Positions 1-45,130 of a DNA stretch of 45,130 bases are shown piece after piece. The DNA comes from an uncultured Methylococcaceae bacterium (GTDB lineage Bacteria; Pseudomonadota; Gammaproteobacteria; Methylococcales; Methylomonadaceae), in the NCBI GenBank assembly GCA_903934035.1, contig CAIZMK010000087.1:1-45130 (forward strand). The letters are read 5' to 3'. Positions within the stretch are counted from its first letter, which is position 1. Every line of letters begins with the position of its first letter. The notes beneath the pieces are model-generated. The model searched no databases, was not told where the DNA came from, and saw only the letters and a list, made by a program, of their open reading frames with translations. The translations under genes were made by a program, and so were the position numbers.

Positions 1-155
1 ATTCTTTTTATTCCCCTCTTTAGCAAAGAGGGGCCAGGGGAGATTTGATCTATTAAAAAATTATTATTAAATATCAATAACCTATGACTTAATAAAATCC
101 CCCTCGATCCCCCTTTTACAAAGGGGGAAGCTAAATTCATAATACTTTCACAGTC
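1..155. repeat. Repeat family A (MITE-like), left end cut by window
   Basis: This is nearly identical to 18172-18325; I see a one-base indel in the A-run and a two-base change (GGCCAGGGG versus GGTTAGGGG). The right end is AATACTTTCACAGTC, which in the complete copy is the inverted repeat of the left end GACTGTGAAAGTATT. Internally it has two short hairpins (CCCTCTTTAGCAAAGAGGGG and CCCCCTTTTACAAAGGGGG). No coding capacity is visible, so it is a non-autonomous element. Confidence 0.8.
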
Positions 156-472
156 TCGATAGCGTAACCCGACATTTCGTAGGCCATTTTGTCGAGTTAC
201 GCCTTTGCCGGTCGGGGTTTGTAATCCCGTCCTACGTGCTAAGTGCTTTATTGATTCTTATACAAGTTGAATTCGACGAATGAAGTGTTTAATCGACTAG
301 AAAAAAAGCGTCGGTTAATAATGCAATCAATAAAGCCAATTATAAATCGGTACTGTGACGAGAGTTTTACAATTCGATAGGATGGTGAAACAAAGTGACG
401 CGGACATCATACTCCGATGCGCTTCACTGCCGTTTAGCGCATCTTATAAGAGTGTCGGTTTATTAATGAAGG
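156..472. other. Gene-free stretch downstream of the hybrid kinase
   Basis: No supportable gene. The part next to repeat A holds an imperfect inverted repeat around GCGTAACCCGACA and TGTCGAGTTACGC, related to repeat family D. A similar but diverged palindrome follows the other copy of repeat A at about 18332-18370. The rest shows nothing I can name. The kinase ends at 473, so this is its 3' flank. Confidence 0.5.
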
Positions 473-3202
473 TTATAGTGGTAATTTTTTCATCAGCTCT
501 AATGCACTATCAAAATCAAAACCACCTACAGCTTGTTGGATTTCTTTTAATAGTGGGTCAATAGTTGTTCCATGGGAACTTTGCAATAGTTCTTCTAATA
601 CTTCACCAGCACTGGTGTCGTCATCTTCTAGGAGATCTTTTAGTTGTTGGGTGAGTTTTTTAAAGGCTTTATCCGATATGGGATCCGTTGTTTTTGTTGA
701 TGAATTTTCTGAGACCAACGATGCTAAACCTTTAATCACAATATCAAGCTCAATTACAGTCAATGCTAAAAGGTCTAAAATAATGTCTTGGTTACTGCCT
801 TTATGACAAGCAGTTTCAAGTTTAGCGGCTGCCGCATAAAGTGCATTTGCACCAATGTTTCCAGCGGTGCCTTTTAAGGTATGTGCGGTACGAGCTTGGG
901 CTGCAGGGTCATCACTGCTAGCCGCTAATGTAAATAACTCTGCAAAATTAGCTTGTCCATCGTTAAACATAACGAGTTGTCGATGATAAAGCTTTATGTT
1001 GTTCATCGTGGTTGCCAGCCCCGTTTTCATATTGATGCCCGGTAATGTCTCGGGTAAAGTTAGTTCTGCTGAGGTTTTTTCTGGATGCTCGGCTACTTTA
1101 GGCTCTAAATTAACACTAGGCTTAGCAGGCCTAATCCATTTAGCCATGGTTTCAAACATGGATTGAAGATGCAATGGTTTTCCAATATGGTCAAACATGC
1201 CGGATGCTATGACCTTTTCTTTATCGCCTGCCATTGTATTAGCTGTCATGGCTATAATCGGAAGCTTTGCCCAGTCAGGATTTTTACGAATTTCTCTAGT
1301 CGCAGTAAAACCATCCATGATAGGCATTTGACAATCCATCAAAACGCCATCAAATTGCTCACCAGTATTTAGGATGTCTAGTGCTTCTTGGCCATTTTCG
1401 GCTAGCTTTATTCGAATGTCAGCGCTGCTTAATAGCTCTATAGCGAGCTCTTGGTTCATTTCATTATCTTCGACTAAAAGAATATAGGCTCCTCTAAGCA
1501 AAGCCATCATTTTTTCAGTGTTATCACTCTTGTCATCTGAAAGTTTTGCATCTGCGCCTTCATAGCCTAATGACTTGACGGTCTTCCTAAGCAGATGGCT
1601 GGCAATGATGGGTTTCATTAATACAGCCTGTAAATCAATACCGTGTTTCTTTGCAGATTCACGTGCATCATCCCTACTAAATGCAGTTACCATGATGTAA
1701 GCGGGTTGTTTAGATAAACTTAAATTTTCGGTGCGTTTAATGGTTTCAATGCCATTCATGTTAGGCATGCGCCAGTCTACATAAAGCAGTTCATAAGGTG
1801 AGCTCAGTTTATCTGCGATCATTAACATTTCTAGGGCTTGATGACCATTGTCTGTGATATCAACGACTAAGCCTAGTCCTTGTAACATTGAGGCCATGAT
1901 TTCTAGTGCCATCTGATTATCATCAACAACCAGTGCACGTATACCCTCAAGTTCGTTTGAGCCCCATAGCTGCATAGGGCTGATTTCAACGCTGTCGTTA
2001 ATACCAAAGCGAGCATGAAAATGAAATGTAGAACCTTGGTCAGGTACGCTTTCTACCCAAACATGTCCATCCATGAGTTCAACTAGCTTCTTGGTGATGG
2101 CAAGGCCTAAGCCAGAGCCGCCATATTTTCGTGTAGTTGATGAGTCTGCCTGACTAAATGATTGAAACAATTTGTTGCATTGTTCGGATGTCATGCCTAT
2201 GCCAGAATCTTGTACCCAAAAATGTAAGGTAAGGCCTTCAGTGTCTTCAGCAACAGATTCTATGCCGATAATGATTTGACCTTGGTCGGTAAATTTAATG
2301 GCATTATTACTAAGATTGACTAAAATTTGTTCAAGTCTAAGAGGATCACCTATTAGATGATTAGGTAAGTTTTTAGCTTGACTAAATAGTAACTCAAGTC
2401 CCTTTTCTTCTGCATAGATACCGACTAAGTTCACTAAGTTATCGAGTACATGATCAAGCTGGAAGTGAGTTTGCTCCAAGGTCATTTTGTCGGCTTCAAT
2501 CTTGGAGAAGTCTAGGATATCATTAATGATACCCAACAAATTTTCAGCGGCACGGCTAACACGTGCTATATAGCCACGTTGTTGGGCATTGAGATCTGTT
2601 TTAAGTGCAAGGCTAGTCATGCCAATAATCGCATTCATAGGTGTGCGAATTTCATGACTCATGTTAGCTAAAAAATCAGATTTCGATTGCGCAGCTTGTT
2701 CGGCAATGGTTTTGGCTTTATCAAGCTCTAGGTTTTTAGCTTGTAGGTTTAAAAACAAATCTTCACGAGAGTGATGATTGATGATGTCGCTTAGTTGATT
2801 AAAAATTTCAGCGTTAAAGTTTATGGTATTGAATTGATAATTCACCATTAGTGTAAAGATAAAATTTTCAATGATTAGTTCTGAAGAAAGTCTCCCCAAA
2901 GAAATACTAGTTAAGGTTTCTATGTTGGGATCTGATCCTATCGCTGAAAAAGCACATTGCAACTGGAGGCTATTACTATTTTTGGGAGCTATCCATAATT
3001 CTAATAACGGTTTATTTCCGGCCTTTCTAAGCCAACGACACAGCTCTGAAATCTCTGAGACCAAACGTGTGCTTGTTATTAAATCCAGTTTGAGTAAGTT
3101 CGCCAGTTCACGAACTTTATTTCGCGTATCAAACAGGGAAGCGTCATTGGTCAAATTAATTTGACCTAAAAAGTCTATTTGTTCCATTTTATTACTATGC
3201 AA
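473..3202 (-). CDS. Hybrid histidine kinase with RsbT-like N-domain, two receivers and Hpt
   Basis: Membrane-free, 909 aa, last gene of the stressosome operon. Residues about 25-95 resemble a small anti-sigma/RsbT-type HATPase domain, but the N-box Asn is replaced (ELCRW, W57), so it is probably not an active ATPase. HisKA has His183 (MSHEIRTP). The HATPase has N300, DSGIG (D332) and the GGSGLGL loop. REC1 is about 422-545 with D476, and REC2 about 573-690 with D623 and K675. The C-terminal Hpt has H774 (AHTLKG). All catalytic phosphorelay residues are present. The start overlaps the upstream gene by 28 bp; an internal ATG (Met6) would cut the overlap to 13 bp. Inference: it takes the stressosome signal through its N-domain and passes it along a His-Asp-His-Asp relay. 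No partner output regulator lies in the window. Confidence 0.88.
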
Positions 3203-4281
3203 GAAGCATCATCGTGAGTTTTGCCCAGAAGATCTACTAGGCGATAGGCGATAGTATTAGCATCCAGAAAACGAAGCTTAAGGGCTTCTTTTTTAATTAA
3301 TGATTCAGATAAGCCATCAGTGAACATAATAGCCATATCTCCCGGATTAAAGTGAGTTGATTGTTCAGTATAGCTAGGTAGGCGTTGTCCGAGTATGCCA
3401 TCACGAGAAACCCCTCGCCATTTTTTATCGTTAAATACGATAAGATTGGTATTACCTATGCCAGCATAAGTGACCATTTGTTTAGTAGGATCAAAAAAGG
3501 CTAAGCCCATTGCCGCACCAATAGTGCCTTTTGCGAGTTGATCAAGTTTAATCATTAGGTTAGAAAGATTTGATGACGCTATTTTCTTAAGACCGTTAAG
3601 TAACAGTAAAGCCATCTTATTTGCTTCTGGGCCATGACCGGTAGCATCAACAATACTTAGTAAATAACCTTGCTCTAGCGGGATGGCTAATACTTGGTCC
3701 CCTGAGACCCTATATCCTGGATAGGCGCGGGTACGATTACCAATTTCAAAATTGATGAGTGGCGATGCTTTGATCGAGTTAGCATTTCTAAATTCTACAA
3801 GTCTTTCTGAGGTTGAAGAATAGAAGGCCTTTGTTGACGATAAAACTTGAATCTTAGTATCAACTTTGATGTTTTTTCTTGCAAATACACAAGTGCCATG
3901 ACCCAGGTTAGAATGTATTTCAAAAGCATCGGCAATGCGTTTGACACCGGATAAGCCTAAGCCAAGTGTACCGCTAGAACTGAAATTCTCCTGCATGGCT
4001 TGTTCTACATTGTCAATACCAGGGCCTGTATCTGTTGCAAGCACTTCAATTTCTACAGTGCCAGGCCATTCATAAGAGCGTAGTTCTATATAGCCCGGAT
4101 TTGCATATTTAATAATGTTGCTAGCTAGTTCAGAAATAATAGTAGCAATTAATGATTTATCCACAGCGTTGGCGCCTGTTAAAGGTTGCCAATTAAGGGT
4201 ATGGGTAATTGCAATATTTAAGTCTATTTGTTCATTTATAAATAAGCGACAGTTAGTAGAACAAACGTTGTCTTGTAGCAT
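3175..4281 (-). CDS. RsbT-RsbX fusion: stressosome switch kinase plus PP2C/SpoIIE phosphatase
   Basis: 368 aa with two domains. Residues 1-135 are an RsbT-like HATPase serine kinase with N-box E51/N55 ([10 protein letters not shown]), DTGPGI (D84) and a Gly-rich lid at 104-112 (GTLGLGLSG). Residues about 170-368 are a compact SpoIIE/PP2C phosphatase with metal-ligand motifs SGDQ (D195), VDATGHG (D212), TDGLSE (D322) and HDDAS (D357). In Bacillus, RsbT phosphorylates RsbR and RsbS and is released, while RsbX removes those phosphates; they are normally separate proteins. The position directly after rsbS supports RsbX rather than RsbU for the phosphatase half. No sigma-B or RsbW lies nearby. I am confident about the domains and less so about substrate assignment. 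Confidence 0.88.
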
Positions 4282-4283
4282 GG

Positions 4284-4667
4284 TCAGACTATGTCCTTTA
4301 TCTTATTTAAAACTCTGTCTATATCATCAAGTCCAGAGACGGTATTGATACCTGAGATATCAGCTCCTGCTGAGATTAAAAAAGCTACTACCCCCGCATT
4401 AAAGCCAGTGAAAACGGTTTCTGCGCCCATTAATTTAATCATGAGTGCGATGCTATGTAGGGCATTAAATTCCGTTAAATCTAATATGGAGATTGCAGAT
4501 AAATCAAAAATAACTAGGGCAATTCTTTGGGCTTTTATATTTTCCAATACCTCAGAATTTAATACAGAAATCATTTCTGGGGTGATGTCGCCTTGCAAAA
4601 TGATCGATAATCGATTATTTGTTTGGCTCATGGAAACGCCGCTGTGTTTAGATAAATCCAGGCTCAT
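4284..4667 (-). CDS. rsbS: RsbS-like stressosome STAS scaffold protein
   Basis: 127-aa single STAS domain between rsbR and the RsbT-X fusion. It aligns without gaps to my recollection of Bacillus RsbS from the DLS/DLT strand to KLMGA. At the phospho-acceptor loop, Bacillus has IDS(59)F while this protein has LDL(64)T(65): the Ser is replaced by Leu and followed by Thr. In the stressosome RsbS forms the core with RsbR and holds RsbT until phosphorylated, so the substitution matters. Met1 and Met13 are both possible starts and neither has a clear ribosome-binding site. Its end lies 2 bp from the next gene. A plain anti-sigma-factor antagonist is the alternative, but operon position favours RsbS. 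Confidence 0.78.
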   Translation of the reverse strand: MSLDLSKHSGVSMSQTNNRLSIILQGDITPEMISVLNSEVLENIKAQRIALVIFDLSAISILDLTEFNALHSIALMIKLMGAETVFTGFNAGVVAFLISAGADISGINTVSGLDDIDRVLNKIKDIV

Positions 4668-4689
4668 AGTAGCTACAGTTATTGATTAA

Positions 4690-5571
4690 TTAAGAAATAG
4701 TCACTTTGATCAATTTTAAAGCAATTTCAAAGGCGTCACGTAGTGTGGATGTTGATTTGATTTCCCCAACATCTACGCCCAGTTCAATGATGGTTCTAGC
4801 AATGGCAGGTGATATTCCAGAAATAATAGCTTCACAGCCCATTAATTGAGTGGCTTTGGTGATTTTAATTAATTGGTTGGCTACGGCGGTATCAACTGAA
4901 GCTACGCCACTAATATCTAAAATAAAAACTTTGGTACGTTCTTCAGCAATTTTAGAGAGTGACTTATTCATGATGTCTTGGGCGCGACTGGAATCTAAGA
5001 TACCAAGCAACGGTAATAGCAAAATGCCCTCCCAGATAGGTGTGACAGGGGTAGCCATTTCTATCATGGTTTTATGGCTTTCTTCCAGACGAGCATTATG
5101 GATATGAGTAATAATGTCCATGACTAGGTAAGTGTCAAGAAAGAAATGTTTTGTGACTGCATTAGCGATGTCACCGATATTTGCAGGCATAGGCTTGATA
5201 TTCCAAAGTTCATCAGCTATCAGTTGAAAAGCCTTAGAGACACCTGCAAAATAAATATCATTGGGTAAACCAATCCGGGCATGGACTTCACCGATACGAT
5301 AACGATCGGTTACATACTGTTCATTGATATTAGCGGAAAAAAAACTTTGCCAGTAGCTAAGTTGTTGCTTTTTTATTTGCATTAAGTTATTGCTATTTGT
5401 GCCAAAAAACATTGAAAATTCTTTTTGTGTGACTAACCATGCATACCATTTTTCAATGAGTTCGGGTAGGAAATCGCCAAGCAATGTACCTGCAGCCCGT
5501 ATGAGTTTAAAGTCTGTGTCCGTGATGACAAATTTATCTTTGAGTTCTTCTAGGTTTATTTTTTGATCCAT
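4690..5571 (-). CDS. rsbR: Globin-coupled RsbR stressosome sensor
   Basis: 293 aa, first gene of the operon. The N-terminal half (about 10-160) is a protoglobin/globin-coupled-sensor fold with proximal haem His97 in the motif RIGEVHARIGLP. The C-terminal STAS domain (about 175-290) begins with the typical RsbR linker (TPVTPIWEGILLLPLLG). Both threonines phosphorylated by RsbT in Bacillus RsbR have counterparts, T228 (SVDTAVA) and T260 (IARTII). By family knowledge such globin-RsbR proteins sense O2 or other haem ligands. AGGA lies about 10 nt before the ATG. rsbS starts about 22 bp after its stop. Confidence 0.9.
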   Translation of the reverse strand: MDQKINLEELKDKFVITDTDFKLIRAAGTLLGDFLPELIEKWYAWLVTQKEFSMFFGTNSNNLMQIKKQQLSYWQSFFSANINEQYVTDRYRIGEVHARIGLPNDIYFAGVSKAFQLIADELWNIKPMPANIGDIANAVTKHFFLDTYLVMDIITHIHNARLEESHKTMIEMATPVTPIWEGILLLPLLGILDSSRAQDIMNKSLSKIAEERTKVFILDISGVASVDTAVANQLIKITKATQLMGCEAIISGISPAIARTIIELGVDVGEIKSTSTLRDAFEIALKLIKVTIS

Positions 5572-6354
5572 TAGGGTGTTTCCTATAAGTGCTGTCTACT
5601 AGCTACGTTCATTTAGAAAGATGAGGGTAAAGTCGATTTAAGGTTTTAAGTTTTGAGCGCTACGCTATTTCTCTAAAACGTAACAACGGGTTTGTAAGTT
5701 ATAGATTACTATAATAGCAACAATTTTATAAAGGATAATTTTTAACCCGAACAGAGGGTTTGAATATCCTAACTGACTATTACGATGATAGAGCAAAGCT
5801 ATCTCCATAAGACAATGTCATTGCTAGCAATGATAATGAGCTAATGACCGTAGGGGCGTATTGCATACGCCCTAATAAAATGCAAACGCTATTATAAAAT
5901 GATTATAGGTAACTCACAGGGACTATCCGCTTAGCAAGCATAGGTATCTATACAAGTAAAAAGCAGCATCATTTGGGCAGCTCATATGGCATGAGCATAC
6001 ATAAACTGGGGGCTCATACTGTAGGGGCGACAGATTCACCACGTTTTAACTAACGAATGTATTGGGCGAATCTGTCGCCCCTACAAAGGAATAGCTTTTG
6101 AATTCTATACAGCCCTTGCTGTGGTTACCTTGCAGGGATCACTAGTTGTGTAGATACCTATGCTTAACAAGGGACACCACGATTGTGTCGGGTCTAACCC
6201 AACCTACACTTAATAACATTGAGGTGAAGACCGTAGGGGCGTATTGCAAACGCCCTTATAAAAAACTTTATATATTACTTAGAGCTACGGCGCTTTATTT
6301 AAACTTTGTTTCGATCGCTAAACCGAAAGAATAACAAACTCGGTTTTCAAAGCA
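5572..6354. other. Intergenic region rich in palindromic repeats
   Basis: 783 bp between the second kinase gene and rsbR, both on the minus strand, so the part near 5571-5750 must hold the stressosome promoter; I found no convincing -35/-10 pair. The rest is repeat debris: family C hairpins at 5850-5872, 6021-6084 and 6233-6255, a diverged family D remnant at about 6160-6228, and a motif GTATCTATACAAG at about 5945-5957 that recurs inverted at about 6146 and about 34673. No gene is supported; the 62-codon frame at 6146-6334 runs through repeats. Confidence 0.6.
6021..6084. repeat. Perfect 17-bp inverted repeat (family C variant)
   Basis: GTAGGGGCGACAGATTC at 6021-6037 is repeated exactly in inverted form at 6068-6084, with a 30-nt spacer. 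The outer bases GTAGGGGC/GCCCCTAC are shared with the family C hairpins at 5850, 6233, 34523 and 38236, so this is probably a variant of the same mobile palindrome. It is not followed by a T-run. Confidence 0.75.
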
Positions 6355-8340
6355 TTAGCGGTTTAGCCATTGACTCAAGGTAGACAATAATTCATTTACA
6401 TTAATGGGTTTACCTACAAAATCATTCATGCCTGCAGCGAGACTGTGTTGTCGTTCTTCATCAGTTACGCTGGCACTTAAAGCGATCACGGGCAACTTTG
6501 CATAGTGTGGATTTTTTCGAATCTCGGCAGTGGCTTGATAGCCATTCATGATGGGCATGTGTAAATCCATTAACACCACATCAAAATCCTGTTTCTTTAA
6601 AGCACTTAAGGCTTCAGAGCCATCATTAGTCAATACTATGAGGCTGGCTCCTTGACGTTTTAGCACTTGATGAATGATCTTCTGGTTGAAGCTATCATCT
6701 TCCACGACTAATATTTTAATGCCATTCAAGGCTTCTGTTTCTATACGCATATCAACTGTTGCGGTGTTGATTGGTGGTGCTTTAATGCTAGTTAGTTGCG
6801 ATGTAGGCGTTGTTGGCAGTAGCACCTCAAAGCTAAAACAACTGCCTTCCCCTAGTTGGCTGTCTACTTTAATTTGACTCTTCATCAACGCGACTAAGTC
6901 TTGACTGATGACTAAGCCTAAACCTGTGCCTTCAAATTTTCTAGCATAACCATCGTCCACTTGGCTAAAAGGCATAAACAATTTATCTTGTTGATCTTTG
7001 GCTATACCAATACCCGTATCAGTGACGGCAAATAATAATCGTGCTTGCTGCTCATCGAGTTCTAGTAAGCTAATGTTGAGCGATATCGAACCTTGTTGGG
7101 TAAATTTGATAGCATTGCCAAGTAGATTAGTGAGTACTTGTCTTAAACGAAAATGGTCGCCGATTAGGTGTTCAGGCACTTGCTTTTCTATGTTTATGCT
7201 CAAAGTTAAGCCTTTGCTTTGAGAAATTTTTATGAATAAATTATAGAGAGTTGTTCGCAAGTCATGCAGATTAAAAGGGGTCGGGTTAAGTCCCATTTTT
7301 CCTGCTTCGAGTTTTGATAAATCTAAGATGTCATTAAGGATGACCATCAGATTATTTGAGGCGGTATTGATGTTTTTTAAATAATCGCTCACTTTTTGCG
7401 GCATATCATAAAGCAAAGCCAGTTCTGAAAAGCCTATGATGGCACTCATGGGCGTGCGAATTTCATGAGACATATTAGCTAGAAATTGTGACTTAGTTTT
7501 GCTTAAGTTTTCAGCACGTTCTTTGGCTGCTAGAAGTAGCGCTTCGTTTTGTTTGCGTTCGGTGATGTCAATAAAGCTGACTACGCAGCCGATAATTTCC
7601 TCGTTATTTTTGATCGGATGTGCTTCGTATTGTACTGGGAAACTAGTGCCGTCTTTACGCCAGAATACCTCTGTTTCATCCGAGGAATTTGAATGACCTT
7701 GCAGGGCATTGTATATCGGGCAAAGTTCTGCGTTATAAACAGAGCCATTTGCATGGGCATAGTGAAAGAGTTGGTGGTTGTTTTTGCCGAGAACTTCTTC
7801 TTGTGACTCATAACCCAGCATAGTTAATGCTGATGCATTCATAAAAATACAATCACCGTTAATGCCAATTCCGTAGATACCTTCGCCAGTGGCATTAAGA
7901 ATTAAATCTAGGCGTAAATGGGCTTGAAGGTTTTTGTCTTTTAAGGAGTCGTTCGCAGCTTTGATCCTTAGATGATTTTTTACACGTGCCATTAATATAG
8001 CCGGGCTGATCGGCTTAGAAATATAGTCGACCGCGCCTAATTCTAAACCAAATTGCTCGTCTTCAATATCAGACAATGCGGTTAAAAATATGATCGGGGT
8101 ATGGGCTGTTATAGGATTTTCTTTAAGTCGTTTACAAACCTCGAAGCCAGAAAGTCCAGGCATCATAAGGTCGAGTAAAATCAGGTCGATGCTGTTGTCG
8201 CTCTGAGCAATTGCAAGTCCTTTTTCGCCATTAATTGCCGATTTGACCTTGTAGTAGTTTCTGAGTAATCCTGATATTAGATTAATAATGTCAGGAGAGT
8301 CGTCTATGATGAGAATGACTGGTTTTAAGGTTACGCTCAT
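6355..8340 (-). CDS. Hybrid histidine kinase REC-PAS-HisKA-HATPase-REC
   Basis: 661 aa, soluble, no membrane segments. REC1 is about 7-125 with D57 (LILLDLMMPG) and K109 (SKP). A PAS domain spans about 143-262, ending in the PAC-like FIDITERK. HisKA has H292 (MSHEIRTP) and the HATPase has N409, DTGIG (D441) and GTGLGL. REC2 is about 540-660 with D592 (VVLMDLHMP) and K644. A kinase with receivers at both ends typically takes a phosphoryl or docking input at REC1 and needs a separate Hpt protein to pass the signal on; none is adjacent, although the Hpt of the 473-3202 kinase is a candidate. It has the same strand as the stressosome operon but is separated by 0.8 kb of repeats, so it is probably a separate transcript. 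The PAS ligand is unknown. Confidence 0.88.
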   Translation of the reverse strand: MSVTLKPVILIIDDSPDIINLISGLLRNYYKVKSAINGEKGLAIAQSDNSIDLILLDLMMPGLSGFEVCKRLKENPITAHTPIIFLTALSDIEDEQFGLELGAVDYISKPISPAILMARVKNHLRIKAANDSLKDKNLQAHLRLDLILNATGEGIYGIGINGDCIFMNASALTMLGYESQEEVLGKNNHQLFHYAHANGSVYNAELCPIYNALQGHSNSSDETEVFWRKDGTSFPVQYEAHPIKNNEEIIGCVVSFIDITERKQNEALLLAAKERAENLSKTKSQFLANMSHEIRTPMSAIIGFSELALLYDMPQKVSDYLKNINTASNNLMVILNDILDLSKLEAGKMGLNPTPFNLHDLRTTLYNLFIKISQSKGLTLSINIEKQVPEHLIGDHFRLRQVLTNLLGNAIKFTQQGSISLNISLLELDEQQARLLFAVTDTGIGIAKDQQDKLFMPFSQVDDGYARKFEGTGLGLVISQDLVALMKSQIKVDSQLGEGSCFSFEVLLPTTPTSQLTSIKAPPINTATVDMRIETEALNGIKILVVEDDSFNQKIIHQVLKRQGASLIVLTNDGSEALSALKKQDFDVVLMDLHMPIMNGYQATAEIRKNPHYAKLPVIALSASVTDEERQHSLAAGMNDFVGKPINVNELLSTLSQWLNR

Positions 8341-8755
8341 GTTGTTTTAGGGCCTTTGATAGTGTAATCAGCTAAATGCGAAAAACTTTTTAATTCTGTG
8401 TAAAAAGTTCGATAGTTTAAGCTATTTTTTCTATTTAGTTAAAATTACTGAAAAGCATCGTGTGGTTAATGAGCACTTAATGATTTAGGCTATTTTATTG
8501 CTGAGCAGTCGTGAGCCTTGCGAATGCGGGTATCTCTATTATTGTGCAATATCTTCTTGTTAGTTCATTCCTGAAAATCTTATGGGAAAAACAATTGCAT
8601 TAAAAGCCTAGTTAGCTCAATTCTTGACTATATAATCATCAAAATCTCCACCAACTATTGCTTGATGCAGTAATGTCCTCAACAGTTAACTAACATTTTG
8701 ACATGTTCCGAATTCAAGTTCTAAAATACAAGGCTCTAAAATAGAGCTAAAAACC
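8341..8755. other. Intergenic region between the BLUF gene and the kinase
   Basis: 415 bp, AT-rich, with no frame worth calling. It holds the BLUF gene's hairpin at 8733-8747 and, towards 8341, the presumed promoter of the REC-PAS kinase, for which I cannot pick a clear site. No repeat-family element is recognised here, unlike most long gaps in this window. Confidence 0.5.
8733..8747 (-). terminator. Hairpin just after the BLUF gene
   Basis: GCTCTA and TAGAGC form a perfect 6-bp stem with a 3-nt loop, 9 bp past the BLUF stop codon. Read on the minus strand it is followed by a T-rich but interrupted tract (CTTGTATTTTAG). Plausibly a weak intrinsic terminator. Confidence 0.45.
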
Positions 8756-9532
8756 TTATTTCATGAAATATTTGGTATATTCTTGAGCATTGGTTAATTT
8801 TTGTTTAATGAATTCTCCTGCGGGATGTGTATCTAAATCCGTCCATGATAAATTAGAATCTTGCTCATCCTGAGTACTATAAAATCCCATATCCCAGTTA
8901 GCAAAATGTCGTTCAGTTGTTCGTTCGAGTACAAGTAAGGTTACATTTGTATGGCGTTTATCTTTTTGTATATGATCAAAAAATAGTGAGGTAACAGCAC
9001 TAAAATTACCTTCTAAAACTTGCAGCCACCAACCTTTGTTGTAGAGTAGAACACCTGTAATCTCAAGTTCTTTATTAATTTTACGTGCTACTTTTAAAAT
9101 ATCTATTACATCAGAAGCTTTAGTTTCACCTACAGCATGGCTACCGTAAATTAAAGTAAACAAGGGGTTTTTTTCTTCGAATACGCGTTCAGGTTTGTTT
9201 ATATTGTCCAACCAGGAAACTAACTTTTTAATATCTGTTTTAGAGCTTAAATAATCAACTCCATCCTGTGATAAATTACGGTTGATTGAAGTATCAAGAA
9301 CTAGACAAGGGTATGAAGACTTATGAAGAAATTCATTCAAACGACTGGCTTCATCAGCGTTAAGCTCAATATTAATAATGATTGCATCAACATCAGGAGA
9401 TGTTGCAATTGATCCAAAAATATCTTCTATATTGTTGAAAATTGACGGCACATGCCCCCAACAATAAAGTGCAACGGCTAAAGCATTTGTTTCTTCATTT
9501 TCTAAAACCACGATGTTATGACTTTTTTGCAT
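8756..9532 (-). CDS. Pseudo-receiver/BLUF blue-light photoreceptor
   Basis: 258 aa from the ATG at 9532, chosen because AGGAGAAGG lies directly upstream; a longer frame to 9616 has no such site. Residues 123-221 form a BLUF flavin (FAD) domain with the key residues present: Y129 (LIYGSH), N153, Q171 (LQVLEG) and W213 (NWDMGF). The N-terminal 110 residues look like a receiver domain, but the phospho-acceptor position reads IIIN(54)IEL, Asn instead of Asp, so it is probably a pseudo-receiver. No enzymatic output (EAL, cyclase) is attached, so signalling is presumably by protein-protein contact. The divergence of domain 1 makes 'REC-like' less certain than BLUF. It follows a LOV gene on the same strand, 135 bp away. 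Confidence 0.88.
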   Translation of the reverse strand: MQKSHNIVVLENEETNALAVALYCWGHVPSIFNNIEDIFGSIATSPDVDAIIINIELNADEASRLNEFLHKSSYPCLVLDTSINRNLSQDGVDYLSSKTDIKKLVSWLDNINKPERVFEEKNPLFTLIYGSHAVGETKASDVIDILKVARKINKELEITGVLLYNKGWWLQVLEGNFSAVTSLFFDHIQKDKRHTNVTLLVLERTTERHFANWDMGFYSTQDEQDSNLSWTDLDTHPAGEFIKQKLTNAQEYTKYFMK

Positions 9533-9535
9533 GAC

Positions 9536-9548
9536 CCTTCTCCTCGTT
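9536..9548 (-). promoter_or_regulatory. Strong RBS shared with the secreted-protein gene
   Basis: The 13 bases AACGAGGAGAAGG precede the BLUF start codon here and occur identically at 10428-10440 before the gene at 10443. This site decides the BLUF start. The shared leader hints at common origin or coordinated translation of the two genes, but a consensus RBS could also match by chance. Confidence 0.6.
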
Positions 9549-9667
9549 TTTTTTGTTATTAAAGTATTAACTAATGTTCCAGTATAAGTACAGTTTGTAT
9601 AGCTTGGCGAAAACATAATTGTTAGTAATGTTAAGCAGAGTAAAAAACTGATCTTATAAATTACTAT

Positions 9668-10123
9668 TTATTTGGATAACATGGCGATAATCGCGTTCAA
9701 CTCCCTTATTTGATTATCTGCTTCAACTTGCTCAGTCACATCATGTTGAACACCCAAATAGTAAATAATCCGATTTTTTTTATCTAACAAAGGGGTGATT
9801 TTTAATCGATTGTAAAATAGCGAGCCGTCTTTTTTGTAGTTTCTCAGCATAACCTCAATCGATTCCTGTTTCTTCATCGCTGCTGATATTTGTTGACTCG
9901 CTTGTTGATTTCGATCGTCAGCTTGCAAAAAACGACAATTAAAACCGATAGTATCTTCTTGACTAAACCCCGTTAGTTTTTCAAACGCTTTATTGGCATA
10001 GACGATTGGGGCATCAGGTAAATCTGGATCTGCAAGTACTACTCCGTTGACACATTCATCAAGAATGTCAGTTAATAAACGTGGTATGAGCCCCCCAGAA
10101 TCTTTTTCAGCTACAAAAAGCAT
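9668..10123 (-). CDS. Short LOV-domain blue-light photoreceptor (copy 1)
   Basis: 151 aa, a PAS/LOV core with short N- and C-terminal helices and no effector domain. The flavin adduct motif is GFNCRFLQ with C63; FMN-contacting residues N95, N105 and Q126 are in place (LRNYKKDG, FYNRL, YLGVQ). Short LOV proteins act through light-dependent dimerisation or partner binding. It is clearly a paralogue of the LOV protein at 12044-12499, sharing most of the core. CGGAGA precedes the start. The gene is divergent from the secreted repeat protein at 10443 and upstream of BLUF on the same strand, so LOV-BLUF may be one transcript. Confidence 0.93.
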   Translation of the reverse strand: MLFVAEKDSGGLIPRLLTDILDECVNGVVLADPDLPDAPIVYANKAFEKLTGFSQEDTIGFNCRFLQADDRNQQASQQISAAMKKQESIEVMLRNYKKDGSLFYNRLKITPLLDKKNRIIYYLGVQHDVTEQVEADNQIRELNAIIAMLSK

Positions 10124-10442
10124 ATTTTAATCTCCGTAATTTATATGACAATAGAGGTCATATCTATGATTTGTATCTATACATCAAAAAATAAATTTAG
10201 CAATTTAATATTGTGGCTAGGTGCTGTGTCATGACCTATCTTTGTGTTTTAAAAAAGACCACTCCATGTCGAAATAAATGTGATTTTATACACGAAGAGC
10301 ATTGTTAATGTTTTCTTTAAATAACTCTTAAAAATTATAATTCTTTTAATTGACAATGTGATTTATCATGATAACCTAGTTTCGCAGTTGGTTATTTTTG
10401 CAATAAGATCAAACATCTAATAATAATAACGAGGAGAAGGTA
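10124..10442. promoter_or_regulatory. Divergent promoter region between LOV 1 and the secreted-protein gene
   Basis: 319 bp. On the plus strand TTGACA at 10350-10355 is a good -35 element, but the matching -10 about 16 nt on (TAACCT) is weak. Before the LOV gene, on the minus strand, TTGATG is followed by the near-palindrome TGTATAGATACA (about 10169-10180). That word partly recurs in unrelated intergenic repeats, so I do not call it an operator. No gene is supported here. Confidence 0.4.
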
Positions 10443-10850
10443 ATGTATGTATTAAATAAAAAAACGGTTATAAAATTTACTTCATTGTTAGGCTTCCTAG
10501 CCGCTTTACAAATTAGTCCTGTTTCGGCTAATCCCAATGAAACAGCTGCCTGTGCTAGTCACATTCAAGAAAAAATCTCTTGGGACAATAACGGCCACGC
10601 AAAATGGGAACAGAAAAACATTGAGAAACTATGTAAAGGTACTTCAAGCCCCAAAGAACCAGGCGAATGCTTTAAAAAAGTTATGAGTGGTCATGTTAAA
10701 TGGGGAGAAGGTGATAAATGGGAATGGGAAAATGCAGTCAATTTATGTTCAGGTACAAATGATTCTGAGCAAACAATTGAATGCTTCAAGAAACAAGTTC
10801 ATGCTGGGACTGCCTGGAATGAAGCTATCACACAATGCCAAGCCAAATAA
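10443..10850 (+). CDS. Small secreted protein with three Cys/Trp repeats
   Basis: Not a family I recognise. 135 aa with a signal peptide (basic start, hydrophobic 11-24, likely cleavage after VSA-N at about 29-30). The mature part contains three repeats, each bounded by two cysteines with a Trp inside: C37-C64, C76-C102 and C114-C132. The repeats share CFKK...W...A(V/I)..C and an LC(K/S)GT spacer. Six Cys suggest three disulfides in the periplasm or outside the cell. It is preceded by the exact RBS AACGAGGAGAAGG and followed by a hairpin, so it is probably monocistronic. Its position between two LOV genes makes a light- or oxidation-related role possible, but that is only context. Confidence 0.8.
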   Translation: MYVLNKKTVIKFTSLLGFLAALQISPVSANPNETAACASHIQEKISWDNNGHAKWEQKNIEKLCKGTSSPKEPGECFKKVMSGHVKWGEGDKWEWENAVNLCSGTNDSEQTIECFKKQVHAGTAWNEAITQCQAK

Positions 10851-10939
10851 TTTCCATCTAATCCTATCTACTAAGTTGAATTAAAAAACACTACTTTCAG
10901 TAAGTTGATAGCTAGGGTATACAGTTAATTCAAGTTAAT

Positions 10940-10973
10940 CACTCGCATCTCTCATAATCAAGAGAGGCGAGTG
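10940..10973 (+). terminator. Stem-loop after the secreted-protein gene
   Basis: CACTCGC-A-TCTCT pairs with AGAGA-G-GCGAGTG around an 8-nt loop, giving 12 pairs with one mismatch. It sits 90 bp past the stop. The following bases (CTTAATTAT) are only moderately T-rich, so this is a likely but not textbook intrinsic terminator. Confidence 0.6.
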
Positions 10974-11018
10974 CTTAATTATACTGAAGCTCTCTTTAAG
11001 AAATATTTGAACTTAATT

Positions 11019-11124
11019 GTAGGCCGGAATAAGGCTTTTCGAGCATAAGCGAGAAAAGCGTTTCCGGCATCGGCGACATGAGCTGTGCATAAACATCCCA
11101 CGCGCTACTTTAAGGTGGCCTTAT
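11019..11124. repeat. Repeat family B, degraded copy
   Basis: The left end GTAGGCCGGAATAAG is intact and preceded by ATATTTGAACTTA, as in the copy at 37255. The right end has lost its inverted repeat (only GGTGGCCTTATC remains), and the flank AAGCTTAATTGTGGACAGTG still matches the flank of the 37255 copy. Confidence 0.7.
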
Positions 11125-11197
11125 CAAAGCTTAATTGTGGACAGTGCTGAGACTGGGATGGTCTATTAATCCCGCAAGGGTTTAAGGCGATTACTAA

Positions 11198-11226
11198 TTG
11201 ACTTTGTTAATCATTATTTGCATATT
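11198..11226 (+). promoter_or_regulatory. Candidate promoter for the SRPBCC-LOV-MsrPQ operon
   Basis: TTGACT (11198-11203), a 17-nt spacer and CATATT (11221-11226) make a reasonable sigma-70-type pair. It would leave a leader of nearly 300 nt before the first gene. Nothing closer to the gene looks better, but the match is by eye only. Confidence 0.35.
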
Positions 11227-11489
11227 TTCAAAGTAACGGTATGTTGAATGAGAAATTAGTACCTCAACAATAGTAAGCAATATGTAATTAATTTTTCGGT
11301 TATGTTGAGAGATCGTTGATTAGCAGAAAGCCAATAAATAATGCTTGTGAAAATGTTTGTGATGGTGTTATTGTGCGATCCGCTAGATTAGAGGCTGTGC
11401 CTCTTGTTGGTTTAAACTTTTTATTTAGATTTCATAATTATAATCGTCAGTGTCTGTAATAAAACAGATAATTTAATAAAGGCGAATTT

Positions 11490-11582
11490 ATGTTGAGTTA
11501 CCCTCAACCGGGAGATGTATCGCAATGCCAATTAAATTTTCTTTTGATTCCTCTGCACCCATATCAGGTGAAGCTTCAATAA
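11490..11582 (+). CDS. Possible 30-codon upstream ORF overlapping the SRPBCC start
   Basis: ATG at 11490 with AAAGG about 8 nt upstream opens a 30-codon frame that runs out of frame into the first 58 bases of the SRPBCC gene. A small hairpin (GTTGAG/CTCAAC) lies at its start, just before the GGGAG RBS of the real gene. It could be a leader peptide that couples or damps translation, or just chance. Confidence 0.2.
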   Translation: MLSYPQPGDVSQCQLNFLLIPLHPYQVKLQ

Positions 11583-11995
11583 AAATTAATAGATCTATCG
11601 CTGATGTTTTTTCCTTTATTGGTGAACGATTTTATGAGAATTATCCAAAATGGGCGCCAGAAGTTGTGGAATTACAGCCTTTAGACGGCGATCAACTCTT
11701 TGTCGGGGCTAAAACAAAACAAGTTAGAGAAGATCAAGGTGCCCTAGTTGAATCAGTATTCGAGATTACTGAATATCAGCCTGTTGTACAATTAATTTTT
11801 AAAGGTATAGGTGAGCCTTATAAACATTCTTATTTTCTTCAGTCGGAAGATTTAGATATTACGGAATTAACTTTTTGTTTTGAATTATCTGAGATAGAAG
11901 TTTTTATGCGACCTTTTCAAAAGTTGATTCGTGCCTCTATCGAAGATGGCGCTGAAAATACTGTAGAAAATATAAAAAATTTGATGCTCTCTTGA
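11525..11995 (+). CDS. SRPBCC-family (START/Bet v 1-like) ligand-binding protein
   Basis: 156 aa, cytoplasmic. The pattern matches the SRPBCC superfamily: the opening strand GEASIKINRSIADVFSFI, a WAPEV region, then long beta strands, and a C-terminal amphipathic helix (PFQKLIRASIEDGAENTVENI). Members bind hydrophobic ligands such as lipids or polyketides in a deep cavity. The start is supported by GGGAG 10 nt upstream. First gene of a plus-strand operon; the LOV gene follows 48 bp later. A lipid ligand would suit the hydroxylase two genes downstream, but that is inference. Confidence 0.75.
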   Translation: MPIKFSFDSSAPISGEASIKINRSIADVFSFIGERFYENYPKWAPEVVELQPLDGDQLFVGAKTKQVREDQGALVESVFEITEYQPVVQLIFKGIGEPYKHSYFLQSEDLDITELTFCFELSEIEVFMRPFQKLIRASIEDGAENTVENIKNLMLS

Positions 11996-12043
11996 GCCCA
12001 TTAAGCTAGTCCTATGACTAAATTGTAAGAATTGGAGAAAAAT

Positions 12044-12499
12044 ATGCCTTTTATTGTTGAAAAAGATACCGGATTAATTCCACAAGTTTTATCAGCTATT
12101 TTAGATGAGTGTGTTAATGGTGTCACCTTAGCTGATCCAGATATGGAAGATGCACCTATTGTTTATGCTAATAAAGCCTTTGAGCGTTTAACAGGTTATG
12201 GTCAAGAAGATATAATCGGTTTCAACTGCCGTTTTATGCAAGGCGAAGATAGAGAACAAGATGCACGACAAATAATTTCTGAAGCGATGAAAAATTCTGA
12301 AAGTGTGGAAGTGACTCTTAGAAATTATAAAAAAGATGGGACTTTATTTCATAATCGTTTAAAAATAACTCCGTTATTTGATAAAAAACATAGAGTTATT
12401 TATTATCTTGGCGTCCAATTTGATATTACTGAACAAGTCGATGCTAGTAATGAAATTAAAGAACTCAATTCCTTAATAGAAGCAATGAGCCCCAAATAA
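12044..12499 (+). CDS. Short LOV-domain blue-light photoreceptor (copy 2)
   Basis: 151 aa from the ATG at 12044, which has GGAG 6 nt upstream; the longer frame begins with TTG inside that site and is unlikely. The core has the adduct Cys62 in GFNCRFMQ and flavin contacts N94, N104 and Q125. No effector domain; it ends in a short helix (NEIKELNSLIEAM), usual for dimerising short LOV proteins. Paralogue of the protein at 9668-10123. Its stop is only 5 bp before the hydroxylase gene, so the photoreceptor is transcribed with a membrane di-iron enzyme and MsrPQ. Confidence 0.93.
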   Translation: MPFIVEKDTGLIPQVLSAILDECVNGVTLADPDMEDAPIVYANKAFERLTGYGQEDIIGFNCRFMQGEDREQDARQIISEAMKNSESVEVTLRNYKKDGTLFHNRLKITPLFDKKHRVIYYLGVQFDITEQVDASNEIKELNSLIEAMSPK

Positions 12500-12504
12500 A
12501 CGTT

Positions 12505-13338
12505 ATGAATGCGACAGAAACTGTAAGTACTAACGGCGGTCTCTATTTCAATGAGGCTCTATTTGGTCTGGCAATCATTGCTTTTATAGTGTTGGTAATT
12601 ATGGAGAAACGCCATCCTTTTAGAGCGTTTCCGGCTAAAATTTTCAAAGAGTCTTTTGTTACCAATACAACAGCATTCTTGGTTAACAATTTAATATTGA
12701 GTACCTTGCGTGCTTCTTCATTATTCTTAGTTGCTCAGCAATTTGCTACCCATGGCTTATTGAGTGGTATGGAAAATGGGCCTATTAAATGGCTGTTAGC
12801 ATTTGCTTTTTTTGATTTGGCCATTTATCTGTGGCATTTAGTCAGTCATAAATCTGAATATTTGTGGAGATTTCATAAAGTCCATCACAGTGATAAGGGT
12901 TTTAATGTTTCTACTGGTTTTAGATTTCATGTCTTTGATTTACTGATAGAAATAGTCTACAAATGCGTATTTGTAGTTGTGATTGGTGTGGATGCCTATG
13001 TGGTATTATCTATTGAAATTGTTGAATTATTCTTCATATTATTTCATCACGCTAATATCCGAGTACCTAATGAAGATTTAATTTCAAATGTATTCATCAC
13101 ACCTTCATTACATAGAACACATCATTCCAAAAAACGTTCTGAACATGATAGTAACTATGGCATCGTTTTTTCATTATGGGATCGAATGTTTGGTACTCGT
13201 AAGGAATTGGTGCCAGAACAAATTGGTTTAGATATCATTAATGCTGATAACTTCATTCAATTATTCTCTTTGGCTTTTATCACTGAAGTTAAGTTAAGAA
13301 AACTTCTAGGATGGATTCCAAAAGGTAAGAAAAAATGA
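12505..13338 (+). CDS. Fatty-acid hydroxylase/sterol desaturase family membrane di-iron enzyme
   Basis: 277 aa with about four to five membrane segments. The histidine clusters of the family are complete: HLVSH (111-115), HKVHH (124-128), HH at 181-182 and HRTHH (203-207). Such enzymes use a non-haem di-iron centre and O2 to hydroxylate or desaturate lipids; the substrate cannot be read from sequence. It starts 5 bp after the LOV stop without a strong RBS, and its last codons overlap the MsrP start (ATGA), so translation is coupled on both sides. An electron donor is not obvious, though MsrQ-like haem proteins are encoded in the same operon. Confidence 0.85.
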   Translation: MNATETVSTNGGLYFNEALFGLAIIAFIVLVIMEKRHPFRAFPAKIFKESFVTNTTAFLVNNLILSTLRASSLFLVAQQFATHGLLSGMENGPIKWLLAFAFFDLAIYLWHLVSHKSEYLWRFHKVHHSDKGFNVSTGFRFHVFDLLIEIVYKCVFVVVIGVDAYVVLSIEIVELFFILFHHANIRVPNEDLISNVFITPSLHRTHHSKKRSEHDSNYGIVFSLWDRMFGTRKELVPEQIGLDIINADNFIQLFSLAFITEVKLRKLLGWIPKGKKK

Positions 13339-14291
13339 TCATCAAAACTCATAAAAGTATTCTTGGTTCTGAAATTACTGATCCTTTAGTTTTTAAGCAA
13401 CGTCGCCAGTTAATTAAGGCTATGTTAGCGTTAGGAATAACGGGTTCAGGAATCTATTCAGGTTTATCGATTGCTAATGAAGCCAAATGGCAGGATGTGA
13501 CTAAAGGCTATCAGCCCAAAGCATCTTTAACGGCCACTTCAGCAGAGATAGTTAAAAACCATACTAATTATTATGAGTTCACTTATAACAAAACAGATGC
13601 AACTACCCTGGCGCAAGCATTACCTATTGATCCTTGGTCGGTAGAAATTACAGGGGAAGTTGAGAAGCCGGGCACTTATCATTTAGAAGATATTTTAACT
13701 CAGCAAACTCTACAAGAATATATCTACAGATTTCGCTGTGTTGAAGGTTGGTCTATGGTGGTGCCTTGGATGGGCTTTCCCTTAGCTAATTTATTAAAAA
13801 AAGTTAAGCCTTTGTCCAGTGCTCAATTTGTGAAATTTACCACCTTGCAAGATTCTAAGAGTATGCCTAATCAAGCAGTAAATAGTATGCTGGAATGGCC
13901 TTATGTAGAAGGGTTACGAATCGATGAAGCGATGCATCCTTTGACTATTTTGGCATCCGGTATGTACGGTGAGGCTTTGCCTAAACAAAATGGTGCACCT
14001 TTAAGGTTAGTAGTGCCTTGGAAATATGGCTTTAAAAGTATTAAAGCCATAGTAAAGATTGAGCTGCTTAAAAGAGCGCCTTTAAGTACTTGGAGCAAAG
14101 CGGCTCCTAACGATTATGGTTTTTACGCCAATGTCAATCCAGATGTTCCACATCCTCGTTGGAGTCAAAGTAGCGAACGCGTTTTAGGTGCTGGATATTT
14201 TACACCGCGTCGAAAAACAGAGTTATTTAATGGCTACGCTGATGAAGTTGCTGCATTGTATAGCGGCATGGATTTACGGCATTTCTTCTGA
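13335..14291 (+). CDS. msrP: MsrP: periplasmic methionine-sulfoxide reductase, Mo-cofactor subunit
   Basis: 318 aa, sulfite-oxidase fold. A twin-arginine motif (KQRRQLIKA, R23-R24) precedes a hydrophobic stretch, so it is Tat-exported with its molybdopterin. The Mo-ligating Cys135 lies in YRFRCVEGWSMVVPW, which matches E. coli MsrP (YedY) closely, as do the segments YPYVEGLR-DEAMHPLT, NGAPLRLVVPWKYGFK and YGFYANVNP. It reduces protein Met-sulfoxide in the periplasm with electrons from MsrQ. It overlaps the hydroxylase stop by 4 bp and MsrQ by 1 bp. Assignment is strong; the coupling to a LOV gene is the unusual part. Confidence 0.95.
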   Translation: MIIKTHKSILGSEITDPLVFKQRRQLIKAMLALGITGSGIYSGLSIANEAKWQDVTKGYQPKASLTATSAEIVKNHTNYYEFTYNKTDATTLAQALPIDPWSVEITGEVEKPGTYHLEDILTQQTLQEYIYRFRCVEGWSMVVPWMGFPLANLLKKVKPLSSAQFVKFTTLQDSKSMPNQAVNSMLEWPYVEGLRIDEAMHPLTILASGMYGEALPKQNGAPLRLVVPWKYGFKSIKAIVKIELLKRAPLSTWSKAAPNDYGFYANVNPDVPHPRWSQSSERVLGAGYFTPRRKTELFNGYADEVAALYSGMDLRHFF

Positions 14292-14947
14292 TGGTTTTGC
14301 GTAATATAAAGCCGTATACGTTATGCTTTAGCATTTGTTTATTGCCGTTATTAGGCATAATTATCGATATGCTCTTCGGTAATTTAGGTGTCGATCCTAT
14401 CTTATCGTTGCACATCCGCTTAGGCGATTGGTCTTTGCGTTTGTTATGGCTAACCTTGTGTATTACCCCCTTACAAACGGTGACCCAATGGCGCGGTATG
14501 TCACAATATCGAAAAATGTTAGGTCTATACGCTTTCTTTTATGCGAGTTTGCATGTCTTAGTTTATTTATGGATGGACCAAGGCTTGGTATGGAGTGCGA
14601 TTACTAGGGATATTATTGAAAGTTCTTATATCTGGTTTGGTTTAATAGCTTTTTTGCTAATATTTTTATTGGCAATAACTACGCCATTGATAATGGTAAA
14701 AAAGCTGGGTAAAAATTGGAAAAAGTTGCACCGCTATATTTATATAGCTTCTATAGCCGTTATTATTCATTATTATTGGCAACTTAAAGGGAATATGGCA
14801 GAGCCTTTGTTTTATTTGCTCATATTGACTTTGTTATTGGCCTTTAGACTAGCTGTTTGGTTTAAAAATCGTAAGTTTGCAAAATTGATGATTCCTACAA
14901 CCCGAAAGATAAAAGTGCTAAAGGCCGAGTCATTAACTGAAGATTAG
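14291..14947 (+). CDS. msrQ: MsrQ: haem b quinol-dehydrogenase membrane subunit
   Basis: 218 aa, close to E. coli MsrQ (YedZ, 211 aa), with about six membrane helices of the ferric-reductase-like type. H88 (YASLHVLVY), H147 (KLHRYIY) and H160 (VIIHYYW) correspond to the haem-binding histidines. It passes electrons from the quinone pool or a flavin reductase to MsrP across the inner membrane. Its ATG overlaps the MsrP TGA by one base (TGATG). Last gene of the five-gene operon. Confidence 0.94.
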   Translation: MVLRNIKPYTLCFSICLLPLLGIIIDMLFGNLGVDPILSLHIRLGDWSLRLLWLTLCITPLQTVTQWRGMSQYRKMLGLYAFFYASLHVLVYLWMDQGLVWSAITRDIIESSYIWFGLIAFLLIFLLAITTPLIMVKKLGKNWKKLHRYIYIASIAVIIHYYWQLKGNMAEPLFYLLILTLLLAFRLAVWFKNRKFAKLMIPTTRKIKVLKAESLTED

Positions 14948-15239
14948 CCTTTGGCTCTATAGCTTAAAACAACAATCATTTAAGAAGTTCAAATAGATAG
15001 TAAGTGCTTGGGATTCATTAAATACATCGATACTACCCACCGTGAATATAAGTCCACCCAAGCTCAGTCTCTGGTGACGTTTCCGGCTCAGGAGCCCTGT
15101 GTAGGCCAGAATAATGAGTTTAAGTATTTCTTAACAGTGGGCAGTGACGATCTGCTTTACCTATCGCTGGAGCGATAAGATCTCGTACATTACTCTGTTA
15201 AGGACATATCTTTTTATAGCTTTTACCTACATTACCTAC
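14948..15239. other. Intergenic with a decayed repeat B fragment
   Basis: About 292 bp. Around 15066-15160 it holds a scrambled remnant of repeat family B (GTTTCCGGC, GTAGGCCAGAATAA at 15101-15114, GGGCAGTGACG). No terminator with a clear T-run follows msrQ. No gene seen. Confidence 0.5.
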
Positions 15240-16097
15240 ATGGCAAAAATCTTAATCATAGGCTGCGGCTCTATTGGAACTGAGCTTGCAGAAGTTTTAA
15301 TGACTAAAGGTCATCAAGTCGTTGGGCTGAAAAGAAATCCCCCTGTCAATGATATTGCCGCAGGCATAGCTTATTTTAAGGCAGATATAAGTTCTAGTGA
15401 TTCACTCAAAGCTTTGTCCCTAGATTTCGATTTTGTGTATTTTATTGTCTCGCCTGATGGTCGTAACCAAGAAAGTTATGAAGCTATTTATAATGCAGGG
15501 ATTAATAATCTATTAGCGCATTTCTCACAAGCAGAAAAGACTCCGCCGTGGTTTTTTATATCATCAACCAGTGTTTATGGGCAAACGCAAGGTGAATGGG
15601 TGGATGAAAAATCGATCACCTGCCCAGTAAACGCAACTAGCCAACTCATTAGGCTAGCCGAGCAGAGCTTGATGGATTTAAATGCAAATCATGTGATTGT
15701 GCGCTTTTCTGGAATCTATGGGCCAGGACGTGAGTATTTGTTAAGAATGGCCAGACAAGTGTCCGCTATACAGCAAGATCCCCCATATTATACTAACCGT
15801 ATTCATCAAACTGATTGTGTAGGCGTATTAGTGTTTTTACTAGAATGCCGCCTAGCAGGAAAAGCTTTAAAATCGTGTTATGTAGCCAGTGATGATGATC
15901 CAGCGACGACCTGGGAAGTCATGTCTTGGTTGGCAGAACGTATGCATACTTCATTACCATCGCCTAAAGTAATGCAGCCAAAGGCGGATATGAATAAGCG
16001 TTGTAATAATCAGCGTTTAAAAGCCTTAGGCTATCTGTTTAGCTACCCTAGTTATAAAGACGGTTATGCTGAGTTGATTGATAATGGCCGGGATTAA
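15240..16097 (+). CDS. NAD-dependent epimerase/dehydratase family protein (YeeZ-like)
   Basis: 285 aa from the ATG at 15240, chosen because the Rossmann strand MAKILIIGCGSIG begins there; the frame extends 32 codons further upstream without homology. Atypical extended SDR: the nucleotide loop is GCGSIG, and the central motif SSTSVYGQTQGEW and RFSGIYGPGR are typical of the YeeZ/SDR_a5 group. The substrate is unknown; members are loosely annotated as nucleoside-sugar epimerases. No good RBS is visible. It stands alone between repeats. Confidence 0.78.
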   Translation: MAKILIIGCGSIGTELAEVLMTKGHQVVGLKRNPPVNDIAAGIAYFKADISSSDSLKALSLDFDFVYFIVSPDGRNQESYEAIYNAGINNLLAHFSQAEKTPPWFFISSTSVYGQTQGEWVDEKSITCPVNATSQLIRLAEQSLMDLNANHVIVRFSGIYGPGREYLLRMARQVSAIQQDPPYYTNRIHQTDCVGVLVFLLECRLAGKALKSCYVASDDDPATTWEVMSWLAERMHTSLPSPKVMQPKADMNKRCNNQRLKALGYLFSYPSYKDGYAELIDNGRD

Positions 16098-16154
16098 TGG
16101 TTTAGGGGCTGACTTGTAGGGTGGACAGCGCTTTTTTGCCCACTCTAAATAACC

Positions 16155-16271
16155 GTAGGCCGGAATAAGGCTTTACTTGCGTAAGCGAGTAAAGTGTTTC
16201 CAGCAAAGATGTCTTTCCTCTGCCGGAAACGCCATCACGCGCTGCGCTTGGATGGTCTTATTCCGGCCTAC
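16155..16271. repeat. Repeat family B, intact copy
   Basis: 117 bp bounded by GTAGGCCGGAATAAG (16155-16169) and its exact inverse CTTATTCCGGCCTAC (16257-16271). The inside carries GTAAGCGAGTAAAG and TGCCGGAAACGCC, shared with the copies at 33807 and 37255. Non-coding, MITE- or REP-like. It lies between the convergent epimerase and alcohol dehydrogenase genes. Confidence 0.85.
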
Positions 16272-16291
16272 ATAACCCCCGTGCTACTTGA

Positions 16292-17344
16292 TTAAACTGC
16301 TTCCAAACTCGATAAATCAATCACAAATCGGTATTTAACATCACTCTTTAAGACCCGTGTATAAGCTTCATTAATTTTTTGCATGGGAATGATTTCGATA
16401 TCTGAGCTTATGTCATGTTCCGCACAGAAATCTAACATCTCTTGCGTTTCTTTGATGCCACCGATTAAAGAACCCACAATACTGCGACGTTTAAAGATTA
16501 AAGGGCCGACCGAAGGTGAGGGGTGTGGTTGATCCGGTACGCCTACTAAGCAAAGAATACCATCACGTTTAAGTAATAGCGTGTAGTCGTCTAAATTATG
16601 CGGTGCAGCAACAGTGTTTAGAATAAAGTTAAAGCTACCTTGGTGTGCTTGCATTTCCTCTGTATTGGAAGAAATCACTACTTCATCAGCTCCGAGTCTT
16701 TTTGCATCTTCTGCTTTAGCGGGTGTTGTAGTAAAAAGAACTACATGCGCACCAAAGGCATGGGCAAACTTAATGCCCATGTGACCCAGTCCACCTAAAC
16801 CAACAATGCCAACTTTATCGCCTTTACCAATATTCCAATGCTTTAAAGGTGAATAGGTGGTAATGCCTGCACATAACAAAGGTGCAGTCTTAGCAAGATC
16901 AAGCTTGTCTGAAATGTGTAATACAAAATCATGGTTAACCACAATCTGTTTAGAGTAACCGCCGTAATTATTAACACCGGTTTGTTTTTCAGGGCTGTTA
17001 TAAGTAAAAGAGGCTTGATTGCAAAATTGTTCCTGATGATCGTGGCAATCAGGGCAAGTTCTGCAAGAATCGACCATGCAGCCAACGCCAACACTATCAC
17101 CTATTTTAAAGCCGGTGACCGCATCACCTATTTTAGTCACTTTGCCGATAATTTCATGTCCAGGTACGATGGGGAAGGTTGAACCGCCCCATTCGTTGCG
17201 TGCTTGATGTATATCAGAATGGCAGACGCCACAGTAAAGTATCTCTATTTGAACATCAGTAGCACGAAGTTCGCGACGTTCAAAGCTAAATGCAGTGAGT
17301 GGTGCATCTTGTTGAAGAGCGGCATAGCCTATTGTCTGTGTCAT
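16292..17344 (-). CDS. Zinc-dependent NAD(P) alcohol/aldehyde dehydrogenase (YahK/CAD-like)
   Basis: 350 aa from the ATG at 17344, preceded by AAGGAT; the frame extends 9 codons further without an RBS. Medium-chain dehydrogenase: catalytic zinc site C41 (GVCHSD) with H63-E64 (GHE), structural zinc Cys94, 97, 100 and 108, and Rossmann motif GLGGLGHMG. The first 110 residues closely follow E. coli YahK (GVGC-VDSC), an NADPH-dependent aldehyde reductase of the cinnamyl-alcohol-dehydrogenase group. It probably reduces a range of aldehydes; a role in detoxification is inference. Monocistronic. Confidence 0.88.
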   Translation of the reverse strand: MTQTIGYAALQQDAPLTAFSFERRELRATDVQIEILYCGVCHSDIHQARNEWGGSTFPIVPGHEIIGKVTKIGDAVTGFKIGDSVGVGCMVDSCRTCPDCHDHQEQFCNQASFTYNSPEKQTGVNNYGGYSKQIVVNHDFVLHISDKLDLAKTAPLLCAGITTYSPLKHWNIGKGDKVGIVGLGGLGHMGIKFAHAFGAHVVLFTTTPAKAEDAKRLGADEVVISSNTEEMQAHQGSFNFILNTVAAPHNLDDYTLLLKRDGILCLVGVPDQPHPSPSVGPLIFKRRSIVGSLIGGIKETQEMLDFCAEHDISSDIEIIPMQKINEAYTRVLKSDVKYRFVIDLSSLEAV

Positions 17345-17460
17345 AATGATCCTTGGGCTGATAATTTCCAATGCTTTTAAGCTTGCAATAAATTAAGTTG
17401 AATTAGATTAACACGAAGACTTTGTAATAGTATGAGTTTTAAATCGGCTGATGTTAGTCA

Positions 17461-17981
17461 TTAATTGTCATTGAAAACATCAGATAATTGTTGGGCGTCG
17501 ATAGCTAGATCAAACCAACGTTCAATTAGCTCTAGTGGTGCGTTTGATATTAAGCGAGTTATGTCAAAGGTATCGCGCCAAAGTGTTTAGAAAGTAGCTT
17601 TTGTAATGCTAACATTTCAACTTCTTGCTTGCCCTCTTCTTTACCTGCCGCTATATAGGCCAGCGCCCATTGTTCTAATCGTTCTGATAACATGATCTTT
17701 ATTTTCTGTAAATCATCTACTTGGGATAATAAGATAGCGTAGTTTTTCTTTCTCATCAAGGTGGCGCGTATCCACAAGGAAAACATGCGTCGCAAATCAG
17801 GTCTATCGCCCAACCAATCTATTAATAAACTAATTAGATCTTGCGTGACTGCAAGGTTATCGGCGTGTTCAAATCTAAAAACGGCTGCTACTAGATTTTT
17901 TAGTGAGGGTAGTTCGGTATCGCGGTAAGTATTCTCATCAATTAATAACAACATAATAGGGTACGTACTACGGTTTATCAC
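17461..17981 (-). pseudogene. Rpn-family nuclease/transposase remnant (truncated and frameshifted)
   Basis: The open part (17559-17981) matches the C-terminal half of Rpn (recombination-promoting nuclease, PD-(D/E)XK) proteins: LLIDE..Y...ELPSLKNLVAAVFRFE, then a DLQKIKIMLSERLEQWALAY segment and the start of a DUF4351 tail (LLSKHFG). The N-terminal nuclease half is missing. After KHFG the frame ends, but a one-base shift near GGCGCG opens a frame that continues the DUF4351 tail (RLISNAPLELIERWFDLAID) to a stop at 17461. So the gene has lost both its catalytic half and its frame. Repeat A lies 180 bp upstream. Confidence 0.75.
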
Positions 17982-18159
17982 TATTGTTTCTGCGGCGAGG
18001 AAATCTGAATTGAAATCATTGGTTCGCTCAAAGTTGTAAAACCAATGGGGTCTGTTCTCAACCTAACACATGCATACGGAAATGTTTCATTATTATATTT
18101 TAGGATCGAAAATTATGCTCCGTTTAACATAGTTGCGTAGGATGGGTAGAGCTGTTAGC

Positions 18160-18325
18160 GACTGTGAAAGTATTCTTTTTATTCCCCTCTTTAGCAAAGA
18201 GGGGTTAGGGGAGATTTGATCTATTAAAAATTATTATTAAATTTCAATAACCTATGACTTAATAAAATCCCCCTCGATCCCCCTTTTACAAAGGGGGAAG
18301 CTGAATTCATAATACTTTCACAGTC
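18160..18325. repeat. Repeat family A (MITE-like), complete copy
   Basis: 166 bp with 15-bp terminal inverted repeats GACTGTGAAAGTATT (18160-18174) and AATACTTTCACAGTC (18311-18325). The interior has two hairpins with G/C arms (CCCCTC.../GAGGGG and CCCCCTTTT/AAAGGGGG). The copy at the window start is nearly identical, implying recent spread. No clear target-site duplication is visible. Confidence 0.85.
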
Positions 18326-18631
18326 TCGTTAGCGAAACCCATCATGTCACATGCGTTTGATGGGCTTCACTTTGTTCTTCTTATCCTTCGCAACTGCAAG
18401 AATAATGCAACTAAACAACTACAAAATAACGTCTGTCATTCAGAGCGAAGCTAAAACAAATTCAATTTTATAGGGTTGCCGCCTTATGGTAAAAGGTTAC
18501 TGTTACACGGAAGTAGGTCAGCAGTTGATGGTAATCGCTGTGCGCAAAAATGATGGCTTAGCTTTTAATAAAAGTTGATCTTTAAAGTTAAAGTTACGTT
18601 GCTTTTATGGAGTTAGTAATAACCGACCTGT

Positions 18632-18662
18632 ATAAGTAGTCATTGTTACGATGACTACTTAT
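18632..18662. other. Perfect 12-bp stem-loop
   Basis: ATAAGTAGTCAT and ATGACTACTTAT form a perfect inverted repeat around a 7-nt spacer, 173 bp downstream of sppA. It lacks a T-run on either strand, so it may be a protein-binding palindrome, a processed RNA end or part of an unrecognised repeat. Confidence 0.4.
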
Positions 18663-18834
18663 AGTGCTAGATTGTTTTCTTGGCTCAAGTAAAAGAAAAG
18701 CTAATATTGATAAAGGTTCTGCATCCATTTTTCAATGGCCAGCAGTCAAATGATAAGCTATAAGTGTAATTTATAAACGACCCTAAATTAGCTTCTATTT
18801 GTTTAGTTTTTATGCCTTTATGCAACTTAAAAGC

Positions 18835-19812
18835 TTAGTGTAAAAGAGTGCCTTGTAACATTGCACCTATAGCATGTCCAAAAGAAGTGCCTAGTTTGTC
18901 AGCTATTTTGTCCAAAAAGCGACTTTGTTTAGTAAATTCGACGCGTTTTTCGGCGCCAATAATGTCTTTGGCGACCTGGTCTTCGGTGCCAAAAGCATCG
19001 GCAATGCCATTGTTCACACCCGCTTCACCCGTCCAAACTAAACCTGAAAACATATCAGGTGATTCTATTAGTCTATCACCACGACCTGCTTTAACAGCGT
19101 TGATGAATTGTTGATGAACTTGATCCAATAAGCCCTGCATGTATTTGGTTTCATCGGTTTTCGGTGGCGAAAAAGGATCTAGCATGGCTTTGTGCGCACC
19201 AGCCGTTAATAAACGACGCTCTACGCCTAATTTTTGCATAATATCAACAAACCCAAAGCCATCCATTAATACGCCAATAGAGCCAATAAGGCTGGAAGGA
19301 TTAACGAATATTTTATCGGTAGCTGAAGCAATGTAATAACAGCCCGATGCACAAATGTCGCTGACGACTGCATAAATAGGTAGTTCGGGATGTTCTTTTT
19401 TTATAGATCTAATTTCTTCATAAACGTAGGCCGATTGTACTGGACTGCCACCCGGTGAGTTTGAGTGCAGAATAATGCCTTTGGTTTGCTTGTCTTTTAC
19501 GGCATTTCTTAGGCTTTCTATGATGCTAGCAGCATTGGCATCTTTATCTTCTGCAATCGGACCTATGACATCGATGACTGCGGTATGCTCTTTACTGTCA
19601 ATACCCATATCTTTTTTAAGAACAGGATATAAAGAGATGCCCAGAATAATCGTTAAGTAACAAAAAACTAATGATTTAAAGAAAACGCTCCAGCGTCTGG
19701 CACGGGTTTGTTCAGTTATGGCCGCTAGTGCTAGTTTTTCAATAACGTCTCGTTCCCAGCCTGTTTCTTTAGCGGCATGTGTTTGCTTTAAATCGTCGTA
19801 TCGTTTTTCCAT
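18835..19812 (-). CDS. sppA: S49-family signal peptide peptidase (SppA, short form)
   Basis: 325 aa, single-domain bacterial SppA type rather than the duplicated 618-aa E. coli form. A membrane anchor lies at about 43-65, with the protease domain outside. The Ser/Lys dyad is visible as S156 (ICASGCYY) and K208 (GAHKAMLDPF). It digests leftover signal peptides and membrane peptides. Third gene of the rluC-gph-sppA run, starting 12 bp after the phosphatase gene stop. Confidence 0.92.
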   Translation of the reverse strand: MEKRYDDLKQTHAAKETGWERDVIEKLALAAITEQTRARRWSVFFKSLVFCYLTIILGISLYPVLKKDMGIDSKEHTAVIDVIGPIAEDKDANAASIIESLRNAVKDKQTKGIILHSNSPGGSPVQSAYVYEEIRSIKKEHPELPIYAVVSDICASGCYYIASATDKIFVNPSSLIGSIGVLMDGFGFVDIMQKLGVERRLLTAGAHKAMLDPFSPPKTDETKYMQGLLDQVHQQFINAVKAGRGDRLIESPDMFSGLVWTGEAGVNNGIADAFGTEDQVAKDIIGAEKRVEFTKQSRFLDKIADKLGTSFGHAIGAMLQGTLLH

Positions 19813-19824
19813 GACTGATTAACC

Positions 19825-20472
19825 TTATATGAAATTAAGTAATTCGGTGGGTTGTTCTAAGCACAATAGTGGCTGATAAGCTTGCAAACTTGAAGCAGAG
19901 TTTGCGCCACAACTGACTGCGATCGATGAGATCGAGGCATTAACCGCCATTTGCAAGTCGTGTATAGAGTCACCCACCATTAAAACGCGTTCTTTGGCTG
20001 CTTGGGTATGGGAAATGATTTCGTGTAGCATTAGCGGATCTGGCTTGGAGGCGGTTTCCTCGGCGCAGCGAGTAACACAAAATAAGTGTTCAGTTCCTGT
20101 TGCCTCTAAGACCTCTATTAATTCTGCTCTTGTTTTACCTGTTGCGACTGCAAGTTGATAGCCTTGATCCTTCAATTTAATCAACATGCTATACACACCT
20201 GGAAATAAATCATCACGGTTCATAGCTTTGGAGAAATAGTTCTTGCTGTAGCTGCTAATTAATTGCTTAAGTCTTTGTTCGTCAATTTCAGGAAATAGGC
20301 TGTGCATGGCTTTATTGATGCTTAGGCCAATGACATTTTTTGCTGCCTGAGTTTCGGGTGGAGGGCAGGCACAATCAATTGCAGCCTGTTGCAAGCAATG
20401 TACGATCCAGTCTATTGAATTAATTAGAGTGCCATCCCAATCAAAGATGATTAAATCAAATCGTTTCTTCAT
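19825..20472 (-). CDS. HAD-superfamily phosphatase (phosphoglycolate phosphatase-like)
   Basis: 215 aa. HAD motif I is DWDGT (nucleophile D11, D13), motif II is in AVATGKTR, motif III Lys is in SKPDP and motif IV is VGDSIHDLQMA. A helical cap lies between motifs I and II (subclass C1). Substrate is not determined by sequence; this gene next to rluC is often labelled gph-like. Its first 17 bp overlap the 3' end of rluC, so translation is coupled. Confidence 0.85.
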   Translation of the reverse strand: MKKRFDLIIFDWDGTLINSIDWIVHCLQQAAIDCACPPPETQAAKNVIGLSINKAMHSLFPEIDEQRLKQLISSYSKNYFSKAMNRDDLFPGVYSMLIKLKDQGYQLAVATGKTRAELIEVLEATGTEHLFCVTRCAEETASKPDPLMLHEIISHTQAAKERVLMVGDSIHDLQMAVNASISSIAVSCGANSASSLQAYQPLLCLEQPTELLNFI

Positions 20473-21412
20473 TTTTCAGTAGGTTTTCCAGTTGGGCCGG
20501 TAAGGGCGCTGAAATAGATATCAGTTCCCCCGTAACAGGGTGCTGAAAGTTTAATGTTTTGGCATGTAAAAACATGCGTTTATAGCCTTTTGTTTTAAAT
20601 GTTTTGTTGACTTCATCGACGCCATAGCGGTCGTCGCCGATTATCGGATGACCTAGACTTGCTGCATGGACGCGAATTTGATGCGTACGTCCTGTTTTTG
20701 GTGAGGCTTCAACCAAAGTGGCATTCGAAAATAACTGTATGCGACGAAATAGTGTTTCAGCTGGTTTGCCAGAAGGGCTAATGACTACAATGCGCTCACC
20801 ACCTACGCTCACGTTTTTTAATAACGGTGCTGTGACGATTAATTTTTTTCTATTCCATTGGCCTGATAGCAAGGCTTGATAAGTTTTTTGTATCTGGCTA
20901 TTTCTAAATAGTTCTTGTAATAATCGTAAGGCGCTACGTTTTTTTGCGATTAATAAGCAACCCGAGGTGTCTTTATCAAGGCGGTGGACGAGTTCTAAAA
21001 AGCGGGCCTCTGGCCTAAGTTGGCGGAAACCTTCAATAATTCCGGAGCTGACGCCACTGCCGCCATGAACGGCAAAGCCTGCAGGTTTGTTAATGATAAT
21101 AAAACCTTCATCTTCATAGAGAACGCCCTCTTGTAAGGCGGCCTGCAATCCTTGTGGTACATAAGTTTCTTCGCTGCGTTCAGCAATCCTAACGGGAGGT
21201 ACTCGGACAATATCTCCAGCAACTAGACGGTATTTTACATCGACTCGTCCTTTATTGACTCTAACCTCGCCTTTTCGGACTATGCGGTAAATATGGCTTT
21301 TAGGTACACCTTTTAGGCGGGCAATTAAAAAATTATCAAGTCTTTGATCGCAATTATCTTCAGTAATTTCGACGTAGACGACTTTTGGTGGCTCATTTTC
21401 TTGTATATTCAT
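20456..21412 (-). CDS. rluC: 23S rRNA pseudouridine(955/2504/2580) synthase RluC
   Basis: 318 aa from the ATG at 21412; the frame extends 26 codons upstream but lacks homology there. The N-terminal S4 RNA-binding domain (about 22-80: QRLDNFLIARLKGVPKSHIYRIVRKGEVRVN) is followed by the RluA-family catalytic domain with D146 in HRLDKDTSG. It isomerises three uridines in 23S rRNA. Divergent from rne, as in E. coli, which supports RluC over RluD. Confidence 0.93.
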   Translation of the reverse strand: MNIQENEPPKVVYVEITEDNCDQRLDNFLIARLKGVPKSHIYRIVRKGEVRVNKGRVDVKYRLVAGDIVRVPPVRIAERSEETYVPQGLQAALQEGVLYEDEGFIIINKPAGFAVHGGSGVSSGIIEGFRQLRPEARFLELVHRLDKDTSGCLLIAKKRSALRLLQELFRNSQIQKTYQALLSGQWNRKKLIVTAPLLKNVSVGGERIVVISPSGKPAETLFRRIQLFSNATLVEASPKTGRTHQIRVHAASLGHPIIGDDRYGVDEVNKTFKTKGYKRMFLHAKTLNFQHPVTGELISISAPLPAQLENLLKNEETI

Positions 21413-21911
21413 GCTGCAAATAATACCAGTATTTAGGATGTTTGATGCTTTAAAATTGATGAAAGGGCATAAGGTTGTTATATTAGGCAAGTTTTTAAGG
21501 AAAACAGACTTTAAGCTCTACAGCTTTCGGTTTTGAAACTGATTTAGAGCGACTTAATGACGATTAAAATAACACGCATGTGCTTAACGATTCATTATAA
21601 GATTTTCGGGTTCATCGTACGACCCTAGACGCACGATTTATTAACACCTGTTTAAAGCAGAATTTACCAACTAAGACTGAGAAACATAAACTTAGCATCT
21701 GTCTCGCGTCCAAGCTATGGCTTTTTGTTGAGCTAAAATAGTAGAAAGATGACGTGGGTGATGGAGTATAAGGCCGTATCAACTAAGCTGATTGTATTAC
21801 CGTTAGCAATATCGCATCGCGTTTATATAATGATAAATGCTTGAGGCGCTAACCCAACCAGTCTGGTTCAGTAAAGTCTGACAATGGAGCAGGAAACAAC
21901 AAGGATATAAA
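21413..21911. promoter_or_regulatory. Divergent rluC/rne region with long rne leader
   Basis: 499 bp. E. coli rne has a 361-nt leader that RNase E uses to regulate its own mRNA, and a long leader would fit here too. Just before the gene there is a palindrome AACCAG-T-CTGGTT (21856-21868). I cannot fold the full leader or assign the promoter by eye. No gene seen. Confidence 0.45.
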
Positions 21912-24335
21912 ATGAAAAGAATGCTTATCAACGCTACGCAGGCTGAAGAACTGCGAGTTGCTTTGGTAGACGGTCAAAAACTATATGATTTTGATATAGA
22001 AGTGCCGTCAAAAGAACAAAAAAAATCTAATATTTATAAAGGTATTATTACTCGAGTAGAGCCTAGTTTAGAAGCCGCTTTCATAAACTACGGTGCTGAT
22101 AAACACGGCTTTTTGCCTTTTAAGGAAATATCTCCACTGTATCGTCAGCTCCAAGAAGGCGCTGAGACTGATGGACGTAGACCTGCTATCAAAGATCTGA
22201 TCAAAGAAGGTCAGGAAATTCTTGTTCAAATTGAAAAAGAAGAGCGTGGCAATAAGGGAGCAGCGTTAACGACCTATATTAGTTTGGCAGGTACCTATTT
22301 GGTGTTGATGCCTAATAATCCTAAAGCAGGTGGCATATCACGGCGTATTGAAGGCGAAACTCGCAGTGATTTGCGTGAAGTCATGGCTTCATTGGAAATA
22401 CCTGAAACGATGGGTCTGATCGTCAGAACAGCCGGTTGTGGTAAAAATGCTGAAGAATTGCAGTGGGATTTAAATTATCTATTGCAATTGTGGGAAGCTA
22501 TTGATCGTTCATCGAATGAGCAAAAAGCCCCCTTTTTAGTCTTTCAAGAAAGTAATGTCATTATTCGCGCTTTGCGTGATCACTTACGTGGCAATATTGA
22601 TGAGATTTTGATTGATAATGCTGAATCATTTTCCTTAGTTCAAGATTTTCTAAAACAAGTGATGCCGCATTTCTTGCCTAAAGCGAAATTATATCAAGAT
22701 GCCGTGCCTTTATTCAGTCGCTATCAGATTGAATCTCAAATTGAAGTAGCCTATTGTCGCGAAGTGTCTTTGCCTTCAGGTGGATCATTGGTTATCGATC
22801 ATACTGAAGCTTTAACATCGGTTGATATCAACTCTGCTCGTGCTACTAAAGGTAGTGATATTGAAGAAACAGCTCTTAATACAAATTTAGAAGCTGCCGA
22901 TGAAATTGCTCGCCAACTTAGATTACGCGATTTAGGTGGTCTATTTGTTATCGATTTTATCGATATGATGTCCAACAAGAATCAGCGTACTGTTGAGAAC
23001 CATTTACGTGACGCTCTTAAGATAGATAGGGCTCGTATTCAAACGGGTCGTATTTCACGCTTTGGGTTGTTAGAAATGTCTAGGCAAAGAATGCGTCCAT
23101 CATTGGGTGATTCTACACAATTGCCATGTCCGCGTTGTAAGGGGCAGGGTACTATACGAAATGTGGAGTCAGTTGCGCTTTCGGTATTGAGAATACTTGA
23201 AGAAGAGGCAATGAAGAAGGGTACTGAAAAGGTTATTGCTCATTTGCCTATCGAATGCGCAACCTTTTTGTTGAATGAAAAGCGTCATGCCATTGAGCAA
23301 ATTGAGCAGAGGTTGAAAGTAGGTATTGTTATTTTACCTAGCAAACATCTTGAGACTCCTGCTTATGATATTGATCGTATTAAGGAAAAAGAGTTTGGTG
23401 ATGAGCGTCCGAGTTATTTGCAAATAAAGGCTGAAGATATTGCGGTTCCTGAATTTGCTCAGCAAGTCAAACCAAAGATTGAAAAAGCAGTTATTAAAGA
23501 GTTTATGCATGATTCGCCTGCGCCAGTCCAAGCTAAAAGTGAAGCTGCTAGTTTAATTAAGCGCTTTTGGAATAAATTAGTAGGTTCAGAGACTGCGGCA
23601 GTAGTAGATGCTGTAGAGGGCGTTAAGGCGTCGTCTACATCGGCTTTAGAAAAACCTTATTCAACTGAAGAGAGTCAACCTAATCGTAATCGTAATAATC
23701 GTCGTGGAGGAAGAAATCAGGGTCAAAGAAACCAAGATTCACGTCCTCCTCGGTCGCCACAAGAGCCGCGTCAAGATCGTGGGCCAAGAGAGCCTCGTCC
23801 AGAGCGGGCTTTACAAGAGCCTCGTTCAGAGAATTTATCGCAAGAGCAAGAAGCTAAGCCAGAGCAAAATAAAGAACCTCGATCTAGAAATATGAGGGGG
23901 CCAGGTCGTAATGTGAGGCGTAATCTTGCGCCTGTTAATGTTGCAACAGACGAAAATATTGATGCCGTTAAAAATCAATTGCCTGCTGCTGATGACGCAC
24001 TAATGCCGGAGGCTCCAGTGTTAAATCAAGAGGCTTTTTCTGAGGGTGATGAGCAAGCGAAGCCTGCGGCTAGAAAGAATAACAACCGCAGAGGACCTAA
24101 TCGTAGAAGGCCGCGTAATCCGAATTATAAAAAAACAGAGGGTGAGGGTGAGTCGGTAGTTGGTGATACCTCATTGGCAGCGGTAGATAGTCGTAGTGAA
24201 GATCGTAGCTCACAATCTCGATCCTATAATAGTGAGTTTTCTGAAAGAATAGAAAAAACTGAAGCTACAGAACCTAAAGCTTCAGAGCCTCAAAAATCAG
24301 TTATTGAATCAACTCCTAAAGCAGTAGAAGAGTAG
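21912..24335 (+). CDS. rne: Ribonuclease E
   Basis: 807 aa. The catalytic half is full: S1 domain at about 38-120, the 5'-sensor region (including VRTAGCGKN at 171-179), Mg-binding D305 and D348 in the DNase-I-like part ([20 protein letters not shown]) and the zinc link CPRC (C406, C409). The C-terminal third is low-complexity, rich in Arg, Pro, Glu and Gln ([13 protein letters not shown]), which in this family is the disordered scaffold for degradosome partners and RNA; partner motifs are not recognisable. Shorter than the E. coli protein (1061 aa), as in many other gammaproteobacteria. Preceded by AAGGATATAAA. Confidence 0.96.
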
Positions 24336-24396
24336 TGTTGGCAATATTTTCTATGCTTTTTAAATTAAACGGCATAGGCTTAAAATAAAAAAATTT

Positions 24397-24444
24397 AAGA
24401 TGGCTGTTGTGTTGTTGAGTTAATTCAGACATAATAGCCGTCTT
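24397..24444 (+). terminator. rne terminator
   Basis: AAGATGGCTGTTGTG (24397-24411) pairs with CATAATAGCCGTCTT (24430-24444) over 15 bp including G-U pairs, loop 18 nt, followed by TTTAG. A second small hairpin TTTAGCC/GGCTAAA (24445-24462 region) follows directly before the 4.5S RNA gene. Confidence 0.7.
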
Positions 24445-24468
24445 TTAGCCAGATGGCTAAATCATAAT

Positions 24469-24578
24469 GGTGATCGTATTGGTCCTCTCGCAACGGTACT
24501 CTGTAAACCCCGCCAGGTCCGGAAGGAAGCAACGGTAGCAGTCGTTTCGTGTGCCGGGATGTGGCTGGTGCGATTACC
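24469..24578 (+). ncRNA. ffs: 4.5S RNA (bacterial signal recognition particle RNA)
   Basis: It carries the invariant domain IV core CAGGTCCGGAAGGAAGCA with the GGAA tetraloop, the flanking CGCAACGGTACTCTGT and GTGTGCCGGGATGTGGCTGG, all as in E. coli 4.5S RNA. The ends are set by the closing helix GGTGATCG (24469-24476) with CGATTACC (24571-24578); true ends may differ by a few bases. It pairs with Ffh to target membrane proteins to SecYEG. CATAAT just upstream could be a -10 element, but then transcription would begin inside the closing helix, so the promoter is unclear. ffs before dnaX is a common order. Confidence 0.93.
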
Positions 24579-24608
24579 GCCCAAATCAAATATTATAACG
24601 AGCCTGCA

Positions 24609-26210
24609 ATGACTTATCAGGTTCTCGCCAGAAAATGGCGGCCCTCAAATTTCACTGAAGTTGTCGGACAAGATCATGTCGTCAAATCGTTAATGAACGC
24701 TTTGCAACATAATCGACTTCATCATGCCTATTTGTTTACCGGAACTCGAGGTGTAGGCAAAACCACCATTGCTAGAATCTTAGCAAAAGCCATGAATTGT
24801 GAAAATCTGCAAGATTTTAATCCTTGTGGACTCTGTAGCGTTTGCAAAGCTGTTAACGAAGGAAGTTTCTTAGACTTAATTGAAGTGGACGGTGCTTCTC
24901 GCACTAAAGTAGAAGATACTCGTGATTTGCTTGATAATGCTCAATATGCTCCGAATCATGGTCGTTATAAAGTTTATCTAATCGATGAAGTTCATATGTT
25001 ATCTGGGCACAGTTTTAATGCCTTGTTAAAAACGCTTGAAGAACCACCTCCGCACGTAAAATTCCTACTAGCCACAACTGATCCACATAAAATTCCAGTA
25101 ACGGTGTTATCACGTTGTTTGCAACTTAATCTCAAACAATTGTTGCCAACGCAAATTTATAGTCAAATGGCTTTTATACTTGAGCAAGAGGCTATTGAGT
25201 TTGAAATTGCTTCATTAAAATTATTATCCCGTGCAGCTGATGGCAGTATGCGTGATGGCTTAAGTTTGCTAGATCAAGCTATTGTTTACGGTAATGGTAA
25301 AGTGACGACGGCAGATGTTAGCGCAATGCTTGGAACTATAGCCTTGCAACCCGTTACAGAATTGTTAGATGCTCTCGCCGAGAGTGATGCGGTAGCTATT
25401 CTAAATAAAATCAATGATATTACTAATTTATCGCCAGATTATAGTGGCTTATTGCAAGAAATATTGATTGCTTTGCATCGTATTGCCTTGTTACAGCAAA
25501 TACCTACCGCTATAGATCACGAGTTTGATAGCGATGAGCTTATTGCCTTATCAGTTAAATTTAGCCCAGAAGATGTTCAGCTTTTTTATCAGATAGGCTT
25601 GGTCGGACAAAGAGATTTAGATTTAGCCCCCGACCCTAGAAGTGGTTTTGAGATGGTTATGTTGCGTATGCTATTATTCAAGCCAGAAGCACAGCTAAAA
25701 GTTTCCGATAAGCCCATAAAAGTTCAAGCCATTTCCCAAAAAGTAATGCCCTCAATTGAGGTCAATGAACAAGTTCCGGTTACAGTTGCCGTTGCCGTGG
25801 TAAATCAGGAAGATTCTAAGGTTGAGATAAACGCTAGTGAAGCTAATGATTGGCTTTCTATGATAGTAGGTATGAAGCTAGCTGGCCCGCTCCGTGAGTT
25901 TGCTAATAATTGTGCATTAGAATCCATTGATGATAATGTGTGTACGTTAATTATAGATCCAAGTCATATTCGTCGCGCAAGGGCTGAAGAAGCACTCCAG
26001 AAAGCATTGCAAGTCTATTGCGGTAACTCTGTTAAATTAGTTTTTAAAGAAAAAAAAAACACCTTAGCGACACCAGCGATACTTTTAACTAAAGAGCGCG
26101 AAAATAAGCAGCAAGCTGCTATTGATGCGATTAATGCGGATCTTAATATTCAGGCTTTAAAAGAAAATTTTGATGCACGCATTTTGCCTGGCACCATAGA
26201 GCCGATATAA
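24609..26210 (+). CDS. dnaX: DNA polymerase III tau/gamma subunit
   Basis: 533 aa from the ATG at 24609 (MTYQVLARKWRP, the family's standard start); the longer frame reads through the 4.5S RNA. Clamp-loader AAA+ ATPase: Walker A GTRGVGKTT, a Zn module with four cysteines (CENLQDFNPCGLCSVC), DEVHMLS Walker B and SRC sensor (LSRCLQL). C-terminal domains III-V follow. It loads the sliding clamp and links polymerase cores. A run of ten A (26050-26059) in codons 481-484 is slippery; slipping either way reaches a stop within about 12 codons, which could yield a gamma-like product lacking the last 50 residues. Confidence 0.95.
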   Translation: MTYQVLARKWRPSNFTEVVGQDHVVKSLMNALQHNRLHHAYLFTGTRGVGKTTIARILAKAMNCENLQDFNPCGLCSVCKAVNEGSFLDLIEVDGASRTKVEDTRDLLDNAQYAPNHGRYKVYLIDEVHMLSGHSFNALLKTLEEPPPHVKFLLATTDPHKIPVTVLSRCLQLNLKQLLPTQIYSQMAFILEQEAIEFEIASLKLLSRAADGSMRDGLSLLDQAIVYGNGKVTTADVSAMLGTIALQPVTELLDALAESDAVAILNKINDITNLSPDYSGLLQEILIALHRIALLQQIPTAIDHEFDSDELIALSVKFSPEDVQLFYQIGLVGQRDLDLAPDPRSGFEMVMLRMLLFKPEAQLKVSDKPIKVQAISQKVMPSIEVNEQVPVTVAVAVVNQEDSKVEINASEANDWLSMIVGMKLAGPLREFANNCALESIDDNVCTLIIDPSHIRRARAEEALQKALQVYCGNSVKLVFKEKKNTLATPAILLTKERENKQQAAIDAINADLNIQALKENFDARILPGTIEPI

Positions 26211-26237
26211 CACTGGAATAACATTAGAGGATAGAAA

Positions 26238-26561
26238 ATGAAAAATGCCTTAGGCAATATCATGCAGCAAGCTCAAAAAATGCAGGAAGATTTGAAGAAA
26301 GCTCAGGAAGAGTTATCACAAATGCAGGTGCTTGGAGAGTCGGGTGGTGGCTTGGTCACCATTCTAATGACCGGAAAGCGAGAAGCAAGAAAAGTGACCA
26401 TTGATTCATCATTGTTAACTGATGATAAAGATATGCTTGAGGATTTAGTGGCATCGGCTATTAATGATGCTGTCAATAAAGTCGCTAAAATGAAAAAAGA
26501 AAAAATGTCCGATATTACTGCCGGACTTCCTTTGCCTCCAGGGTTTCAGTTGCCTTTCTGA
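26238..26561 (+). CDS. ybaB: YbaB/EbfC nucleoid-associated protein
   Basis: 107 aa. N-terminal amphipathic helix ([20 protein letters not shown]), central strands with [21 protein letters not shown]-terminal [11 protein letters not shown] tail, all typical. It binds DNA as a dimer; its exact role is unsettled. Preceded by AGAGGATAG. Between dnaX and recR, the classic order, so probably one operon. Confidence 0.95.
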
Positions 26562-26562
26562 T

Positions 26563-27162
26563 ATGCAAAAAAATGGTTTATTGGGGCAGTTAATACAAAA
26601 CCTATGCATACTTCCTGGTGTAGGTCCTAAAACCGCTCAGCGTATGGCATTTTATTTGCTTCAGCGCAATCGTAATGGTGCAAAGATACTGGCTGAATCT
26701 TTATTAAATGCCATTGAAAATATAGGCCATTGTCAGCAATGTCGAACATTTACAGAGCATACTCTGTGTGAGATTTGTGCCGATAATAGCAGAGATAGTT
26801 CGGTTATATGTATAGTGGAAAGCCCGGCCGATTCTTGGGTAATTGATTTGGCTACAGTATTTAAGGGACATTATTTTGTGCTGCATGGCCGATTATCCCC
26901 CTTAGATGGTATAGGTCCTGATCAACTCGGTCTTGATTTATTAGAACAGCGCTTAGCTTCTGGTGAAATTAAAGAATTAATCTTAGCGACTAATTCAACC
27001 GTAGAAGGTGAGGCAACGGCTTATTTTATCGGTGAAATATCCAAAAAAAATCATGTTCCAGCCACAAGAATTGCCCATGGAGTCCCTATGGGTGGCGAAT
27101 TAGAGTTTATTGATAGTAGTACTTTGTCACATGCTTTTAATGGACGAAGACAATTTACTTGA
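26563..27162 (+). CDS. recR: Recombination mediator RecR
   Basis: 199 aa. Helix-hairpin-helix ([20 protein letters not shown]), C4 zinc finger ([16 protein letters not shown]) and Toprim domain ([26 protein letters not shown]). It works with RecO (and RecF) to load RecA at gaps. Starts one base after the ybaB stop. Confidence 0.97.
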
Positions 27163-27336
27163 TAAGCTTCGCCTATAAAGAGTAGTTAATTATTTAACTT
27201 TGAGGCATATGGATTTATTGCTACAGCATAATTCTGGGTGTTGTGAATTGTGGTTTTAATGGCAATAGCTATTGCGACTAAGAATATTAAATATTATTTT
27301 GTATAACTAGTTATTTAATCAATCAAGAGAAATGTC

Positions 27337-27675
27337 ATGACGTCATGTTTATTTTGTAAAATGGTTGCTGGTGAAATTAAACCGGATATAGTTTTTGAAG
27401 ACGATAACGTCTTAGCCTTTAGAGACATCAATCCTCAAGCTCCTGTGCATATATTAATTGTGCCTAAGGCACATATTGCTACCTTAAATGATTTAGATGA
27501 TAGCTTGCTTGCTGGACAATTATTACAAACCGCTATTAAATTAGCTAAACAAGAAGGTTTGTCAGAACACGGTTATCGCGCAGTATTCAACTGTAACTCA
27601 CATGGTGGGCAAGAGGTTTTTCATTTGCATCTGCATCTATTAGGCGGAAGGCAAATGCACTGGCCTCCAGGTTGA
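27337..27675 (+). CDS. hinT: HIT-family purine nucleoside phosphoramidase (HinT)
   Basis: 112 aa. Full HIT protein with the histidine triad HLHLHLLGG near the C-terminus and CLFCKMVAGEIKPD at the N-terminus. It hydrolyses nucleoside phosphoramidates such as AMP-lysine. AGAGAAA lies before the ATG. Separated from recR by 174 bp, so probably its own transcript. Confidence 0.94.
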   Translation: MTSCLFCKMVAGEIKPDIVFEDDNVLAFRDINPQAPVHILIVPKAHIATLNDLDDSLLAGQLLQTAIKLAKQEGLSEHGYRAVFNCNSHGGQEVFHLHLHLLGGRQMHWPPG

Positions 27676-27693
27676 AAAATAAACAATCCTAAA

Positions 27694-27723
27694 TTGCAGA
27701 GATAAAAAGCTCTTCTTTATGAT
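27694..27723 (+). promoter_or_regulatory. Candidate tRNA-Arg promoter
   Basis: TTGCAG (27694-27699), 18-nt spacer, TATGAT (27718-27723). Transcription would start about 7 nt before the mature tRNA. Confidence 0.45.
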
Positions 27724-27737
27724 AAAATCACGCTTTT

Positions 27738-27814
27738 GCCCTGATAGCTCAGCTGGATAGAGCGGTCCCCTCCTAAGGGACAGGTCGGTGGTTCGAATCC
27801 ACTTTGGGGCACCA
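27738..27814 (+). tRNA. tRNA-Arg (anticodon CCU)
   Basis: 77 nt with encoded CCA. Acceptor GCCCTGA pairs with TTGGGGC (G-U pairs included); D arm GCTC/GAGC; anticodon stem GTCCC/GGGAC around loop CTCCTAA (anticodon CCT); T arm GGTGG TTCGAAT CCACT. It reads AGG codons. Confidence 0.95.
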
Positions 27815-27822
27815 AATAATTT

Positions 27823-27854
27823 AAAGGCTTATAGTAAAATTCAAGCCTTTTTTA
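27823..27854 (+). terminator. tRNA-Arg terminator
   Basis: AAAGGCTT and AAGCCTTT form an 8-bp stem, with the 3' arm running into a T-run (CCTTTTTTATT). It begins 9 bp after the CCA end. Confidence 0.8.
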
Positions 27855-28227
27855 TTGTGTAAATATTCTCATGATCCACTCAGAGCGCATTTCAAAAAAA
27901 CACCCGTAAACAATGCCAATAATTCAGGCGCAAAAAGATAAAGGAATATTTAATATCTTTCGCTAACTTCCTCTTTTATGTTGAATTAGCCAAAAATTGT
28001 TTTCAGTGAATATATTCATGCTTCTCATTTTGGTTATAAGCTTAACAGGGAACAAAATGCTTGCCTAGGTCGGATTAGGCGCTAGCCGTAACCCGATATA
28101 TCACGATTATGTCGGGTTACGCTATCGCTAACCTGACCTACACCTAATAACATTATTCACACTGCCCCGTCTTTAGTGATAGCCGAAAATAACCTGCAAA
28201 ATCTAAATTTATTATTCTAAATATCGC
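27855..28227. other. Leader region of the Wadjet operon
   Basis: About 370 bp. The first half shows nothing I can name. The second half (28047-28207) is a copy of repeat family D that ends about 20 bp before the first gene's ATG, so the operon's promoter or 5' leader must lie within or across the repeat. No copy of the tRNA 3' end is seen here or after the operon. Confidence 0.5.
28047..28207. repeat. Repeat family D copy in front of the Wadjet operon
   Basis: About 160 bp sharing long stretches with 35888-36028: TTGC-TAGGTCGG-TTAG, CGCTAGCCGTAACCCGA, CTATCGCTAACC, TAATAACATTATTCA and CTTTAGTGATA. It contains internal inverted pieces (GTCGGGTTACG versus CGTAACCCGA). Same orientation as the downstream gene in both copies. 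Confidence 0.75.
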
Positions 28228-29472
28228 ATGATCAATCCTCGTAGTTTAGTTAGAGCTTTAGAAAAACACTGGGACGTTATAGAGCGCATCGTACATTTGG
28301 GCAGGGACCATATTGCCTATGAAAGAGATGATGTGTTGGTGCTATTGAGAAAAATCTATTTGCATGAATCAGCCGAGCAATGTGTCGAGCGCTTGCAACA
28401 GATGGTTAATTCAGAATTATTGATACAAATGTCGCATAGCAATACCTTACAACTTAATGAAAGCGTTCGCCAATTTGTCGGAAGTTTGTTGCATGAGCAT
28501 GAATTAGGTTTGTCGGATATTTTAAAAGCCCGAATTATTGACATTAAAGTCGGTCTGGATCAATTACATCAAGCTATGCAGAATCGCGATATGGCTGCTT
28601 TGCAACAAGGTGCTGTGCGTATAGATACTCAGCTTCGACAAATTTTACAACAACTGGATCAGGATACGCATGCTATTCAGGATATTGCCGAGCGTGCTAA
28701 AGGCGCTGATGAGCGCATGCAGTTGTCAAGTCGCTATAGGGAAGTGCTAGATGCTTATGATCGTTATGTATTGCCAATGACTGAATTGATGGATACCGGT
28801 GCGGGTGGAAGTTTTTATCCCTTGCTTGAGGAAGCTGAAAGAGTTTTGGCTACCTTAGCTCAGCAACTGATGACCCAAGGTGGTTTATATAGCCATCAGC
28901 GCTTATTGCGTCAAATAGGCTTCAGGGTTAAAGAGTTACGACAAGCTGGGTTAGTCGCATTGAAGCAATGTACTAACACTTTGATGCCGCTAAGAGAAGA
29001 GGTGCGTCGTCATAATCATCTAAGTGCTGCAATTGGTCAATTGTTGGGTGATGTCCGTAAAAAAGGCATGCGTAAAACATTTCTGCAACAGAGCTTACCT
29101 ATTTGGCGCAAAGAGCGTTTGATTTCAGTTGCTATAGGCCCCGAATTATTGACATTAATGGAGCAAGTGCGGCATTATCAATCTAAAGCCGTTGAGTTCC
29201 CTGAGATGATAGCAGACGATACTCAGATTCAGCTTGAGTTGATTGATGAAGAGGCTATTCGTCAGAACTTTTATCAGAGCCTACCTCTACCCGATTTGAT
29301 GGGCTGGCTTGCTGATCATTATAACGAGTATCAAGACATTACCTTGTTACGGCTTTATCATAGCTTTATTCGTTTACCTGATATTTCTGCTACCCCAGAT
29401 TTGCACGAAACGCGCATTACCCTTAAACAGGTTGCGATTAAACACCACAGCCATGCCCTTGAATCCTTATGA
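28228..29472 (+). CDS. mksF: MksF/JetA: kleisin subunit of a Wadjet-type SMC complex
   Basis: 414 aa. The N-terminal winged-helix-like part (about 1-80), long helical middle (100-330, e.g. DQLHQAMQNRDMAALQQGAVRID) and C-terminal helical/winged part fit a MukF-like kleisin. The identification rests mainly on the operon: kleisin, MukE-like protein, SMC ATPase, Toprim nuclease in the standard F-E-B-G order. The kleisin bridges the SMC heads. Its stop overlaps the next ATG (ATGA). Confidence 0.82.
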   Translation: MINPRSLVRALEKHWDVIERIVHLGRDHIAYERDDVLVLLRKIYLHESAEQCVERLQQMVNSELLIQMSHSNTLQLNESVRQFVGSLLHEHELGLSDILKARIIDIKVGLDQLHQAMQNRDMAALQQGAVRIDTQLRQILQQLDQDTHAIQDIAERAKGADERMQLSSRYREVLDAYDRYVLPMTELMDTGAGGSFYPLLEEAERVLATLAQQLMTQGGLYSHQRLLRQIGFRVKELRQAGLVALKQCTNTLMPLREEVRRHNHLSAAIGQLLGDVRKKGMRKTFLQQSLPIWRKERLISVAIGPELLTLMEQVRHYQSKAVEFPEMIADDTQIQLELIDEEAIRQNFYQSLPLPDLMGWLADHYNEYQDITLLRLYHSFIRLPDISATPDLHETRITLKQVAIKHHSHALESL

Positions 29473-30032
29473 CGATTGATTTTACTGCTCTGACCCAGTT
29501 ACAACCCCTCTTTAAACAGTTAAGTTCTGGTGCACATTTAAATCGCCTAAAAGATACTGAGCTTTGGGTGCAGTTGGAGCTTTATCAAAGTGACTATGAG
29601 TCATTATTTGCTGCGCTGGGTTTTGTTCTGATAGTTGATGGACGAGGGTTTGCCTATTTTAAAACCGAGTTAGCTAGTGCTTACACAGGCAAGCTCACTC
29701 GTCGTCTTGCCTTAGTCATTATGTTGTTGTTTGAATATCAGGCTGATCAAGGCTTGCATTTATTTCAATTTCAGCAATGGCGGCTTGATTCTATTTTATT
29801 AGATCAACTCTGGCAGCAGTATTTCGCTCTATTCGAGGCTGAAGAAATAAATAGTCCAAAAACATTATCGGAGATTTTAGATAGCGCTACGCGAGTCGGC
29901 TTCTTAATCTCTGAAGACAATGCTTATCGACTATTGCCATCAATACATCGTTACTTAGATTTGTTTGTAGAACTGGGTAACGCTGAACGGCCTGATCAAA
30001 TTAAAGAAGATATCAAGGAGGATATGCTTTGA
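29469..30032 (+). CDS. mksE: MksE/JetB: MukE-like kleisin-associated subunit
   Basis: 187 aa. Tandem winged-helix-type protein (ELWVQLELYQSDYESLFAALGFVLIVDGRGFAYF, then LVIMLLFEYQAD), as expected for the KITE-like subunit that binds the kleisin. Short acidic/basic tail. Its end overlaps the SMC gene start by 4 bp and carries that gene's RBS. Confidence 0.82.
   Translation: MTIDFTALTQLQPLFKQLSSGAHLNRLKDTELWVQLELYQSDYESLFAALGFVLIVDGRGFAYFKTELASAYTGKLTRRLALVIMLLFEYQADQGLHLFQFQQWRLDSILLDQLWQQYFALFEAEEINSPKTLSEILDSATRVGFLISEDNAYRLLPSIHRYLDLFVELGNAERPDQIKEDIKEDML
30015..30021 (+). promoter_or_regulatory. RBS that fixes a TTG start for the SMC gene
   Basis: AAGGAGG, a perfect Shine-Dalgarno sequence, lies 7 nt before TTG (30029-30031), within the 3' end of mksE. 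It supports a TTG start, giving MSLAQYGFQKLVLLN. Confidence 0.75.
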
Positions 30033-32824
30033 GTCTTGCACAATATGGCTTTCAAAAATTAGTATTACTAAACAGTGCGGGTTACAGTCGCGCTGAATTG
30101 CCGCTAGATGATTCTGTGTCCATTATTGCACCTAATAATACTGGCAAAACAAGCTTGATCAATGCGTTGCAGTTTCTGCTTATCCTTAACAAACAGCACA
30201 TGGATTTTGGCGCACACAGTGTCGAAAACTCTAAGCGGTTTTATTTTCCAGACAACAGTGCTTATATTTTGTTGGAAGTATTATTGCCTTCGGGTATGGC
30301 AGTGATAGGGTGTGTCGGTAAAGGTTTGAGCCATGATTATGAATACTTTGCTTATCAAGGGAGTCTTGATCTTGATGATTACCGCTTGGCTGATGGCAAG
30401 CTGGTCGCTCAACCTAAATTAATCGCGCGTTTATTTGAATGCGGAAAGCTCGCTAAAATTTATCCTCAAGCTGATTTACGAGCCTTATTGTATGGTAATC
30501 GTCAAAAGCAGCGTGCTGATGACCCTGATTTAACAATATTCCCTCTGGAATTTACTTCGCAGGCTGCAACTTATCAGCGAATCCTAACCCGAACTTTACG
30601 TCTGGATAAATTGGATAGCAGGGAAGTGAAGTATTATTTACTGGAAATCTTTAAAAATGATTTGCAAGATCGCAATGTCGATTTTAAGAGTGAGTGGGAC
30701 AAGTCTTTTGCTGATGTGAACTATGATAAGTCTCAGTATGACGCGGTGTTTCGTAATCAGTCACTTATTTCAGACATGGAAGATAGTCAGCAAACACGAT
30801 TGCTATTACGCGGCAAGCTTATTTTATGGCGACCTTTAATAGAAAAAGGCTTGAATGATTGGGAAGACTATAATACCAGTACCAGCGAAGAACTTCGCCT
30901 AAGATTACAAACACTAGAAGACGAAGCGGTGGCTTTGGAAAAACGCCACGAAATGATTTATCAAGACCGTGCTGAGGCCAAAACAACCTTAAAAGCTCAA
31001 CAAAAAATAGAAGCTTATTATCAAGAGCTGATTATGCAATTTCAGTTTGTCAGTGATTTAGCTCAATTACAAAATCAGCGACTACTATTGCAAAAACAAC
31101 GTGATGAGTTGGTGCGTAGCATAGGTAATGCAGAACAACAGCAATCTCAAGAAGCTATTACCAGAAACATTGCAAAAATCAGTAAAGAGAAAGTCGATTT
31201 GAATCGGCAGTTGCAGAATGTCAATAATAACTTATATTTGCAACTACAAAAAATATTGCCGGCTGAAAGCTTTGAGCTTGTAACTCGATTATTGTCTAAG
31301 TCAGTTTTAAGTTTACCGGTTGCGCAAGGTAGTGCCGTAGAGTTGAACGATGAAACGGCTTTTCAATCATTTGCAGCACTATTAGCATCGCGGTTGTCAG
31401 CTAATTGTTTGCAACTGCCTGGCTTGCTACTCGATCTGTCTGAGTTGGAGCCGAATCTTTTTATTAAAACGGCTCAAGAATTAGAGACAGAGATTAATGA
31501 CTGTGAGCGTCAGTTAACTGAGCTAACTAGTTTATTGAAAACCGTTGAAACTTTAAGCCAACAAAAGCAGCATCAACAAAAACTAGAACAGCAAATTTCA
31601 GAATTGTTAGTCGATGAGAAAAACTTTGAGGAATTACTGTTATTAAAGCTAAGTGCTTTAGAAAGGCTGCAAGGAATTGAGGCTTTGCAGCAAAAACTAG
31701 TTCTGCTTGAGCAAGAAGAATCTGGATTAGCTGAGCAGAAAAAATCTATCTTACTGGCACAGGAAAAACATAAATCCGATCAAAAAGAACTGCAAAGCCA
31801 ATTTCAGCGCATTAACATAGCTAGGCAGCAACGACTTGATCAACAGTTTCCGTTTACGTCTTTAGAACAATTGCCTCATTTGCCTTGCATGGAATCAACC
31901 GAGTTGGCAATGCCGACTTTGGCTGATTGCATCGAAACCTATAATCGCGATTGCCAAAAGCTAAAACAAATCGAAGAGCAATTAAATGGACATCTCAGTC
32001 AATTACATAGAGATGGCGTGAGTAAATTCCAAACTCAGGATACTGCCGAGCAACAATTAAATGCCTTGTTTAATTACACTGCGCAACTGAGTCAGGAAAA
32101 AGAAGCGATTGAACGTAAGGCGCGTTCGGCCGTGGTGCAGGTGGCGGCTATATTGCGAGATTTGCGTGATAGTCTAGAAACTTTCAAAAGGCGAATGCGT
32201 GAATTTAATAACAAAATTAATCGTCGCCAGCTTTCAGATCTTAAAGTTTTTAAAATAGAACCTAGAGAAGAAGATATTTTAGTGCGGGCTATACAAGCTT
32301 TAATTTCAACTTCGGAACAGGTTGAGTCGGGACGTTCGTTTGATTTGTTCGACCAGAACACTATGTTAGATGATAAGGAACTTAACAAAGCCAAAGATAT
32401 TTTGATCAAAGAAGGCGAGGCGCGTGGTGGCTTAAGAGTTGAGCATTTATTTAGATTGGTTTTTAGTATTGCTAAAGAAAATCAAACGCCAGCAGAATTT
32501 GAAGATATTGATAGCGCAGCCTCTAATGGTACGGTATTGATGGCCAAACTTATTACCGGTCTAGCTATGCTTAATCAAATGCAAGATTCACGCAAAGCTA
32601 TTAAAACAGCCTGTTATTTGGATGAAGCGGCTTCGCTGGATCAACGTAATCAACGTAATTTAATTGAAATAGCAGAAGAGTTTGGTTTTACCCTCATTTT
32701 TGCTTCTCCAGAACCCCAAATCACCGCTCGCTATTGTGTGCCCATCGCTACCACGAAAGGCAAAAATCACATCAGCCGATTGAGTTGGCAGATTCTGGAA
32801 AGCCTTGCTGATACAGATAAGTAA
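30029..32824 (+). CDS. mksB: MksB/JetC: SMC-like ATPase of a Wadjet system
   Basis: 931 aa from a TTG start. The N-terminal head has Walker A APNNTGKTS (34-42). Long coiled coils (about 280-400 and 490-760, rich in Leu, Gln, Glu, Lys) flank a central hinge. The C-terminal head has the signature region NGTVLMAKLITGLAML and Walker B ACYLDEAASLD, then LIFASPEPQ. At 931 aa it is much shorter than MukB (about 1,480) and in the MksB range. It would extrude DNA loops to detect small circular DNA. Confidence 0.9.
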   Translation: MSLAQYGFQKLVLLNSAGYSRAELPLDDSVSIIAPNNTGKTSLINALQFLLILNKQHMDFGAHSVENSKRFYFPDNSAYILLEVLLPSGMAVIGCVGKGLSHDYEYFAYQGSLDLDDYRLADGKLVAQPKLIARLFECGKLAKIYPQADLRALLYGNRQKQRADDPDLTIFPLEFTSQAATYQRILTRTLRLDKLDSREVKYYLLEIFKNDLQDRNVDFKSEWDKSFADVNYDKSQYDAVFRNQSLISDMEDSQQTRLLLRGKLILWRPLIEKGLNDWEDYNTSTSEELRLRLQTLEDEAVALEKRHEMIYQDRAEAKTTLKAQQKIEAYYQELIMQFQFVSDLAQLQNQRLLLQKQRDELVRSIGNAEQQQSQEAITRNIAKISKEKVDLNRQLQNVNNNLYLQLQKILPAESFELVTRLLSKSVLSLPVAQGSAVELNDETAFQSFAALLASRLSANCLQLPGLLLDLSELEPNLFIKTAQELETEINDCERQLTELTSLLKTVETLSQQKQHQQKLEQQISELLVDEKNFEELLLLKLSALERLQGIEALQQKLVLLEQEESGLAEQKKSILLAQEKHKSDQKELQSQFQRINIARQQRLDQQFPFTSLEQLPHLPCMESTELAMPTLADCIETYNRDCQKLKQIEEQLNGHLSQLHRDGVSKFQTQDTAEQQLNALFNYTAQLSQEKEAIERKARSAVVQVAAILRDLRDSLETFKRRMREFNNKINRRQLSDLKVFKIEPREEDILVRAIQALISTSEQVESGRSFDLFDQNTMLDDKELNKAKDILIKEGEARGGLRVEHLFRLVFSIAKENQTPAEFEDIDSAASNGTVLMAKLITGLAMLNQMQDSRKAIKTACYLDEAASLDQRNQRNLIEIAEEFGFTLIFASPEPQITARYCVPIATTKGKNHISRLSWQILESLADTDK

Positions 32825-32826
32825 TC

Positions 32827-33699
32827 ATGAGTATCTTGTCAGGCGCTTTAAGACGCTTGCTTGCTAGCGATCAGTTACTAACGGCCTCAACTTTTACTGC
32901 TAGCCAAAGAAAAGAATTGGAACAGTTTGCTTTGAGTACTCGGCAAATTGAAGTTCTCAAAAAAGGCCGAAGTACCGTTTATCAGATCATTAACAGACAA
33001 AGTTTGATTTATTATCTGCGACAAATTCATCCATTAGATAATGATTTATTAGCGGCTGATCTGCCAGGTCGTAGTCGTAATATTGGCACAGAACGCAACA
33101 GTAAAGCGGGCAGAAGCAGTCATGATTGTAGTTATTTGTTAATGAAAGCTTGGGATTCTGAAGTCTTTTGGGAAAATGAAAAAAGTACGATGCGCGTTGC
33201 GGAGCTTACTGAAGACTTTGGTGCTGCTACATTACAGGTGAGTTTAGGTCAGCGCTGGCGAACTAATAGTCCATTGTTGTTAGTGGAAAATCAGGCCTTG
33301 TTTGATCGTTGTGATTGGTTACCAGAAAACTTTAATGGTTGTTTAGTTTATTATGCAGGGCAATTATCGGAGCTATTATTGCAATGGCTTGCAGAACAAA
33401 AACGTAGCGATGCGGTCACTTTATTTCCAGATTATGACGGGGTAGGCTTATCTAATTTCCTTCGATTAAAAAACGCGTTACACCCAGATAGCTATTTATA
33501 TTTTTATTGGTTACCAGATTGGGAAAATAAATTGATAACATTTGGTAGCACTAAGATTTGGCAGGAAACTCGGGTTTTATTTGAAAACGCCCTGCAAAAA
33601 CTTGAAGCAATGAATGCTTTGAACGATGATTTTATTAAGTTGGGATATTTGACACAGCATCATGGTAAGACTTTGGAGCAGGAAGCAATTTGGTTGTAA
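32827..33699 (+). CDS. mksG: MksG/JetD: Toprim nuclease subunit of a Wadjet system
   Basis: 290 aa, starting 2 bp after the SMC stop. The N-terminal arm domain (about 1-145) is followed by a Toprim-like domain with acidic residues E154 (LLVENQAL) and D202/D204 (FPDYDGVG), and a final conserved EQEA near residue 284. In Wadjet this subunit cleaves plasmid DNA that the SMC motor has enclosed. It is shorter than the type I JetD proteins I recall (about 390 aa), so the subtype is probably the Pseudomonas MksBEFG-like group. Confidence 0.85.
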   Translation: MSILSGALRRLLASDQLLTASTFTASQRKELEQFALSTRQIEVLKKGRSTVYQIINRQSLIYYLRQIHPLDNDLLAADLPGRSRNIGTERNSKAGRSSHDCSYLLMKAWDSEVFWENEKSTMRVAELTEDFGAATLQVSLGQRWRTNSPLLLVENQALFDRCDWLPENFNGCLVYYAGQLSELLLQWLAEQKRSDAVTLFPDYDGVGLSNFLRLKNALHPDSYLYFYWLPDWENKLITFGSTKIWQETRVLFENALQKLEAMNALNDDFIKLGYLTQHHGKTLEQEAIWL

Positions 33700-34039
33700 G
33701 TCATTGTTGAAATAATTGTTTCGATAAATGTAATGGTGGTAGAGGCGGCTTGCGATAGCAAAACATCGTATAAAGTTCCCACGCTGCTGCGCACAGTTAA
33801 ACTTTTGTAGGCCGGAATAAGGCTTTACGAGCGTCAGCGAGTAAAGCGTTTCCGGCATAGGCACTGCTCCTTTGCCGGAAACGCCACCCCGCGCTGCGCT
33901 AGGGTGGTCTTATTACGGCCCTACAATAAGTTCAAATATTCCTTAAATGCAATAATGTTAGTCGCTGTTAGCGAGGGCAAAACCATGTCACTGCGTAACA
34001 TCAGTTAACTCAAATAAATCAGGAATCACTAATTAATTT
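33700..34039. other. Intergenic with repeat B
   Basis: 340 bp after mksG. Most of it is repeat B (33807-33924) with its flanks in reverse orientation relative to the 37255 copy. No tRNA fragment or integrase was found here. AGGAATCAC before 34040 may serve the next gene. Confidence 0.55.
33807..33924. repeat. Repeat family B, intact copy (inverted)
   Basis: Bounded by GTAGGCCGGAATAAG and CTTATTACGGCCCTAC (one substitution and one inserted C). The flanks CACAGTTAAACTTTT (left) and AATAAGTTCAAATATTCC (right) are the reverse complement of the flanks of the copy at 37255, so the repeat unit extends about 20 bp past the palindrome on each side. Confidence 0.85.
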
Positions 34040-34459
34040 ATGTGGATACAAAAAGAATTTACTCTGTCAGCAAAAAATAGAGGCTTTCATCTCATTACTG
34101 ATGAAATCATCAAAGCGATTCCAGAATTAAAGCGTATTGATTGTGGGTTACTACACTTATTTATTCAGCATACTTCGGCCTCATTAACGATTAATGAGAA
34201 TGCAGATCCGACGGTGCGTCAAGATTTGGAAAGTCACTTTAATATCTTTGTGCCTGAAAAAGCTGCATATTATCGACATGACTATGAAGGTGACGATGAT
34301 ATGCCTGCCCATATTAAAAATTGTCTATTAGGGAGTAGTGTAAGTATTCCAATTACTCGTGGAAGTCTTAATTTAGGTATTTGGCAGGGCATATACTTAT
34401 GTGAGCATCGTAATCTAGCAGGTGGTAGGCGTTTTGTAGCGACTCTTCAAGGCGATTGA
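34040..34459 (+). CDS. yjbQ: YjbQ/UPF0047 family protein
   Basis: 139 aa, full length for the family. The signature HTSASLTINENADPTVRQDLE and the C-terminal GIWQGIYLCEHRN...R are clear. Members have weak thiamine-phosphate synthase activity in vitro; the physiological role is unsettled. Stands alone. Confidence 0.92.
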   Translation: MWIQKEFTLSAKNRGFHLITDEIIKAIPELKRIDCGLLHLFIQHTSASLTINENADPTVRQDLESHFNIFVPEKAAYYRHDYEGDDDMPAHIKNCLLGSSVSIPITRGSLNLGIWQGIYLCEHRNLAGGRRFVATLQGD

Positions 34460-34844
34460 TGGGTATCAATATAAGTGAATGTTGTCATTCCCGCTCAAGA
34501 CGATAACATTGTGGTCAAGATCGTAGGGGCTTATTGCATAAGCCTATTTAATTAAAGTTCAATGTTATAGGGCTTATTTCATAAGGGCGTATGCAATACG
34601 CCCCTAAAATTCTTTAACTTAATGACATTGGCCCCTGCGGTGTTTTTATCGTTTTCACACCCATTACAAGCTTGTATAGATACTTGTGCATGTCATGGGG
34701 AGGGGCATGCAGTTATAAACTTAAGCAAAGTTAAAGAGTAGGTCTTTAAAAACAATTTCGAACAGGTGGCTTTCACGACTTACTTAGATGTGTTTAAATT
34801 ATAACTATTCCACACACTTCATACGCCAATAAGGTATCAATTAC
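34460..34844. other. Intergenic with a family C palindrome
   Basis: 385 bp. Repeat C occupies 34523-34606, followed by CTTGTATAGATACTTGTGCATG-like sequence (about 34672), which recurs in the gap before rsbR. I see no gene. The promoter of the transglycosylase gene must lie near its 3' end. Confidence 0.5.
34523..34606. repeat. Repeat family C copy
   Basis: The left arm begins GTAGGGGCTTATTGCATAAGCC and the right arm ends GGGCGTATGCAATACGCCCC. The arms are each palindromic (GGGCGTAT-x3-ATACGCCC). The related copy at 38236-38317 has the same two-hairpin layout. Confidence 0.75.
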
Positions 34845-35864
34845 ATGAATCGCACCTGGTTGAGAACTTGGTTTTTTATAGTCTTCGTTTTAGGCTTAAA
34901 TGCTTGTAGTAATAATTCAGTTAAGGATCTTCGAGATAAAAATGCCAGTGACGCAAGTTTGTTGCAATCCCAAGATTCCGCTTCTCAAAATAATTATAAA
35001 GTACCGACTCAATATGGGACTTTTATTAAACCGGGTGAGTTAGAGCCTGCGGTCGATTTTTGGCGTAAAACGTATAGTCTATGGCATCGCTCTGAAGTGG
35101 CCGTTCATGATGATCGCTATATGGATGTTATTTATGAAGTCTTTGTATTGCCGGGTGATGTGGCTGAAAGCTTAACCAGCGAACAAAAGAATATAGTGAG
35201 TCAACGTAGAGAGTTTTGGAAAGCTCAACTTTCGGTATTGGAAGCTAAAGTTCGCAATAACGAGTCTTTGAATGGTAACGAAAGACAAATTATCGCTAAA
35301 TTGACCCATAATGGACGGCAAATTAATCATGTGGTTGCTGGTGCTTCAGAGCGTATACGTTCGCAACGGGGTACTCGCGAACGTTTTAAGCAGGGCTTAG
35401 ATATTAGTCAGCGTTATGATCGACAATTTAGAAAGATATTCAAAGAAGCAGGCTTGCCTGAAGATTTAGCCTTTTTGCCTCATGTAGAATCTTCATTTCA
35501 GTTTTCTGCAAAATCTTCAGCCGGTGCAGTCGGTATGTGGCAGTTTACAAAGTCTGGTGCACAAACCTTCATGCCAGATAACAATAAAGTTGATCTTCGC
35601 TTAGATCCTGTAGCTTCTGCTGTGGGTGCTGCCAACTATTTAAAGCATGCCTATAAAAAGCTAGGTGACTGGCCGGCAGCGATTACTTCGTATAACCATG
35701 GAATTGGGGGTATGAAGCGAGCACAAAATCAAGTAGGTCGAGATTTTGTGCAAATCGTTGATACTTATACTGGGCCTGCATTCGGTTTTGCTTCTCGTAA
35801 TTATTATGCCCAGTTTTTGGCTGCACGAGAAATTGCCAGCAATCCTAGGCAGTATTTTCCGTAG
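34845..35864 (+). CDS. Lytic transglycosylase lipoprotein (SLT domain)
   Basis: 339 aa. Lipoprotein signal with lipobox LNAC (Cys21). The C-terminal half is a goose-lysozyme/SLT domain with the catalytic Glu in LPHVESSFQ and motifs SSAGAVGMWQFTKSGA and ITSYNHGIGGM. It cleaves murein glycan chains with anhydro ends. The catalytic region resembles MltD, but the protein ends right after it with no LysM repeats. Residue 22 after the Cys is Ser, which predicts outer-membrane sorting. Confidence 0.88.
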   Translation: MNRTWLRTWFFIVFVLGLNACSNNSVKDLRDKNASDASLLQSQDSASQNNYKVPTQYGTFIKPGELEPAVDFWRKTYSLWHRSEVAVHDDRYMDVIYEVFVLPGDVAESLTSEQKNIVSQRREFWKAQLSVLEAKVRNNESLNGNERQIIAKLTHNGRQINHVVAGASERIRSQRGTRERFKQGLDISQRYDRQFRKIFKEAGLPEDLAFLPHVESSFQFSAKSSAGAVGMWQFTKSGAQTFMPDNNKVDLRLDPVASAVGAANYLKHAYKKLGDWPAAITSYNHGIGGMKRAQNQVGRDFVQIVDTYTGPAFGFASRNYYAQFLAAREIASNPRQYFP

Positions 35865-35887
35865 GCACTTTATGCCTTATCAAGATA

Positions 35888-36028
35888 AGGGACAAAGCGC
35901 TTGCGTAGGTCGGGTTAGACGCTAGCCGTAACCCGACCATTACTATCGCTAACCCTACCTACACTTAATAACATTATTCAAACCGTCCCGCCTTTAGTGA
36001 TAACCTTAAAATCCGGCTGTAAATCTTT
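35888..36028. repeat. Repeat family D copy in front of the DUF1415 gene
   Basis: About 140 bp homologous to 28047-28207 and, like it, ends just before the RBS of the downstream gene. GTAGGTCGGGTTAG and CTAACCCTACCTAC form the outer inverted arms. A weaker relic is at about 6160-6228. Confidence 0.75.
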
Positions 36029-36038
36029 AGAGGAAAAC

Positions 36039-36593
36039 ATGAATCATCAAGATCAACATTGGATAGATGCCACCCAAGCTTGGTTAAAAACCATTGTTAT
36101 TGAATACAGTATTTGTCCTTTTGCAAAAAGAGAGATGGAGCGGGGTAGTATTTTTTATCTTGTAAGCCATGAGCGTAAAATCAAGACCTGTCTACAACAG
36201 CTACTGCAAGAGTGTGAGCGTTTAAAGATGGATCTTAGTATTGAAACTAGCTTGCTGATTTTTGCGGGTGCCTTTCATTTGTTTGATGATTATTTAGATT
36301 TTTTGACTATGGCTGAAGATGTGCTGATTGATGCTGGATACGAAGGTATTTATCAATTAGCCAGTTTTCATCCTGATTATTATTTTCAAGATTCTGATGC
36401 TGACGAGCCTGCCAATTATACTAATCGCTCACCCTATCCTATGTTGCATTTGTTACGTGAAACCTCTATCGATCGAGCTGTTAGTAGTTATCCAAATACT
36501 GACAAAATACCAGAGCGAAATATAAATTTAACACGTCAATTGGGTCTTGCCAAAATGCAGACTTTATTAGCCTCTTGTTATCCCAGTCATTAA
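36039..36593 (+). CDS. DUF1415 family protein
   Basis: 184 aa from the ATG at 36039, which has AGAGGAAA just upstream; the frame runs further into the repeat without homology. Conserved segments: TQAWLKTIVIEYSICPFAKRE, QLASFHPDYYF and NRSPYPMLHLLRE. Widespread in proteobacteria with unknown function; the conserved CPFA motif and His/Asp residues suggest a metal or redox site, but this is unproven. Confidence 0.88.
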   Translation: MNHQDQHWIDATQAWLKTIVIEYSICPFAKREMERGSIFYLVSHERKIKTCLQQLLQECERLKMDLSIETSLLIFAGAFHLFDDYLDFLTMAEDVLIDAGYEGIYQLASFHPDYYFQDSDADEPANYTNRSPYPMLHLLRETSIDRAVSSYPNTDKIPERNINLTRQLGLAKMQTLLASCYPSH

Positions 36594-36662
36594 ACTCACA
36601 GCTTGAATGTGCTTTATTTTCATAATTAAATAAACTCAAGTAGGTCATTAGCATCATTTTTT

Positions 36663-36691
36663 CAGACAAACGCTTAATAAATCTATATTAT
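36663..36691 (+). promoter_or_regulatory. Candidate slyD promoter
   Basis: CAGACA (36663-36668), 17-nt spacer, TATTAT (36686-36691), about 30 nt before the ATG, with AAAAGG as RBS. Confidence 0.45.
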
Positions 36692-36723
36692 GATGCGTTT
36701 TTTAAACACCAAAAGGTTTTATC

Positions 36724-37203
36724 ATGCAAGTAGCTGACAATACGGCTGTTTCAATACATTACACACTCACTAATGATGAAGGTGAAGTTTTAGATAGTTC
36801 TATAGATCAAGAAGCGCTGGTTTATTTACATGGAGCTGGAAATATTATTTCTGGATTAGAGCAGTCTTTGGTTGGCAAAGTCGCAGGCGATAAGTTTAAG
36901 GTTCGTATAGAACCTGAGCATGCTTATGGTGAGCTATCCGATGATATGATTCAGGTTATTCCACGTGAAATGTTTGAAGGTATCGATGAAATTGAAGTCG
37001 GTATGCAATTTCATGCCGAAGTCAGTCATGGTACGGGTATTGTTACTGTGATTAGTCTTGATGAAAAAGACGTGACTGTCGATGGCAATCATCCTTTAGC
37101 GGGAGTTGCTTTAACATTTGATGTAGAAGTTTTAGAAGTAAGAGCGGCAACTGAAGAAGAAACTCATCATGGTCATATTCATGGTGCAGGTTGTCATCAT
37201 TAA
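36724..37203 (+). CDS. slyD: SlyD-type FKBP peptidyl-prolyl isomerase
   Basis: 159 aa. The FKBP domain is split by an IF (insert-in-flap) chaperone domain, as in SlyD: YTLTNDEGEVLDSS, GLEQSLVGKVAGDKF, EPEHAYGELSDDMIQVIPREMF. A short His-rich tail (THHGHIHGAGCHH) could bind nickel or other metals but is shorter than in E. coli SlyD (196 aa). Confidence 0.93.
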   Translation: MQVADNTAVSIHYTLTNDEGEVLDSSIDQEALVYLHGAGNIISGLEQSLVGKVAGDKFKVRIEPEHAYGELSDDMIQVIPREMFEGIDEIEVGMQFHAEVSHGTGIVTVISLDEKDVTVDGNHPLAGVALTFDVEVLEVRAATEEETHHGHIHGAGCHH

Positions 37204-37254
37204 TTGCTTGTAAATTTATCGTTCCCACGCTCTGCAGGAATATTTGAACTTATT

Positions 37255-37372
37255 GTAGGCCGGAATAAGGCTTTGATAGCGTAAGCGATTAAAGCGTTTC
37301 CGGCAGACGTATCGATCGAATCCCCGGAAACGCCACTACGCACTGCGCTTGGGTGGTCTTATTCCGGCCTAC
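37255..37372. repeat. Repeat family B, intact copy with outer flanks
   Basis: Bounded by GTAGGCCGGAATAAG and CTTATTCCGGCCTAC. Outside it, CGTTCCCACGCTCTGC (37220-37235) and GCAGAGCTTGGGAACG (about 37395-37411) form a second, outer inverted repeat, so the unit is a nested palindrome of about 190 bp downstream of slyD. Confidence 0.85.
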
Positions 37373-37456
37373 AAAAGCTTAACTGTAGGCAGTGACGCAG
37401 AGCTTGGGAACGCTATATTAGCCACACAGTCCCTCCTTAAGTTAATAGCTTGTTCA

Positions 37457-38080
37457 TCATTTAATGTCCGCCATTATCTTTTTTAGTTCAGCTAAAACAC
37501 GCTGTTGTTTATCTAAGGATAATTGACTAAATTGTTGTTCGAATTCAGCTAGGCTGTAAGTAGCTTTACTTTCATTGCTAGCGCTGAGTTTACAATCAGA
37601 GAGCACTTGCTTAACTGCTAGATCAGCATTAGTTAAGGGTAGGGAACTTGATAGTACCGTGCGTATGATGGTGTTGACATGAATAAATAGCGTCTGCCCC
37701 GTTAAAATATCTTCTGCCAATTTTTTTGCATACTCTTCGGTATAGCCTTTACGTTTAGAATCAGGCAGCGTTTTCATCGAAATAGAAATGGCAGGCATTT
37801 TGTCAATTTGATAATCGACATTAAAACGTTTGCTTTGAGAGGTAATCAAGTCATTGGCTTCAATAGTGGCTTGTAAACTATTACCTTTACAAACAAGCTC
37901 TAATCTAAGGTAATCATACAAGCCGGGTAGGGGTAGCGGTGATTGCGCATAGCTAAAAGATTGATTGCTTAAATTATCAATTTCCTGATGATAACTCCAG
38001 ACGTTATCAGCTTTCGTTGTTAAGGGTAGTGTCGCTAAAACAGCTAAGATCAAGCGATTAGAAAAATTAATTAGGTTCAT
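37457..38080 (-). CDS. Unrecognised exported protein
   Basis: 207 aa from the ATG at 38080; the longer frame to 38200 adds 40 residues with no signal-like character. The N-terminus (MNLINFSNRLILAVLATLPLTTKADN) is a typical signal peptide, cleavage near TKA-D. The mature part is soluble with two Cys (VCKGN, SDCKLS), probably one disulfide, and a C-terminal helical segment (LAEFEQQFSQLSLDKQQRVLAEL). I do not recognise a family. It stands alone, with a family C palindrome upstream. Confidence 0.6.
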   Translation of the reverse strand: MNLINFSNRLILAVLATLPLTTKADNVWSYHQEIDNLSNQSFSYAQSPLPLPGLYDYLRLELVCKGNSLQATIEANDLITSQSKRFNVDYQIDKMPAISISMKTLPDSKRKGYTEEYAKKLAEDILTGQTLFIHVNTIIRTVLSSSLPLTNADLAVKQVLSDCKLSASNESKATYSLAEFEQQFSQLSLDKQQRVLAELKKIMADIK

Positions 38081-38452
38081 GGTTCGGTTCCGTATCAAAG
38101 CGTAGTTTGTGGTTGGGATGTTGTTGCTCCAAAAGCCCTGCTGGGTTTTGTTTTTAGGAGCATTTATTCCGCCCTTATCTACAAAAGTAAATATTATCAT
38201 TCACACGCAAGAACGATAATATTGTGGTGATGGGCGTAGGGGCGTATTGCATACGCCCTTATAAAAAAGGTCTTATATCATTAAACTTTCGATGTTGGGC
38301 GTATGCAATATCGCCCCTGCGGTGTTTTTTATCGTTTCCACGCCGATAGGAAGCTAGTGTAGACATATAATAGAGAATCTGCGTATTTTATGCATCATCA
38401 TGCCACATGAACTATTAAAAAGATGCAAAGTTGAGTTCAAGAGATTTTCTAG
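38081..38452. other. Intergenic with family C palindrome
   Basis: 372 bp between two minus-strand genes. Repeat C fills 38236-38317. A second frame-extension of the exported protein overlaps the first 120 bp but looks non-coding. No gene. Confidence 0.5.
38236..38317. repeat. Repeat family C copy
   Basis: Two hairpins back to back: GGGCGTATTGCATACGCCC at the left and GGGCGTATGCAATATCGCCCC at the right, which are also inverse to each other, so it can fold as one long cruciform or two small ones. Both this copy and 34523 are followed by GCGGTGTTTTTATCGTTT-like sequence. Confidence 0.75.
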
Positions 38453-39727
38453 CTAAGGATTACTATAAAGAGCTGTAGCTCCAATTCGTTGATCAATTTG
38501 TCTGGATAGTTCTTGATAAGCCTCGCTATCAACAGACTCAAAACGTTGCTTAAATTCGGCATCATCCATATGTTCAGGCAGGTCTGATGGGTCAGGCATA
38601 AAGTCAGTGTAGTCTTTGATTTCTGATAATTTCTTTTGAAGTTTGCGGGCGCTTTCTGGTGATGAGGTCGCCATTTCAGCGAAGCGTGTGCCGGCTTTAT
38701 CTGCCGCTAAATCAACAAAGCTGAAGCCGCTGCCTCCTTGTGCGTCACTTAATTCTTTTTCTTCACCTACTGCAATTGAAACCTGGTTGTTCATAGAGGC
38801 AGTAATGGCTGCCGAAGCTATAAAGTGCTGCGCTAAATCAATGCGCTTATATAAAAAAGTAGGATAACGTTTTTGTGTGTTTAATGTTGCTAAGGGTATT
38901 GATAAAAACTTTTTGGTTTCTTTACGATTTACATAGTTATTAATCGTGATAATAGCCATTTTATTTTCTTCAATAGCCGTCTCTAAATTAGAACGTTGGT
39001 AAGCCAAGGTAAATAATGGTTTTAGTAGTTCTGCCAGCGATAAGCGCCATTGTGAATTATGTAGCTCTACAACTTCAGTTAATTTCTGTTGGTAGATGTC
39101 GAGATGGGTATTGTTGCCGCCATCAGCTAAAACATTTTGTGCTTGTATAAGACTCTCTAAGCTGGAGTGATAGCTGATGGTGACTTTTTGTTGATCGATA
39201 ATAATGCTTTTAATGGGGCGGGTCGCTAAGATGAAGTATTCATTAAGCGAGGTGTGATGGATGATATTGTCGATTATATAAGCCGCAAGTTTAGCAGGTA
39301 ATAATAATTCGCCGGCTTTAAATTTTTTCAAACTAGGTAGTTCATCACTCGCTTCGTTGCCAAAGCGAAAGCTAATATTTAAATATTGACCTAGATAGTT
39401 TTTTGGCAGTGTCATTGTGACTATAAATCGAACGATATTGTCTTTTAATTCAATTTTGACGGCACTTTTGCGATAACGATTAAACAAATAATTGGCTGCT
39501 AAATTAATGTCAGGTTGAGTTAATTCAATGGTGCCTATTTCATCAGGTTTGGTTTTAGAGCCTTCGTACAATATTTTTTTTGCTCTAATAATGTCGTCAT
39601 GTGTCAGTGTCCAGTCAGCAGCAACTGTGGGTGTGTCACTAATTCCAAATAAAATCAGTAGCGCACAGAAAATGACAACTGTACTTATTAGTATTAAAAA
39701 AAGACGTGAAATGATTTTTATAAACAC
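38453..39727 (-). CDS. Unrecognised membrane-anchored protein
   Basis: 424 aa. One N-terminal hydrophobic segment (8-29), no further membrane helices; the rest should be periplasmic. It contains a repeated beta-rich middle (IELTQPDINLAANYLFNRY...VKIELKDNIVRFIVTMTLP) and a C-terminal part with IDLAQHFIASAAITAS, a pattern I associate with uncharacterised proteobacterial proteins, followed by SGFSFVDLAADKAGTRFAE. Function unknown. It begins 5 bp after the ppx/gppA stop, so the two are likely co-transcribed. Confidence 0.7.
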   Translation of the reverse strand: MFIKIISRLFLILISTVVIFCALLILFGISDTPTVAADWTLTHDDIIRAKKILYEGSKTKPDEIGTIELTQPDINLAANYLFNRYRKSAVKIELKDNIVRFIVTMTLPKNYLGQYLNISFRFGNEASDELPSLKKFKAGELLLPAKLAAYIIDNIIHHTSLNEYFILATRPIKSIIIDQQKVTISYHSSLESLIQAQNVLADGGNNTHLDIYQQKLTEVVELHNSQWRLSLAELLKPLFTLAYQRSNLETAIEENKMAIITINNYVNRKETKKFLSIPLATLNTQKRYPTFLYKRIDLAQHFIASAAITASMNNQVSIAVGEEKELSDAQGGSGFSFVDLAADKAGTRFAEMATSSPESARKLQKKLSEIKDYTDFMPDPSDLPEHMDDAEFKQRFESVDSEAYQELSRQIDQRIGATALYSNP

Positions 39728-39732
39728 GATGC

Positions 39733-41298
39733 TTAAGAGAATTCTAGCTTAAATCCTGCTGCTTTGATGTAATCGGCTTCTAAATTCAAGTCAGCACGGG
39801 TTAGAGGAAAGCTATCTAACCAAGTCTCTGGAAACTTAAGTGTGATTTTTGAATTGATTAATTGTATTTCAAAGAGTGGTAATTCTTGTTTGATACGGTT
39901 TCGGTGCAATACGACTGCTAATCTCAAAATTAAAGTGAGATAAGGTGCTTGAATATTCCATGGCGAGGGTAATTCGTTAAAAATAGTTTTGGATAATTTA
40001 CGTCGATGTGATCTAAGTATAGCTGCCAGTAATAGTTGATCTTGCTGAGAAAATCCTGCCAAATCAGCGTTGCCTATAATGTAAGCGCTATGTTTATGGT
40101 ATTGGCTATGGGCGATATCAATACCTATTTCGTGTAAATCCGCTGCCCAATTTAAATATTGCACGCAGTTTTCATCATTAGCCCACGCATAGTTAGCACT
40201 CAATTGGCTTAACATGATGTGGATACATTTCTTGATTCGTTTGGAGTGATCTGTATCAATATGATAGCGTTTGCAGACTGCTTGCACCGTCTCTGAACGC
40301 ATATCTTGATTATAAATTCGACCTAATAAATCTTGTATCAAACCTTCTCTTAAGGCGCCGTCAGAGATAGTCATTTGTTCAATATTAAGCGTTTTGAAGG
40401 TGGCATAAACAATCGCTAAGCCGCCCGCAAAAACCGGTAGACGATCGGCGTCTAATCCGGGTAAATTTAATTCATCGATATGATGGTATTGGTTAAGGTG
40501 AGCCACCAGTATTTCAAGCCCTTGTTTAGTTATGCCGTTATTACTCCAGTTAGTCGCTTGTAATACTTTTGCAATTGAGCGCAAGCTGCCCGATGAGCCG
40601 ATGGCTTCATCCCAGTTCTTGCGATTAAATGTATTTTGGAAAGGTTCTAATTTTTGTTCGGCGTATAAAGTTGCATTATCAAACGCTGTTTTAGATAGAA
40701 AGCCATCTTTAAAAAAGATATTGCTCATAGATACACAGCCCATGTGTAAACTTTCTTTAGCTTGGGGCGTATCATTAGTGCCGATAATATATTCTGTGCT
40801 ACCCCCACCTATATCCATAACTAAGCGCAAATTAGCATTGCTACTTAAGCTATGTGCGACGCCTGCATAGATCAAACGTGCTTCTTCTATTCCAGAAATG
40901 ATGTGGATAGGGTGGCCTAGTGCTTGTTCGGCTTTGATTAGAAATTGACTTGCATTTTTGGCCATGCGTAAGGTGTTAGTGCCCACAATACGGACACTGC
41001 CTTCTGGAAAATTGTGAATGCGTTGGCCAAATCGCTCTAGGCAAGCGAGCGCTTTTAATTGAGTTTTTTCATCCAACATCTGCTCAGCATCTAAGCCTGA
41101 TGCCAGTCTGACCATTTCTTTAAGTCGGTCTATGGTTTGTAACTTACCATTTTTTAGGCTACAAACAATCATATGGAAGCTATTAGAGCCTAAATCTACA
41201 GCGGCTACGAATTCAGGGGGAGTATTCTGCACGGGGTATCCAATTTGTCTGCGGAGCGTGTTAATATCTGATAATATTACACGGCTTTTAGTATCCAT
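39733..41298 (-). CDS. ppx: Exopolyphosphatase / pppGpp phosphohydrolase (Ppx/GppA family)
   Basis: 521 aa. ASKHA-fold phosphatase: AAVDLGSNSFHMIV, GTNTLRMAKN, VMDIGGGSTEYIIG (phosphate-binding) and ISDGALREGL. The C-terminal HD-like domain has ADLHEIGIDI and LRSHRRK. It removes phosphate from polyphosphate or from pppGpp; the two enzymes are not separable by sequence alone here. The first 27 residues before PEFVAAVDLG are not typical, so an internal start is possible. Confidence 0.92.
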   Translation of the reverse strand: MDTKSRVILSDINTLRRQIGYPVQNTPPEFVAAVDLGSNSFHMIVCSLKNGKLQTIDRLKEMVRLASGLDAEQMLDEKTQLKALACLERFGQRIHNFPEGSVRIVGTNTLRMAKNASQFLIKAEQALGHPIHIISGIEEARLIYAGVAHSLSSNANLRLVMDIGGGSTEYIIGTNDTPQAKESLHMGCVSMSNIFFKDGFLSKTAFDNATLYAEQKLEPFQNTFNRKNWDEAIGSSGSLRSIAKVLQATNWSNNGITKQGLEILVAHLNQYHHIDELNLPGLDADRLPVFAGGLAIVYATFKTLNIEQMTISDGALREGLIQDLLGRIYNQDMRSETVQAVCKRYHIDTDHSKRIKKCIHIMLSQLSANYAWANDENCVQYLNWAADLHEIGIDIAHSQYHKHSAYIIGNADLAGFSQQDQLLLAAILRSHRRKLSKTIFNELPSPWNIQAPYLTLILRLAVVLHRNRIKQELPLFEIQLINSKITLKFPETWLDSFPLTRADLNLEADYIKAAGFKLEFS

Positions 41299-41443
41299 TA
41301 GTGTGATTTTATTTAAAATTCAATGTGTCTTGATAGGGTGGTATTAGTTATTGTCCCACAATTGGTGAGTTTTTATTGTTTGTAATGGGCTCATGTGTGT
41401 AATTTAACTTATTTAAAGGTTTTCGTTAAGTGTTAGTTTCAGT

Positions 41444-42370
41444 ATGAATGCATTATCTATTAGCAATCTAAAAAAAACATATAACAATGGTTTTGAGGCT
41501 TTAAAAGGTATAGACCTTGAAGTCAAGCCTGGCGATTTTTTTGCTTTATTGGGGCCTAACGGTGCAGGTAAATCAACAACTATTGGTATTATCAGTTCAT
41601 TGGTTAATCAATCGAGTGGCTCAGTTAGTATTTTTGGACATGATCTAAAAACCGAACGATCTCTTGCAAAAAGTTGCTTAGGTTTAGTGCCTCAAGAAGT
41701 TAACTTTAATCAATTTGACACGGTTAAAAGCATCGTTTTTAATCAAGCGGGTTATTACGGTACGCCACGTAAACTTGCCCTACAAAGAACCGAGCATTGC
41801 CTTAAACAAATGGATTTATGGGATAAACGCGACACCATATCTAGGCGTTTATCGGGTGGTATGAAACGCCGTGTAATGATTGCCCGTGCGATGGTTCATG
41901 CACCTAGGTTATTGATTCTTGACGAGCCAACTGCGGGTGTTGATATAGAAATCAGACGCTCGATGTGGAAGATGATGGAGGAGGTTAATCAGCAAGGTAC
42001 CACTATCATTTTAACTACGCATTATTTAGAAGAAGCCGAAAGTCTTTGTCGTAATATTGCCATTATCGATCAAGGACGTATCGTTGAAAATACCGACATG
42101 GCGAGTCTCTTAGCAAGATTACATGTCGATCATTTTGTCCTAGACTTGGCTGAACCTTTGGCTCAAGCACCTGTTATTGCTGGCTATCAAATTGAACGCA
42201 TAGCCGATAAAGTCCTCGATGTAGCGGTACCTAAAGAAATTGGCCTTAATTACTTGTTTAATCAATTAAGCGAAAAAAACATTAAGGTAGTGAGTCTTAA
42301 AAATAAGAGTAATCGCTTAGAACAACTATTTATGAGTTTAATTGATACTAAGTCAGCAGGTAATAAGTGA
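41444..42370 (+). CDS. yadG: ABC-2 exporter ATP-binding protein (YadG-like)
   Basis: 308 aa, the same length as E. coli YadG. Walker A GPNGAGKST, Q-loop PQEVNF, signature LSGGMKRRV, Walker B LLILDEPTAGVD and H-loop TTHYLEEAE. C-terminal extension typical of drug/polysaccharide-type ABC-2 ATPases. Divergent from ppx with a 145-bp gap; weak RBS. Substrate unknown. Confidence 0.92.
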   Translation: MNALSISNLKKTYNNGFEALKGIDLEVKPGDFFALLGPNGAGKSTTIGIISSLVNQSSGSVSIFGHDLKTERSLAKSCLGLVPQEVNFNQFDTVKSIVFNQAGYYGTPRKLALQRTEHCLKQMDLWDKRDTISRRLSGGMKRRVMIARAMVHAPRLLILDEPTAGVDIEIRRSMWKMMEEVNQQGTTIILTTHYLEEAESLCRNIAIIDQGRIVENTDMASLLARLHVDHFVLDLAEPLAQAPVIAGYQIERIADKVLDVAVPKEIGLNYLFNQLSEKNIKVVSLKNKSNRLEQLFMSLIDTKSAGNK

Positions 42371-43134
42371 TGAATTATTCTATTGCCTTTAGAACGATAG
42401 TGACTAAAGAGATTTTTCGTTTTGTTCGTATTTGGCCGCAAACTTTATTACCTCCTGCCATTACCACCGCCTTATATTTTTTGATTTTTGGTAAGCTCAT
42501 TGGTGGCCGTATCGGTGAAATTAATGGCGCAACTTATATGGATTATATTGTACCGGGTATTATTTTAATGTCGGTCATTAGTCATTCTTATGCCAATGTA
42601 GTTTCGTCTTTTTATTCAACTAAATTTCAACGCAATATTGAAGAGTTGCTTGTGGCACCTGTGCCTAATTGGGTTATTTTAAGCGGTTATGTCAGTGGAG
42701 GCATCATTCGCGGTCTATTAGTCGGGACAGTGGTCGCCTCAATTTCTTTATTATTTTCAGATATTGAGGTCAAAAATCCCTATGTCGCTTTATCAATTAT
42801 GATATTAACAGCGACATTATTTTCTTTAGCCGGCTTTATTAATGCCGTGTTAGCAGAAAGTTTTGACGATATATCTATCATCCCTAATTTTATTTTAACG
42901 CCCTTAAGTTATTTAGGTGGGGTGTTTTATTCCGTCAAAATGTTGCCAGATATATGGCAAAGTATTTCGTTAGGCAATCCCATTTTGTATATGATCAATG
43001 CCTTTAGATATGGCTTGATAGGGGTAACTGATGTCGACATTCAACTGGCTTTTATTATGACTATAGTCTTTATTTTAGTTTTAACGTTGCTTAGTTTGTT
43101 TTTACTTTATAAAGGCATAGGCATAAAAAATTAA
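42367..43134 (+). CDS. yadH: ABC-2 exporter permease (YadH-like)
   Basis: 255 aa with six membrane helices; ABC-2 signature YLGGVFYSVKMLPDIWQ between the last helices. E. coli YadH has 256 aa. Its ATG overlaps the ATPase stop by 4 bp (ATGA). An inner-membrane half-transporter that pairs with YadG; substrate unknown. Confidence 0.92.
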   Translation: MMNYSIAFRTIVTKEIFRFVRIWPQTLLPPAITTALYFLIFGKLIGGRIGEINGATYMDYIVPGIILMSVISHSYANVVSSFYSTKFQRNIEELLVAPVPNWVILSGYVSGGIIRGLLVGTVVASISLLFSDIEVKNPYVALSIMILTATLFSLAGFINAVLAESFDDISIIPNFILTPLSYLGGVFYSVKMLPDIWQSISLGNPILYMINAFRYGLIGVTDVDIQLAFIMTIVFILVLTLLSLFLLYKGIGIKN

Positions 43135-43276
43135 AATAAAAACAGCTTTAATCTTTGTGTAATTACAAAAGCATTAAGGCTATGTCAGCTATTAATATGG
43201 CCTCGCGTACTCTTTGATAGAGGCGTGAAATTTAAAAACTACTCGTGATTTACTGTAACTAAAGATTCAGACGGTA

Positions 43277-43282
43277 TATAAT
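43277..43282 (+). promoter_or_regulatory. Candidate secA -10 element
   Basis: A perfect TATAAT at 43277-43282, 48 bp before the secA ATG. The -35 at 17-nt spacing (TGTAAC) is poor. No secM-like leader gene lies upstream; the gap from yadH is 195 bp. Confidence 0.45.
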
Positions 43283-43329
43283 CGAGCAATTTATTCAATC
43301 ATTTAGATAATTTAAACTGGAAAGAAAAC

Positions 43330-45130
43330 ATGCTGGATAAGCTAGTTAGATTAGTTGTAGGTAGCCGTAACGACAGGCTGATTAAGAAGAAAAGAAAGTT
43401 GGTCAAGAGTGTCAACGCATTAGCTTCGGAATACGAAAAACTGTCTGATGAGGCAATTAAAGCAAAAACAAAAGAGTTTCGTGATCGTCTTGAGCTAGGC
43501 GAAAGTCTGGATAAACTTATTCCAGAAGCCTTTGCTGCGGTTAGAGAAGCCTCTTCGCGTGTTTTTGGTATGCGTCATTTTGATGTCCAGTTAATAGGCG
43601 GCATGATTCTTCATGACGGTAAAATTGCCGAAATGAAAACCGGTGAGGGTAAAACCTTAATGGCGACCTTAGCAGCTTATTTGAATGCCTTACCTGGACG
43701 TGGTGTTCATGTTGTAACGGTTAATGATTATCTCGCTAAACGTGATTCGGAATGGATGGGTAGGCTGTATGGTTTTCTAGGTATGACTACCGGCGTTATT
43801 GTCAGTCAAATGGAGCATGAAGAGCGTCGTATAGCTTATGCCGCTGATATTACCTATGGTACTAATAACGAATTTGGTTTTGATTATTTACGTGACAACA
43901 TGGCTTTCAGCATCGAGCAGAAAGTTCAGCGTGATTTATATTTTGCTATCGTCGATGAAGTCGATTCTATCTTGATTGATGAGGCCAGAACGCCGCTGAT
44001 TATTTCTGGGCCTACGGATGAAAGCACCGAAATTTATATTAAAGCCAATGAAATCATTCCTTATTTAACTCGTGAAGAACCTGAAGGTCAGCCGGGTGAT
44101 TACACAGTAGATGAAAAAATACGTCAGGTTTATCTAACTGAGTCGGGTTATGAGCGTGTAGAGCTTATGATGCTTGAATTAGGCCTAATGCCTGAAGGCA
44201 CCAGCCTTTACGATGCGGTTAATATCCGACTCATGCATTATCTAAATGCTTCTTTGCGTGGTCATGCTTTATTCAAAAAAGATGTAGATTATATCGTTGC
44301 TAATAACGAAGTCATTATTGTAGATGAATTTACTGGCAGAATAATGCCAGGTAGGCGTTGGTCTGAAGGCTTACATCAGGCGATTGAAGCTAAAGAGCAT
44401 GTTGCCATCAATAATGAAAATCAAACATTAGCGTCTATTACCTTCCAAAATTATTTTCGTTTATACGATAAATTGTCGGGTATGACCGGTACCGCTGATA
44501 CTGAAGCGTTTGAGTTAAATAATATCTATGGTCTTGAAGTTGTCATCATACCGACTCATCGTCCTTTGATTAGAAGAGACCTAGGGGATGTAATTTTCTT
44601 AACTACTGATGAAAAGTATGTCGCTGTTGCAAATGACATCAAAGAATGTGTGACTCGTGGTCAACCTGTCTTAGTCGGCACGACTTCAATTGAAAACTCT
44701 GAGCGCTTATCTGTTCTGCTTAACAAACAAGGTGTTAAACACGAAGTATTAAACGCCAAACAACATGAGCGTGAAGCACATATAGTTGAGCAAGCAGGTA
44801 TGCCAGGTTCTGTGACCATTGCCACCAATATGGCGGGTCGTGGAACTGATATTGTACTGGGCGGTAATTTGGATGCTGAGTTAAAGGCGCTTGGAGAAGA
44901 GGCGAGTGAGGCTCAAAAACAACAAGTGCGGGCGGCTTGGCAAGAAAGACATCAGCAAGTCCTCAATAATGGTGGCTTGCATGTTATAGGTTCAGAGCGT
45001 CATGAATCACGTCGTATCGATAATCAATTAAGAGGTCGTTCAGGGCGTCAAGGCGATCCAGGTTCCACACGTTTTTACTTATCTTTGCAAGACGACTTGA
45101 TGCGTATTTTCGCTTCAGAGCGCGTCGCAG
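43330..45130 (+). CDS. secA: Preprotein translocase ATPase SecA (3' end outside the window)
   Basis: The first 600 codons of a protein that is usually about 900 aa; open at the window end, not interrupted. Starts [16 protein letters not shown] with GGAAAGAAA as RBS. Motifs in order: [13 protein letters not shown] (Walker A), [46 protein letters not shown] (Walker B), [38 protein letters not shown], and [12 protein letters not shown] near the end. It drives Sec-dependent export. Unlike E. coli, no secM is upstream. Confidence 0.96.

Follow-up and report, generated by a model that had tools for sequence, protein, structure and literature searches.

The window analysed here, 45,130 nucleotides of contig CAIZMK010000087.1 from an uncultured Methylococcaceae bacterium, carries five consecutive genes on its plus strand, encoding a predicted START/Bet v 1-fold SRPBCC protein (11525–11995; Pfam PF10604, Polyketide_cyc2, 34.7 bits), the predicted short LOV blue-light receptor LOV1 with Cys62 (12044–12499; Pfam PAS), a membrane hydroxylase of the fatty-acid hydroxylase superfamily (12505–13338; PF04116, FA_hydroxylase, 94.9 bits), the predicted periplasmic molybdenum methionine-sulfoxide reductase MsrP (13335–14291; NF003767, 436 bits against an equivalog cut-off of 207; Pfam Oxidored_molyb) and the haem-b membrane subunit MsrQ (14291–14947; NF003831, 155 bits against 130; Pfam Ferric_reduct). 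Successive intergenic gaps measure 48, 5, −4 and −1 bp, and the ORF coordinates, together with the Pfam and NCBIfam matches, confirm the genes, order and four spacings given in the first-pass annotation. The LOV1 start is placed at ATG 12044, which has GGAG upstream, the choice of the ORF lister being TTG 12032. A plus-strand scan returned no terminator-like site within the operon, promoter-like sites were not above chance (25 found versus 26.6 expected), and the operon gave no Rfam match at gathering scores. Upstream of the SRPBCC ribosome-binding site lies the inverted repeat GTTGAG-N5-CTCAAC (11492–11508, plus strand), a possible 5′-leader hairpin that occurs once in the window against 0.04 copies expected (at most one mismatch), and for which covariation comes from 36 alignment rows hand-picked from 79.

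LOV1 (151 aa) matches PAS families only in Pfam and has no effector domain, and its LOV part is matched by YtvA_fam at 158 bits, below the model cut-off of 250. Residues N61, C62, R63, N94, N104 and Q125, which we take to be the adduct-forming cysteine (C62) and the flavin-contact residues, are identical at 90 of 90 places scoring at least 150 bits, and PDB sequence matches include 3sw1, this and similar best matches presumably being Pseudomonas short LOVs. With a LOV core that contains the adduct cysteine and flavin-contact residues and with no effector, LOV1 is by sequence a predicted short LOV. The AF2 model of the SRPBCC protein (pLDDT 92.2) has a C-terminal helix spanning residues 126–155, and a fold search of the PDB gave 361 matches at E ≤0.001, Bet v 1/PYL folds among them; the protein is accordingly modelled as a helix-grip fold with a long C-terminal helix. 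A PDB sequence search at E 0.01 returned nothing for either the SRPBCC protein or the hydroxylase, and the PDB fold search at E ≤0.001 returned no match for the latter. Its PF04116 match and histidine boxes place the hydroxylase in the FA_hydroxylase superfamily, with 12 histidines identical at 86 of 86 places scoring at least 200 bits; as in the rest of this family, a di-iron centre is presumed. MsrP bears the twin-arginine leader KQRRQLIKA and a cysteine, Cys135, present at 65 of 65 places, which is presumably the molybdenum ligand. The operon copy is the sole MsrP in the window's genome; eight relatives (G001, G002, G003, G008, G017, G019, G026 and G032) encode a second MsrP elsewhere, 48–61% identical, so that the light-linked MsrP looks like a distinct paralogue.

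Conservation of gene order was assessed in the best 80 among the 585 loci that a hydroxylase search yielded, a selection through which the counts favour close relatives. Within it, SRPBCC is present at all 75 loci with enough upstream DNA and LOV at 74 of these 75, MsrP is present at 63 of the 74 loci with enough downstream DNA and absent from 11, and no other flanking gene family occurs in more than 23 of the 80. Among the 60 loci with all five genes the order is kept down to 49–69% protein identity (lowest value per protein). Chance adjacency of the genes, or an annotation artefact, is ruled out as an explanation by the SRPBCC and LOV counts and by the intact key residues, with nothing found in its favour; we regard it as having a negligible probability. 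Among all loci examined, inside this selection or elsewhere, two (L120 and L212) keep SRPBCC and hydroxylase with LOV absent. SRPBCC, LOV and hydroxylase make up the tight core, to which MsrPQ is often, though not always, attached. Of cultivable methanotrophs, Methylomonas sp. LW13 (L056) carries the five genes in full and Methylotuvimicrobium buryatense 5G (L115) the core with no adjoining MsrPQ. The idea that LOV and MsrPQ belong together is supported, and the expectation of the same order in close relatives holds wherever a hydroxylase orthologue exists. Counting the hydroxylase only, 35 of 61 relatives have no orthologue, nor do 10 of the 35 genomes of the window's genus, some of which are incomplete; the operon is patchily distributed among relatives. 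The first-pass statement that no LOV–MsrPQ operon had been described agrees with the open-access literature, where among the matches listed no title or opening of an abstract links LOV to SRPBCC, to MsrP, to a fatty acid hydroxylase or to its gene context. Translational coupling of the last four genes, also proposed there, fits the 5, −4 and −1 bp gaps of the window but fails as a general rule: across the 80 loci a LOV–hydroxylase gap of at most 10 bp was found in 7 of 79 cases and a hydroxylase/MsrP overlap in 6 of 65 measurable pairs, with MsrP and MsrQ overlapping in 49 of 58. Overlap-based coupling is lineage-specific, and coupling of all four genes local.

The association of SRPBCC with LOV extends beyond this operon. 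In a class sample of 369 Gammaproteobacteria genomes, in which the LOV scan scored up to 10 candidates per genome, SRPBCC adjoins the LOV1-type subfamily at 7 of 8 places and the sister short-LOV clade at 0 of 12 (Fisher, p 0.0001), whereas a MerR/LitR-like gene lies within 1.5 kb at 0 of 8 and 6 of 12 places, respectively (p 0.04). In the tree LOV1 falls outside the 12-member clade with MerR neighbours, the separating fork being weak. The exception within the subfamily is LOV2 (9668–10123, minus strand), a recent duplicate that is 71% identical to LOV1, divergent from the operon, and joined to LOV1 at 93/83. LOV2 in turn adjoins a gene for a BLUF blue-light receptor (8756–9616, minus strand; PF04940, 91.3 bits, residues 152–244), in which about 150 residues precede the BLUF domain and the start codon is uncertain. 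Viewed from the other side, LOV adjoins the SRPBCC subfamily at 7 of 11 places and is absent at 4, and four genomes (G382, G402, G325 and G214) have the SRPBCC–LOV pair with no hydroxylase in the stretches examined. At the sequence level, the genes for a START-fold SRPBCC protein and for a short LOV that keeps its adduct cysteine form a conserved pair, to which the membrane hydroxylase is added in methanotroph loci, and SRPBCC is the likely partner of LOV. Plasmid spread of LOV1 was considered and rejected, the 24 records found all being less than 60% identical.

These neighbourhoods bear on a reading in which LOV works as in Pseudomonas, the lit protein disabling a MerR/LitR-CarH repressor whose gene lies elsewhere while SRPBCC, hydroxylase and MsrPQ are mere light-induced targets with no physical link to LOV. 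Its precedent is PmSB-LOV, described in PMC9758184 as an anti-repressor of PmlR2, and the occurrence of a LitR gene in Methylomonas loci led to LitR being considered as a partner. Flanking genes at the 80 loci include photolyase (23), YbgA (22), LitR/CarH-like MerR (15, of which 12 in records named Methylomonas), FtsH (15) and HflK/HflC-like genes (14). In L099 and L101 the operon is preceded by TGTACA repeats, 3 and 4 in number respectively, with a spacing of 11 bp, and the window's genome encodes one distant MerR-B12 protein, 29–30% identical, on another contig. Against this, SRPBCC-type LOVs have no MerR/LitR-like gene within 1.5 kb in the class sample or the window, an exact-match search for TGTACA over the 300 bp that precede the operon start in the window found none (the full LitR operator being the degenerate TRTACA-N12-TGTAYA), and the MerR matches found in the window's genus are all distant at 28–31%, for which reason LitR was rejected as a local partner there. 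Nor would such a repressor account for the persistence of SRPBCC beside LOV at places that have neither hydroxylase nor MsrPQ, and we hold this reading to be a minority possibility, if one to be taken seriously. Photolyase was likewise rejected as a part of the module: it flanks 23 of 80 loci, yet the window's genome gave no match (single query, no positive control).

A rearranged version of the core is also found in a single genus (g422) belonging to another class of the phylum. At its 6 SRPBCC places LOV adjoins 4 times and a divergent hydroxylase (52–57% identical) 5 times, cytochrome b561 and a molybdoenzyme adjoin at 3, and in 2 of 3 genomes the core is accompanied by another kind of molybdoenzyme and of haem-b membrane protein; the differing parts and orientation suggest separate assembly. 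The recurrence of a molybdoenzyme and a haem-b membrane protein next to the core, with non-orthologous parts, favours the proposal that light acts on flavins and haems and that LOV directly tunes membrane electron flow via MsrQ, perhaps by FMN. We consider that proposal improbable, as the core has no adjoining MsrP at 11 of 74 loci, the four hydroxylase-less pairs have no such neighbour in the stretches examined, and no sequence feature was found that links LOV to MsrQ. Alternatively, the genes may share regulation only, all countering photo-oxidative stress, with LOV sensing for other targets and the enzymes acting singly. The detachable MsrPQ, the mostly non-overlapping genes across species and the mixed repair neighbours fit this explanation; the near-complete SRPBCC–LOV–hydroxylase linkage in the 80 loci, which survives rearrangement at 4 of 6 places in g422, makes it unlikely. 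In the class sample an AMO/pMMO gene is found in 3 of 6 pair-bearing genomes versus 8 of 363 others (p 0.006 when the window's own genome is left out, uncorrected for kinship), and 8 of the 11 AMO-bearing genomes have no SRPBCC–LOV pair.

The joint retention of LOV, SRPBCC and hydroxylase in many methanotrophs, usually followed by MsrPQ, suggests defence against light damage. We propose, at about an even chance of being right, that the operon serves as a blue-light photoprotection module for the cell envelope, in which SRPBCC is the likely LOV partner and hydroxylase and MsrPQ are the outputs. Blue light would form the LOV adduct; lit LOV would act on SRPBCC, which would take the place that LitR has relative to Pseudomonas short LOVs; the pair would switch on or feed the hydroxylase, which may oxidise a membrane lipid or terpenoid; and co-expressed MsrPQ would reduce periplasmic methionine sulfoxide arising from light-driven oxidants. 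The presumed purpose is to shield the envelope and the monooxygenase membranes in lit water. In favour of the photoprotection module are the conserved order, the specificity of the SRPBCC–LOV pair, the rearranged recurrence, the invariant key residues, the light and repair neighbours, the AMO/pMMO association and the rise of msrP under violet-blue light in Campylobacter (PMC9426514). Against it stand the patchy hydroxylase, LOV-less SRPBCC places, hydroxylase-less pairs, MsrP-less loci, pair-less AMO genomes and the window's genome having no photolyase match or close LitR. More tentatively, lit LOV could make a lipid-binding START protein deliver lipid to, or release it for, the hydroxylase, so that light would gate lipid chemistry post-translationally in methane oxidisers, molybdoenzyme/haem-b repair modules having been recruited at least twice; the direct partner of LOV there may then be a START protein and not a transcription factor.

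Short LOVs are widespread in bacteria, making up 13% of LOV proteins according to PMC4416707, and LitR is called the first partner found for a short LOV by Maruyama et al. 2022 (PMC9758184). The module offers a second candidate partner, SRPBCC, with concrete outputs. It also bears on the ecological question of light inhibition in methanotrophs: ammonia monooxygenase is inactivated by light (PMC9797979), and light inhibition of lake methanotrophy is under discussion (PMC12211021). With a blue-light module conserved in methane oxidisers, deleting single genes becomes a way to test how these organisms respond to light.

Compared with known systems, the module is a variant of the short-LOV photo-response for which we found no description in the open-access literature. 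Its SRPBCC protein has the fold of Bet v 1/START proteins such as the PYL abscisic acid receptors (query TM 0.52–0.77 in the top 50) at 9–16% identity, and no ligand or function is carried over. The hydroxylase shares PF04116 and the 12 conserved histidines with the fatty-acid hydroxylase superfamily; the ornithine lipid hydroxylase OlsE, its only NCBIfam match, was rejected as an identity at 94.6 bits versus an equivalog cut-off of 475. MsrP and MsrQ resemble the known MsrPQ operon in exceeding their equivalog cut-offs and in their overlapping genes, and differ in being joined to a photoreceptor. Also close is the short LOV/class II LitR system of Pseudomonas (PmSB-LOV, PmlR2), whose short LOV is related in sequence to LOV1 and whose light-inducible region (PMC9758184) contains photolyase and short-chain dehydrogenase genes, with comparable genes near the Methylomonas copies. 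The window has no class II LitR gene beside LOV, the adjoining gene by which the LOV–LitR anti-repressor system is recognised; where the Pseudomonas short LOV has LitR as its neighbour, LOV1 has SRPBCC and a membrane hydroxylase, with MsrPQ attached.

The positions and spacing reported in the first-pass annotation were confirmed: SRPBCC (11525–11995), LOV1 (12044–12499), the hydroxylase (12505–13338), MsrP (13335–14291) and MsrQ (14291–14947) follow one another on the plus strand with gaps of 48, 5, −4 and −1 bp. Pfam places the first three in SRPBCC/Polyketide_cyc2, PAS/LOV and FA_hydroxylase, respectively, both Msr proteins exceed their NCBIfam equivalog cut-offs, and a scan for plus-strand terminator-like sites within the operon returned none. 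The SRPBCC model (pLDDT 92.2) shows the START/Bet v 1 fold, its C-terminal helix spanning 30 residues, and resembles solved ligand binders, among them PYL abscisic-acid receptors and cytokinin-binding proteins; a fold search with the hydroxylase model (85.2) yielded no solved relative.

The proposed joining of LOV to MsrPQ holds in most of the other loci examined. Among 61 genomes (the window's own and 60 relatives), an orthologue (at least 69% identity) occurs in 26 including the own genome, namely in 25/35 within the genus and 1/26 outside; some of the 35 genomes without it are incomplete and others are 95–100% complete (e.g., G013, G015 and G016). Genomes of this set with the hydroxylase on a long enough contig have the same order for SRPBCC (24/24), LOV (25/25) and MsrP (25/25), a contig edge beginning two loci and ending one. 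From a scan of named genomes the best 80 of 585 candidate loci, partly of the same species, were kept, with upstream DNA too short in five and downstream DNA in six; those with room have SRPBCC (75/75) and LOV (74/75) upstream, and MsrP (63/74) and MsrQ (62; L066 stops within MsrP) downstream. Both sets were picked by the hydroxylase, and all these counts are therefore conditional on it. MsrP is missing next to the hydroxylase in eleven loci: L083 (Methylobacter luteus), L103, L105, L106, L108 (Methylovulum), L109, L112, L115 (Methylotuvimicrobium), L117, L119 and L120 (Methyloglobulus). In the Methylotuvimicrobium-type loci L115 and L117, SRPBCC-LOV is tandemly duplicated as a pair 5′ of the hydroxylase, which further supports the pair as a unit. 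SRPBCC and hydroxylase stand together with LOV absent in L120 and L212, a hint that these two may function together by themselves. Coupling of the last four genes, also proposed, agrees with the tight spacing in the window, but in the best 80 of 585 loci hydroxylase and MsrP overlap in only 6/65 pairs and the LOV-hydroxylase gap is at most 10 bp in 7/79, with MsrP and MsrQ overlapping in 49/58; given this variability, the coupling is a local tightening.

Key residues are intact throughout. At minimum scores of 150 (LOV), 200 (hydroxylase), 200 (MsrP) and 60 bits (MsrQ), LOV N61, C62, R63, F64, N94, N104 and Q125 are invariant in 90/90 aligned places (Q66 in 88), all 12 hydroxylase histidines are identical in 86/86, MsrP Cys135 in 65/65 and four MsrQ histidines in 62/63, the remaining place not being aligned. 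These counts take in ten LOV and six hydroxylase places from additionally fetched stretches, all non-Methylococcales save three in L177 (Methylotuvimicrobium).

An evenly drawn sample of 369 Gammaproteobacteria genomes contains 11 SRPBCC-profile places in 8 genomes, and a LOV of the window's subfamily adjoins 7 of the 11. With up to ten candidates scored per genome, the LOV profile gives 8 places of at least 190 bits (next score 142.6); SRPBCC adjoins 7, the single exception being the window's LOV2 (9668–10123, minus strand). LOV2 arose by recent duplication of LOV1 and evolves fast; among the best 80 of 585 loci, it recurs as a separate opposite-strand gene only in L041 (a 'Methylococcales bacterium' assembly), whose hydroxylase is 99% identical to the window's. 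In the LOV tree the SRPBCC-linked LOVs, among which sits one long stray row of the own genome, lie outside a 12-member short-LOV clade (support 100/98), the fork parting the two being weak (86/49). Within 1.5 kb, 6/12 clade members have a MerR/LitR-like gene (one of them in G221, at L185, where YbgA and a dehydrogenase lie close by) and 0/12 have SRPBCC, versus a MerR/LitR-like gene at 0/8 SRPBCC-type places of the class sample (Fisher p 0.04 for MerR and 0.0001 for SRPBCC, kinship uncorrected). Judged by gene neighborhood, SRPBCC thus appears to occupy the position expected for the known partner LitR. The main rival is the scheme described for a Pseudomonas short LOV (PMC9758184), here with a MerR encoded at a distance.

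The flanks of the best 80 of 585 loci (up to 10 kb, many contigs being shorter; each family name was taken from one or two member proteins) have photolyase (23), YbgA/DUF1722 (22), a MerR-B12 LitR-like regulator (15), FtsH (15), HflK/HflC-like proteins (14; HflC by eye), a sigma-70 factor (14), DUF1499 (13), a TIGR01777-type dehydrogenase (12) and lipocalin (11). In Methylomonas-type loci (L054–L114) the flank genes form a single long conserved light-and-repair island of LitR-like MerR, sigma-70, HflK-HflC-FtsH, the operon, dehydrogenase, photolyase, lipocalin and YbgA. In G019, a complete genome from the window's genus, the operon is preceded by photolyase and followed by YbgA; one photolyase query of the own genome gave no match, weak evidence of absence. 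L099 and L101 carry three and four TGTACA repeats, respectively, 80–117 bp 5′ of SRPBCC, arrays that resemble LitR/CarH operators, the 11-bp spacing being CarH-like.

In the window, an inverted repeat, GTTGAG-N5-CTCAAC (11492–11508, plus strand), ends 16 nt 5′ of the SRPBCC start; it might work at the RNA level or as an operator in the DNA. A covarying hairpin recurs at similar distance across many Methylococcales: 43% of all 79 upstream regions have a strong hairpin versus 13% of mononucleotide shuffles, and 36 rows selected for the hairpin, a selection that inflates both values, show double changes in 6/7 pairs (reached by 6/500 shuffles) and 88.8% of cells paired (0/500). Left of the operon, stressosome-like genes (protoglobin-STAS, HATPase-SpoIIE) and large hybrid histidine kinases (473–5571 and 6355–8340, minus strand) adjoin BLUF and LOV2 as a second signaling cluster. 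A small protein, secreted-looking by eye and without a Pfam match (10443–10850, plus strand), has relatives near the operon in 7 of the best 80 of 585 loci, and a bacterial small SRP RNA lies at 24477–24573 (plus strand).

The association recurs outside the class. SRPBCC matches 3/398 phylum-wide genomes (the own genome, G382 and, from another class, G596), and 3/149 genomes of G596's family, all of one genus, with 6 places. LOV adjoins 4/6 of these and a divergently oriented, 52–57% identical hydroxylase 5/6; cytochrome b561 and an Oxidored_molyb enzyme lie beside SRPBCC at 3/6. The molybdoenzyme accompanies the SRPBCC-LOV-hydroxylase core in G596 and G884, and in G817 SRPBCC only, the core being at another site; it scores 71 bits against the MsrP cut-off of 207, and its partner belongs to PF01292, not the MsrQ family. 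A like association built from other parts in another orientation argues for function rather than shared descent of one operon. AMO/pMMO subunit A (PF02461) occurs in 11/369 class genomes and in 3/6 with the SRPBCC-LOV pair (the own genome, G308 and G382; absent from G402, G325 and G214; Fisher p 0.0004, or 0.006 without the own genome, kinship uncorrected), and in G596 and G884 but not G817 (2/3 of the second genus), a suggestive tie to methane and ammonia oxidizers. Excerpts of PMC9797979 describe AMO inactivation by light, and portions of PMC12211021 discuss light inhibition of lake methanotrophy.

The earlier interpretation, that light sensing tunes lipid modification or electron flow together with protein repair, is partly supported. 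The LOV signal would pass through SRPBCC, the hydroxylase would act on lipid, and MsrPQ would repair periplasmic proteins damaged by light. Outside support comes from the effects of light on AMO and lake methanotrophy noted above and from msrP of Campylobacter jejuni, which is raised by violet-blue light, according to part of PMC9426514. Light-gated lipid chemistry is a bold reading that may hold. Set beside the known systems, the operon is a new variant form of the short-LOV photo-response.
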